Shown here: piece after piece, positions 1-38,250 of the stretch | Layout: each line of letters starts with the position of its first letter | How positions within the stretch are numbered: position 1 is the first letter of the stretch | Virus record (IMG/VR): IMGVR_UViG_3300047318_000172 | Location: 1 to 38,250 of that record | DNA length: 38,250 bases | Direction: 5' to 3' (one strand) | Source: a virus | Notes under the pieces: generated by a model | What the model was told of the DNA's origin: nothing | The model's input: the letters and a program-made list of their open reading frames with translations, nothing else | Databases searched by the model: none | Program-made: the position numbers and the translations under genes

Positions 1-133
1 AGGTTCGGGTGCGTGGCGTTCTCGATGGTGCGGAGCTCCCGGGCGTAGGAGACGAGCTGGTCGGTGTCGGTCCAGCGGAGGTCTTTGTCGATGATCCAGG
101 CGAGGCGGCGGGTGAGGGTCTGCAGTTCGGCTT
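1..133. repeat. Terminal repeat, left copy (pairs with 38118-38250)
   Basis: Bases 22-133 are identical to 38139-38250, and bases 1-21 match 38118-38138 except at positions 12, 19, 20 and 21. The repeat lies inside a single leftward gene that is split between the two ends of the window and rejoins in frame through it. This is what a circular or circularly permuted genome looks like when its assembly overlaps itself. The mismatches keep the reading frame and change two residues, so they look like variation between molecules or strains rather than sequencing noise. Confidence 0.9.
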
Positions 134-251
134 CGGAGGGGCCGTGGATGGAGGCTTCGGCTGCGAAGTGTTTGATCTCGGCGAGCACGATGTGGGCGGC
201 GAGGTCTTTGTCGAACAGGTACGGGGTTCGGGTAGTCTGTAGGAGAGTCAT
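1..251 (-). CDS. Hypothetical protein, N-terminal part (gene continues at 38250-37994)
   Basis: A leftward gene opens with ATG at 251-249, preceded by a good ribosome binding site (AGAAGGAC). It runs off the left edge after about 83 codons and is continued by 37994-38250 if the molecule is circular. The visible N-terminus starts MTLLQTTRTPYLF and is mostly helical and polar. It has no motif I recognise. It is the first gene after the predicted promoter at 330-358 and heads the operon that contains the ERF recombinase, so a role in early DNA metabolism is possible but unproven. Confidence 0.75.
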   Translation of the reverse strand, partial: MTLLQTTRTPYLFDKDLAAHIVLAEIKHFAAEASIHGPSEAELQTLTRRLAWIIDKDLRWTDTDQLVSYARELRTIENATHPN

Positions 252-283
252 CACAAGTCCTTCTGATTGGTTGTGGTGGTTTC

Positions 284-317
284 GAGGTCCGGGAGTTCGC
301 GCTTCCGGGCCTCTTTT
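284..317 (+). terminator. Hairpin with T-run on the + strand
   Basis: Bases 284-295 and 302-313 form a 12-bp stem with two G-T wobbles around a 6-nt loop, followed by TTTT. It reads as an intrinsic terminator for rightward RNA. On the leftward strand it lies inside the predicted 5' leader of the gene starting at 251. It may block rightward transcription or structure the leader. Confidence 0.45.
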
Positions 318-329
318 GCTTATGAATTA

Positions 330-358
330 AACTTACATCAGATTCCCTCATATTCCAA
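330..358 (-). promoter_or_regulatory. Leftward promoter overlapping a 16-bp dispersed operator-like element
   Basis: On the leftward strand TTGGAA (358-353), a 17-base spacer and TAAGTT (335-330) form a plausible promoter. The element GGAATATGAGGGAATC (356-341 leftward) overlaps the -35 and fills most of the spacer. Closely similar elements lie at 3246-3261, 30661-30676 and 34252-34267. Predicted to drive the gene starting at 251 and the ERF operon behind it. Confidence 0.55.
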
Positions 359-386
359 TACGACACGCGGGAATGTTGCGGCGCGT

Positions 387-680
387 CTATTCCGCCGGTT
401 CCCAGACCCCGACCCAGCGGCGCACGAACTGGACCTCGACGGCGCCGAGTCTCCGCTCTACCCAGAGCCGCGCCTGCTCCGCCGTGTTGAATCCGGACTC
501 CAGGACCACGTCCCCGCGCTTGACCGCGTACTCCACCCCGTGCGCCTCCACATAGCCGAGGCGTTCCACCGCCTCCGCAGCGGCGCGGGCCTGCAGGGTC
601 AGGAGGTCATCGGGGGAGCCGGCCGCGGACTCAGAGTCGTTGATCGCCTGCCGGACCGCCGCGAGCAGGAGCTCATTCAT
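387..680 (-). CDS. Hypothetical protein
   Basis: 97 residues, beginning MNELLLAAVRQAI. The ATG overlaps the stop of the upstream methyltransferase in the ATGA pattern, so it is probably translationally coupled. The N-terminal half looks helical; the C-terminal half is richer in V, W and charged residues (ending RRWVGVWEPAE). No family recognised. It is the last gene of the leftward early operon that begins at 3230. The start at 680 is chosen for the overlap; longer upstream in-frame extensions would bury the methyltransferase C-terminus. Confidence 0.7.
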   Translation of the reverse strand: MNELLLAAVRQAINDSESAAGSPDDLLTLQARAAAEAVERLGYVEAHGVEYAVKRGDVVLESGFNTAEQARLWVERRLGAVEVQFVRRWVGVWEPAE

Positions 681-1345
681 GCCGCACCGAAGATGTCGAG
701 GACGTCCTGCGCGCAACGCTTGGCGATGACCTCGCAGTACTGCTCGTCGAGTTCGATGCCGATTACTTTTCGACCGAGATCCTTGGCGGCCACGAGGGTC
801 GAGCCGCTTCCCGCGTACGGGTCGCAGATCAAGTCGTCTTGGGATGTGGTGGCCATGAGTACCCAGCGCATCAGGACGACGGGCTTCTGCGTTGGGTGGA
901 GCCGTGACTCGGAACGCTCCGAATCTTTCATAAGGCCCATCCAGCGATGCGAGAACAGTCGGGCGGGCTTCTTGAGATTGGTCCATGCCATCTCACAGTC
1001 GGCCTGATCGTTGAAGCCGATCTCGCGCTTACTTGTCAGGCCGTTGAGCTTGTCCCAGATCAGCCAGCCGGGGGAGGCTGGGAGCATGTCGGCGAAATGG
1101 TTGCCGCCGAACAGGACGACCGTCGGATAGCCGAGCAGGTGGCTAGGGTCGAAGGGCTTGTCGTCGCCCACGATAGGCTTCCAGTTATTGGACCCGGCGA
1201 GTTTGGATCGGCTTTCGTTGGTCTTGTAGTTGATCCCGTAGGGCGGATCACTCACGAGTGCCGTGATGCCCTCAATGGTCGGCAGGATCTCGCCGGTGTC
1301 GCCGTGGTAGAGGGTGACGTAGTCGTCCTGGTAGTAGAGGCTCAT
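677..1345 (-). CDS. DNA methyltransferase (N6-adenine/N4-cytosine type, DPPY)
   Basis: A 222-residue S-adenosylmethionine-dependent DNA methylase. The catalytic motif IV DPPY is at residues 33-36 and the SAM-binding motif I DPYAGSGST is at 175-183. The order IV then I is that of beta-class amino-methyltransferases (N6_N4_Mtase family); DPPY favours N6-adenine over N4-cytosine. No restriction enzyme gene is adjacent, so it is probably an orphan methylase protecting phage DNA or affecting regulation. The start at 1345 gives an ATGA overlap with the upstream gene. Its first 16 residues closely resemble those of the second methylase at 29237-30103, although the rest diverges. Confidence 0.9.
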   Translation of the reverse strand: MSLYYQDDYVTLYHGDTGEILPTIEGITALVSDPPYGINYKTNESRSKLAGSNNWKPIVGDDKPFDPSHLLGYPTVVLFGGNHFADMLPASPGWLIWDKLNGLTSKREIGFNDQADCEMAWTNLKKPARLFSHRWMGLMKDSERSESRLHPTQKPVVLMRWVLMATTSQDDLICDPYAGSGSTLVAAKDLGRKVIGIELDEQYCEVIAKRCAQDVLDIFGAA

Positions 1346-1533
1346 GCGGACACCCGGGGCTGGGTTTTCTCGTAGTCGAACACGTCCTGCCACGGGATGC
1401 GGACCTGCGCGGCCGGGGTCGTCCCCAGCTTGAACGCGCCGGGGAACTTCCCCTCCCGCGTCATGATCCGGACCGTCTCAGGATGGACGGACAGGTGGTC
1501 GGCGACCTCCCGTACCTTCGCGTTGCCGCTCAT
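1342..1533 (-). CDS. Helix-turn-helix DNA-binding protein, excisionase-like candidate
   Basis: 63 residues. The segment KVREVADHLSVHPETVRIMT, followed by GKFPGAFKLG and IPWQDVFDY, is the layout of the HTH_17/MerR-like winged helix used by phage excisionases and small regulators: a helix-turn-helix, then a wing that ends in a tryptophan-containing segment. It sits in the early lytic operon opposite the integrase module, where a recombination directionality factor is expected. I infer Xis from fold and size only; it could instead be a transcription factor. Starts and ends in 4-bp overlaps with its neighbours. Confidence 0.7.
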   Translation of the reverse strand: MSGNAKVREVADHLSVHPETVRIMTREGKFPGAFKLGTTPAAQVRIPWQDVFDYEKTQPRVSA

Positions 1534-1694
1534 GCTGTTGCCTCCTCTGTCAGGTAGGAATCGACGATTTTGAATGCGTCCTTGAATGAGGGCGCAGTAT
1601 GCAGTCCGACCGTCCCGGCGGAGACGAGCCAGAAGCGTCTGGACGGGACCTGCACGAGGCAGCAGTCGTCCTTGCACTGGAAGACCCGGATCAC
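1530..1694 (-). CDS. Small Cys-rich protein, paralogue of the next upstream gene
   Basis: 54 residues starting at GTG (MIRVFQCKDDCCLV). It carries QCKDDCC near the N-terminus and aligns with the product of 1691-1864, which has QCRDWCC at the same place, followed in both by aromatic residues and a hydrophobic C-terminal half. The GTG start overlaps the upstream stop as GTGA, and its own stop overlaps the next ATG. The three clustered cysteines could bind metal. Function unknown. Confidence 0.7.
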   Translation of the reverse strand: MIRVFQCKDDCCLVQVPSRRFWLVSAGTVGLHTAPSFKDAFKIVDSYLTEEATA

Positions 1695-1864
1695 AGCGAC
1701 CACGGCAGCTTTCCGGTACGTACCATCGCCATGGCCGCGGGCCAGTTCGGCACGCTGTCATAGTTGCCCGGCGCGATGGACACGTTCCACCACTTGCCAC
1801 CGTGGGGCTTGGAGACGCAGCACCAGTCCCGGCACTGCCAGACCCTGAACTTGATCGGGTTCAT
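1691..1864 (-). CDS. Small Cys-rich protein, paralogue of the downstream gene
   Basis: 57 residues, starting MNPIKFRVWQCRDWCCVSKP. It shares the QC(R/K)DxCC motif and overall length with 1530-1694, indicating a tandem duplication. It contains several tryptophans. The start at 1864 overlaps the stop of the upstream gene by 4 bp. No known family recognised. Confidence 0.72.
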   Translation of the reverse strand: MNPIKFRVWQCRDWCCVSKPHGGKWWNVSIAPGNYDSVPNWPAAMAMVRTGKLPWSL

Positions 1865-2124
1865 GCCGCTGCCTGCCACAATCGGCAGGCGCCGCCGGAG
1901 CGTCCCGGGCGGCGGGACCGGTGGTAGCCGACGGCCCGGATCAGGCCCGCGTCGTTCGCGTCCCGGAACAACTTCCCCCACATGGCCGGGGAGGGCGGGT
2001 CGCGCAGTTCGGCGCGTTCGGTCAGGGCGTACGCGTCGAAGGGCTTCCCCTCGGCCGCGACCTTCAGGAGCGCGTCGTGCGCGTCCGCGGACCAGTCCAG
2101 GTCATCCAGCACCGCGGCCTTCAT
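1861..2124 (-). CDS. Hypothetical protein, possible winged-helix
   Basis: 87 residues: MKAAVLDDLDWSADAHDALL, then a segment on the pattern PSPAMWGKLFRDANDAGLI and a basic C-terminus (YHRSRRPGRSGG). Proteins of this kind, with a W-GKLFRDA-AGLI segment, occur in actinobacterial phages and look like small winged-helix folds, but I cannot name a function. Overlaps both neighbours by 4 bp inside the early operon. Confidence 0.72.
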   Translation of the reverse strand: MKAAVLDDLDWSADAHDALLKVAAEGKPFDAYALTERAELRDPPSPAMWGKLFRDANDAGLIRAVGYHRSRRPGRSGGACRLWQAAA

Positions 2125-2411
2125 GCGGACACCTCCAGCTTGGCCAGGGCTTCGCAGCATGCGCCACAGATGTTGGCTGCTGCATAGAAGTCGTTCCGGT
2201 CCTTGGAGAACGGGAGCGGGTTGTCATCAACGGGGCGGCCCTTGAACTGCAGGTGCATGGTGGGCATTCCCCATCCGTCGGTGCCCTTCACCTTGCCGCA
2301 GACCGGCTTGGCCCATGTCAGCATGCCGTGCATGCCCACGCGTGTTCCTTTGTCCGAGACGGCGTGGACCTTGAATCCTCGGTCAGACCTTGCTTGGAGG
2401 TAGGTGCTCAT
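2121..2411 (-). CDS. Hypothetical protein with C-terminal CxxCC cluster
   Basis: 96 residues, beginning MSTYLQARSDRGFKVHAVSD. An internal VCGKVKG and a C-terminal NICGACCEALAKLEV supply four cysteines that could form a zinc site. The phage family is not recognised. It overlaps the start of 1861-2124 and the stop of 2408-2617 by 4 bp each. Confidence 0.72.
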   Translation of the reverse strand: MSTYLQARSDRGFKVHAVSDKGTRVGMHGMLTWAKPVCGKVKGTDGWGMPTMHLQFKGRPVDDNPLPFSKDRNDFYAAANICGACCEALAKLEVSA

Positions 2412-2617
2412 GATGCTTTCCGTTCTGCGTAGGCGCGGATGTCTTCTTCGGTGCGTTGGGTCCGGGCTTGGGTGATGATGTCGGCGAGTTCGGTCGGGGT
2501 GGGGGGGTTGTAGCGGAGCTTCTGCCCTGCGGTGGGGCCGCCCATGAGTCCGCGTTGGACGGGCTGGGTGGAGAGGTTCCGGCGGGTGGCCCGGCGCGTC
2601 ACCGTACCCTCGGTCAC
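2408..2617 (-). CDS. Small basic hypothetical protein
   Basis: 69 residues starting at GTG (MTEGTVTRRATRRNLSTQPV). The N-terminal half is Arg-rich and probably disordered; the C-terminal half (TELADIITQAR, then EEDIRAYAERKAS) looks helical. GTGA overlap with the upstream stop supports this start. Function unknown; the basic tail could contact nucleic acid. Confidence 0.62.
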   Translation of the reverse strand: MTEGTVTRRATRRNLSTQPVQRGLMGGPTAGQKLRYNPPTPTELADIITQARTQRTEEDIRAYAERKAS

Positions 2618-2946
2618 TGGTCCGGCTCCGGGGAGTACAGGACGGCGGCGGGGAGTCCGATCTTCCCGGCGGTGTGCTCATCTTCGGAGCCAATCGCGCT
2701 CCAGAACGTTGCCTCGGATACAAAATCGAAGCACTTTTCGTGAGTCACGCCGAAAGATGAGCGGACGACCGCCTCATGTGGCAGCGCGTCGAGTTCTTCG
2801 GCGGTGGTGATCGTGCGGGGCTTCCGGTATCCGGCGGCGAGGATGCCAGCGGCAATCTCCCGGGCCGTGGGCAGGCCGACGACCAGCGACTCAGCGCCGA
2901 CCGGGTAGCCTGCAATCTCTAGGGCGAGTTCGTCACGGGCGCTCAC
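2614..2946 (-). CDS. Hypothetical protein
   Basis: 110 residues from a GTG start that overlaps the stop of the Cro-like gene (GTGA). The middle contains PRTITTAEELDALPHEAVVR, a phrase common in short actinobacterial and actinophage proteins of unknown role (a small sheet domain resembling an expression or toxin modulator). No catalytic motif seen. Second gene of the leftward early transcript. Confidence 0.72.
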   Translation of the reverse strand: MSARDELALEIAGYPVGAESLVVGLPTAREIAAGILAAGYRKPRTITTAEELDALPHEAVVRSSFGVTHEKCFDFVSEATFWSAIGSEDEHTAGKIGLPAAVLYSPEPDQ

Positions 2947-3230
2947 TGGTCGTTCTCCGTGGCTCCGGGGGCGGGGCGGCGGATCGCGATCGTCGCGACC
3001 CCGAGGAACCGGGCCGCCTGAATCAGCTTCCCGTCCGTGAGGGGCCGGAGTCCCTGTTCGATCTGGGCGATGGAACCCTGGTTGCGGAACCCGATCGCGG
3101 TCCCGAGTTCGGATTGGGTGACGCCGCGGTCGAGGCGGAGCTGGCGGAGGGTTTCCCCGGTCCGTTCCCAGTCGTGGTCGTTGTGGCGGGGGCGGCGCCC
3201 TGGGCGTGTGGTTTCGGTGTGTGTAGGCAT
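2943..3230 (-). CDS. XRE-family helix-turn-helix regulator, Cro-like
   Basis: 95 residues with an XRE helix-turn-helix in the C-terminal two thirds (LRQLRLDRGVTQSELGTAIG, then SIAQIEQGLRPL). It is the first gene of the leftward early operon and faces the repressor gene at 3422, the classic cro/cI arrangement. The ATG at 3230 lies 7 nt after a TATAGT -10, so the mRNA is probably leaderless. Its predicted promoter contains the 16-bp operator-like element 3246-3261. An activator role cannot be excluded. Confidence 0.82.
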   Translation of the reverse strand: MPTHTETTRPGRRPRHNDHDWERTGETLRQLRLDRGVTQSELGTAIGFRNQGSIAQIEQGLRPLTDGKLIQAARFLGVATIAIRRPAPGATENDQ

Positions 3231-3237
3231 GTAATCC

Positions 3238-3266
3238 ACTATATAGGAATCTGAGGGAATTGAGAA
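3238..3266 (-). promoter_or_regulatory. Early leftward promoter with operator in the spacer
   Basis: Leftward strand: TTCTCA (3266-3261), a 17-base spacer, then TATAGT (3243-3238); the start codon follows after 7 nt. The element AATTCCCTCAGATTCC (3261-3246 leftward) occupies nearly the whole spacer. A protein bound there would block RNA polymerase directly. This is the best candidate for the main lytic promoter repressed in the lysogen. Confidence 0.65.
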
Positions 3267-3421
3267 GTCCCATGTTTGGGAATGTGACCCAAGCGAAGTG
3301 TTTCCGCAGGTCAAACCAATATCCCAAAGGTGTAATTACAGGCCGTGTTTCCCACCGAAGGGGCAGGATTCCCCAAGGATTGCCAATGGACATTCCCTAA
3401 CTATTCCTAGACCATGACGAC
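3267..3421. promoter_or_regulatory. Immunity intergenic region with further ATTCCC half-sites
   Basis: Besides 3246-3261, this gap holds CATTCCCTAACTATTCC at 3391-3407, GATTCCCC near 3367, and GGGAATGTG near 3279, all sharing the ATTCCC core in either orientation. The copy at 3391-3407 lies 14 bp upstream of the repressor start. TTGCCA near 3381 and TATTCC at 3402 could be the rightward promoter boxes, but the fit is only moderate. No Shine-Dalgarno precedes the repressor ATG. Confidence 0.5.
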
Positions 3422-3832
3422 ATGAAGGATCAGGAAACACTCGAAGCACTCGGCAAGCTCATCGCAGCAGCCCACAAAGACAAGTACCCCTCCCGCCGGC
3501 AGTTCGCCCTCGCCGCGGAAGTCGACGTCAAGACGATCACGTCCGCGGAGAAGGGTACGCGGGAACTACACCCGAACTCCCAGCGGCGCATCGAACAGGC
3601 CCTCGGCTGGCGGAAGGGTTCCATCGAAGAGATCTGGGAGCACCGGGACGAGATCGACCCGGCCGCCCTGACCGTGGCGGAGATGGAGCGCGGCGTCACG
3701 CCCGCGACCTGGGCCCCGGGCGGTGAGGAGCCTCACGTCAACCGGGCGTCACAGTTGACCGATGAGGAGCTGTTGGCCGAACTTTCATATCGTTTCCGTA
3801 ACTATAAAGTCCGACTTAATGGCGAGTCCTAG
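3422..3832 (+). CDS. Immunity repressor candidate, XRE-type helix-turn-helix
   Basis: 136 residues. The segment from about residue 18 to 60 (SRRQFALAAEVDVKTITSAE, then RELHPNSQRRIEQALGW) is an XRE/Cro-CI helix-turn-helix. The C-terminal half is acidic and probably mediates multimerisation; no peptidase S24/LexA motif is visible, so induction by RecA cleavage is not expected. It is the first rightward gene, diverges from the Cro-like gene, and precedes the integrase module, which supports the repressor role. Start by position; no clear Shine-Dalgarno is present, so the mRNA may be leaderless. Confidence 0.78.
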   Translation: MKDQETLEALGKLIAAAHKDKYPSRRQFALAAEVDVKTITSAEKGTRELHPNSQRRIEQALGWRKGSIEEIWEHRDEIDPAALTVAEMERGVTPATWAPGGEEPHVNRASQLTDEELLAELSYRFRNYKVRLNGES

Positions 3833-3957
3833 CGGATCGTTAGCGCACTAATCTAAGGGCACATACCTCCGACGGTTTAGGGAATGTGGTGGAAGGCTTA
3901 CGCTTACCTCACCGCACCACACAAGTGGCGGTGGAACATGGGAAGCAAGGCCGCATC

Positions 3958-4197
3958 ATGCACAACACACTGACCCCTGGGGGGCCTCTCGAACATCACC
4001 ACTGGCAAGGACTCGCGGGGCTCGTCGCCGCGCACCGCCCGGAATGGCAGGTATCGGACATCCTCGCGAAACTGAAGATGTGCGATGACCTGCAGACCTA
4101 CCCGGACCTCGCCCGGACCGCGCTCACCGTCGCCATGGACCCGGCGTCAAAGTCGCCCGCGTCGATCCACTTCGCCGCCGCCGGACTGAGTAGGTAA
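3958..4197 (+). CDS. Hypothetical protein of the immunity region
   Basis: 79 residues beginning MHNTLTPGGPLEHHHWQGLA. ATG chosen because GAAGCAAGG lies just upstream; a GTG at 3886 would add 24 residues. The rest is helical (LAGLVAAHRPEWQVSDILAK, then TYPDLARTALTVAMDP). This pattern, often annotated hypothetical, is common beside integrases in actinobacterial genomes. The upstream gap (3833-3957) holds another ATTCCC half-site at about 3878-3888. Confidence 0.65.
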   Translation: MHNTLTPGGPLEHHHWQGLAGLVAAHRPEWQVSDILAKLKMCDDLQTYPDLARTALTVAMDPASKSPASIHFAAAGLSR

Positions 4198-4205
4198 TGG
4201 GACGC

Positions 4206-4234
4206 TTGACAGGGTGTCATGACACCGTTAGTGT
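4206..4234 (+). promoter_or_regulatory. Integrase-operon promoter with palindromic RHH operator
   Basis: TTGACA (4206-4211) and TAGTGT (4229-4234) are 17 bp apart. The perfect 14-bp palindrome GGTGTCATGACACC (4213-4226) sits between them. A closely similar arrangement, with palindrome GGTGTATATACACC, precedes the opposing zinc-finger/RHH operon at 6223-6252. Best explanation: operator for the RHH proteins encoded in the two operons. Confidence 0.75.
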
Positions 4235-4264
4235 TTGAGCATCACCCCGACGAAAGGTAACACC

Positions 4265-4504
4265 ATGAACACCACCATCGAAGAGGCGCCGACCTTCACC
4301 GAAACCGAACTGTTCGCCAATGACGGCAAAAACGGAGCAGTCGGCGTCTATCGCACCATGTACGGCAGCGCTGTCGCGGACCAGACTATTTCCGTGGTTA
4401 TCGAGTACGACAATGTCCACGAGGCCGGGACTAACCTGACGATCGAAGAAGCCGCGAGGCTCCACGCCGCACTTGGGCGTCTCATCGCGCAGGCCGGTGT
4501 CTAA
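4265..4504 (+). CDS. Hypothetical acidic protein, first gene of the integrase operon
   Basis: 79 residues, beginning MNTTIEEAPTFTETELFAND. Start fixed by GAAAGG 7 nt upstream. It looks like a small alpha/beta domain (VYRTMYGSAVADQTISVVIE, then a C-terminal helix EEAARLHAALGRLIAQAG). No family recognised. It follows the palindrome-bearing promoter, and its end overlaps the RHH gene by 8 bp, so the three genes to 5724 form one operon. Confidence 0.72.
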   Translation: MNTTIEEAPTFTETELFANDGKNGAVGVYRTMYGSAVADQTISVVIEYDNVHEAGTNLTIEEAARLHAALGRLIAQAGV

Positions 4505-4646
4505 GGGCACCACGCGCCGCAGCGTCCGCGTCGACTCCGCACTCTGGGAGACGGCGCGGATTATTGCGTTGGAGCGCGGAGAGAACCTGTCAGACGTCAT
4601 CCGGGAGGCGCTGACCGCCTATATCAAGGCCCGCAATGAGGGTTAA
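4497..4646 (+). CDS. Ribbon-helix-helix (CopG/Arc-type) regulator, copy 1
   Basis: 49 residues from a GTG start. TRRSVRVDSALWETARIIA supplies the DNA-contacting strand and first helix, and ERGENLSDVIREALTAYI the second helix with the conserved SDVIREAL pattern of RHH dimers. It overlaps the preceding gene by 8 bp and the integrase start by 11 bp, so it should be made together with the integrase. It is strongly similar to the protein at 5673-5846 on the other strand. Predicted to bind the palindrome at 4213-4226 and regulate the operon. Confidence 0.82.
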   Translation: MSKGTTRRSVRVDSALWETARIIALERGENLSDVIREALTAYIKARNEG

Positions 4647-5724
4647 TGACCTGTGGGTCCGGAAGGACCGGACCCGCAACACGCAGTACGGGAAAGGTAA
4701 ACGCTGGCAGGCGGTATGGTCCGAGGCCGGGACTGAACGGAAGAAATCCTTCGCCGTCAAAGACGCCGCGAAAGCACACCTAGCGTACGTCGAACACAAT
4801 CAGCGGGCCGGGACGTACGTGTCCCAGGACCGGGGCCGGGTGTTCGTCCGGGACCTGATCGACGCATGGGTGGACACGCAGATCCATCTCAAGCCCTCCA
4901 CGATGGCGGCCACCCGCTCCGACGTGCGCGCCACGATCAAACCCTACTGGGGGGATAAGATCCTCGCCGACATCACCCGCGCCGACGTCCAGGCATGGGT
5001 GTCCGGGATGACCAAAGCCGCGAGGACCGTCGACACCATTTATGGCCGGTTCCGGAAGTTCCTGAACTGGTGCGTGGAGGAGGGCCGGATCGTCGCGTCC
5101 CCGGCCAAAGGGGTGAACCTCCCCAAGGGCCACAAGCGGGAGCACATCTTCCTGACCGTGGCGCAGGTCGGCCGGCTCGCCCGGGAGATTGACGGGCAGT
5201 TCGCGGACCTTGTCTGGATGCTCGCGACGACCGGGCTGCGGTTCGGGGAGGCCGCGGAGCTCCGGACCCGGGACGTCGACCTGAAGCGCGCCCGGGTGAG
5301 GGTCGCCCGGTCCGTAACCGAGGTCGACGGGGCAATGGTGATCGGGCCGCCGAAGAACGGCCGGGAACGGACCGTGCCGCTGACCGCGTTCATGACCGAA
5401 CGGCTGACGTCCAGGCTGCAGGGCCGGGGCCGGGACGTCCTCGTCTTCCCCTCCGAGCGCGGCCACCATCTGCGCTCGAACAATTTCAAGTCCCGCGAAT
5501 ACGATCCGGCGGTGGAGGCGGCCGGGCTCCCTGCCGGGCTCTGGGTCCACGACCTCCGGCACACCGCCGCATCCCTGGCCGTCCACTCCGGCGCCTCGGT
5601 GAAGTCCGTCCAGCGGATGCTGGGGCACGCCTCCGCGGCGCTCACGCTGGACATTTATTCGGGCCTGTTCGATCAGGAGCTCTCCGACGTCGCCGCCCGG
5701 ATGGATGCGCTGCTCTCCGCGTAG
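4636..5724 (+). CDS. int: Tyrosine integrase
   Basis: 362 residues. N-terminal arm-binding domain (about 1-60, including YGKGKRWQAVW), core-binding SAM-like domain (about 64-160, VRDLIDAWVDTQIHLKPST), and catalytic domain (about 170-362). Active-site residues visible: R202 (TTGLRFGEA), K240 (PPKNGRERTVPL), H305 and R308 (HDLRHT), H331 (LGHAS) and nucleophile Y341 (DIYSGL). All expected residues are present, so it should be functional. It would recombine attP near 6332-6380 with the host tRNA-Val gene. The last 52 bp overlap the convergent RHH gene 5673-5846. Confidence 0.95.
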   Translation: MRVNDLWVRKDRTRNTQYGKGKRWQAVWSEAGTERKKSFAVKDAAKAHLAYVEHNQRAGTYVSQDRGRVFVRDLIDAWVDTQIHLKPSTMAATRSDVRATIKPYWGDKILADITRADVQAWVSGMTKAARTVDTIYGRFRKFLNWCVEEGRIVASPAKGVNLPKGHKREHIFLTVAQVGRLAREIDGQFADLVWMLATTGLRFGEAAELRTRDVDLKRARVRVARSVTEVDGAMVIGPPKNGRERTVPLTAFMTERLTSRLQGRGRDVLVFPSERGHHLRSNNFKSREYDPAVEAAGLPAGLWVHDLRHTAASLAVHSGASVKSVQRMLGHASAALTLDIYSGLFDQELSDVAARMDALLSA

Positions 5725-5846
5725 GTCCGGAGCGCTTCCCGGATCACGTCAGAAAGGTTCTCTCCGCGTTCGGTGGCGACCGCCTTCGCCGCCTCCCACA
5801 GTCCGTCTTCGATGCGGACCGTGCGGTGCGTGGTGCCGCGGCTCAC
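5673..5846 (-). CDS. Ribbon-helix-helix regulator, copy 2
   Basis: 57 residues from a GTG start overlapping the upstream stop (GTGA). THRTVRIEDGLWEAAKAVA and ERGENLSDVIREALRTYAES mark an RHH fold and align closely with copy 1 at 4497-4646, including an identical ERGENLSDVIREAL block. It has a longer Ser-rich C-terminus. It is the second gene of a leftward operon with the palindromic promoter 6223-6252, and its 3' end overlaps the integrase 3' end convergently by 52 bp. Likely a regulator of its own and the integrase promoter; an accessory recombination role is possible. Confidence 0.8.
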   Translation of the reverse strand: MSRGTTHRTVRIEDGLWEAAKAVATERGENLSDVIREALRTYAESSASIRAATSESS

Positions 5847-6184
5847 GCGGCAACCATCAGGCTTCGGGCCATGTCTTCGATCGTGACACGCTCGCCGTCT
5901 ACGGTTTCCACGAGGCCGTCGTGACCGACGCAGCACATGAACTCGACCTCTTCGATCATCTCGGCGAGCGTCTTTGTGGAGAGTTCGGCGGTCCGGGCGG
6001 CGCGGGCTTCTTCGTTCCGGCGGGCGGCGGCTGACTTGCGGCCCTTCGCAGCGGCGATCTTTCGGGCATATGCGCCGGCGGTGTAGGTGTTGACGCCGGT
6101 CCCGTCGCAACCGAAGCAGGTTCCGATGGCGAAGTGTCCGGTGCCGCCGCACTTCCAGCAGTTCACTGTGGTCAGTTCGCTCAT
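5843..6184 (-). CDS. DnaJ-type zinc-finger small protein
   Basis: 113 residues. Two CxxCxGxG units near the N-terminus (CWKCGGTGHF and CFGCDGTGVN) match the DnaJ central zinc finger; no J domain is present. A basic Ala/Arg-rich helix (KIAAAKGRKSAAARRNEEAR) follows, then an acidic helical C-terminus with a CC pair. RBS AAGGCAAGAC precedes the ATG. It is transcribed with RHH copy 2 from the palindromic promoter next to attP, so a role in control of integration or excision is possible but unproven. Confidence 0.75.
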   Translation of the reverse strand: MSELTTVNCWKCGGTGHFAIGTCFGCDGTGVNTYTAGAYARKIAAAKGRKSAAARRNEEARAARTAELSTKTLAEMIEEVEFMCCVGHDGLVETVDGERVTIEDMARSLMVAA

Positions 6185-6222
6185 TGTCTTGCCTTCCGTC
6201 TTCGGCCTGTTCCGATATGAAG

Positions 6223-6252
6223 AATCTATCAGGGTGTATATACACCTGTCAA
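6223..6252 (-). promoter_or_regulatory. Leftward promoter with palindromic RHH operator
   Basis: Leftward strand: TTGACA (6252-6247), then the perfect 14-bp palindrome GGTGTATATACACC (6246-6233), then -10 TAGATT (6228-6223) at 18 bp, or ATAGAT at 17 bp. Same architecture as 4206-4234. Drives 5843-6184 and RHH copy 2. Confidence 0.75.
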
Positions 6253-6271
6253 TAGGGACTCCTACTGAGTC

Positions 6272-6295
6272 CCGGACCGCCATAAAACCGCCATG
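6272..6295 (+). repeat. attP arm-type repeat, left
   Basis: 24 bp identical to 6530-6553. Each copy contains two direct repeats of ACCGCCAT with an 11-bp period. The pair flanks the tRNA-derived core, which is the expected layout of integrase N-terminal-domain (arm) binding sites in the P and P' arms. Confidence 0.72.
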
Positions 6296-6331
6296 CGCCC
6301 CGCAAATCCCGCGCCGTGACGGGCGGAAGCG

Positions 6332-6380
6332 CCACGTTTACACCGTGGATGTCATCGGTTCGATCCCGGTAGGACCCACA
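6332..6380 (+). other. attP: attP core: 3' half of tRNA-Val(TAC)
   Basis: 6332-6348 forms a perfect 5-bp anticodon stem (CCACG/CGTGG) with loop TTTACAC, anticodon TAC (Val). Variable loop 6349-6353 follows, then a T-arm (ATCGG, loop TTCGATC, CCGGT) at 6354-6370, a 3' acceptor strand AGGACCC and A at 6378. No matching 5' acceptor strand (GGGTCCT) or D-arm lies upstream, so this is not a whole tRNA gene. Tyrosine-integrase phages carry such a 3' tRNA copy so that integration restores the host gene. Strand exchange probably occurs in the anticodon-loop region. Confidence 0.88.
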
Positions 6381-6411
6381 GATTGGATTACCCCGTCAGT
6401 CCCCGGCGAGT

Positions 6412-6433
6412 CCCGCGGATTGGCGGGGTTTTT
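6412..6433 (+). terminator. tRNA-type terminator downstream of the attP core
   Basis: CCCGC (6412-6416), a 6-nt loop, GCGGG (6423-6427), G, then TTTTT. It lies about 35 bp after the tRNA 3' end, like a host tRNA terminator captured with the attachment site. After integration it would end the restored tRNA transcript. It would also stop rightward readthrough from the integrase operon. Confidence 0.65.
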
Positions 6434-6504
6434 CGTGCCTATTGCGGCGTGTCGATCCTCCCCCGGTTCGGGCCGGATTCCCTCCCCCGATTCCCTCAAC
6501 TTAC

Positions 6505-6524
6505 AGTGCCCTAAAGTGCCCTGC
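6505..6524. repeat. Tandem 10-bp direct repeats near attP
   Basis: AGTGCCCTAA (6505-6514) is followed directly by AGTGCCCTGC (6515-6524). Ten-bp phased direct repeats inside an attP arm resemble excisionase or accessory-protein sites. GATTCCCTC occurs twice just upstream (6476 and 6489). Confidence 0.4.
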
Positions 6525-6529
6525 AGTAG

Positions 6530-6553
6530 CCGGACCGCCATAAAACCGCCATG
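6530..6553 (+). repeat. attP arm-type repeat, right
   Basis: 24 bp identical to 6272-6295, in the same orientation, 258 bp apart, on the other side of the tRNA-derived core. Contains two tandem ACCGCCAT units. Confidence 0.72.
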
Positions 6554-6576
6554 GGATTCCCCCCGGAGACAACGAA

Positions 6577-6608
6577 ACGCCCCGCCCTCCGGGTGGAGGA
6601 CGGGGCGT
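6577..6608 (-). terminator. Terminator of the leftward late operon
   Basis: A 14-base stem with one internal mismatch (ACGCCCCG.CCTCC with GGAGG.CGGGGCGT) and a 4-nt loop, followed leftward by TTCGTT. It lies directly after the tailspike stop at 6645 and before attP, so it ends late transcription. Confidence 0.8.
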
Positions 6609-6644
6609 CATGTTCGGGGTGTTTCGCGTCGGGCGCGGGCAGGC

Positions 6645-8318
6645 TTAGATCTTGATGTTCAGGTCTTCCGTGACATTCGTGCCAGCGAAGACAACATGCG
6701 TCGCCGTTCCGCCGAAAATGATGTTCGAGCGCACGTAGCCCGCTGCGGAAGTGTTGTACACCTCCACGCCCTTAGCCCCAGACAGAACCTCTACGGTGTT
6801 GCCGAGAACGCCGAACCGGGTGCAGCCCGAGATTCCGATACCACGGGCGCCAGCGACACCACCGTTGAGGACGTCGTTCTCGAAGACCTTCACATCTGTT
6901 GAGGTGGTGACGTAGATGCCGGTAGCTGCCGGGGTGGTAATGGTGTTGCGGGCGATCTTCACCTGGGCGCAAGTGTTGGCGGTGATTGAATCAGTGCGCG
7001 GGGAGCTGATCGTGTTGTCAAGCACTTTCAGGTCAGTAACGTTCGATGCGTTCACTGGCCTACCCTGTCCTGCAAAGACGTTTGCAATTACCCAGAGCTT
7101 CTTCGCGTAGCTTGCGAAAACAAAGTTCGTCGTGGACGTACCGACGCCGGCAATCTCCAGCGAATTACCTTCGATGAGGATGTTCTCGGCGCTGATATTG
7201 CCGCTTCCGCTCTGCGGGGTGATGTTGATTAGCGCCTGCCCGTTGGTGGCCCCGAAATTCTTGAATCGGTTACCCCGGAAGACGACGTTCTGAGTCACGA
7301 GCGGCGCGATAGTCACGATGGGGTTGCTAGAACCGACTTCGTTGTTCGCCGTAGCCGACGCCTCGCCCTGGTCGGTGCTGTAGAGGCCCAGCACGGCAGT
7401 CGTGCCCGGCGTGCTCAACTCGAACGTGTTGTCTACGATCCTGATGTTGTGAGTACCGATGAAGTGCAGCACCCCGCGAACGTCCGAAGACGAGTCGATA
7501 GCAGGGTCAAGGACGTAGTTGTTCGTGAACCTGATATTGGAGTGGACGGCACCCTCGCGCAACGCGTGTGAGCCGAGCGGGTTGGGCGCGGAATACGTGG
7601 TACCGCCAACGGTGAGGGGGAGGAACTTGCAGTTATCCACCAGCACACCCTTAGTGGGCAACCCGTCCCATGACCCCGCAAGGTCAGGGCCGGAAGCGGA
7701 TGCAGCATTGGAGATGTCAAGCTGAATCGCTTCCTCTTTCGTGTACCCGCCGCCCGCGTTGTTGAACCCCTGGAAGATGGAGTCCCGGATCGTGATGTTG
7801 GAGCAGCCGTTGAGGTCGAACACATGGCCCATCCCGGCGCACTGAATGAAGCGGCAGTTTCGGATGGTGATGTTGTCGCTATGGTGGAAGCCGCCGACGC
7901 CGATGCCGCCATTAGTGGCGAAGTTGCCAAGGAACGTCAGGCCCTCGATGACGATATTGGAGTCTCCGGAGCCGTAACCCTTAATGCCGTCCGAGCCGGT
8001 GTAGAACACGACGTACCCGTTGGACGTGCTGGATTTCGTTATCGTGGCCCCGGGGCCGAAAACTCGAATGTTGGGGCAGAGGCGCACGCGGCTCAGCAGG
8101 TCATATGTTCCTGGTGGAATCAGAAGGGTGCCGCCGCCGGCCGCCTTCAGAGCTGCCACAGCGTTCGCGAACGCCGTGTAATCGTTGGCAACACCGTCCC
8201 CTACGGCGCCGTAGTCCTTCACGTTGGCGACGAGTTCGCCCTTGCTGACTTTGCCGGCGAGGAGCCCGGTGATGTAGGCGATGACGGCCGGCACGATTGG
8301 TGCGTCGAGGAATCCCAT
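6645..8318 (-). CDS. Tailspike / pectate-lyase-fold beta-helix protein
   Basis: 557 residues. A short N-terminal helical attachment region (MGFLDAPIVPAVIAYITGLL) is followed by VANVKDYGAVGDGVANDYTA, the typical opening of pectate-lyase-like (Pectate_lyase_3) tailspikes. After it come many repeats of the pattern NIxIxxNxF (NIVIEGLTF, NITIRNCRF, NITIRDSIF, NVVFRGNRF), the rungs of a right-handed beta-helix. It ends SEDLNIKI-like (EDLNIKI). It likely binds or cleaves a host surface polysaccharide. Last gene of the late operon. Enzymatic activity cannot be judged from sequence alone. Confidence 0.88.
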   Translation of the reverse strand: MGFLDAPIVPAVIAYITGLLAGKVSKGELVANVKDYGAVGDGVANDYTAFANAVAALKAAGGGTLLIPPGTYDLLSRVRLCPNIRVFGPGATITKSSTSNGYVVFYTGSDGIKGYGSGDSNIVIEGLTFLGNFATNGGIGVGGFHHSDNITIRNCRFIQCAGMGHVFDLNGCSNITIRDSIFQGFNNAGGGYTKEEAIQLDISNAASASGPDLAGSWDGLPTKGVLVDNCKFLPLTVGGTTYSAPNPLGSHALREGAVHSNIRFTNNYVLDPAIDSSSDVRGVLHFIGTHNIRIVDNTFELSTPGTTAVLGLYSTDQGEASATANNEVGSSNPIVTIAPLVTQNVVFRGNRFKNFGATNGQALINITPQSGSGNISAENILIEGNSLEIAGVGTSTTNFVFASYAKKLWVIANVFAGQGRPVNASNVTDLKVLDNTISSPRTDSITANTCAQVKIARNTITTPAATGIYVTTSTDVKVFENDVLNGGVAGARGIGISGCTRFGVLGNTVEVLSGAKGVEVYNTSAAGYVRSNIIFGGTATHVVFAGTNVTEDLNIKI

Positions 8319-8327
8319 GGGTGTCTC

Positions 8328-8690
8328 CTAGCTGGCCGTGATCGGCGGGCGGTTGGTGATGTTCCCGGCGGTGTCGCGGGTTACGGCGGGCTGGGTGTAG
8401 GTCACGGTCGGTGTGCCTACACGCGTGATGGTGTAGGCGCTAATGGCGCCGGGGAAGCCCACCGAGGCGGTGCCCGAGTAGACCCCGACCGCGCCGTCCG
8501 GCCACGTCACGGACGCGCTAATCGGGGCGCCGTTTACGTCGCGGGTGATCGCGCCGGAGAACAGCAGGGACGGGTCGCGGGAGAGCTGCAGGAGCGCCGC
8601 CCGCAGGTCCGATTCCTCCTCGTTCAGCCGTTCGGCGACTAGGGGGGTCCCTCCAAGGACGCCGTTAGCGTAGGGTGGGCGGTCTGCCAC
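8328..8690 (-). CDS. Minor tail / spike-associated protein
   Basis: 120 residues from GTG with AGGAGG upstream. The N-terminus is helical (LNEEESDLRAALLQLSRD); the rest is strand-rich with Thr/Val and resembles an Ig-like domain (FSGAITRDVNGAPISASVTW, then VTRDTAGNI). It lies 9 bp upstream of the tailspike, so it may link the spike to the baseplate. It is the gene that flanks the oppositely oriented moron. Confidence 0.6.
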   Translation of the reverse strand: MADRPPYANGVLGGTPLVAERLNEEESDLRAALLQLSRDPSLLFSGAITRDVNGAPISASVTWPDGAVGVYSGTASVGFPGAISAYTITRVGTPTVTYTQPAVTRDTAGNITNRPPITAS

Positions 8691-8720
8691 GATGGGCCTC
8701 CTGTTTTAATTTGTCCAAAG

Positions 8721-8741
8721 TGTGGATACACTGCGGGTATG
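8721..8741 (+). promoter_or_regulatory. Rightward moron promoter, probably leaderless
   Basis: TGTGGATACACT carries a -10-like TACACT at 8727-8732. The ATG at 8739 begins 7 nt after it, where transcription would start. No Shine-Dalgarno is present between them. No convincing -35 is seen at 17 bp (TTTTAA), so it may be an extended -10 promoter (TG two bases before GA-TACACT is imperfect). Confidence 0.45.
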
Positions 8742-9185
8742 GAAACTAAATCCGCTGTCCTGGGGGCCGCCGGATCTTTGCTTGCAGTTGGGGTGGCCTT
8801 CGGGTTCATCGCTACGGCGAACGCCGAGAACATGCCCGCCCCTGTTGTTACGTCCGTGAGCCCGTCGGCCACGCCTACCCCGGAGCCGTCCGTGAGCACA
8901 CCCGCACCTGTTCAGAGCACGCCGGTTGTTATCCCGGCCCCTACGCCTGCCGCGCCCGAGCCTGAGCCGGTTGCTCCGGCCGTGGTCAAGCCCGCGCCGG
9001 TTGCTCCTGCGCCTGTCGTGGCACCCGCCCCGGCGGAGTACGTCCCGGCCGCGCCTGCCCCAGATCCCGAGGTGGACACGTCGGACCTGCCGAAGCTGTG
9101 GACACCGATCGTTCAGGCACCGCCGACGCCTGGCGTTATCGGCCCGCCGAACCCGCGCCCGCCGGGCGAGGGCTACCTCAAGTAG
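8739..9185 (+). CDS. Secreted Pro/Ala-rich moron protein
   Basis: 148 residues on the + strand inside a leftward late operon. The N-terminus METKSAVLGAAGSLLAVGVA, followed by FGFIATANAE, is a signal peptide (hydrophobic core then ANA-E cleavage site); no lipobox cysteine. Residues about 32-115 are Pro/Ala/Val/Thr-rich with repeats such as APAPV and are probably extended and wall-spanning. The C-terminus (TSDLPKLWTPIVQAPPTPG) is not recognised. Own promoter and opposite orientation suggest expression in the lysogen, for example cell-surface alteration or superinfection exclusion; that is inference. Its stop directly abuts the convergent stop at 9186. Confidence 0.78.
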   Translation: METKSAVLGAAGSLLAVGVAFGFIATANAENMPAPVVTSVSPSATPTPEPSVSTPAPVQSTPVVIPAPTPAAPEPEPVAPAVVKPAPVAPAPVVAPAPAEYVPAAPAPDPEVDTSDLPKLWTPIVQAPPTPGVIGPPNPRPPGEGYLK

Positions 9186-9848
9186 TCAGCGGCTGAAATA
9201 GACCACGGCGTTCATGTTGGCGAAGTTCGACCCGTTGGACGCCCACGCCGCGCTGTTCGTTCGCATCCGGCAGCCGAGGTCGATGGTCCCGCCGGATAGC
9301 CCGGTGAGGGTACGGATACCGTTCGCCGACGTCGTGCCGTAGCCGCCCGCCGCTGCCGGTTGCGGGCTTTCCCCGCCGCCGGAGCCGTTAATACTGGACG
9401 AGACGTAAAGGTAATCCAGCGAGCCGGTGCTGTTCAGTGCGCCGCCGACGACCATGCACAGGATCGACGCCCGGCTGTAACCTGCCGGGACGGCCACGGA
9501 CCCGAGCGCGAACGTCGCGGTGGATGTGCCGACGCCGAAGGTGTTTTGACTGACCCCCGACGTCTCGATGACGAGGGGGTCGGTCAGTGCGTCGTTGCCG
9601 ATGATCCCGGCGGGCAGGTCCAGGGTGCCGGAGACCTTCATGTTGCCTTTGAAGTCCGAGGCGCCGTTGACCGTGATCGGACCGTTGACGTTCACGTACC
9701 CGTCAAAGTCGGTCCCGCCGTCCTGCGGTGTGATGCCGGTCAGGCCGAAGATGTTCGCGGCCTTGAGCTCCCGGAGCTGCTTGTCCATCTCGGCGAACTT
9801 CCGGGCGATCCAATCCTCACCCTTGGGGTTGAACTGTCCTGGCTGCAT
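9186..9848 (-). CDS. Minor tail protein
   Basis: 220 residues starting MQPGQFNPKGEDWIARKFAE. A short coiled segment (AEMDKQLRELKAANIFG) is followed by a beta-rich, Gly/Ser/Thr-rich body. DGYVNVNGPITVNGASDFKG resembles the repetitive collar of phage baseplate and fibre proteins. ATG overlaps the upstream stop (TGATG). It stands between the large minor tail protein and the spike genes, so a distal tail location is expected. Confidence 0.7.
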   Translation of the reverse strand: MQPGQFNPKGEDWIARKFAEMDKQLRELKAANIFGLTGITPQDGGTDFDGYVNVNGPITVNGASDFKGNMKVSGTLDLPAGIIGNDALTDPLVIETSGVSQNTFGVGTSTATFALGSVAVPAGYSRASILCMVVGGALNSTGSLDYLYVSSSINGSGGGESPQPAAAGGYGTTSANGIRTLTGLSGGTIDLGCRMRTNSAAWASNGSNFANMNAVVYFSR

Positions 9849-10963
9849 CAGTCGATCCCTTCGATAGTGGACACGTCGAGGATGGGCGTCACGGTCGTGT
9901 CGGTCATTTCGATGCCGAGGACGCGGGCTGTGCCGGTGACCCCGTCGGGCCAGGCGGGGCCGGTCAGGTCGAACCCGATGTCGTCCCCTAGGTCCCAGAC
10001 GGACCCGAGTTTGGGGGCGTTTTTCCGGGTCGCGGTGAGGGCGAGGGCGGCGGCGCCGTCCTTCATGCCGGCGAGGGCGCGTTGGGCGTGCGCGGTGAGC
10101 GTGTCCGTGCCGGTGATGGAGGATGACGGGGACCAGCGGAACTCCACGGTTGGGCGGAGGTCTGCCGGGTTCGTCTGCCGGGGCGACTGGGGGCGGGAGT
10201 TGCCGGAGCCGGAGGATGTTGCCATGACGTCGTTGGCGCCGTCTCCGCGCTTGTAGGACTCCACGAGGACCGCGTCCCGCACGCTGCCGGGGAGGTGGAA
10301 CTGCGCCGCCGGGTTCAGGTCTACGGGTGCCGCGGCGCCGATCCGGGCGCCGACGTACAGAACGGGGGTGATCCGGTTGATGCTGTCCCGTTCCCAGCCG
10401 ATGGTCCATTCCGGGCCGCCGATGATGCCGGAGAGTTCTTCGAGGGCCGAGCCGAGGGTCTTGTCGTCCTGGTCCAGGTAGGTCCGGTTCTGGGTGGGGT
10501 TCGCCCCGGGGAGGGTCTGGACCCGGATCGGCAGGCCGGGCCGGGTACCGGTCTTCGCGTACTTCTCCACCAGCGTCTGGACGATGGTGTTCTGCGCGCT
10601 GTTGAGGGTTTCGTTCCCGACGTACCGGTCCGCGAAGTACCCCTCCGCCGTTTCGAGGGAGAGCTCAACACCGGAGGCGTGCGTGGTCTGCCGTTCGGCG
10701 ACCATGCCGCCCCAGACCGGGACCTCATCCTCATCCAAAGCCACAAGGAAGACGGCCTTGGGTCGGGTCGCCTGCCGCCAGTTCGCCGGCGCCCGCCGGA
10801 ACGTGCCGCCCTTCGGGGTCTGGGAGGGGCCGAGTGGCAGGGTCGCGGTCTGCGTCTCGGCCCGGCCGATCGTCCGCTTCAGCGCCCCGCCGGGGATCAG
10901 GCCGGGAAGGTCGGCGATGATGCCCCCATCGAGTGCGTTCACTGATACCCATGAGAGCGCCAT
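9848..10963 (-). CDS. Minor tail protein (baseplate/Tal-like)
   Basis: 371 residues, beginning MALSWVSVNALDGGIIADLP. The middle segment (VWGGMVAERQT, ELSLETAEGYFADRYV, then TLGSALEELSGIIGGPEWTI) matches the hub-like minor tail proteins found after the lysis genes in many Arthrobacter-type siphophages. It ends with a beta domain (VTGTARVLGIEMTDTTVTPI). It presumably forms part of the central tail tip. No peptidase or lysozyme motif seen. Confidence 0.72.
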   Translation of the reverse strand: MALSWVSVNALDGGIIADLPGLIPGGALKRTIGRAETQTATLPLGPSQTPKGGTFRRAPANWRQATRPKAVFLVALDEDEVPVWGGMVAERQTTHASGVELSLETAEGYFADRYVGNETLNSAQNTIVQTLVEKYAKTGTRPGLPIRVQTLPGANPTQNRTYLDQDDKTLGSALEELSGIIGGPEWTIGWERDSINRITPVLYVGARIGAAAPVDLNPAAQFHLPGSVRDAVLVESYKRGDGANDVMATSSGSGNSRPQSPRQTNPADLRPTVEFRWSPSSSITGTDTLTAHAQRALAGMKDGAAALALTATRKNAPKLGSVWDLGDDIGFDLTGPAWPDGVTGTARVLGIEMTDTTVTPILDVSTIEGID

Positions 10964-10972
10964 CGTGCCTCC

Positions 10973-11239
10973 TTATGCTTCGTGCTTGCCGTCGTATGTG
11001 GGGGTCTTCGCGGAGCCGAGGACGGCGCGGGTGAGCCAGTCGGGCAGGCGGGGCTCCAGCCACCGCCAGAACGCGTACCAGCCGCCGATAATGACGGCGG
11101 TGATGATGGGGAGGGCGATGTCAGCCAAGCCCCGCAGGTCGCCTTCCAGCGGCGCGAGGATCGGCAGCACGCCGATAAGCCAGGCGATAGCCGAGCCCCA
11201 CAGTGCGGGGACGACTGTTCGGAGGATCGCGGTCAGCAT
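10973..11239 (-). CDS. Small membrane protein, holin candidate
   Basis: 88 residues with two likely transmembrane helices (VVPALWGSAIAWLIGVLPIL at about 9-28 and LADIALPIITAVIIGGWYAF at about 37-57) and a charged C-terminal tail (DWLTRAVLGSAKTPTYDGK). Its ATG overlaps the endolysin stop by one base (TAATG), so expression is coupled to lysis. The upstream gene 12039-12389 is a second, single-span membrane protein; a holin/antiholin pair around the endolysin is likely. Confidence 0.78.
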   Translation of the reverse strand: MLTAILRTVVPALWGSAIAWLIGVLPILAPLEGDLRGLADIALPIITAVIIGGWYAFWRWLEPRLPDWLTRAVLGSAKTPTYDGKHEA

Positions 11240-12024
11240 TACGGCTTCACCTTCACTTCGTCCAAGTTGGAGTCCGAGTACTCGAAGATGGATCGAGGGG
11301 TGGTGGTCCCGGAGCGGGTGCCGCCCTTGCGTGTGATCGGTTCCGCCATGAACGCCTTGACAACCTTTGCCGGGATGTCGCCGGTCGGGGCGTTCAGGTA
11401 GCGGTTGACGGCGCGGGCCGCCTTGAGGACTTCGGCTTCTTCCTGGGGTGTCATGTGCTGAAACATCCTTTTCGTGGTCGTTGTGCCTTGCGGGGCGATG
11501 GCTGCGGAGCCGAAGTAGGGCTCGGGGTTGGTGCGCCCGTAGATGAGCCCGCCGCCGGTTTTGTAGCTGGTGTCGATAAGGGCTTCGACGTGAAGGTGCG
11601 GCGCTACGCCTCCGGTGCCGCCTGAGAGGCCGATCTGCTGGCCATCCCGGACCTTGTCGCCCGTGTTCATGCGGGCCTCGGAGAGGTGCGCGTAGACCCC
11701 GATCCAACCCGCGTGCTGGATGACGGTGACGATGCCGGGGAATCCCTTGTACAGATACCAGCGTTGCCGGTATCCCCAGTTCGATTCGTCGCCGGGGAGC
11801 TTCGTTCCCCAGTCAGCCCAGAGGACCGTGCCCGCCGCCATCGAGTAGACGGGCGTCCCCTCGGGGCATTTGATGTCAGTTCCGGCGTGGCCGAATGGCT
11901 GGTAGTTGCCGTACAGCCGGACGTACCAGCCGACCGTGTCAGGCGTCCAGCTAGGCGCCACGCCTGCCGTCTTCATGGAACCGAACGGCTGATTGATTGG
12001 GAACTCTGCGGATACTGGCCTCAT
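11239..12024 (-). CDS. Endolysin, M23 (LytM-type) metallopeptidase
   Basis: 261 residues. The M23 zinc ligands are visible as HxxxD (H46 and D50 in FGHAGTDIKC) and HxH (H143 and H145 in APHLHVE), with H113 in YAHLSE also conserved. The fold spans about residues 30-160. It cuts peptide cross-bridges of peptidoglycan. The C-terminal part (about 180-261) is helical (TPQEEAEVLKAARAVNRYL) and may bind the wall or act as a linker. No signal peptide, so export needs a holin. A very strong Shine-Dalgarno (AAGGAGG) precedes the ATG at 12024. Confidence 0.9.
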   Translation of the reverse strand: MRPVSAEFPINQPFGSMKTAGVAPSWTPDTVGWYVRLYGNYQPFGHAGTDIKCPEGTPVYSMAAGTVLWADWGTKLPGDESNWGYRQRWYLYKGFPGIVTVIQHAGWIGVYAHLSEARMNTGDKVRDGQQIGLSGGTGGVAPHLHVEALIDTSYKTGGGLIYGRTNPEPYFGSAAIAPQGTTTTKRMFQHMTPQEEAEVLKAARAVNRYLNAPTGDIPAKVVKAFMAEPITRKGGTRSGTTTPRSIFEYSDSNLDEVKVKP

Positions 12025-12038
12025 GGTGCCTCCTTGGC

Positions 12039-12389
12039 TTAGCGGCGGGCGTTGATGGCCTGCCATTGCGCGGCGACCGACTTCTCCAGGATGTCGATCT
12101 GCCCGGCGGTGGTAGCGTCGGCGGTGGTGAGGGTCTGCACGTCCACATGGACGGCCGCGAGGTCCGTGTTCACGGCGGCGAACCCATCGGTGACTTCGGA
12201 CTTGATCGCGTCCAGCCGGTCACTGATCGAGGTCGGCCGGTTATTGATCGACTGCTCGATAGCGTTGACCGTCGCCCGGGTCTTCTGCCCTTCGGTGCGG
12301 GCCTTCTTCGTGTCGAAGTGGCCCTTGATGATCGCCGAGAGTTGCAGCCCGGCCATGCCGATCAGGGCCAGGATGATGGGCTCACTCAT
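12039..12389 (-). CDS. Membrane protein with coiled-coil tail, holin candidate
   Basis: 116 residues. One N-terminal transmembrane helix (PIILALIGMAGLQLSAII), then a basic stretch (KGHFDTKKARTEGQK) and a long helical region with heptads (SISDRLDAIKSEVTDGFAAV). This is the layout of the DUF2746-like membrane proteins next to actinophage endolysins. TGATG overlap with the upstream gene. With 10973-11239 it flanks the endolysin. Confidence 0.72.
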   Translation of the reverse strand: MSEPIILALIGMAGLQLSAIIKGHFDTKKARTEGQKTRATVNAIEQSINNRPTSISDRLDAIKSEVTDGFAAVNTDLAAVHVDVQTLTTADATTAGQIDILEKSVAAQWQAINARR

Positions 12390-13447
12390 CAGTCGTCCGC
12401 CGGCAGGACTTCGACCCACAGGTGATTTTCTGCGGGCTGGTTGGTTGCGCCTTCGTTGACTGCCCCGGAGACGTGGTCGATCCAGATGCGCGGCAGCGGT
12501 GCGTTGCCCGCGCCCACCGTGATCCAGTCAGTTTCTGCGCCGCGGGTGTCGTAGTAGCTGCCCGGGGCGGTGAATGGCAGCAAGGCGCGGGCCTGCGCCG
12601 CGTCAACCGTAGACGCGGCGACTGAAACGCAGACCCTGACCTGCACCAGCCCGGAACTGATCGCCGACACGACGACAGTGAGCCGCCCGTTGGCCCGCGC
12701 CTGCGTAGCGTAGCTTCGGGTGGGCGCGGTCGTGACCGAGCCGACGAGCCGGGACGACTGATTCTGCGTGGTGCTGAACGTTGACGCGTCCGCGTAGTAG
12801 CGTTCAGGCCGGGAAACCCACTTCCACGCCGAACCGTTCCACGCCTGGACGTGGTTGTTCCGGTCGGTCCGGGTGACTTCCTGGCCCACCCATGGCGTGC
12901 CGGGCCGGTCCGCTGCGGACATCACGGACAGGCGGGCGCCGGCCGCGACGAACCGGGCCGGGTTCAGGGTCGTTGTCGGGGAACCTGCGCCGGTCTTGGG
13001 GACGTCGATGGTCCCCACAAGGAACGACCGGGCCGGGAGGGCCGGTGCGGCGGGTGTCGCGGACGGTGTCCCGGCGAGGTATACGGGCGAAGCGGACACC
13101 GCGCCCGAGCCGTCCCCGGCGGTCGAGTCGTTCACCAGAATGTAGACGATGTCCTTGCGGGCATAGGTCGCGTCCGCGGCGGTCACGGCCCCGGTGATGT
13201 TCGCATCCGACGCCCAGCCGTACATGCCCTGGTGGGTGGACGCGCCCGGGTCGATCATGGCCGCGCACGGCTGCAGTGTCCATGTCGTGGAGGTCGCGGT
13301 CAGGATGGTCGTGGGGGTATCGGCGCGGAAGCCGGAGCGCCCGCCGAGTGGCCGGCCGAACCCGCCGCCGTAGAGGGCCGCGGAGCCCTGCCGTTCGGCC
13401 TGCGCTGTGATCGGGACGCCGTCAGGCTGGAGGAAGGTAATGGTCAT
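12389..13447 (-). CDS. Minor tail protein, possible receptor-binding or baseplate protein
   Basis: 352 residues. The N-terminal half contains TAADATYARKDIVYILVNDS and SASPVYLAGTPSATPAAPAL, a segment typical of baseplate upper/fibre proteins of actinobacterial siphophages. SVMSAADRPGTPWVGQEVTR is followed by a domain on the pattern NNHVQAWNGSAWKWVS, a repeat seen in fibre proteins. The C-terminal third is a beta-sandwich-like domain (ITVGAGNAPLPRIWIDHV). Lies between the distal tail protein and the lysis genes. Confidence 0.72.
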   Translation of the reverse strand: MTITFLQPDGVPITAQAERQGSAALYGGGFGRPLGGRSGFRADTPTTILTATSTTWTLQPCAAMIDPGASTHQGMYGWASDANITGAVTAADATYARKDIVYILVNDSTAGDGSGAVSASPVYLAGTPSATPAAPALPARSFLVGTIDVPKTGAGSPTTTLNPARFVAAGARLSVMSAADRPGTPWVGQEVTRTDRNNHVQAWNGSAWKWVSRPERYYADASTFSTTQNQSSRLVGSVTTAPTRSYATQARANGRLTVVVSAISSGLVQVRVCVSVAASTVDAAQARALLPFTAPGSYYDTRGAETDWITVGAGNAPLPRIWIDHVSGAVNEGATNQPAENHLWVEVLPADD

Positions 13448-13451
13448 GGTG

Positions 13452-14360
13452 TCAGCTCCAAGCTGGTTTAGTCGTCACGGTCAGTTGTGCGGTGGGGGAA
13501 TAGTTCTGCGCGGAGAACGCGATGTCGTTCGCGCCCGGGTCCAGGGAGAACCAGCCACGGGAGGTGACATATCCGGCGCGGGCGGCCTGGCCCTGCGCCA
13601 GGATCTCCCGCTGTTCCATGTCCACGGTCACGAACTCCCCGGCGGTCAGGCTGAGGGAGGACGCGAACGTGAGGGACTGCTTCTTCCCCACATGGGTGAC
13701 GGTCCAGCCGCCGGCCGGGATAGGCCCGTCGATCCGGAGCCAGACCGGGGCCTGGGTGTTGCCGGTGTTGACGACGCTGATCACGCCGGAGTTCGACACG
13801 CCCGTGTAAGTCACCGGGTACGTCGCCGGGTAGGTGAGCCCGCCGATGGAGGCCGGGAGGAGGGTGGTCGCGGTGATTAGGTCGCCGTATTTGAGCGGGT
13901 CTTCCGCGGCGATCTGAATGGAGAACGTCGCGACCCGGTTGTTCACCTTGGGGGTGAGGACTTCGCCGTTGCGGGCCGCCTGGCAGTGCCGGACCCGGCC
14001 CGTTTCGGCGACGGCGAGGAGGAACCCGTCGAGGGCGACGGCGGCGTTCAGGTCATCGATGGACGCGTTCAGTGCCTCCGGGTCCCGGTTGGACACCCGG
14101 CCGCCGAGGGTCATGTTCCGGGCGGTGAGGTACGGGTCATTGCTGGTCGCGCCGTGCCCGCGGGCACGCTGGGACAGTTCGAGGGTGGTGCCGGGGGAAC
14201 CGGTCCAGCCCTCGAAGGTCTGCAGGTTCCAGCGGGAACCGTGCTGATCGACCGCGCCGAGGACGAGGTCCCCGATCCCGACCGGGGACAGGTTGGAAAT
14301 GGGCACTGTCCCCGGGAAGGTCAGGGCGGACGGGTACGTTACTGGGCTGGGGTAAGGCAC
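13452..14360 (-). CDS. Distal tail protein / minor tail protein (Dit-like)
   Basis: 302 residues directly after the tape measure gene, the position of the Dit protein of siphophages. The N-terminal half (VGIGDLVLGAVDQHGSRWNL, then LEGW-like EGWTGSPGTT) and the middle (QIAAEDPLKYG) fit the phage tail component (PF05709-like) family, in which a hexameric ring links tube and baseplate. The C-terminal half is a galectin/carbohydrate-module-like beta domain. Six-residue overlap with no neighbour; 16 bp follow the tape measure stop. Confidence 0.75.
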   Translation of the reverse strand: MPYPSPVTYPSALTFPGTVPISNLSPVGIGDLVLGAVDQHGSRWNLQTFEGWTGSPGTTLELSQRARGHGATSNDPYLTARNMTLGGRVSNRDPEALNASIDDLNAAVALDGFLLAVAETGRVRHCQAARNGEVLTPKVNNRVATFSIQIAAEDPLKYGDLITATTLLPASIGGLTYPATYPVTYTGVSNSGVISVVNTGNTQAPVWLRIDGPIPAGGWTVTHVGKKQSLTFASSLSLTAGEFVTVDMEQREILAQGQAARAGYVTSRGWFSLDPGANDIAFSAQNYSPTAQLTVTTKPAWS

Positions 14361-14376
14361 CCGGACCTCCTACTGG

Positions 14377-16431
14377 TTAGCCCGCGAGGGCGGCTTGGCG
14401 GCGGGCGACGTTCATGGCGGTAGCTGCGGGGTCGGATTGTTCGTACAGGTGCCAGTTGTTCACGGTGCCGCCGCTGTGTGCGGTGCCCGTGGTGGCGGCC
14501 GGGGCGTTCCCGGGGATTCCGGCGAGCCCCACAGTGCCGCCCGTGACGCCGGTGGCGATCGTCGCGGACACGTTGCCGAGGATCTTCTGCAGCCCGGGCA
14601 TGGACGCCTTGATGCCCTTGCCGAGGCCGTCCATGATCCACCCGCCGGCCGGGATTAGGAGGGCGAGGTCGTAGGCTTTGGGGCCCTTGTTCTTCGCGAT
14701 CCAGTCGCCGATGCCGCCGACGAAATTCTTCACGTCCTCGAACCCCTGCGTGAGGCCCTTGAGGAACCCGTCGATGATGTTGCCGCCCGCGGACAGGAGC
14801 AGGGTCCCGGCGTTCGCGAAGAAGCCGAGGACCTTGCCGGGCAGGTCGCGGACGAAGTTCACGACGGCCGTGATGCCGTTGGACACGCCGGTCTTGATGG
14901 ACTCCCAGATCTGGCCGACCTTCGCGCCGACCTGGCCCCAGAATCCGTTCCATGCGGACACGATCCCGGCGGCCACCGATCGGATGGTGTTGGAGACGTT
15001 GTTGATCGCGCCCCGGACCCAGTTGACGATGTTGTTCCAGGTGTCGGAGATGAACTTCCCAACGCCGGCCCAGACCCCGTTCCACCAGACCACGAACCCG
15101 TCGATGATCTCGATGCACCAGTTGATGAACCCGCCCCAGATCACGCCGAGGAAGTCCACGACCTGCTGCCAGTTCATGACGAGGAGGACGATGATGGCGA
15201 TCAGCGCGACGATGCCGAGGATAATCCAGGTGATCGGGCTTGTGGCCATCACGAAGTTGACGACGGCCATGATCCCGGCGAACCCTGCCAGGGCGAGGAC
15301 GAGGGGCCCGAGGATCGGCGCCCATTCGGCCATCTTGTCGATGATCGGGGTGAGGATCGGGAGGACCTTCTCCCCGATGGCGGACATCGCGGTTTCGCCG
15401 GCCCTCTGGAACTTCGTCCACCCGTTGGATGCGCCGGCGCCGAGGGTCGTGTCGAGTTCCTTGGCTTTGCCGGTCACCTTCCCGAACCCGCCGTCGACGG
15501 AGGCCATGGATTCAAGGAACCCGCCCGTGACGCCGCCGAGGTCTTCGAACTGGGTCCCGAAAAGACCGATGGCCGTGTTGGATCTGGCTACCGGGTCTTT
15601 GATCTTCAGGAGGCCTTGGACGACCTCACCCATGGCCTCCTTGGCGGAACTGCCGCCCTTGGCAAATTTGCCAGCCATCTTTTCGGCGTCCAGACCGATG
15701 TCTTTGTACGACGCCGTCGAGCTTTTCGACATGTCGGTGGACCGGATCTGCAGTTCCTTGATGGCGTCCGCGGCTTTGTCGATGCCCAGCTTGCCCTTTT
15801 CGGAGCCCTTGACGATGACGGCCATTGCCTGCTCGCCGCTGAAGCCCATGCCGGCGAAGAACTGGGAGTATTCATCCGCCGCCGCCATGACATCATCGCG
15901 TGCCGCCGCAGGCACTTTCTGCAGTGCAGCGGTGAGGAGGTCTGCGGCGTGCGCGCCGTCCTTGGCGAGGCCCTGCGTGATCATCGTCCCGAACAGTTGT
16001 GACGCGTCTGATGCGTCGATCCCGAAGGCCGAGGCGAGGTTCAGCACGTCCTTCGTTACGGCCTGGATGTCGGCCTGCGAGGCGGTCCGCATCCCCTTAA
16101 TCGAGGACATGACACCCTCGACCGCGCCGGTCACGTCTTCCATGGAGGAGCCATAGTTGTCGGCGTACAGCTGCCCGGCGGCCTTGCCAGCGGTCGCGGA
16201 CTGTTCCTTCGTCAGGCCGAGGGAGGCGGCCATCTTGTTGTTCAGCTTCTCGGTTTCCATCGAGGACAGCATCCCGGCGAGGATCGCCGTGCCGGCCGCG
16301 ACACCTGCAGCGGCGCCAGCGACCTGCCACTTCTTCGAGCCCATGGAGTCGAACGCTTTACCGAGGCCCTTCTCAAAAGGGCCCGCGTCGAGGTCCAGAT
16401 ACCCGACCAGTTCTCCGATATTCAGGGCCAT
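14377..16431 (-). CDS. Tape measure protein
   Basis: 684 residues, long and helical, with an N-terminal region (YLDLDAGPFEKGLGKAFDSM) and glycine/alanine-rich helices (VAGAAAGVAAGTAILAGML) typical of phage tail tape measures. A hydrophobic block at about 355-425 (LGPLVLALAGFAGIMAVVNF, then ILGIVALIAIIVLLVMNW) may insert into the membrane during DNA ejection. Trp-rich repeats follow (WNGVWAGVGKFISDTWNNIV). Length predicts a tail of roughly 100 nm. Preceded by the frameshifted tail chaperone, the expected order. Confidence 0.92.
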   Translation of the reverse strand: MALNIGELVGYLDLDAGPFEKGLGKAFDSMGSKKWQVAGAAAGVAAGTAILAGMLSSMETEKLNNKMAASLGLTKEQSATAGKAAGQLYADNYGSSMEDVTGAVEGVMSSIKGMRTASQADIQAVTKDVLNLASAFGIDASDASQLFGTMITQGLAKDGAHAADLLTAALQKVPAAARDDVMAAADEYSQFFAGMGFSGEQAMAVIVKGSEKGKLGIDKAADAIKELQIRSTDMSKSSTASYKDIGLDAEKMAGKFAKGGSSAKEAMGEVVQGLLKIKDPVARSNTAIGLFGTQFEDLGGVTGGFLESMASVDGGFGKVTGKAKELDTTLGAGASNGWTKFQRAGETAMSAIGEKVLPILTPIIDKMAEWAPILGPLVLALAGFAGIMAVVNFVMATSPITWIILGIVALIAIIVLLVMNWQQVVDFLGVIWGGFINWCIEIIDGFVVWWNGVWAGVGKFISDTWNNIVNWVRGAINNVSNTIRSVAAGIVSAWNGFWGQVGAKVGQIWESIKTGVSNGITAVVNFVRDLPGKVLGFFANAGTLLLSAGGNIIDGFLKGLTQGFEDVKNFVGGIGDWIAKNKGPKAYDLALLIPAGGWIMDGLGKGIKASMPGLQKILGNVSATIATGVTGGTVGLAGIPGNAPAATTGTAHSGGTVNNWHLYEQSDPAATAMNVARRQAALAG

Positions 16432-16451
16432 GGCGGGTATCTCCTATGTGG

Positions 16452-17170
16452 TTATCGTTTGCGGGGTGCCCCGGGCGGGTTCAGTGCCAGGCCGAGGCGG
16501 GTCGATGCGATGGCGCGCCCGTCCTCGGTGATCAGGGCCGGGGGTTTGGCGATAAGCCCGGTGATCCGTGCCGCGAGCCACCGCCAGGACCGTGCCGTCA
16601 GAATCCCGGAGTCAAGGTCGATGCCGGCGTCCTGCAGGTCGGCCTCGATCAGGTGCCAGTGCGTGAGGATCTTCGGCCAGGTGATCCCGCCGTTCGCAGT
16701 GTGCCCTTCCGGGTACTCGTAGTACTCGCTTAGGCCGGTTTCTTCGTCGTAGAGGCCGCGCCCGTACGGGTCCGGGTCGCCGTTCGGCGCGCCGCCCTGT
16801 TCGGCGCTGGCGCTTTTCCCCCGGACGCCCAATACGCGTCCGCGAACGTGTCGCCGTAGACGGCGTGGAAGATGACGTACAGGGCCGCGAGCTTGAGCTC
16901 CTCGAAGGTCACCCCGTCACTGATCATCTGATCGTGTGCGGCGCCGAGGGCCCGTTCGTAGAGGCCCTTCTCGCCCGCGTCGTTGAGGACTTCGGTGTCG
17001 TCATCGTCGGGGGTGTAGTCGGGGTTATCCTTGGCCTTCGCGGCGATCGCCATAAGGTCCTGGAACTGCAGCCCGAGTTCGGCGCTGATCGCCGGGACTT
17101 CGTACACGGTCCCGCCGATGGGAAGTTTGAGGGCGCCGTTCAGTGCGGCGCGGAGGTCTTTCAAAGCCAT
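16452..17170 (-). CDS. Tail assembly chaperone, -1 frameshift fusion product
   Basis: Predicted product of ribosomes that slip -1 at GGGAAAA (16820-16814): 119 residues from the first frame joined to about 120 from the second, total about 239. The downstream frame (from KSASAEQGGAPNGDPDPY on, through WPKILTHWHLIEADL) has no convincing start of its own and ends just before the tape measure. This is the G/G-T arrangement of lambda and most long-tailed phages, in which both products chaperone the tape measure during tail assembly. Confidence 0.85.
16730..17170 (-). CDS. Tail assembly chaperone, unshifted product
   Basis: 146 residues, beginning MALKDLRAALNGALKLPIGG. It has a conserved helical core (EVPAISAELGLQFQDLMAIA, then TFEELKLAALYVIFHAVYGD) and a basic C-terminal tail encoded after the slippery site. 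It is located between the major tail protein and the tape measure, the invariant location for this gene. The start at 17170 follows the strong hairpin 17215-17248. Confidence 0.85.
   Translation of the reverse strand: MALKDLRAALNGALKLPIGGTVYEVPAISAELGLQFQDLMAIAAKAKDNPDYTPDDDDTEVLNDAGEKGLYERALGAAHDQMISDGVTFEELKLAALYVIFHAVYGDTFADAYWASGGKAPAPNRAARRTATRTRTGAASTTKKPA
16814..16820 (-). promoter_or_regulatory. Programmed -1 frameshift site GGGAAAA
   Basis: On the leftward strand the zero-frame codons are GGA AAA preceded by G, so G GGA AAA can re-pair as GGG AAA in the -1 frame. The surrounding run is GGGGGAAAAG. The -1 frame is exactly the frame open to 16452. Confidence 0.85.
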
Positions 17171-17214
17171 GTGAGTCTCCAAGGTGGGTAGGTTCCAAGG
17201 GTCCAAGGGTGGTG

Positions 17215-17248
17215 CCCGGCGCGCAGCCCTTGGAAACTGCGCGCCGGG
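17215..17248 (-). terminator. Strong hairpin after the major tail gene
   Basis: A perfect 12-bp GC-rich stem (17215-17226 with 17237-17248) and 10-nt loop, placed 10 bp after the major tail protein stop and 44 bp before the chaperone start. No T-tract follows, so it is more likely a partial terminator or mRNA 3' stabiliser that keeps tail protein levels above those of downstream genes. Confidence 0.65.
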
Positions 17249-17258
17249 AGTAGAGGGG

Positions 17259-17723
17259 TTACGGGGTGATGGTCACGGGCGCCAGGGAGCCGCGGCCGAC
17301 GAGCTCGAACCCGGCCGTGGTGAGGTCCGTGTGCGGGCCGCCGTTCGGGGTGTACGTCGCGTCAGCGATGCCCGTCCGGCCCTCCGTCGGCTTCGTGACG
17401 TTCACGATGCGGACGTGCACGAACCCGTCTTCGAGCAGGGACTCGCCGGCGGTCTTGATGATGACCTGCCCCGGGTCCTGCGTCAGGGAAGCGCGGGCAA
17501 CCTTCACGGTGCCCTCGATCTTCCACGACCGGCCGGTGCCGATAACGGAGCCGTCGCCGTCGGAGTCGTACGAGGAGTCGTCTTCCTGGTTCTTCTCGTA
17601 GACCGGGGGGGTGAACTCGGTCAGTCCGCCGACGCGGGTCCATGTGGTCGGTTCGACGCCGTCGGCGTAGGCGGCGACTTCGAGCTGCCAGTCCCTAAGG
17701 ACGCCGGGGGTGATTTCAGTCAT
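17259..17723 (-). CDS. Major tail protein
   Basis: 154 residues, beginning MTEITPGVLRDWQLEVAAYA. Beta-rich with the pattern TTWTRVGGLTEFTPP, VEDR-like WKIEGTVKVARASLTQDPGQ and a C-terminal strand segment (GGPHTDLTTAGFELVGRGSL). Position between the tail terminator and chaperone genes identifies it as the tube subunit of the siphovirus tail. It precedes a strong hairpin, as expected for a gene expressed at high level. Confidence 0.82.
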   Translation of the reverse strand: MTEITPGVLRDWQLEVAAYADGVEPTTWTRVGGLTEFTPPVYEKNQEDDSSYDSDGDGSVIGTGRSWKIEGTVKVARASLTQDPGQVIIKTAGESLLEDGFVHVRIVNVTKPTEGRTGIADATYTPNGGPHTDLTTAGFELVGRGSLAPVTITP

Positions 17724-17734
17724 TGTGGTTCTCC

Positions 17735-18163
17735 TTAGTCGTCCCGGTGTGTCCCGGTTCTGGTGATTTGCAGGTAGTAGTTGGCGGTGTGTTCAGGCCT
17801 GTTGAGGGAGTCGGGGCCTAGGTTCGCCCCGGACTGCCACCAGATCCGCACGACCGGTACACCGCCGATGGTGGTGTGATCCAGGTCATGGAGGGCGTCG
17901 AAGATCCGGTCCAGGATGTCCTTCGCGGCGGTCCGGTCCTTGGGGTTGCCGCGGACCCGGCATTGCAGGCCCATGACGGAGTCGGTGCCGCCGGTGTTCT
18001 CGACGTCGTACAGGGTCAGGGCGATGCCCTTGTCCGGGGTGGCGCCGAGGGAGTCGATCACGATGGCGGTGTCCGTGGGGGCGAAGGGGCCGCCCCAGGC
18101 GCCGACGTTCTCGGCGTCCAGCAGCTCGCCGATGCCGGTCAGGAGGTTCGTGGTGAAACCCAT
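17735..18163 (-). CDS. Tail terminator protein
   Basis: 142 residues. FTTNLLTGIGELLDAENVGA, ITLYDVENT-like IALTLYDVENT and a C-terminal VVRIWWQSGANLGPDSLNRP, then ANYYLQITRTG fit the phage minor capsid/tail terminator family (gpU-like, DUF3168-type). It caps the tail tube and joins it to the head. Located immediately before the major tail gene in transcription order and one base from the upstream gene. Confidence 0.75.
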   Translation of the reverse strand: MGFTTNLLTGIGELLDAENVGAWGGPFAPTDTAIVIDSLGATPDKGIALTLYDVENTGGTDSVMGLQCRVRGNPKDRTAAKDILDRIFDALHDLDHTTIGGVPVVRIWWQSGANLGPDSLNRPEHTANYYLQITRTGTHRDD

Positions 18164-18508
18164 TTACAACTCCCCGCTGATGGCTTTGGCGATGATCTGT
18201 TTGACGGCGTCCTGTTCGGAGTTGAACGCGTTTTCGAGGTACTTGGCATTGCGGCCGGCGTCGTGCCGGGCGGTCATGTCCTCGTGCTGGCGGACCGCGT
18301 AGGGGGTGTCGAAGGTGACGGCGGCGCGGAGGTTCTTCTCATCCACAGAGGGCCCGCCGGACTTCTCCAGGATGCCCTCCTCGATGGGAGCCTGCGCCTG
18401 CGCTACCCCGTAGACGTGTTCGGCGGCGAGGGCGAGGCCGCGGGCGGCGCCCTTGTGGGAGCGGAGGATGGCCGAGCGGTCCGGTTTGAACGTCCAGGAC
18501 TTGCCCAC
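18164..18508 (-). CDS. HK97 gp10-like head-tail joining protein
   Basis: 114 residues, beginning MGKSWTFKPDRSAILRSHKG. Helical N-terminus, then APIEEGILEKSGGPSVDEK and a beta segment (AAVTFDTPYAVRQHEDMTAR) followed by NAKYLENAF. The sequence APxxxGxLxxS.....VxFxxPYAxxxHE is the signature of HK97 gp10-like minor proteins. It sits between the head closure and tail terminator genes. Confidence 0.8.
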   Translation of the reverse strand: MGKSWTFKPDRSAILRSHKGAARGLALAAEHVYGVAQAQAPIEEGILEKSGGPSVDEKNLRAAVTFDTPYAVRQHEDMTARHDAGRNAKYLENAFNSEQDAVKQIIAKAISGEL

Positions 18509-18517
18509 GGGCGCCTC

Positions 18518-18838
18518 CTAGGTCAGGGTCACTTCGATATGGTCCGGGAGCTCCATGTCTCCGGAGTCGGCGAACCCGCAGGTGATGACGGTGGAGATCC
18601 GGTTCCGGAGGTGTACGAGGGACTCCGGGGCGAACAGTGCCTCGCGCTCTTTGCCCGTCGTGAACGTCGACTCGGACACGACCTGATCCCCGGACGGTGA
18701 GCGGACCAACTGCCTCTTGTCCTGCAGGAACCCGAGGACCGGGGCTGACTCCGCGGCGTGGGTGTTGCCCCAGGAGTCTTCCCCGGAATACGTTTCCACG
18801 GTCACGGTGTGGACCATGAACTCCTCGAAGCCCTTCAC
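18518..18838 (-). CDS. Head closure / head-tail connector protein
   Basis: 106 residues, beginning MKGFEEFMVHTVTVETYSGE. Beta-rich (WGNTHAAESAPVLGFLQDKR, then VHLRNRISTVITCGF), similar in size and arrangement to SPP1 gp16-like stoppers. Its ATG overlaps the adaptor stop by 4 bp. Function from position and general fold pattern. Confidence 0.68.
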   Translation of the reverse strand: MKGFEEFMVHTVTVETYSGEDSWGNTHAAESAPVLGFLQDKRQLVRSPSGDQVVSESTFTTGKEREALFAPESLVHLRNRISTVITCGFADSGDMELPDHIEVTLT

Positions 18839-19254
18839 AGCAGGACCACCGGGTTACCCAACAGTCCGGCGTCGTTGAGGATGTACCACGCGTCGGGGCC
18901 GAGGGTGCCGGCGGCGTTCGCCCGCGCCTCCGCCGTGGAGACGTAGGTGGAGTATTGGATGGATGCCCCGCCGATGGACTTTGAGGCCGCGAGCGGGGCG
19001 ACACCGGCCGCGCCCAGGGACGGGTCGATGCCGTGGTCTGCCCAGAACTTCGCCTGCGCGCACGCCGCGTCGGTGAACGCGTCCCGGGTGGCCGTGTCGG
19101 AGGGGTATCCGTCGACGTCGGTCGGGTAGATCGCGGTCTTCGTCTCGGACCTGATCAGCCCGGACGCGGACCGCAGGAGGCCCGCAGCGTTCGCCGGAAG
19201 CGCCGCCGGGGAGATCCATGTGGTCAGCTCGGTGGTTGTGGCGTAGATGCGCAT
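18835..19254 (-). CDS. Head-tail connector / adaptor protein
   Basis: 139 residues, beginning MRIYATTTELTTWISPAALP. The helical middle (NAAGLLRSASGLIRSETKTA, then ATRDAFTDAACAQAKFWADH) is the pattern of gp15/gp6-like head completion adaptors. It is the first joining gene after the capsid and a small basic protein. Start fixed by context. Confidence 0.75.
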   Translation of the reverse strand: MRIYATTTELTTWISPAALPANAAGLLRSASGLIRSETKTAIYPTDVDGYPSDTATRDAFTDAACAQAKFWADHGIDPSLGAAGVAPLAASKSIGGASIQYSTYVSTAEARANAAGTLGPDAWYILNDAGLLGNPVVLL

Positions 19255-19271
19255 TGCGGGCCTCCTGTCGG

Positions 19272-19466
19272 TTATTCGCTGTCGGGCTTGGGTGCGGGTG
19301 TCCGGCGCGGCTTGGGTGCCTCGACCTTGTACCCGGCGCCCTGTAGGTAGGACCGGACGGCGTGGGGCAGGTCCTTGACCTCGGCCGCGCCGTCTTCGAA
19401 GTTCAGGACGGTCTCGCCGTAGCGGGATTCCCCGGTATAGGTAGCATCTGGGCTGAGAATCTTCAT
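19272..19466 (-). CDS. Small hypothetical head-region protein
   Basis: 64 residues, beginning MKILSPDATYTGESRYGETV, with a C-terminal Lys/Pro-rich tail (EAPKPRRTPAPKPDSE). The core (LNFEDGAAEVKDLPHAVRSY) resembles short capsid-adjacent proteins often found between major capsid and adaptor genes of actinophages. Could be a head decoration or assembly factor. Confidence 0.68.
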   Translation of the reverse strand: MKILSPDATYTGESRYGETVLNFEDGAAEVKDLPHAVRSYLQGAGYKVEAPKPRRTPAPKPDSE

Positions 19467-19528
19467 GTGCCCTCCCGGGCGGTGGGTGGAGTGCGGGCCA
19501 GTGACGGCCCGCACTCACGGGGTATGGA

Positions 19529-20530
19529 CTAGGAGACCTTGATGTTGCGGAACACGCCCGCAGCCTTGGTCTTCTTGAGCACGACGGCGACCGGGCCGAG
19601 TTCGGCCTCGCCGGTCTTCACGGCGCCGGAGGTGTTGAAGTCCGGCATCCAGTTGCGGACCAGTGAGCCGTTCGTGGAGACGGCATGGAATCCATCCAGG
19701 CCGTAGCGGACCGCGTACAGGTCACCGAGGCCGGTGATGGACCCGCCCGCGCCGCCAGCGTCGGCATCCCTCGCCGCAAGGGCGATGACGTCCGTGTTCG
19801 ATCCGGACTTCGTGCCCGGGTCGATCAGGGGGATTCCGTTGTACGTGTTGATGACGCGCCCGAAAGCGTCCGTCGTCTTCTCGTACTGGTCAGCCCACAT
19901 GGCCAGCCGCTTGAACATCGACAGGACCTTCTTGGGGCCGTAGATCGCGTCCGGCGTGGAGTCCAGCAGGGAAAGCCAGGCGTCGATCTGTTCGATCTCG
20001 GCGATAGCTTCGGCCTTGGTGTCCACAACGGTCCAGTCCCGGTAGCCGGTCGTGGTGCCGTTGGCAAGCGGCAGGTATTCCGTGCTGGAGGCGGTCAGGA
20101 TCTTTGACAGACCATCGAAGCCGTTGGCGTCCACTGCGGTGTCGCCGTTGAAGACAGAATCGTTGAACTGTGCCGAGGATGCCTTGATCAGTTCGCGCAT
20201 CTGGAACGCGGTTTCCCGCGACTGGCCGATACCGTCGAGGACGCGGTCGATCTGGAACGAGCCGCCGAGCGGCTTCAGGTCCACCGAGTAACGGGCCTTG
20301 GTAGCCTCGGCCGGGGTGTACTCAGAGCCGATGGCACGGAAAGCCGCGCCGCGCTGGGTGATCTGCCGGGTGTACGAGTAGGTCAGGGTCGCGCCGCCGC
20401 CTGCGGGGGAGACGGCCGGGTCGAACGTGAGACGGTTCAGGACGTCGTTGGACTTCTGGAACTCGTCGATGATGTTGATGTCGACGGCGTCGGTCACGTT
20501 GAGCTTCGCCTGTGCGAGTGTTACTGCCAT
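19529..20530 (-). CDS. Major capsid protein
   Basis: 333 residues, beginning MAVTLAQAKLNVTDAVDINI. FQKSNDVLNRLTFDPAVSPA, then YSVDLKPLGGSFQIDRVLDG and a C-terminal NGSLVRNWMPDFNTSGAVKT are typical of HK97-fold capsid proteins of the major-capsid family found in actinobacterial siphophages. It lies directly after the scaffold gene and before the connector genes. No protease or delta-domain is fused to it. Confidence 0.88.
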   Translation of the reverse strand: MAVTLAQAKLNVTDAVDINIIDEFQKSNDVLNRLTFDPAVSPAGGGATLTYSYTRQITQRGAAFRAIGSEYTPAEATKARYSVDLKPLGGSFQIDRVLDGIGQSRETAFQMRELIKASSAQFNDSVFNGDTAVDANGFDGLSKILTASSTEYLPLANGTTTGYRDWTVVDTKAEAIAEIEQIDAWLSLLDSTPDAIYGPKKVLSMFKRLAMWADQYEKTTDAFGRVINTYNGIPLIDPGTKSGSNTDVIALAARDADAGGAGGSITGLGDLYAVRYGLDGFHAVSTNGSLVRNWMPDFNTSGAVKTGEAELGPVAVVLKKTKAAGVFRNIKVS

Positions 20531-20548
20531 GGTGTTCTCCTAAGCGGG

Positions 20549-21247
20549 TTAGCGTGCCATCTTTTGGGCGATGGCATCTTCAAGGGTGGTTGGTTTCGTT
20601 GCGCCCTCGCCGGACCCGCCGGAGAAATTGGCACCGCTCGCGCCGGCCGCCAGGACCGTCTTGAGCTTGGGGTTGTTCGTGACCGCTTCCTTGATCGCCT
20701 TTTCAATGTCGGCGGTCTTGGAAGGGTCGAGTTCCGCGATCTTCGCCAGGAAGGCGCGGGAATCTAGGAGGGCGTCAGCGTCGGCGCCCTGTTTTGCTGC
20801 GAGGCGGAAGACGGCGAGTTCGGTCTTGGCCTGCTTCGCGTCGGCGTCGCGTTCCGTCAGCGCCCGGGTGAGCGCTTCGGCGTCGGGCTTCTCGCCTTTC
20901 GCGTCGGGGTTGATGGCCGCCTGGATGGCGGCGAGGGTCTTCTTCGCTACGCGCTCATCGCCGTCTTCTTTGCGGAGGTCGGTGATGAGTTTCTGTGCCG
21001 CGGCGGGGAGGGATTCGATCTTTCCGTCCCACTCGGCAGCATTGGGCTCCGGTGCGGGATCTGCCTTGGGTGCAGGGTCGCCAGCGGGGGCAGGGTCTCC
21101 GGCAGGTGCGGGATCGCCAGCACTGCCGTCTCCGGCGCCCGCTTCCATGACAGCATCCCCGAAGGTCAGCCGGTGATGGGCGAGTAGGGCGTCAATGCCG
21201 CCCGGGGCGTAGGGGTCGATACCGTGGATGGTGAGTTTCTTGCTCAT
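20549..21247 (-). CDS. Capsid scaffolding protein
   Basis: 232 residues. An N-terminal segment (GIDPYAPGGIDALLAHHRLT) is followed by tandem GDPAPA repeats (about residues 42-68), an acidic helical coiled middle (ALTRALTERDADAKQAKTEL, then ELDPSKTADIEKAIKEAVTN) and a Gly/Ser-rich then short helical C-terminus (TTLEDAIAQKMAR) that would contact the capsid. This is the arrangement of phage scaffolds, and it directly precedes the major capsid gene. Confidence 0.82.
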   Translation of the reverse strand: MSKKLTIHGIDPYAPGGIDALLAHHRLTFGDAVMEAGAGDGSAGDPAPAGDPAPAGDPAPKADPAPEPNAAEWDGKIESLPAAAQKLITDLRKEDGDERVAKKTLAAIQAAINPDAKGEKPDAEALTRALTERDADAKQAKTELAVFRLAAKQGADADALLDSRAFLAKIAELDPSKTADIEKAIKEAVTNNPKLKTVLAAGASGANFSGGSGEGATKPTTLEDAIAQKMAR

Positions 21248-21270
21248 GAGCCCTCCAAGAGGCAATAGAA

Positions 21271-21295
21271 AAGCACCCGGGGTTAGCGGGTGCTT
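21271..21295 (-). terminator. Intrinsic terminator between Rmf-like gene and scaffold gene
   Basis: A 9-bp stem (21271-21279 with 21287-21295) and 7-nt loop. Leftward RNA continues TTTTCTATT, a fair U-tract. It would attenuate transcription from packaging genes into head genes, or mark a boundary. Confidence 0.6.
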
Positions 21296-21315
21296 CGGTG
21301 ATTGGGTGTATTCGG

Positions 21316-21504
21316 TTAGGTGGCGCGTTCGATCTCGCGGGCCCGTTCGGTGCGGGCCATGTTGAACCCGGCGATCCATGCTTTGCACAGGTCAGGGTCG
21401 GTGTTCATCCGGTAGGGGTTGTCCCTGCCGGACCGCCCTACCTGGTAGGCGTCCCGGCCGAGGGCCTGGGTGGCGAGGATCTGGTCAGAGCTGGGAACGG
21501 TCAC
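21316..21504 (-). CDS. Rmf/CrpP-like small protein
   Basis: 62 residues from a GTG that overlaps the end of the MuF-like gene by 20 bp. ALGRDAYQVGRSGRDNPYRM, then DPDLCKAWIAGFNMAR, follows the pattern G..AY..G.....PY......W..G of ribosome modulation factor and related small proteins. In hosts Rmf helps form 100S hibernating ribosomes; here it is encoded with structural genes, so a role in shutting off host translation is conceivable but not shown. The resemblance could also be to CrpP-type proteins. Confidence 0.6.
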   Translation of the reverse strand: MTVPSSDQILATQALGRDAYQVGRSGRDNPYRMNTDPDLCKAWIAGFNMARTERAREIERAT

Positions 21505-23245
21505 GGAACGCCTGTCCTCTTTCGTAACCGAAGTTACGCACGGTTTGGGCCGCCTTACGGTCGGTGTCCCAACCATACATTTTGTAGCGGAACGATCCAA
21601 GGGTTTCCCGGCCCTGTTCCTCCCACCATGCCAGCAGTTCCTCGGAGGCGTACTTGCGGGCGGTCACTGCGGAGCCGGTGAAGATGTTCATCTCCGTGTC
21701 GTACCCGCCGGCGCCGCGGGAGTGCCGCTTGCCTGCCTCGTTGAGGAGGACGCCGTTCAGGTCATCGAGGGCCCGGTTGTATTGGGCCATCGCGTAGTTC
21801 TGGTACTCCTCTGATGCGACCTCGCGCTGGGAGAGGTTGCGGGACTTGCGGGCCGCCGGGTTCGTGAGCGGCTTCGGGTCCAGCACCATGGGCGCGGGCG
21901 GGTCCTTGATGAGGTCCGCCGCGTCCTTGCCGGTCACGATGGTGTTCACCGATTCCCAGCGGGCGTCCCGTTCGTCCATGATCTCCATGATCTTGTCGAA
22001 CACTTCGGGGTCGTCGGCGTGCTTGGACATGAGCGCGGCGAGGTCCCCGTCGGTCAGGTCCCGGGTGGTGTCGTAGGTCATCGTGTCGGCGAGGTCCTTG
22101 CCGGCCAGGGCGGGGGCCTTGGGCGGGTCTGTGATGGTGCGGGCGATGGGGAAGTCCGTCTCCGGCTTCGGTTTGGCGATGCTGGTCCGGTAGTTGAGGT
22201 CCTTGCGGCCGTTCGCGTCCCGGAACGCCTTGAACTCGGCCTGTTTGGCGCGGAGTTTGGCCCGTGCCTGGGTGGCTTGCGGGCCGCCGAACTCCTGGGC
22301 GATCGCGTCCTGGCGTTTGAGCTCCCGGACGCGGCGCTCATGGGCCCGCTGCTGGCTCCGGAGCGCGTCCCCTTCCGGGTCTGCGGTGTCGGAGGGGGTC
22401 TTCGTGATCCCGGACAGGTACACGCTGTGGCTGTGGCGGCAGTTCGGGTGATAGAGGCCGTTGCCCTTCGCCTCGGACAGGGAGGCGACGACGGTCTTCC
22501 CGTCCCGCAGCCGGCCCGTGGTGTTCCCGGAGAGGGAGAGGACCTTGCCCTCGTAGGGGCGGCAGACCTTGCACTCCTCCGGGGCGTTCGAGACGATGAC
22601 CGTGTCGATGCCGAGCTCCCGGATACGGTCCGTATGGCCCTGCAGCATCGCGTTCGATGCCGAGGTCCGGGCCGCCATCTCAGCGTATGCGCTCATGGAC
22701 CATTGCCGCCCGGCGACGTCCCGGAACCCCGTCACGCCCTGAGAGGCGAGGCGGGTAAGGATCTTCGCGGACGCTTCCCGGCGGGTGAGCGTGCCGAGGA
22801 CCGTCTGCGCGGCTACCTGCGTCACGACCTGCTGGTAGACGTCGGTCACGGCGCGGCGGATCTGGAACTGCATCGGGGTCAGCCGGGCGAGCGTGTCGGA
22901 CACGATCGCGGCGGCGGCCCCGGTGGTCTGGACTTCCCCGAACGCGCCCGCAGCGAGGCCGGCGGCGGTCAGGTCAGTGCCAGCGGTGGCTATCCCGCGG
23001 TTGTACGCGATCCCGACGGCCCGCTCCACGGCCCCGGGCACGTTCTTGGCTAGGTCGGCGAGGATGCCGTCGGCCTGCCGGGAAAGTGCCTGGATGCCGA
23101 GGAGTTTCGTCTCAGCCCAGTCCGGGGCGTCCTTGCCGCTGGCGAGGGCCGCCGCGATGCGCTGCAGGAGTGTTGACTCCGCTTCGGAGTACAGCTCCTG
23201 GACACCCTTCGCGAGGGTGGCAGCGTCATCGGGGCGGATCGCCAT
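21485..23245 (-). CDS. MuF-like minor capsid protein with long C-terminal extension
   Basis: 586 residues. The first ~300 match phage minor head proteins (Phage_min_cap2/MuF-like): MQFQIRRAVTDVYQQVVTQV, FRDVAGRQWSMSAYAEMAAR, then a zinc-like pair, EECKVCRPYEGK and LYHPNCRHSHS. Residues about 300-370 form a charged coiled segment. The last ~215 residues (DLTDGDLAALMSKHADDPEV to WDTDRKAAQTVRNFGYERGQ) are extra and unassigned; MuF proteins sometimes carry C-terminal effector domains delivered with DNA, so it may be one. It follows the portal gene in the usual order. Confidence 0.85.
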   Translation of the reverse strand: MAIRPDDAATLAKGVQELYSEAESTLLQRIAAALASGKDAPDWAETKLLGIQALSRQADGILADLAKNVPGAVERAVGIAYNRGIATAGTDLTAAGLAAGAFGEVQTTGAAAAIVSDTLARLTPMQFQIRRAVTDVYQQVVTQVAAQTVLGTLTRREASAKILTRLASQGVTGFRDVAGRQWSMSAYAEMAARTSASNAMLQGHTDRIRELGIDTVIVSNAPEECKVCRPYEGKVLSLSGNTTGRLRDGKTVVASLSEAKGNGLYHPNCRHSHSVYLSGITKTPSDTADPEGDALRSQQRAHERRVRELKRQDAIAQEFGGPQATQARAKLRAKQAEFKAFRDANGRKDLNYRTSIAKPKPETDFPIARTITDPPKAPALAGKDLADTMTYDTTRDLTDGDLAALMSKHADDPEVFDKIMEIMDERDARWESVNTIVTGKDAADLIKDPPAPMVLDPKPLTNPAARKSRNLSQREVASEEYQNYAMAQYNRALDDLNGVLLNEAGKRHSRGAGGYDTEMNIFTGSAVTARKYASEELLAWWEEQGRETLGSFRYKMYGWDTDRKAAQTVRNFGYERGQAFRDRSQL

Positions 23246-23254
23246 GGGGGAATC

Positions 23255-24847
23255 CTATCCGGTCGGGGTTGGGGACGGCTGGGGGATGATGCCGGCGCCG
23301 TCGGTCCCGAACACTGCCGGGTCCTCCAGTGCGCCGAGGCCGAACTCGTCCTTGATACGGGCGACTTCCTCGACCACCTTGTCATCCGACCAGTCAGGAT
23401 TCTTCGTCCGGACTCTGGATTCAATGGATGAGGACTGGGAGTTGTAGTCGAGCTGGTTGGTTTCGGCGATGGCCTTGGGGTCATCGGAGACACCGTCGGG
23501 GAACTCGCACTCCACCGCGTAGGGCTTCGCACCCCCGGCGGGGAAGACGGCCGCGTCCACGGCCAAAGCTTTGGACAGGATGGCCTCATCCGCGGGCTTC
23601 ACGCCGAGGATCTTGCGTTTGCGGGTGGTGAAGGACAGTTGCTGCCGGGCCGCGACCTCCGTGGCCGTCATCGCCGACCCGTCATCGGTGAGCCCGAACG
23701 TCGAGGGGGAGTAGCCTGCCGCGGCGAGGATGACGCGGCGGAAATGGTCGATGGCTTTGAGGAAGTCCTCGGTTCGGATCTGGAACTGGACGGCCTCGAT
23801 CGCCATCTTCTCCGAACCCGCGGAGGACGGGGCTGCCTTGACGGGGGTGAAGATGGTCTGGTCCAGGTCGAACCCGGCACCCAGACCGGCGCCGAGATCC
23901 CGGAGCATGGACTCGCCGACGATGAGGCGGCCCTTGCCGAGCCGGATGTCCTTCAGCCAGGAACTGTAGAGTTCGTCGAGGGCGTCGAGCATCTGCTCAA
24001 TGCCTTCAAGGTCACTCCGGCCGAGGTTGGCGCCGAGCGGGTCGTTCCGCCACATCGAGGAGGGCAGGATGTTCGGGGCGTACACGGCGCCGAGGCCCGG
24101 GGTGAGGGTGGAGAGCGTGTTCCCGTCGATGAGCTGGGTGAGGACGTCGGCGCGCATCAGCCACGCCGTGGCCGGGTGTGCGTCGAAGCTCTGCGCCTGC
24201 CCGAGGTTAGCGTCGGTGCCCTGGTAGAGCCCGTACACGATCACGCCGATGCCTTGGCTGTCGGTTTCGTGGCGTTCGAGCAGCCGCCAGACCGTCGTGT
24301 TGGTCCGGCCGACGACCTGCCAGAACGTCACGGCCGCGAGTTGTCCGGCGGTGAACTCCGGGTGCGCGGCGTCCGCGTCGACCTTCGTGATGAAGACGTG
24401 GTCCTTGACCGTGGAGTCCCAGGTGATGCGCTTGAACACCCCACCCAGCGCCGCACTGATCTCGGCGGCGCTGATGCTGAGCTGTTCGAAGGCGGGGCCC
24501 GCGATCAGGTCGAGCCGTTCCTGGACCTTGCTCACGTCCGTCACGCCAGCGGGGGCGATGATGGTGGCCTTCGACGGCTCACTGTAGAGCAGGTTCGCGG
24601 CGGTCCTGCAAATCTCCTGACCCAGCGGAACATGGATGGAGTTGGTTTCGACGGCCCCGTTAGTCTTCGCCCCGAGGAACCACGTCCGCAACCGCGAGAT
24701 CACGCCGGTCCGGTTCGTTTCCCGGGTGTAGATGTCCGTCAGGGTCGACACGTCGTTGGAATACCAACTCGCGTACTCGCGGTACTTGGGCAGGATCGCG
24801 GCGAGTTCGACCGGCGGCCATGCGGTTCCGTTGGCTGGCAGAGCCAT
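23255..24847 (-). CDS. Portal protein (SPP1 gp6-like)
   Basis: 530 residues, beginning MALPANGTAWPPVELAAILP. FLGAKTNGAVETNSIHVPLG and QEICRTAANLLYSEPSKAT are typical portal N-terminal elements; the middle holds LDALDELYSSWLKDIRLGKG, and the C-terminal part contains LKAIDHFRRVILAAAGYSPS and TATEVAARQQLSF, the crown-side helices. Dodecameric portal of the capsid vertex, binding terminase and then head-tail connectors. Sits between terminase large subunit and MuF-like protein. Confidence 0.88.
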   Translation of the reverse strand: MALPANGTAWPPVELAAILPKYREYASWYSNDVSTLTDIYTRETNRTGVISRLRTWFLGAKTNGAVETNSIHVPLGQEICRTAANLLYSEPSKATIIAPAGVTDVSKVQERLDLIAGPAFEQLSISAAEISAALGGVFKRITWDSTVKDHVFITKVDADAAHPEFTAGQLAAVTFWQVVGRTNTTVWRLLERHETDSQGIGVIVYGLYQGTDANLGQAQSFDAHPATAWLMRADVLTQLIDGNTLSTLTPGLGAVYAPNILPSSMWRNDPLGANLGRSDLEGIEQMLDALDELYSSWLKDIRLGKGRLIVGESMLRDLGAGLGAGFDLDQTIFTPVKAAPSSAGSEKMAIEAVQFQIRTEDFLKAIDHFRRVILAAAGYSPSTFGLTDDGSAMTATEVAARQQLSFTTRKRKILGVKPADEAILSKALAVDAAVFPAGGAKPYAVECEFPDGVSDDPKAIAETNQLDYNSQSSSIESRVRTKNPDWSDDKVVEEVARIKDEFGLGALEDPAVFGTDGAGIIPQPSPTPTG

Positions 24848-24863
24848 GAGGCCTCCTTCGTTG

Positions 24864-26144
24864 TTATGCGGCGAGGTCCACGTAGGGGCGCCAGTTCGTT
24901 TCGGTGGTGGTCACTGCGTACCTAAAAGCATCGATGCTGTGATCGGCCACCTTCATCGGCTCATCAAGGCCCTTCTCCGTTGCCTTGGTACTCCACGAGT
25001 AGCCGGGCATTTCGTTGATCAGGCCCGTGCAGCGGTCCGAGATCCGCAGCTTCCCCGCGTTCAGCAGGGACGAGACGGTCCGGATGCCGTAGAGGACTTC
25101 GTTGTCGCCGTTGATGACGTTCCGGAGCCCGTCCTGATCCAGCTGGACTTTGAACGACGCGGCGGCCGGGTCAATGATCAGCCATTCCGGGACGTACCCT
25201 TCGGCGGCGGACTTGACCAGCCAGGCTTTGAGGGCGGCGGAGAGCTGCCCGTCGGTGAGCCGGATCTCGGCTTGACGGGAGTCGTACCGCCATTCGTCGA
25301 TCGCGTACAGGATGCCGTCTTGCCCGAGGCCGAGCATGATCGCACTCGTCGCGTTCGTGGTGCCGTAGTCAACACCGGCCCCGAGGACGGACCGCATGGG
25401 TGGCAGGTCCTCATGCTTGACGATGTGGGTCTCATGGTTCCAGGAGTCGAACACGGCCCCATCGGCGGCGACCCATTCGGCGAGGATGTAGCGGCGGTAG
25501 AACAGACCGGTGTAGGCCTTCTTCTGCCGGGCGACGTACTCCGGGGTCAGGGACTGGTTGTCGTCCATGAGGAACGTGAACCGGTGGAGCTCCAGCGCGT
25601 CGTCGGACAGGTTCCGTTTGATCGTGCCTTGCCCGTCGATCCAGAGCGCGGCCTTGTCCAGCCAGTCGGTTTTGAGCCAGTGAACCGGCCCGCCCGGGTT
25701 CGAGGTGAGCCAGAGCTTCGCGCCCGGGATGGACAGGCGGGTGTACAGCATCTTGAAAAACGATTCGGGGACCGTCTCCGCCTCATCGAGGTAAGCGCCG
25801 GCGAGGGTGAGGCCCTGGATCTTCGTCTTGGCCTGTTCGTTGTTCGCGCCGTAGATGTGGATCTCACGGCCGATGATCGTCGCCGTGCCCGTGCCGTAGT
25901 TGATCTTCACCCGGTTACGGCCGAACATCTCCTGCAGCGGGAGGAGGAGGTTGTTGATGACCGTACGCTCCGTACGGCCGCACATGGCGAGTGCACCCGG
26001 CGGGCCGGTCCGGATGAACCGGACCCAGTCCAGCAGGGACGTGAACGTTTTCCCGGACCGGACCGCACCCTCGTAGGCTTCGATCGACGATGACGGGTGG
26101 GCGAGCGCCAGGAGCGCTTTACCCTGCAGCGGCTTAGCCTCCAC
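24864..26144 (-). CDS. terL: Terminase large subunit
   Basis: 426 residues. Walker A GAVRSGKT at 26-33 and Walker B AYLDEAE (D120, E121) form the ATPase; SNPGG (148-152) is the coupling motif. The C-terminal RNase-H-like nuclease has D259 in GVDYGT, D325 in LIIDPAA and D401/D405 in DHSIDAF. All expected catalytic acids are present. It overlaps the small subunit gene by 11 bp. The family is Terminase_3/PBSX-type; packaging strategy (cos or headful) cannot be read from it. Confidence 0.94.
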   Translation of the reverse strand: MEAKPLQGKALLALAHPSSSIEAYEGAVRSGKTFTSLLDWVRFIRTGPPGALAMCGRTERTVINNLLLPLQEMFGRNRVKINYGTGTATIIGREIHIYGANNEQAKTKIQGLTLAGAYLDEAETVPESFFKMLYTRLSIPGAKLWLTSNPGGPVHWLKTDWLDKAALWIDGQGTIKRNLSDDALELHRFTFLMDDNQSLTPEYVARQKKAYTGLFYRRYILAEWVAADGAVFDSWNHETHIVKHEDLPPMRSVLGAGVDYGTTNATSAIMLGLGQDGILYAIDEWRYDSRQAEIRLTDGQLSAALKAWLVKSAAEGYVPEWLIIDPAAASFKVQLDQDGLRNVINGDNEVLYGIRTVSSLLNAGKLRISDRCTGLINEMPGYSWSTKATEKGLDEPMKVADHSIDAFRYAVTTTETNWRPYVDLAA

Positions 26145-26631
26145 TGTTGCCGCCCATCATGAACTCCAGCCACTTGTCCACGGCCGCGCCCGACTCCTCG
26201 CCGGAACGGTCGTAATCTTCGAGCTTCGTGGCCTTGTCCAGGTAGATCGCGATCGCCGTCGCATGGGAACGCTCATCAGCGGCCGGAGGTTCGATGTCAT
26301 AAACCGTCTCGGTGCCCTCTTTGGTCGTCGCCGTCCACGTGTACGTGTCAGCTTCGAGCCGGTCCAAGATCTTCTCAGTCCGGCCATACAGCCGCTGGAC
26401 GATGGAAGCGCGTCTAAGCTTCCCGTCCGCGACCTTCGCCTCAACAGCTGCGCGTACGCGTTCAGGGCGTACCGTACGCGTACCAGCCTTGCGGGCCCAT
26501 CCTGCGACGGTGTTCTTGGGGATGCCGAGTTGTTTCTCTACAGCGGTTGGGCCGTCGGTTTCGTAGAGGGCGAGGGCGGCGTCCTTCTGTTCTTGGGTGT
26601 AGGTCTTTCCCGGAGGCACAAGGGTCGTCAC
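26134..26631 (-). CDS. terS: Terminase small subunit
   Basis: 165 residues from a GTG start. KDAALALYETDGPTAVEKQL, then GIPKNTVAGWARKAG, is an N-terminal helix-turn-helix of the terS kind, followed by a helical oligomerisation region (RRASIVQRLYGRTEKILDRL) and an acidic C-terminus. It recognises phage DNA, possibly within the structured region just upstream. First gene of the late operon. Confidence 0.85.
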   Translation of the reverse strand: MTTLVPPGKTYTQEQKDAALALYETDGPTAVEKQLGIPKNTVAGWARKAGTRTVRPERVRAAVEAKVADGKLRRASIVQRLYGRTEKILDRLEADTYTWTATTKEGTETVYDIEPPAADERSHATAIAIYLDKATKLEDYDRSGEESGAAVDKWLEFMMGGNSGG

Positions 26632-26656
26632 CGCCTATCGTGTCTAGTGGTTATCT

Positions 26657-26764
26657 GAGTAGGGCCGCAGTGTTGGGCTGCTGACCGAGCCATTCATCCG
26701 GGGTGCGCGCCCAGTCAAGCTGGGGTTAGCGTCGCTCGGCACCACAGTTGGTGCGGCCCTACTC
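26657..26764. repeat. Nested inverted repeats upstream of the terminase
   Basis: GAGTAGGGCCGCA (26657-26669) is exactly complementary to 26752-26764. Inside it CCGAGC pairs with GCTCGG, and an apical CCCAG-TCAAG-CTGGG hairpin lies in the middle. The element could be the packaging (pac/cos) region or a structured leader RNA; it ends 26 bases upstream of the terS start. No gene was seen in 26632-27266. Confidence 0.55.
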
Positions 26765-26835
26765 AAGAGGTTGGCACTACTCGCTAGCCCGCTGTGTACG
26801 TTGACGTAACTTGACCGGGGTGCTTTCGTGCCAGT

Positions 26836-26934
26836 GGACTGCGGTGGAGTCGAACCGCCGTGGCGCCTGAGCGCCTATGAACCTTTCAGCCCTGCTTGTG
26901 CCAGACCCCGGGAGTTCTGCAGTCTCCCGGGGTC
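26836..26934. other. Structured noncoding segment with tRNA-like T-arm and strong hairpin
   Basis: On the leftward strand GGCGG-TTCGACT-CCACC resembles a T-arm with one mismatch, preceded by a GGCGC-TCAG-GCGCC hairpin like a class II variable arm. Further upstream lies a perfect 11-bp hairpin (26904-26914 with 26924-26934). A 5' strand AGACTGC could pair 6 of 7 with GCAGTCC, but I could not build anticodon and D arms. It might be a degenerate tRNA, a tmRNA fragment or a packaging structure. Confidence 0.3.
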
Positions 26935-27120
26935 CAGCGGTGCGCCGATCGCCAGTCGACGCGCTCGCCCCCCGTTTATGGCGGGAAGTTTGGGCCGGCG
27001 TCTCTCGACGTGCGGCGGTGCGCTTGACCCTGCGCGGGAGATGAGTTCCCCTTTCGGTTGTGTGTCTCATCTATGCCCACGGCGTCAGGTAGCGAATGCC
27101 CGGCCTGTGGGTGGTTGCAG

Positions 27121-27156
27121 TGAAGGCCCGCCGTTATGGGGGCCGGCGGGCCTTCA
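27121..27156. terminator. 13-bp GC-rich hairpin
   Basis: 27121-27133 and 27144-27156 form a perfect 13-bp stem around a 10-nt loop. No T-tract follows on either strand. It lies between the early/middle genes ending at 27267 and the terminase leader, so it may reduce readthrough or act as an antitermination target. Confidence 0.5.
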
Positions 27157-27208
27157 AGTTCGTGCGCGGGTGGGGTCTCAGCCACTTCTCGCAACATATC
27201 CACTTACT

Positions 27209-27236
27209 ACGTTACACCGATTTCCCTCATTGTCCA
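27209..27236 (-). promoter_or_regulatory. Leftward promoter candidate before the late region
   Basis: Leftward TGGACA (27236-27231), a 16-base spacer and TAACGT (27214-27209), with GAGGGAA in the spacer. Same layout as 330-358 and 30649-30678. A second ATTCCCTCA lies just rightward at 27241-27249. This could be the late promoter serving the terminase and structural genes. Confidence 0.45.
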
Positions 27237-27266
27237 GCACATTCCCTCACCTATTTCGGCGAGTTG

Positions 27267-27419
27267 CTATCGCTTGGCGTTCGGGTAGTTGCTTGCGGGA
27301 ATGTAGTAATCGCAGAAGGCGCAGATTGTGCAGCCGCTATGCGCTCCCGGGCGGCCGGTCCGTTCTGTCCCCTTGTGCGCGTTGGATGGGTGGTTGCAGT
27401 CGCACGGCTCGGCGCTCAT
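27267..27419 (-). CDS. Small zinc-binding-like protein
   Basis: 50 residues, beginning MSAEPCDCNHPSNAHKGTER. Two Cys clusters (CDCNHP and CTICAFCDYYI) with His could hold one or two zinc ions. The C-terminus is PASNYPNAKR. ATGA overlap with the upstream gene. Function unknown. Confidence 0.68.
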   Translation of the reverse strand: MSAEPCDCNHPSNAHKGTERTGRPGAHSGCTICAFCDYYIPASNYPNAKR

Positions 27420-28201
27420 GCTGCCATTCTTTCGCGTCGTTCGGCGAGGACGTCGAGGCGGGCTTCCCACACTGCCCGGACGTCGCTGATCAGGTAGGTC
27501 GGCTGACCGGTGCGATTTACCCCGACGGCGGTGAGTTTGTCCCGGTTCGCCCATACCCGGATCGTCCCCTGGGGGAGGGCGAGGTTCCGGACGGGGTCGG
27601 AGAGGATGCGGGAGATCTCCGCGGCGGTGCCGGTCGCGTAGCCGGCGGCTGTGATGGCGCGTTCCCGCCATTCGGTCGCGTCCCACACGGTCCCGCAGGT
27701 CCCGCAGCGGGCGTCCGTCTTCCCGGTCGGGGTGTAGACCGGTGTATTGCAGTCCGGCATGTCCTCGGGTCCGGGGCAGATCCCGGCGAACACTTTCGGC
27801 GCGGTCCGGTCCATCGCGGACCGGCAGTCGCCGAGCGCGTCGTGGAGTTCCTGGGCGAGGTCCGGGGCCCATACCTGCGCCCGTACCTCACGGATCTGTG
27901 CGAGCAGTACGGACGCGGCTTTCACGGCGTGGGGCTGGCGGGTGCCGAGGATGTTAGTCCAGCCGGTGAGGATGACGTTCAGGGTCCGGCCGGCGTCGTA
28001 CGCCCGGGAGTTCGTTGGTTCCATGGGGGCAGAGTGCCCGGAGGACCCGACGGACCCGGTGCCGACGTCCATCCGGGCGGCCGAGGCCCAGAGCGCTTCG
28101 ACCATCGACTCGACCTCCCGGAGGTCCGTTTCGAGCTGTTCGGTGTGCGCGTGGCAGACCATTTCGTTCGTTTCCCCAGTGCACGCGCCACATTCGCTCA
28201 T
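27416..28201 (-). CDS. Hypothetical protein with zinc-ribbon-like pair and helix-turn-helix-like C-terminus
   Basis: 261 residues. N-terminal CGACTGE and CHAH motifs, then a helical middle (ETDLREVESMVEALWASAAR), a central CGTCGTVWDATEWRERAI segment, and a C-terminal part (LALPQGTIRVWANRDKLTAV, then TYLISDVRAVWEARLDVL) that resembles a MerR/HTH_17 reading of AxxL.V....I..W. Such multi-part proteins occur in actinophages next to replication genes; I do not recognise a function. The ATG lies 5 nt after a TAAAAT -10, so it is probably leaderless. Confidence 0.72.
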   Translation of the reverse strand: MSECGACTGETNEMVCHAHTEQLETDLREVESMVEALWASAARMDVGTGSVGSSGHSAPMEPTNSRAYDAGRTLNVILTGWTNILGTRQPHAVKAASVLLAQIREVRAQVWAPDLAQELHDALGDCRSAMDRTAPKVFAGICPGPEDMPDCNTPVYTPTGKTDARCGTCGTVWDATEWRERAITAAGYATGTAAEISRILSDPVRNLALPQGTIRVWANRDKLTAVGVNRTGQPTYLISDVRAVWEARLDVLAERRERMAA

Positions 28202-28242
28202 ACCTTATTTTACCCCAGATTCCCCCGAATTGGGGCATTATA
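28199..28242 (-). promoter_or_regulatory. Leftward promoter region before 28201
   Basis: TAAAAT (28212-28207 leftward) ends 5 nt before the ATG, implying a leaderless mRNA. GATTCCCCCGAATTGG (28218-28233 on +) is a weak version of the dispersed 16-bp element. A TATAAT also occurs at 28242-28237 leftward. No clear -35 at the usual distance. Confidence 0.4.
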
Positions 28243-28263
28243 CCCCTATGCGCAAGGGGTGTT

Positions 28264-28662
28264 TCAGACCGCCCATTCCGGCAGGTAATCCTGGTGGTCG
28301 GAGTAGACGGATGCGAGGGCGCGGAGTGTGGCGCAGCCCTGTTCTGGCCCGATGTCGGTGGGGACATCATTATTCAGCCACTTATGCCAAGTCGCTCCGC
28401 ACTCAGCGCACTTCCGCTGCGACCAGTACCAGTTTTCAAGCTGCCTGTCAGGGTGGTGTCGTTCAATGATCGCCCGTTTCGCCGCGCACTCGGCAAGGAC
28501 ACGGGAGGGGGTCTGGGCGTCGTAGAAGGCGATGTCTTCCGGGAAGAAGTTCCCCCATCGGGTCGGGTTCTCCCACGCGTCCGGCGCAACGGTCGCCTCG
28601 ACAGCACGCGCTAGCTTCTCATCCTCGGCTATGCGGGCTTCCAGGAACTCGGTAATCGTCAT
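28264..28662 (-). CDS. DUF6221-like hypothetical protein
   Basis: 132 residues. MTITEFLEARIAEDEKLARA, a central CAAKRAIIERH, then CAECG and a C-terminal LRALASVYSDHQDYLPEWAV match the actinobacterial family annotated DUF6221 (EFLxARIAEDE...LR.LA..Y.DHPDY...W). Common in Streptomyces and other actinobacterial genomes and their phages, role unknown. ATGA overlap with the next upstream gene. Confidence 0.82.
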   Translation of the reverse strand: MTITEFLEARIAEDEKLARAVEATVAPDAWENPTRWGNFFPEDIAFYDAQTPSRVLAECAAKRAIIERHHPDRQLENWYWSQRKCAECGATWHKWLNNDVPTDIGPEQGCATLRALASVYSDHQDYLPEWAV

Positions 28663-28811
28663 GCGCTCATCCTTTCACCCTGACATGCGATCGTGTTCCT
28701 GCCGACGAGTACATCTTTCATTTCGGCGAGGTCGATCTTCCCGGACCCGAACGCCTGCTCGATCAGGAACACGCACTGCTTGATCCGGCGCTCCGCCTCA
28801 CAGTCAGCCAC
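28659..28811 (-). CDS. Small hypothetical protein
   Basis: 50 residues from a GTG (MADCEAERRIKQCVFLIEQA). A helix followed by GKIDLAEMKDVLVGRN; two cysteines. The start overlaps the upstream stop by 8 bp and its stop overlaps the next ATG (ATGA). No family recognised. It is too short for routine gene callers but fits the operon spacing. Confidence 0.58.
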   Translation of the reverse strand: MADCEAERRIKQCVFLIEQAFGSGKIDLAEMKDVLVGRNTIACQGERMSA

Positions 28812-29031
28812 CGGGCCGCCCTCCCTTGTGGATCAGCGCGGGCGGAGCGACAGGGCGCGGCGTTGCCTTTTCGCAGTACGACGGGCCCCAGTCCTTTGGA
28901 TTGCCCCGGCGTGTGTAGGAGCACTTGAGGCAGACGTCGGCGCAGTACATCCGATCGCATGTCTCGCACCCGCCACACCATGACATGGGCATGAAGTCAT
29001 ACCCCGGGATCATCCTGTGGTCGCGCTTCAT
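28804..29031 (-). CDS. Cys-rich zinc-binding-like protein
   Basis: 75 residues from the ATG at 29031, chosen because it gives the 4-bp ATGA overlap usual here (an ATG at 29040 adds MAR). CGGCETCDRMYCADVCLKCS packs six cysteines in 20 residues, a likely treble-clef or zinc-ribbon. Basic Pro-rich C-terminus (PVAPPALIHKGGRPGG). Function unknown. Confidence 0.7.
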   Translation of the reverse strand: MKRDHRMIPGYDFMPMSWCGGCETCDRMYCADVCLKCSYTRRGNPKDWGPSYCEKATPRPVAPPALIHKGGRPGG

Positions 29032-29240
29032 GCGGGCCATCCTGCCCAGAAGTCGGCGGAGATTAGCCGGTTGCTCTCCAGTAGGTACGCCTTATGGGTC
29101 CCTGCGTTTCCGACCTGCCACCCCACGAGCTCCATGGCTTCCAGGTCCTCTACCTGCCCAGGCGTGAGTCGGTCCCGTGCGAGGGTGTGACGGGCCGCGA
29201 GGATACCGAACCGGATACGCTGCGCCTGATACGCGTTCAC
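29028..29240 (-). CDS. Small hypothetical protein
   Basis: 70 residues from a GTG overlapping the methyltransferase stop (GTGA). NAYQAQRIRFGILAARHTLA is a basic helix, then LTPGQVEDLEAMELVGWQVG; a W-rich C-terminus (ISADFWAGWPA). No family recognised. Confidence 0.68.
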   Translation of the reverse strand: MNAYQAQRIRFGILAARHTLARDRLTPGQVEDLEAMELVGWQVGNAGTHKAYLLESNRLISADFWAGWPA

Positions 29241-30103
29241 GCGGCATCTCCAAAGTCGAGTGCCCCGTTTTGGAGGCGGGTTTCGAGGGAAAGTTTCAGG
29301 TAGTCGGCGCTGATCTCAATACCTACGTACTTGCGTCCGTTGTTCTGAGCAACAAGGCCGGTTGTTCCCGAGCCGCTGAAGGGGTCGAGTACGGTCCCGC
29401 CCGGCTTGCATCCGGCGATAATGGCGCGGCGGGCGAGTTCCTGCGGCATGACGGCAAAGTGTGCGCCGCCGAATGGTTGCGTGTTGATGCTCCAGACGTC
29501 GCCGGGGTTCTTGCCGTTTGCATGGATCGAGGATGCTGGGTCAAAAGTGTTCGGCGATCCCACTCCGTTTTGCGACTGGTCGGCTGCGAACCTGTTGCGT
29601 CCGGCGCGGGCGATGCTCACGTCTGCCTGTGGCTCCCGAATTTGGTCGAGGTCGAAATGATATCTCTGCGACTTGGAGAACATGAACAAGTTCTCGTGCC
29701 GTCCGCTCAGACGGTCTGCAACGCTTTCCGGCATGGCGTTGGGCTTGTGCCATATGATCGAGTTGCGGAGTACCCACCCGTCGTCCTGGAGTGCGAACGC
29801 TACGCGCCACGGGATGCCGAGGAGTTGCTTACCCTTGCCATACGAGTCCCCGACATTGAGCCATAGTGTGCCATCGTCGGCGAGTACCCGCATGAGTTCC
29901 GAGAACAGCGCCCTCATGGTTTCGACGTAGGCTGCCGGGTTCTCTTCGAGCCCGTACTGGTACATGCTGCCGTAGTTGCGGAGGCCGTAGTAGGGAGGGC
30001 TGGTGACGATGCAGTCGACGGACCCGTCCGGGAGCATCCGGGCCACATCCAAGGCGTCCCCGTGGTGGAGTGTGATCGCGTCGTCCTGGTAGTAGGCGCT
30101 CAT
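29237..30103 (-). CDS. DNA methyltransferase (SPPY type)
   Basis: 288 residues. Motif IV TSPPYYG (SPPY at 35-38) and motif I DPFSGSGTT (240-248), in the beta-class order. SPPY is more typical of N4-cytosine than of N6-adenine methylases, but that is not certain. The middle (LWLNVGDSYGKGKQLLGIPW, VLRNSIIWHKPNAMPESVAD) is the phage N6/N4 methylase pattern. The first 16 residues closely parallel the DPPY methylase at 677-1345, so the two probably share an origin or exchanged their 5' ends. No partner endonuclease is visible. Confidence 0.9.
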   Translation of the reverse strand: MSAYYQDDAITLHHGDALDVARMLPDGSVDCIVTSPPYYGLRNYGSMYQYGLEENPAAYVETMRALFSELMRVLADDGTLWLNVGDSYGKGKQLLGIPWRVAFALQDDGWVLRNSIIWHKPNAMPESVADRLSGRHENLFMFSKSQRYHFDLDQIREPQADVSIARAGRNRFAADQSQNGVGSPNTFDPASSIHANGKNPGDVWSINTQPFGGAHFAVMPQELARRAIIAGCKPGGTVLDPFSGSGTTGLVAQNNGRKYVGIEISADYLKLSLETRLQNGALDFGDAA

Positions 30104-30309
30104 GCGGCGGTCCCGAGGGTGCCGCGGATCTCGGCCTGGATGGACTCATACCGGGCGCGGGCCTGCGCGGCTTCGGTGCCGGCCTGGGCGAGGTCGGCGT
30201 CGGCGCGTTCACTCGCTACTTTGGCGATGCGGAGCTGCCGGTACAGGACCGCGGCCTCCAGCTTCTCCTGGGAGAGGATGGGGCGGGGGGTTGATAGTGT
30301 GGTTGTCAT
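30100..30309 (-). CDS. Small coiled-coil protein
   Basis: 69 residues, beginning MTTTLSTPRPILSQEKLEAA. Almost entirely helical with Ala/Glu/Arg heptads (SERADADLAQAGTEAAQARA). ATGA overlap with the methyltransferase. Might partner the methylase; role unknown. RBS GGAAGG upstream. Confidence 0.66.
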   Translation of the reverse strand: MTTTLSTPRPILSQEKLEAAVLYRQLRIAKVASERADADLAQAGTEAAQARARYESIQAEIRGTLGTAA

Positions 30310-30331
30310 CGGAAATAGCCTTCCGGTTATG

Positions 30332-30365
30332 GCCCTCCGCGACTTCTGAGTTAGTCGCGGAGGGC
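30332..30365 (+). terminator. 12-bp hairpin between 30309 and 30381
   Basis: 30332-30343 pairs perfectly with 30354-30365, with a 10-nt loop. On the + strand it is followed by TTATT. Leftward it lies after the gene 30381-30611, so it may attenuate leftward transcription despite the lack of a leftward T-tract. Confidence 0.5.
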
Positions 30366-30380
30366 TTATTGCTTGGTTGG

Positions 30381-30611
30381 TTAGGCGGCGAGCTGGTCGC
30401 GGGTGGCGGAGGCGATCAGGCCGGACTTCTCGTGGATGGCGGAACCGCCGAGTGCCTTGTGGAAGAAGTAGACATTGGCGCCGGAGAGCTGATCGAAGAC
30501 CGGCTTGGCGAAGAGAACCGAACCGCCGCGGGGGCCGTCGAGGTAGAACACGCCGTTCGGGAGTTCGCCCTGGACGGTGTAGGTCTTGCCTGCGATGTCG
30601 ATGCTCTTCAT
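30381..30611 (-). CDS. Small hypothetical protein
   Basis: 76 residues, beginning MKSIDIAGKTYTVQGELPNG. Beta-rich N-terminus (VFYLDGPRGGSVLFAKPVFD), then SGANVYFFHKALGGSAI. It stands alone between promoter 30649-30678 and hairpin 30332-30365, a monocistronic or strongly expressed unit. No family recognised. Confidence 0.7.
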   Translation of the reverse strand: MKSIDIAGKTYTVQGELPNGVFYLDGPRGGSVLFAKPVFDQLSGANVYFFHKALGGSAIHEKSGLIASATRDQLAA

Positions 30612-30648
30612 TTTCTTGCCCTTCGTGGTGTTCCTTGCCTGTAACTAG

Positions 30649-30678
30649 AGCCTACCTCATAATTCCCTCGGATTCCAC
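30649..30678 (-). promoter_or_regulatory. Leftward promoter with 16-bp element
   Basis: Leftward GTGGAA (30678-30673), 18-base spacer, TAGGCT (30654-30649). AATTCCCTCGGATTCC at 30661-30676 on + is a very close match to the consensus RATTCCCTCNNATTCC. A second TTTTCCCTAA lies at 30680-30689. Confidence 0.55.
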
Positions 30679-30686
30679 CATTTTCC

Positions 30687-31100
30687 CTAACTTGTGCGGG
30701 AAACTTCGCCCGGTTGTGGAATCTCCCGGACCCGGACGCTCATCCGCTTCCGCTGGCCCTTCACGTACTCCACGACCGGCATGGGCTTGACCATGAACTC
30801 CGGCGTGTCGTCCTTCACGATCGGATGATCCGTCGGCTTCTTCCCCGATGACAGCGCATCGCACAATGGTTTCAGCGTCCAGACGAGGTTGTCCGCGTCC
30901 CGGGCGATCCGGTCCCCGACATGCCAGGTCAGCAACACCTCACACCGGGCCATCACCGGGAGGCCGGCGGAGCGTCCGAGGAGGCCCATGGCCTGCCGTG
31001 CGGCCCTCACCTTCCCGGCGTGCGCGTACACGTTCCCGTGCCCGCCGTTCGGCTTCACCGGCGGAGCCGACCACGGGAGCTCTATCGTCCACTCCCTCAC
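30687..31100 (-). CDS. RusA-like Holliday junction resolvase
   Basis: 137 residues from a GTG overlapping the helicase stop (GTGA). RIARDADNLVWTLKPLCDAL (D68, D70, D81), then TDHPIVKDD (D91, D97) is the RusA acidic active-site pattern that binds magnesium. Resolves recombination or replication intermediates before packaging. Length is normal for the family. Confidence 0.85.
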   Translation of the reverse strand: MREWTIELPWSAPPVKPNGGHGNVYAHAGKVRAARQAMGLLGRSAGLPVMARCEVLLTWHVGDRIARDADNLVWTLKPLCDALSSGKKPTDHPIVKDDTPEFMVKPMPVVEYVKGQRKRMSVRVREIPQPGEVSRTS

Positions 31101-32362
31101 GAGTAGAACCCGGTCGGGCGGCCGCGGTCCCGGAGCATCGAGTTATGCCCGAGGAAGTCCATCTCCGCCGTCCCCGTGATCCCGTGCCGGTTCTTCGCAA
31201 CGATCAGGTCCGCCTCGTGCGGGGCTTCCATCAGGTCACGGTGCATCAGGATCACGACGTCGGCATCCTGCTCAATCGCGCCGGAGGAGCGGAGGTCCGA
31301 GAGTTGGGGGACTTTCCCGTCCCGCTGCGTGGAGCCGCGGTTGAGCTGGGAGAGGACGATGACCGGGACGCCCAACGCTTTCGCCAGCAGTTTGAGCTTC
31401 CGGGAATGCTCCGTGACGACCTCGTACTCGGACTTGCGCTTGTCCGGGTGTTCCATCAGGCCGATGTAGTCCACGACGACGGCGGACAGGCCATGCTTGC
31501 GCTTCACGCTCCACGCGTGGCGGGCTATCTGCGCCATCGTCGAGTCCGAGGACGGGTCGATGAACAGGGGCAGCGAGTTCCAGCGCTCCCGGGCGCCGGC
31601 GACACGTTCCCAGTCGGCGTTCGTGAGTTTCCGGGCGGTGATGCGGCCCATGTCGACCTTCGCCTCCTGCGACACCATGCGCAGTTCGAGTTCGTCATGG
31701 CTCATCTCCAAAGAGGTGAACGCGACGGGTCCGCGGTTGCACAGCGAGAGCGCGGCCTGGAACCCTGCGACGGTTTTGCCCACGCTCGGGCGGGCCGCGA
31801 TGACGTACAGCGCACCGGGCCGCCAGCCCTGGATGAAGTGGTTCACGTTCTCCCACGGCGATTCCGTGTACGTCACGGGGGAGTCCAGAGAGTCGAGGGT
31901 CGCGTCGATGGTTTCCGCGACGGGCCGGATGGAGGAGCCCAGCCCGGACGTGACGCCGGAGAGCTCCCCGAGGGCTTCGTCCGTGAGGGTTTCAACGTCG
32001 CCCCCGGCCGCCGCCCGCTGATGCAAAGTGGACGCGATGCCCACGAGCCGCCTGCGGGCCGCCTCACGGGCCACGATCGCCGCGTGGTGAGGTACTGCCG
32101 CCTCGGGCACGAACACGCCCACAAGCTCCCATAGCAGGCTGATGGGGACCATCCGGCGGCCGGCCTCATCCAGCCGGAGCGCCGCATCGCCGACCGTGAC
32201 CGGGTCCGCGGGCTTCCCGGACTCCACCACATCCCGGATCAGGCCGAACAACGTCTCACCCTGCAGGGTCGAGAAGTCCCGCGGCTCCAGGCTGATCTCG
32301 TGCAGGCAGCCGCCCGCCGATTCCAGCAGCGCGGACAGGACCGCGGACTCGGCCGCGATCAC
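31097..32362 (-). CDS. Replicative DNA helicase, DnaB-like
   Basis: 421 residues from a GTG start with GTGA overlap. N-terminal DnaB domain (ESAVLSALLESAGGCLHEIS at about 5-24), then RecA-like ATPase with Walker A RPSVGKT (191-197), Walker B (AVVVDYIGLM) and the downstream VIVLSQLNRG and SGAIEQDADVVI motifs. Unwinds DNA at the phage fork. Upstream is a loader-like protein and initiator, downstream RusA, making a replication operon. Confidence 0.92.
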   Translation of the reverse strand: MIAAESAVLSALLESAGGCLHEISLEPRDFSTLQGETLFGLIRDVVESGKPADPVTVGDAALRLDEAGRRMVPISLLWELVGVFVPEAAVPHHAAIVAREAARRRLVGIASTLHQRAAAGGDVETLTDEALGELSGVTSGLGSSIRPVAETIDATLDSLDSPVTYTESPWENVNHFIQGWRPGALYVIAARPSVGKTVAGFQAALSLCNRGPVAFTSLEMSHDELELRMVSQEAKVDMGRITARKLTNADWERVAGARERWNSLPLFIDPSSDSTMAQIARHAWSVKRKHGLSAVVVDYIGLMEHPDKRKSEYEVVTEHSRKLKLLAKALGVPVIVLSQLNRGSTQRDGKVPQLSDLRSSGAIEQDADVVILMHRDLMEAPHEADLIVAKNRHGITGTAEMDFLGHNSMLRDRGRPTGFYS

Positions 32363-32769
32363 TTGATGGCCTTGCGGGTCAGGACCGACGCGAGGGTTTG
32401 CTCGCTGGCCTGGTACGCCTCGTACGCGGCCGGGGTGAGAGCGCCCGTGGCGGCGGCCCGGTTCAGTGCCCGCATAGCCTCCGACCAGCCGCCCTCCAGC
32501 GCCCGCTCCTCGTCGGCGCGGTTCAGGTGGCAGCCGTTCTTGAACTGCCGAACCCGCTCCTGCTCCATATCCCGGACGCGCTCCACGATGTGCGCCGGCA
32601 TGATCCATGCCGTGTTCGTCCGGAAGTACGCCGACACTGCCGCGAGGGCGTCCTGCAGGGTGTGGGGTTCGAGGACTTCCTGCCACGCGAGGATCGTCTG
32701 GTCGTCGACGTTGCGATTGTCGAAGGCCTGGATCTTCGCCAGGACCATGCCGGTTTCGATGATGTTCAT
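32359..32769 (-). CDS. Helicase-loader-like / replication accessory protein
   Basis: 136 residues, beginning MNIIETGMVLAKIQAFDNRN. VDDQTILAWQEVLEPHTLQD is followed by AVSAYFRTNTAWIMPAHIVE, a helical layout shared with phage replisome organiser and helicase-loader proteins (gp39.. or G39P-like N-domain) and located between initiator and DnaB. The functional name rests on that pattern and context. Confidence 0.68.
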   Translation of the reverse strand: MNIIETGMVLAKIQAFDNRNVDDQTILAWQEVLEPHTLQDALAAVSAYFRTNTAWIMPAHIVERVRDMEQERVRQFKNGCHLNRADEERALEGGWSEAMRALNRAAATGALTPAAYEAYQASEQTLASVLTRKAIK

Positions 32770-32772
32770 GAT

Positions 32773-33579
32773 TTATGCGCCTATCTGAAGTTGGTTGGGG
32801 TCCTGCTGGTCGAGGCGGGCCTGGGCGGCCTGCGCCCGTTCGATCGTGGTCCGCATCTTGTCGCCCGTCGTGGGCTTGCCCTGCGGTGCGCGTTCGGCGG
32901 CGTTCATCATCCAGTTACGCCACGTCGCTACCCAGTCGAGCTTCACGCCATCCCGGCCTGCTTTGGCCTGCCAGTAATTGATGAACTTCATCGTTTCCCG
33001 CTGGCCGTCGACGTCGGGGCAGTTCGCCCGGGCCCAGGCAACCATTGCCGGGGCTACCGCGAAATCATTCGGGATTCGCGAGCCGCGCTTAGCGGCGGCG
33101 GAAGAAGCTTTAGCTTCTTCCTTATCGGCCGGGTCGGGACGGGTCGGGACGGGGTCTCCGGACTCCGGGTGGTGTCCCACCGTCTGTCCCGCTGGGACAC
33201 TGCTGGGACCCCGCGGGGACTCGCGCTGTTTTTGTTTGCGAATCCGCTCCTTTTCGCGGTTTTCCTCCAGCTGCGCACGCGTTGGCTGATACTTCGCCCA
33301 ATTGACGAACTGCCAGCCCGGACCACCGGAAACGGCCGAGGAGCCTTCGGGGACCTCGGTAGCCTGCCACAAGCCCGCCGCGACAAGGTGCCTGGCGACC
33401 GCCGGCGTCCCGCAAAGTTCCTCCAAGACGAAGTCCGGGATGAACCCATCTGACTCCTCCCGCGCTGACCACGACCCGGCCATAGCCCAAAGCCCGGTTG
33501 CAGCGAGGCGGTACCGGCGGGGGATCTTGAGTACGGGCTTGCTCTGGGCGAACCCGTCGTCGACCTTGAACCACGTCAT
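32773..33579 (-). CDS. Replication initiator / primosomal protein
   Basis: 268 residues. MTWFKVDDGFAQSKPVLKIP is the typical start of phage replication proteins with an N-terminal winged helix (LAATGLWAMAGSWSARE, then EELCGTPAVARHLVAAGLWQ). A linker with basic repeats (EKERIRKQKQRES) leads to a C-terminal helical domain (TMKFINYWQAKAGRDGVKLD, then WVATWRNWMMNAAE) like DnaT/DnaD C-terminal regions. Probably binds the phage origin and recruits the helicase. Confidence 0.78.
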   Translation of the reverse strand: MTWFKVDDGFAQSKPVLKIPRRYRLAATGLWAMAGSWSAREESDGFIPDFVLEELCGTPAVARHLVAAGLWQATEVPEGSSAVSGGPGWQFVNWAKYQPTRAQLEENREKERIRKQKQRESPRGPSSVPAGQTVGHHPESGDPVPTRPDPADKEEAKASSAAAKRGSRIPNDFAVAPAMVAWARANCPDVDGQRETMKFINYWQAKAGRDGVKLDWVATWRNWMMNAAERAPQGKPTTGDKMRTTIERAQAAQARLDQQDPNQLQIGA

Positions 33580-33944
33580 CAGGCGGCCGCCTTTCGTGCT
33601 GCGCGGCGTTCGGCGCGGTACTGGTGCTGGAACTCCCGCGCCGCCGCCTTGCACCGGTCGCAGGTCGGGACGCCGTGGTAGCGGTGCCGGTGCCAGCCCG
33701 CCCACGTTCCGCACGCGTCCGGCCGGAACCCCGCCGGCTTGGCCTGGTAGCGGTCCCGCGAGTAGGTCGCCATAGCGTCCTTGCAGGGACGGCACGCCGG
33801 CACGCCGTGCTTCTGGTGCCGCCGGTAGCCCGCGTAGGTCCCACAGGCCGACGGGTCGAACCCGTCATGCTTCCGGAGGCGGACCGGGGACGGCTCCGGG
33901 GCGTCGAGGTCGCGGACCTTGCCGCGGTAGACGTAGGAAGCCAT
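33579..33944 (-). CDS. Tandem zinc-motif protein
   Basis: 121 residues with two copies of one motif: ACGTYAGYRRHQKHGVPACR, PCKDA and ACGTWAGWHRHRYHGVPTCD, RCKAA, about 38 residues apart. Each has C...H...H...C..C ligands for zinc. Common as a single or double unit in actinobacterial phages; role unknown but DNA binding is plausible. TGATG overlap with the initiator gene. Confidence 0.78.
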   Translation of the reverse strand: MASYVYRGKVRDLDAPEPSPVRLRKHDGFDPSACGTYAGYRRHQKHGVPACRPCKDAMATYSRDRYQAKPAGFRPDACGTWAGWHRHRYHGVPTCDRCKAAAREFQHQYRAERRAARKAAA

Positions 33945-34159
33945 TAGGCCGCGTCCCGGATGAGGACGTGCGCGGTGGTCCGGTGGATGCCGTAGGCGTC
34001 GGCGATGGCCTGGACGCTGTGGCCGGCGGCGCGGAGCTTGGCGGCCGCCGGACCGTACACGGCGTTCACCACTTCGCGCTGGGCGGCGATGGTGCGGAGA
34101 TCGTCGAGGCTTGTGATCTGGGTCATTGCCAGGTCGACGGTGGGCGCGATAGTATCCAT
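33944..34159 (-). CDS. Small helix-turn-helix protein
   Basis: 71 residues. The C-terminal HSVQAIADAYGIHRTTAHVL has the homeodomain/resolvase-type helix-turn-helix pattern (I-A--YGI---T---L). First gene of the replication operon, behind two promoter elements. Likely a small transcriptional regulator or Sigma-like HTH. Confidence 0.75.
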   Translation of the reverse strand: MDTIAPTVDLAMTQITSLDDLRTIAAQREVVNAVYGPAAAKLRAAGHSVQAIADAYGIHRTTAHVLIRDAA

Positions 34160-34187
34160 TTATTCGACTCCTATTCAGTCGGGTGAA

Positions 34188-34220
34188 GGCCGCACATGTT
34201 GACGCATGGGCGGTCTTTTT
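34188..34220 (+). terminator. Hairpin with T-run on the + strand, in a leftward leader
   Basis: 34188-34198 pairs with 34205-34215 with one mismatch and a G-T pair, 6-nt loop, then TTTTT. As with 284-317, it reads as a rightward terminator yet lies within the leftward 5' leader of the gene starting at 34159. Confidence 0.45.
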
Positions 34221-34239
34221 GTTGATTGCTGATACCTAC

Positions 34240-34322
34240 ATACTACCCGATGTTTCCCTCACATTCCCCCATTTCTACCTAGTGACACGCCGGTAATTTA
34301 CTTGCTTTCCCGCAGATTCCTA
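34240..34322 (-). promoter_or_regulatory. Tandem leftward promoters of the replication operon
   Basis: Promoter A: GGGGAA (34269-34264), 18-base spacer, TAGTAT (34245-34240), with GTTTCCCTCACATTCC at 34252-34267. Promoter B: TAGGAA (34322-34317), 16-base spacer, TAAATT (34300-34295), with CTTTCCCGCAGATTCC at 34305-34320. Both carry the dispersed 16-bp element at the same position relative to the boxes. Confidence 0.5.
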
Positions 34323-34344
34323 CTTGAGTTGGGGGCACGCAAAA

Positions 34345-34375
34345 GGACCCGCCCGGCGCGTGGCCGAACGGGTCC
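34345..34375 (-). terminator. Terminator after the SSB gene
   Basis: 7-bp stem (34345-34351 with 34369-34375), extended inside by CGG/CCG, and TTTTG on the leftward strand. It ends the HNH-SSB operon 22 bp after the SSB stop. Confidence 0.75.
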
Positions 34376-34396
34376 CAGGTGGTGCGGGGTTAGGGC

Positions 34397-34858
34397 CTAA
34401 AACGGAGGTTCGCTGTCCGGGCCGTTACCCCAGCCGCCGCCGTTGTTCGGGTTCGCCGCCGGGGTTGCCCACGGGTCATCCTGCTGGCCGGCGCCCTGCT
34501 GGGAACGGTTGCCGCCCTGCTGCCCGCCGCCGTTCTTCGAGGGCAGGATGTCGACACCCTTCACGTTCACGTCCAGGGATACGCCCGGGACGCCTTCCTT
34601 GTTCGTGTATTTCCGGGACATGAAGTCGCCGTAGACCGTGACGCGGGACCCGCGGCGGATCTTCTCGTGGTAGAACTCGGCGAGCTCTCCCCAGATGGCG
34701 CAGTCGAGCCACTGCTCGGCGAGGGTTTCCCACTCGCCGGACTCCAGCCGCCTGGACTTAGAGTCGGCCACCGAGAAGTTCAGGACCGCACGGCCGGACG
34801 GTAGGAACTTGAGCTCGGCATCCTTGCCTACGTTGCCGGTGAATTTGACGTCTGCCAT
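34397..34858 (-). CDS. ssb: Single-stranded DNA-binding protein
   Basis: 153 residues. OB-fold residues 1-105 (VKFTGNVGKDAELKFLPSGR, then AEQWLDCAIWGELAEFYHEK and GSRVTVYGDFMSRKYTN), a Gly/Gln/Asn-rich flexible linker and the conserved acidic tip DSEPPF that binds partner proteins. Typical length. Start at 34858 gives the canonical N-terminus. Confidence 0.93.
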   Translation of the reverse strand: MADVKFTGNVGKDAELKFLPSGRAVLNFSVADSKSRRLESGEWETLAEQWLDCAIWGELAEFYHEKIRRGSRVTVYGDFMSRKYTNKEGVPGVSLDVNVKGVDILPSKNGGGQQGGNRSQQGAGQQDDPWATPAANPNNGGGWGNGPDSEPPF

Positions 34859-34863
34859 TTTGT

Positions 34864-35331
34864 TTACGCTGCTTTCCTGTTGGGTCGCTGGGCATCTCGC
34901 CGCTGTTGGCATGCCCTGCATTTACGGCTGGTGGTGTTCGGCTTGTGTTGGTAGATCGTATTTGCGGCCGTGTAAGCGTGGCCGTGAGGGCAGTGTGTCT
35001 TCTGGATGTTCGAGTTATGCGACCGGTTGACGTTCTCCCGGTTACTCACGGCTTCCAGGTGTGCTGGGTTGCAGCACTTCCGGTGAGGGCAAGGGCCGGG
35101 CGGGCAGTCAGTGTCGTTGTGGCAGGTGTGGTCTACGTGCTTGCCGTCGGGGATGATGCCGAACTCGTACTCGTATGCGATCCGGTGCGCTAGTGCCGTG
35201 ATGGGCTTCGCGGGGTGGAAGACGCCGTATCCGGCTTGCTTCATGGTGCCGGCGGTCCACGGCCAGCAGGCGTCAGGCCCTCCGCTCCGGTCCACCTTTG
35301 CCCAGAATCGGGCCTCAATGTCTAGTACCAT
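34864..35331 (-). CDS. HNH endonuclease
   Basis: 155 residues. The N-terminal FWAKVDRSGGPDACWPWTAG and AGYGVFH, then HRIAYEYEFGIIPDGKHVDH and CCNPAHLEAVSNREN, form the HNH_3-type endonuclease common in actinophages; H and N catalytic residues in HVDHTC and NPAHLE are present. A further CPHGHAYT and CRACQQRRD zinc pair follows. It could be a homing endonuclease. RBS AAGGAG upstream. Confidence 0.9.
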   Translation of the reverse strand: MVLDIEARFWAKVDRSGGPDACWPWTAGTMKQAGYGVFHPAKPITALAHRIAYEYEFGIIPDGKHVDHTCHNDTDCPPGPCPHRKCCNPAHLEAVSNRENVNRSHNSNIQKTHCPHGHAYTAANTIYQHKPNTTSRKCRACQQRRDAQRPNRKAA

Positions 35332-35370
35332 AGTGGTATCTGCTCCTTACCGAATCTAAGCGAGTGGTCA

Positions 35371-35403
35371 AGGCCCGGTCAGTGTTTCCGCACTGCCGGG
35401 CCT
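35371..35403. terminator. Hairpin upstream of the HNH gene
   Basis: AGGCCCGG (35371-35378) pairs with CCGGGCCT (35396-35403), with an inner CAGTG/CACTG stem. Located in the leftward leader between promoter 35410-35438 and the HNH gene. Little T-tract on either strand. Confidence 0.5.
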
Positions 35404-35409
35404 GTCCCA

Positions 35410-35438
35410 ATTCTACCGGAAATTGGAGCAGATTCCCC
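35410..35438 (-). promoter_or_regulatory. Leftward promoter of the HNH-SSB operon
   Basis: GGGGAA (35438-35433), 17-base spacer, TAGAAT (35415-35410). Contains GATTCCCC, a degenerate version of the dispersed element. Drives 34864-35331 and ssb. Confidence 0.5.
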
Positions 35439-35441
35439 TAC

Positions 35442-35816
35442 CTAAGCGGCCCTATCTGTGGTAATTTCCTGCCGCGCCATGTCTAGGTAGTGGCCGTCGT
35501 CGTCCAGGTAGACGTGCCGGCCGAGTTTGGGGATGTAGACGGGGAGGGTGTCGATCTCGTGGTCGCTCCGGAGCTTCCAGCCGTAGTGCCGGGCGTCGGT
35601 GGCGGTGAACGGGTCCGACTCGACCAGCCCGTTCCACTGCCCGCAGACGAGGAGGCCGTTCGCGACCCGGTTCCGGGACTTCACCCCGCCGGCGCCGCGG
35701 CCCTTGCGGTGATGGTGGACGAGATCCCCGACGCATACCCCGCCCGCGCCGTGGATGACGCAGCCGAGGTCTCGGGCGGAGATCGCGATCTTCTGCGCCT
35801 TGCTGAAGCCGTTCAT
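35442..35816 (-). CDS. HNH-like nuclease protein
   Basis: 124 residues. KAQKIAISARDLGCVIHGAG, then LVHHHRKGRGAGG and NGLLVCGQWNGLVESDP give an HNH-like layout (C, HHH, N...C) with DRPH-like missing last histidine. A small C-terminal beta part (VYIPKLGRHVYLDDDGHYLD) follows. Probably a phage nuclease or a structure-specific DNA-binding relative. End of the ERF operon. Confidence 0.72.
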   Translation of the reverse strand: MNGFSKAQKIAISARDLGCVIHGAGGVCVGDLVHHHRKGRGAGGVKSRNRVANGLLVCGQWNGLVESDPFTATDARHYGWKLRSDHEIDTLPVYIPKLGRHVYLDDDGHYLDMARQEITTDRAA

Positions 35817-36175
35817 GATCCCTCGCCCCGGCCGGCCACACCGAACATGGCCCGGACGCTCGCCCCGATGGACTGGTACGCCCGGAGTTCGGACTCCAAC
35901 GCCTTCGCCAAACGGTCGGCGTACTTGTATGCGGCGTCCGCGACGTCCCGGGCGGTCCGCTCGTTCAAGGTGGCGAGTTCGGCCGCTGGCTTCTTCGCGT
36001 GCTGCGGGCCGTCGTAGGTCATGTAGGCCGACGCGAACGCCTGGTCATACTCGCGGTCAGCCGTCAGAAACGCCACGTACCGGTCATTGCAGACCGAGGC
36101 GGAGTTGGCGATCCGGTTACTAATGTCCCGGATGCGCTGCTCGATGTTGACCGGGTTCAGAACGTCGATGCTCAT
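35813..36175 (-). CDS. Helical hypothetical protein of the recombination operon
   Basis: 120 residues, beginning MSIDVLNPVNIEQRIRDISN. Entirely helical with RDVADAAYKYADRLAKALES, then LRAYQSIGASVRAMFG. Similar small helical proteins lie beside recombinase genes in actinophages. ATGA overlaps with both neighbours. Confidence 0.72.
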   Translation of the reverse strand: MSIDVLNPVNIEQRIRDISNRIANSASVCNDRYVAFLTADREYDQAFASAYMTYDGPQHAKKPAAELATLNERTARDVADAAYKYADRLAKALESELRAYQSIGASVRAMFGVAGRGEGS

Positions 36176-36738
36176 GCCGCGGCGTCCTGCCGTGCGGGTT
36201 CGATCTGGGGGAGGACGGTCCCGGACGCGAGGTCGTTCAACTCGCCCCGGACGTACGCGGTCGCGATCTTCTCCCTGCCGCCCGGTGCATATGTGACGGT
36301 GAACGATGACGGGCCCTTGCCCGCCACGCGGCGGACGCCCGGGATGGCTTCGCCGGTTTCGACGTCGATCAGTTCCCCGTCGTCGCCCTCGATCGCGGAC
36401 TTGATCTTCGCGGCCAGCCAGGACGGCCGGACCCGCTTGACGTCCCTAGCCGGGACCGCCGGGACGTGTTCGACGTCGACACCGTCGTTCTGTTCGGCCC
36501 ACTCAAACAGGGCCGCCTCATCCACCGTCTTATCCGAGGCCTTGCCCTCCGGGAGGGTGATGGACCCGATCTTCGTTCCGTCCGGGAGGGTGATGGCGAA
36601 CGACTTCGTCCCCTCCTCCTCATACTTGGTGAGGAGCTGTTCGAGGTGTTCGGCGCGGGCGTCGGCCAGGAACGCACCGAGCGCGTCGTGGTAGGCCTTG
36701 ATCAGGGCGATCCGCTGGTTATCGGTCTTGATGCTCAT
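36172..36738 (-). CDS. Hypothetical protein adjacent to ERF
   Basis: 188 residues, beginning MSIKTDNQRIALIKAYHDAL. N-terminal helix (ADARAEHLEQLLTKYEEEGT), then a beta segment (SFAITLPDGTKIGSITLPEG) and a C-terminal helical-beta region. The arrangement is seen in phage proteins next to ERF recombinases, sometimes a nuclease-inhibitor or Gam-like role is proposed; I cannot assign it. Confidence 0.72.
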   Translation of the reverse strand: MSIKTDNQRIALIKAYHDALGAFLADARAEHLEQLLTKYEEEGTKSFAITLPDGTKIGSITLPEGKASDKTVDEAALFEWAEQNDGVDVEHVPAVPARDVKRVRPSWLAAKIKSAIEGDDGELIDVETGEAIPGVRRVAGKGPSSFTVTYAPGGREKIATAYVRGELNDLASGTVLPQIEPARQDAAA

Positions 36739-36747
36739 GATGTCCCC

Positions 36748-37398
36748 TTAGTTCGTTCGGGCGGCGAGGGCTTTGCCGGCGGCCGTGATGTTGTCGATGA
36801 TGTCGGCGGGGGCGTTCATGCCCTGCGCCTTGGAGAGGAGATCCCGGAGCAGGTCGATGTTGTTCTTCGCCTTATCCAGGGACTCGGTCCAGTTCGGCTG
36901 GTCGTGCCGGTACTGCCCGAGGCTCGTGGCTCCGGCGTCCCCGGCGGGCGCTGCCGGGCGCTGGGCGGGCTGGGAGTATGCCTGGCGTTCGTAGGTGTGT
37001 TCGTCCGGGTCGGCGTCGTCCGTGGGGAGCATGAACGTCTGGAGCAGGCACGTCCGGAGCGCAACCGACATGGCCTTCGCGGTTGCCTTGTCGCCCTGAT
37101 CGAAAGCCTCCGCGACGACCTGGGAGGTGAACGTGTCACCCTCCGGACCGACGAACGTGTAATCGACCACGACGACCGGGGAGGTGGCTGTCTTGCCGCC
37201 GGAGAGCTGCATCGTCCCGGGCCGGTGTTCGACCTTGGACGGGAACACGGTGAGCCCGTGGTTCCGCATGGCGGGGGAGAGGGCGTTCACGACGGCGTCG
37301 ATGCCGCGGAAGCGGAACTTCTGGTGCTGGTTCACGCCGTCTTTCTTGACGGCGCCGACCTCGGCCATGACGGCGGTGACGGCTTCGAAAACTTTCAT
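36748..37398 (-). CDS. erf: ERF-family single-strand annealing recombinase
   Basis: 216 residues. MKVFEAVTAVMAEVGAVKKD, then KFRFRGIDAVVNALSPAMRN and HGLTVFPSKVEHRP, and a central YTFVGPEGDTFTSQVVAEAF with DQGDKATAKAMSVALRTCLL are hallmark segments of ERF annealing proteins. Promotes circularisation or recombination of phage DNA with SSB and RusA. C-terminal Pro-rich linker and helical tail. Confidence 0.92.
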   Translation of the reverse strand: MKVFEAVTAVMAEVGAVKKDGVNQHQKFRFRGIDAVVNALSPAMRNHGLTVFPSKVEHRPGTMQLSGGKTATSPVVVVDYTFVGPEGDTFTSQVVAEAFDQGDKATAKAMSVALRTCLLQTFMLPTDDADPDEHTYERQAYSQPAQRPAAPAGDAGATSLGQYRHDQPNWTESLDKAKNNIDLLRDLLSKAQGMNAPADIIDNITAAGKALAARTN

Positions 37399-37574
37399 CG
37401 GGTTAGCTCCAGTTTCTGGGTCCACGCGTTCAGCCGCGCTTGGGTGGGGTTCACGTATCCGGCCGTAACTTCGGCCTGAGTGTCGGGGGTGGGGTCGGCG
37501 TGGCCGGGGCAGTAGCAGACGTCGAGCCGGCACGTTTCGCAGCGGTACAGGCCGCCGCAGTAGCAGGCGCTCAT
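37395..37574 (-). CDS. Small Cys-rich protein
   Basis: 59 residues, beginning MSACYCGGLYRCETCRLDVC. Six cysteines in the first 22 residues suggest a zinc-binding knuckle, then a Pro/Thr linker and helix (QARLNAWTQKLELTR). ATGA overlaps both sides. Confidence 0.66.
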   Translation of the reverse strand: MSACYCGGLYRCETCRLDVCYCPGHADPTPDTQAEVTAGYVNPTQARLNAWTQKLELTR

Positions 37575-37750
37575 CGGTCGTCCCTCTCGTCTTCCATGAG
37601 GCGTTCGCGGTCGTACTCTGCCCGATTGTCGGCCTCGTGCTTGGCGCAGAAGTCGCCGTAGTCCTCGACTTCGTTCTCGCAGTACTCGTCCGGCGAGTCG
37701 AACGTCTGGCGGTAGGTCATCGCGGGGCAGTAGATCGTCTCGGCGCTCAT
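37571..37750 (-). CDS. Small acidic Cys/His protein
   Basis: 59 residues, beginning MSAETIYCPAMTYRQTFDSP. CPA, CENE and CAKHEAD could bind zinc; C-terminus is acidic and helical (RAEYDRERLMEDERDDR). Overlaps downstream and upstream genes by 4 bp. Confidence 0.66.
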   Translation of the reverse strand: MSAETIYCPAMTYRQTFDSPDEYCENEVEDYGDFCAKHEADNRAEYDRERLMEDERDDR

Positions 37751-37857
37751 TTGCGGGCCTTTCCGGTGTGGCTGATGGGGAGGTCGGCGTCGTGCCGGAG
37801 GGCGGGGCGGATGAACGTCGCGGCCATGACGGCGGCGGCGAGGATCAGGGCGGTCAC
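37747..37857 (-). CDS. Very small membrane protein
   Basis: 36 residues from a GTG (MTALILAAAVMAATFIRPAL). One transmembrane helix at about 2-16, then a polar tail (RHDADLPISHTGKARK). Both ends overlap neighbouring genes by 4 bp, which supports expression despite its size. Confidence 0.55.
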   Translation of the reverse strand: MTALILAAAVMAATFIRPALRHDADLPISHTGKARK

Positions 37858-37997
37858 TTGGCGGCCTCGGCGTGCTCGGTGGTGTTCAACCCGGAGATCC
37901 GGGCGATGCTATTGACGGTCTGCAGTTCGGTGACTTCGCCGCGGAAGTAACGGTCAAGTGCGGCGTTGATCGCGGTCATGGCGTCGTGGTCGTTCAT
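37854..37997 (-). CDS. Small helical protein
   Basis: 47 residues, beginning MNDHDAMTAINAALDRYFRG. Helix-turn-helix-like (EVTELQTVNSIARISGL). ATGA overlap with the split gene upstream and GTGA overlap downstream. Confidence 0.6.
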   Translation of the reverse strand: MNDHDAMTAINAALDRYFRGEVTELQTVNSIARISGLNTTEHAEAAK

Positions 37998-38250
37998 GAT
38001 TCCTCCCAGCGGGCCTTGACGGTGCCGAGGATCATGCTGATCTCCCAGAACAGGGTGATGAGGAGGGAGCCGCGGACGTGGTCGGTGTTGTCGACGGTGC
38101 CGGCGTCGTTGACCCGGAGGTTCGGGTGAGTGGCGGCGTCGATGGTGCGGAGCTCCCGGGCGTAGGAGACGAGCTGGTCGGTGTCGGTCCAGCGGAGGTC
38201 TTTGTCGATGATCCAGGCGAGGCGGCGGGTGAGGGTCTGCAGTTCGGCTT
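37994..38250 (-). CDS. Hypothetical protein, C-terminal part of the gene split across window ends
   Basis: Continues the gene at 251-1 if the molecule is circular; the repeat supplies 133 bp of shared sequence. The C-terminus (TDHVRGSLLITLFWEISMIL, then GTVKARWEES) is helical. Complete product about 128 residues. At the overlap this copy has IDAATHPNL where the other has IENATHPNL. Confidence 0.75.
   Translation of the reverse strand, partial: AELQTLTRRLAWIIDKDLRWTDTDQLVSYARELRTIDAATHPNLRVNDAGTVDNTDHVRGSLLITLFWEISMILGTVKARWEES
38118..38250. repeat. Terminal repeat, right copy (pairs with 1-133)
   Basis: Matches 1-133 with four mismatches, all in the 10 bases corresponding to positions 12-21; the last 112 bases are identical. 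Marks the join of a circular or circularly permuted genome. Confidence 0.9.

Follow-up and report, generated by a model that had tools for sequence, protein, structure and literature searches.

Putative palindromic operators and a putative two-residue recognition code in ribbon-helix-helix cassettes, two of which flank a phage integrase

In a high-GC temperate tailed phage, the tyrosine integrase (int) gene is flanked on opposite strands by two small ribbon-helix-helix (RHH) genes, each of them behind a promoter that holds a palindrome. The first-pass annotation of this DNA read the arrangement as a cross-regulating pair that would set the integrase against an opposing zinc-finger/RHH operon next to attP. 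Do the two operons act on each other in this way, or are they separate passengers of the phage genome? The window, i.e. the whole stretch of DNA analyzed here, is 38,250 bp long and is a complete IMG/VR virus record (IMGVR_UViG_3300047318_000172). Its two ends (1-133 and 38118-38250) repeat each other directly over 133 bp apart from 4 mismatches, which suggests a near-complete genome, possibly assembled as a circle. The integrases nearest to that of the window belong to Glutamicibacter, Gordonia, and Arthrobacter phages.

Layout of the integrase locus

The genes and sites had been described correctly (Table 1). RHH1 and RHH2 are paralogous (57% identical) and are the sole two members of their family in the window genome. 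Each is the second gene of an operon behind a TTGACA promoter with a palindrome in the spacer, and each overlaps the stop of gene 1. The palindromes share the GGTGT/ACACC half-site and differ in their centers (CATG versus ATAT), and the locus does adjoin attP, in the form of an attP-like tRNA 3' end. On the plus strand, the repressor gene is followed by a small gene (3886-4197) and then by the RHH1 operon, in which promoter 1 precedes the genes for a 79-aa protein, RHH1, and the integrase; the int start overlaps the RHH1 stop, so that int ranks third in this operon. On the minus strand, reading away from attP, promoter 2 with its palindrome GGTGTATATACACC is followed by the gene for a zinc-ribbon-like protein of 113 aa and then by RHH2, which is convergent with int and overlaps its final 52 bp.

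The only terminator-like match between the repressor operon and the RHH1/int operon is the operator palindrome. Near the repressor gene there is a cluster of GGGAAT(G) motifs, on either strand (at 3255, 3278, 3368, 3392, and 3880, in the regions 3255-3398 and 3878-3886), which are candidate operators of the phage repressor.

Table 1. Features of the integrase locus, in window coordinates
Feature	Position	Strand	Basis
Putative repressor	3422-3832	+	PHROG 37057 5.8e-5; relatives
Promoter 1: TTGACA 4206-4211, 17-nt spacer, TAGTGT 4229-4234	4206-4234	+	Sequence reading
Putative operator 1, GGTGTCATGACACC, center CATG, inside promoter 1 spacer	4213-4226		R.[TS]-type RHH with CATG in 15/15 distinct pairs
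Cargo gene 1, 79 aa, overlaps RHH1 start	4265-4504	+	No family match found
RHH1, 49 aa, GTG start, putative contact strand R7-R8-S9-V10-R11	4497-4646	+	PHROG 6506; RHH fold (modeled)
Tyrosine integrase	4636-5724	+	Phage_integrase 3.7e-23; relatives
RHH2, 57 aa, GTG start, putative contact strand H7-R8-T9-V10-R11	5673-5846	-	PHROG 6506
Putative mobile cassette 2, extent	5728-6254	-	79.5% DNA identity to L037 cassette
Cargo gene 2, 113 aa, CxxCxGxG zinc-ribbon-like, stop overlaps RHH2	5843-6184	-	zf-CCHC 0.0024 and DnaJ_CXXCXGXG 0.16, both under cut-off
Promoter 2: TTGACA 6252-6247, 18-nt spacer, TAGATT 6228-6223	6223-6252	-	Sequence
Putative operator 2, GGTGTATATACACC, center ATAT, inside promoter 2 spacer	6233-6246		[HV]RT-type RHH with ATAT in 9/9 distinct pairs
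attP-like core (tRNA 3' end)	about 6345-6382		Common to int relatives without cassettes

Both RHH proteins matched the Arc-like repressors of PHROG 6506 (2.6e-8 for RHH1 and 9.8e-10 for RHH2), and both scored under the cut-off of 20.5 bits against Pfam RHH_1 (17.9 and 17.6 bits; E of 0.003, also under cut-off, for RHH1). The AF2 model (pLDDT 88.8) has helices at 14-27 and 31-48; it represents a monomer, and strand pairing requires the dimer. Among the PDB structure matches listed (Foldseek), almost all were RHH proteins, PutA, CopASO, CopG, and Arc among them, with TM-scores mostly of 0.6-0.8 and no E-value below 0.001. As modeled, the proteins would thus have the strand-helix-helix fold of the MetJ/Arc/CopG superfamily, of about 45-50 residues. 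The chain stops soon after helix 2 in both RHH1 (49 aa) and RHH2 (57 aa), leaving no toxin-wrapping tail. Few family members were found in isolate phages and plasmids, and chromosomal ones were also few, with 8 hits when 396 genomes from the phylum were searched at E 1e-6.

Operators and the residues that track their centers

Only two GGTGTN4ACACC sites, GGTGTCATGACACC and GGTGTATATACACC, occur in the 38,250-bp record against 0.05 expected, and none of 100 shuffled records reached two. Nine RHH-less contigs with related integrases, which were not selected for operators, contain no GTGTN4ACAC site in 293 kb. Given this and the expected number, chance was ruled out as the origin of the palindromes. 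The layout of promoter 1 is repeated in L041/L312 and in L003. A third operator was considered at 3329-3342, where GGTGTAATTACAGG fits with 2 mismatches, and was rejected, since the frequency of such matches is within chance for the window. This site contains a 10-bp perfect palindrome, TGTAATTACA, and sits between a divergent cro-like gene and the repressor gene. Between operator and cargo start, a ATCGGAACAAGCCGA-like leader that could form a small hairpin is present in the window (about 6190-6222) and at L024, L037, L042, L061, L064, L071, and L075.

When IMG/VR was searched with promoter plus palindrome (palindrome-only scan; 75 loci), a family RHH gene was found no more than 1.8 kb downstream at 22 of the 29 loci with a GC content of at least 0.58 and at 2 of the 46 below it. 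The tandem-operator scan gave RHH genes at 81/106 high-GC loci versus 0/5 lower-GC ones. Scans with a fixed center returned mainly low-GC chance matches, with an RHH gene at 7 of 14 new high-GC loci. Relatives found by protein search carried GTGTN4ACAC at 12 of 16 loci (two pairs being near-duplicates), and the half-sites of two protein-found loci, L310 and L311, differ from GGTGT/ACACC. The constancy of the half-site is partly by design, because it was fixed in the DNA scans. Within 14 RHH-bearing genomes, mostly picked for their operators, every GTGTN4ACAC site lies no more than 1.8 kb from an RHH gene. Since RHH gene and palindrome co-occur in many unrelated phages, we take the palindromes to be, almost certainly, the operators of the RHH proteins.

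The tandem-operator loci (L112-L187) form a separate branch with PNQPKTPxR..R proteins, operator centers most often 23 bp apart, and an RHH gene that often comes first, some 50-150 bp downstream of the operators. They possibly belong to other kinds of mobile element.

The DNA-pattern scans yielded 107 distinct RHH/operator pairs, in which each operator was matched to the RHH gene behind it and residues were numbered as MSKGTT-X7-R8-X9-x-R11. Across these pairs, the four central operator bases track RHH residues 7 and 9. Arginine at position 7 goes with CATG when residue 9 is threonine or serine (15/15) and with CGCG when it is alanine (1/1); [HV]RT proteins have ATAT (9/9), H7 with S9 has ACGT (21/23), Q9 has AGCT (17/17), and N9 has mostly centers of the ACCT, AGGT, and ACCC types. 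As predictors of the center, columns 7 and 9 outrank all other RHH columns, in that order. We then compared proteins pairwise, without tree correction and with the 107 pairs not all phylogenetically independent: for 3,823 protein pairs less than 30% identical in the helices, the proportion with a common center was 84% given agreement at positions 7 and 9 and 5% otherwise, or 95% versus 4% once the fixed-center scans were taken out. Proteins more than 60% identical had a common center in 98% of cases with both residues in agreement versus 42%.

Six RHH proteins from the protein search agree with the code when their upstream DNA is read: L096 (RRS) has TGTCATGACA upstream, L093, L094, and L098 (all LRN) have AGGT/GGGT centers, and L081 and L085 (both HRT) have GTGTATATACAC. 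The fixed-center scan loci indicate that the code is not one-to-one. It is many-to-one, with ATAT also found with LRS and HMS, and CATG also with LRS, VKS, and QRT; proteins with leucine at position 7 fit it loosely.

In Arc, Gln9, Asn11, and Arg13, at alternate strand positions, make the base contacts (PMC12645479). Our own alignment would equate residues 7, 9, and 11 of the present family with these three, and a profile alignment places Thr29 and Arg31 of omega repressor at positions 9 and 11. By this comparison, alternate strand residues appear to set base recognition here as elsewhere in the RHH family. RHH1 (R7, S9) is of the CATG type and RHH2 (H7, T9) of the ATAT type, each matching its own operator. 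Orthogonality is therefore predicted: CATG should be the site recognized by RHH1, and ATAT that recognized by RHH2.

Cassettes in related and unrelated genomes

Ten IMG/VR contigs have integrases 69-89% identical to that of the window and the same attP core. Nine of them are without both cassettes, RHH and operator being absent contig-wide. Most int relatives carry repressor, small gene, int, and attP in this order, and int starts at the stop of the gene before it or overlaps that stop. Operator 1 recurs in L312 (the contig of L041), where a cargo gene like that of the window, RHH1, and int follow it as they do here; cassette 2 is absent from this contig, 29 bp standing in place of the window's 570 bp (5706-6275). 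The L312 orf in the position of cargo gene 1 encodes 75 aa and is similar, as judged by eye, in the C-terminal half.

A different phage, L037, contains the RHH2 cassette complete from promoter through RHH (79.5% DNA identity), with a homologue of cargo gene 2 as its cargo, between RusA-like and DnaB-like genes. In L003, another cassette lies among structural genes. The cargo differs among cassettes: it can be absent altogether, and in MrSmee it amounts to about seven genes. By comparison, the cassettes resemble phage morons, with a promoter of their own, absence from close relatives, and presence in other phages.

On plasmid pROB02 (L102), a NaeI-type restriction-modification system has as its neighbors two paired operators (GGTGTATAGACACC/GGTGTCTATACACC), an orf of 69 aa, and an RHH gene that had not been annotated. 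In L313, an HNH-endonuclease-like gene (5119-5736; PHROG 8660, 8.6e-19) lies between int and attP, where the window has cassette 2. With different inserts at this spot, the flanks of int look like an insertion hot spot.

Interpretation and relation to known systems

We consider it highly probable that the locus consists of two mobile cargo cassettes that are independent and repress themselves, and that one of the two has taken in int as a third gene. The palindromes, their association with RHH genes, the residue-center code, the absence of the cassettes from int relatives, and the second location of cassette 2 are established by sequence comparison. We infer binding, repression, their kinetics and, for this phage and L312, the placing of int under RHH1 feedback. 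In each cassette, a strong sigma70-type promoter whose spacer contains a single 14-bp operator would drive a small cargo gene and, translationally coupled to it, the gene for a minimal RHH repressor. On entry into a naive cell, the DNA would be transcribed from this strong promoter by host RNA polymerase, giving a burst of expression. RHH protein from the second gene would then occupy the spacer palindrome and keep the operon low by negative feedback, with the two-stranded sheet of the dimer seated in the major groove of the cognate operator so that RNA polymerase is blocked. With the GGTGT/ACACC half-site used family-wide and the four central bases set largely by residues 7 and 9, RHH1 would act on CATG and RHH2 on ATAT, leaving the cassettes insulated from one another. 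As third gene in the window and in L312, int is probably subject to RHH1 feedback and perhaps also reached by read-through from the repressor operon. RHH2 is antisense to the end of int, and the transcriptional interference that this makes possible counts against independence.

The integration switch, in which RHH1 and RHH2 would both bind both operators and the integrase would be set against the zinc-ribbon/RHH2 operon, agrees with the shared half-site, the relatedness of the two proteins, the place of RHH1 in the int operon, and the antisense position of RHH2. However, contact residues and centers differ in line with the family code; as this difference in centers would be a difference in specificity, the pair is predicted to be orthogonal, and the proposed cross-regulation was not borne out. 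Cassette 2 stands away from any integrase in L037, and the regulator pair is not conserved with int and attP, with nine of ten relatives having neither cassette and L312 RHH1 only. On this ground we rejected the switch, to which we assign a very low probability; what stands of the proposal is the operon common to RHH1 and int, seen again in L312. A search of related genomes for two RHH copies together with palindromic promoters had also been suggested: RHH genes and palindromes do co-occur widely, but no second genome with two operator-plus-RHH cassettes was present among those examined.

The pairing of two small overlapping genes, with predicted DNA binding by the RHH protein and autoregulation, would also suit toxin-antitoxin modules, in which the cargo is the toxin and the RHH protein both antitoxin and autorepressor, the more so as RHH antitoxins are near in fold. 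We hold this to be just as improbable as the switch: neither RHH protein has the long toxin-wrapping tail after its second helix, the cargo is unrelated between cassettes, its number of genes varying between 0 and about 7, and this variability speaks against toxin-antitoxin pairs; the cassettes gave no match to a toxin family or in PADLOC. Least likely of all, to the point of being nearly negligible, is that the palindromes serve another factor (the phage immunity repressor or a host regulator) with the RHH genes as mere passengers. The near-palindrome GGTGTAATTACAGG in the repressor intergenic region could be read in this way, though it is at chance level, but the sites occur only beside RHH genes and their centers track RHH residues 7 and 9 in many phages.

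With two independent cassettes as the preferred reading, the locus is better read as a pair of insulated passengers than as an integration switch, the integrase being under the promoter of one of them. More broadly, we think it likely that orthogonal RHH autorepressors are naturally numerous in high-GC phages, have the GGTGT half-site in common, and read different 4-bp centers by a simple two-residue code (7 and 9). Mobile cargo cassettes would diversify this code, allowing several to coexist per genome, and a resident prophage might possibly silence only incoming cassettes of the same specificity. RHH repressors are common, but to our knowledge no general rule has connected the residues of their strands to their operators; with some 100 natural protein/operator pairs and a two-residue code that can be read from them, such a rule can be tested directly. 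In the open-access literature, we found no description of operators, a cassette layout, or an RHH code of this kind. The isolated family members infect actinobacteria, for which the family would supply ready-made orthogonal repressors, and small phage cargo genes would be seen to travel with private regulation.

Among known systems, related proteins are encoded by the "Arc-like repressor" genes of Gordonia, Mycobacterium, and Arthrobacter phages (PHROG 6506 and 3180), often located between tail genes and integrase (e.g. Phistory gp44, BritBrat gp32, Majeke gp56, and MrSmee gp27). In MrSmee, an ATAT operator heads the operon. These genes are annotated without operators, specificity, or function, and some, such as those of Majeke and Hedwig, use other half-sites. 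Type II toxin-antitoxin operons with RHH antitoxins are alike in being small bicistrons with an RHH gene; they differ in the antitoxin tail and in a constant toxin family. Arc of phage P22 and the MetJ/Arc/CopG repressors share the fold, and the likeness extends to a minimal, phage-encoded RHH protein with alternate strand residues at the contact positions. Unlike that of Arc, the operator here is a 14-bp perfect palindrome with a common half-site and a variable center, and the gene is the second or last of a cargo operon rather than a core lysis-lysogeny regulator. The closest solved sequence is the omega repressor of plasmid pSM19035 (PDB 2bnw and 1irq; E 0.001), which binds heptad arrays and doubles as a partition protein (PMC9499535), whereas a repressor of the present family goes with one palindrome or two and a single local operon.
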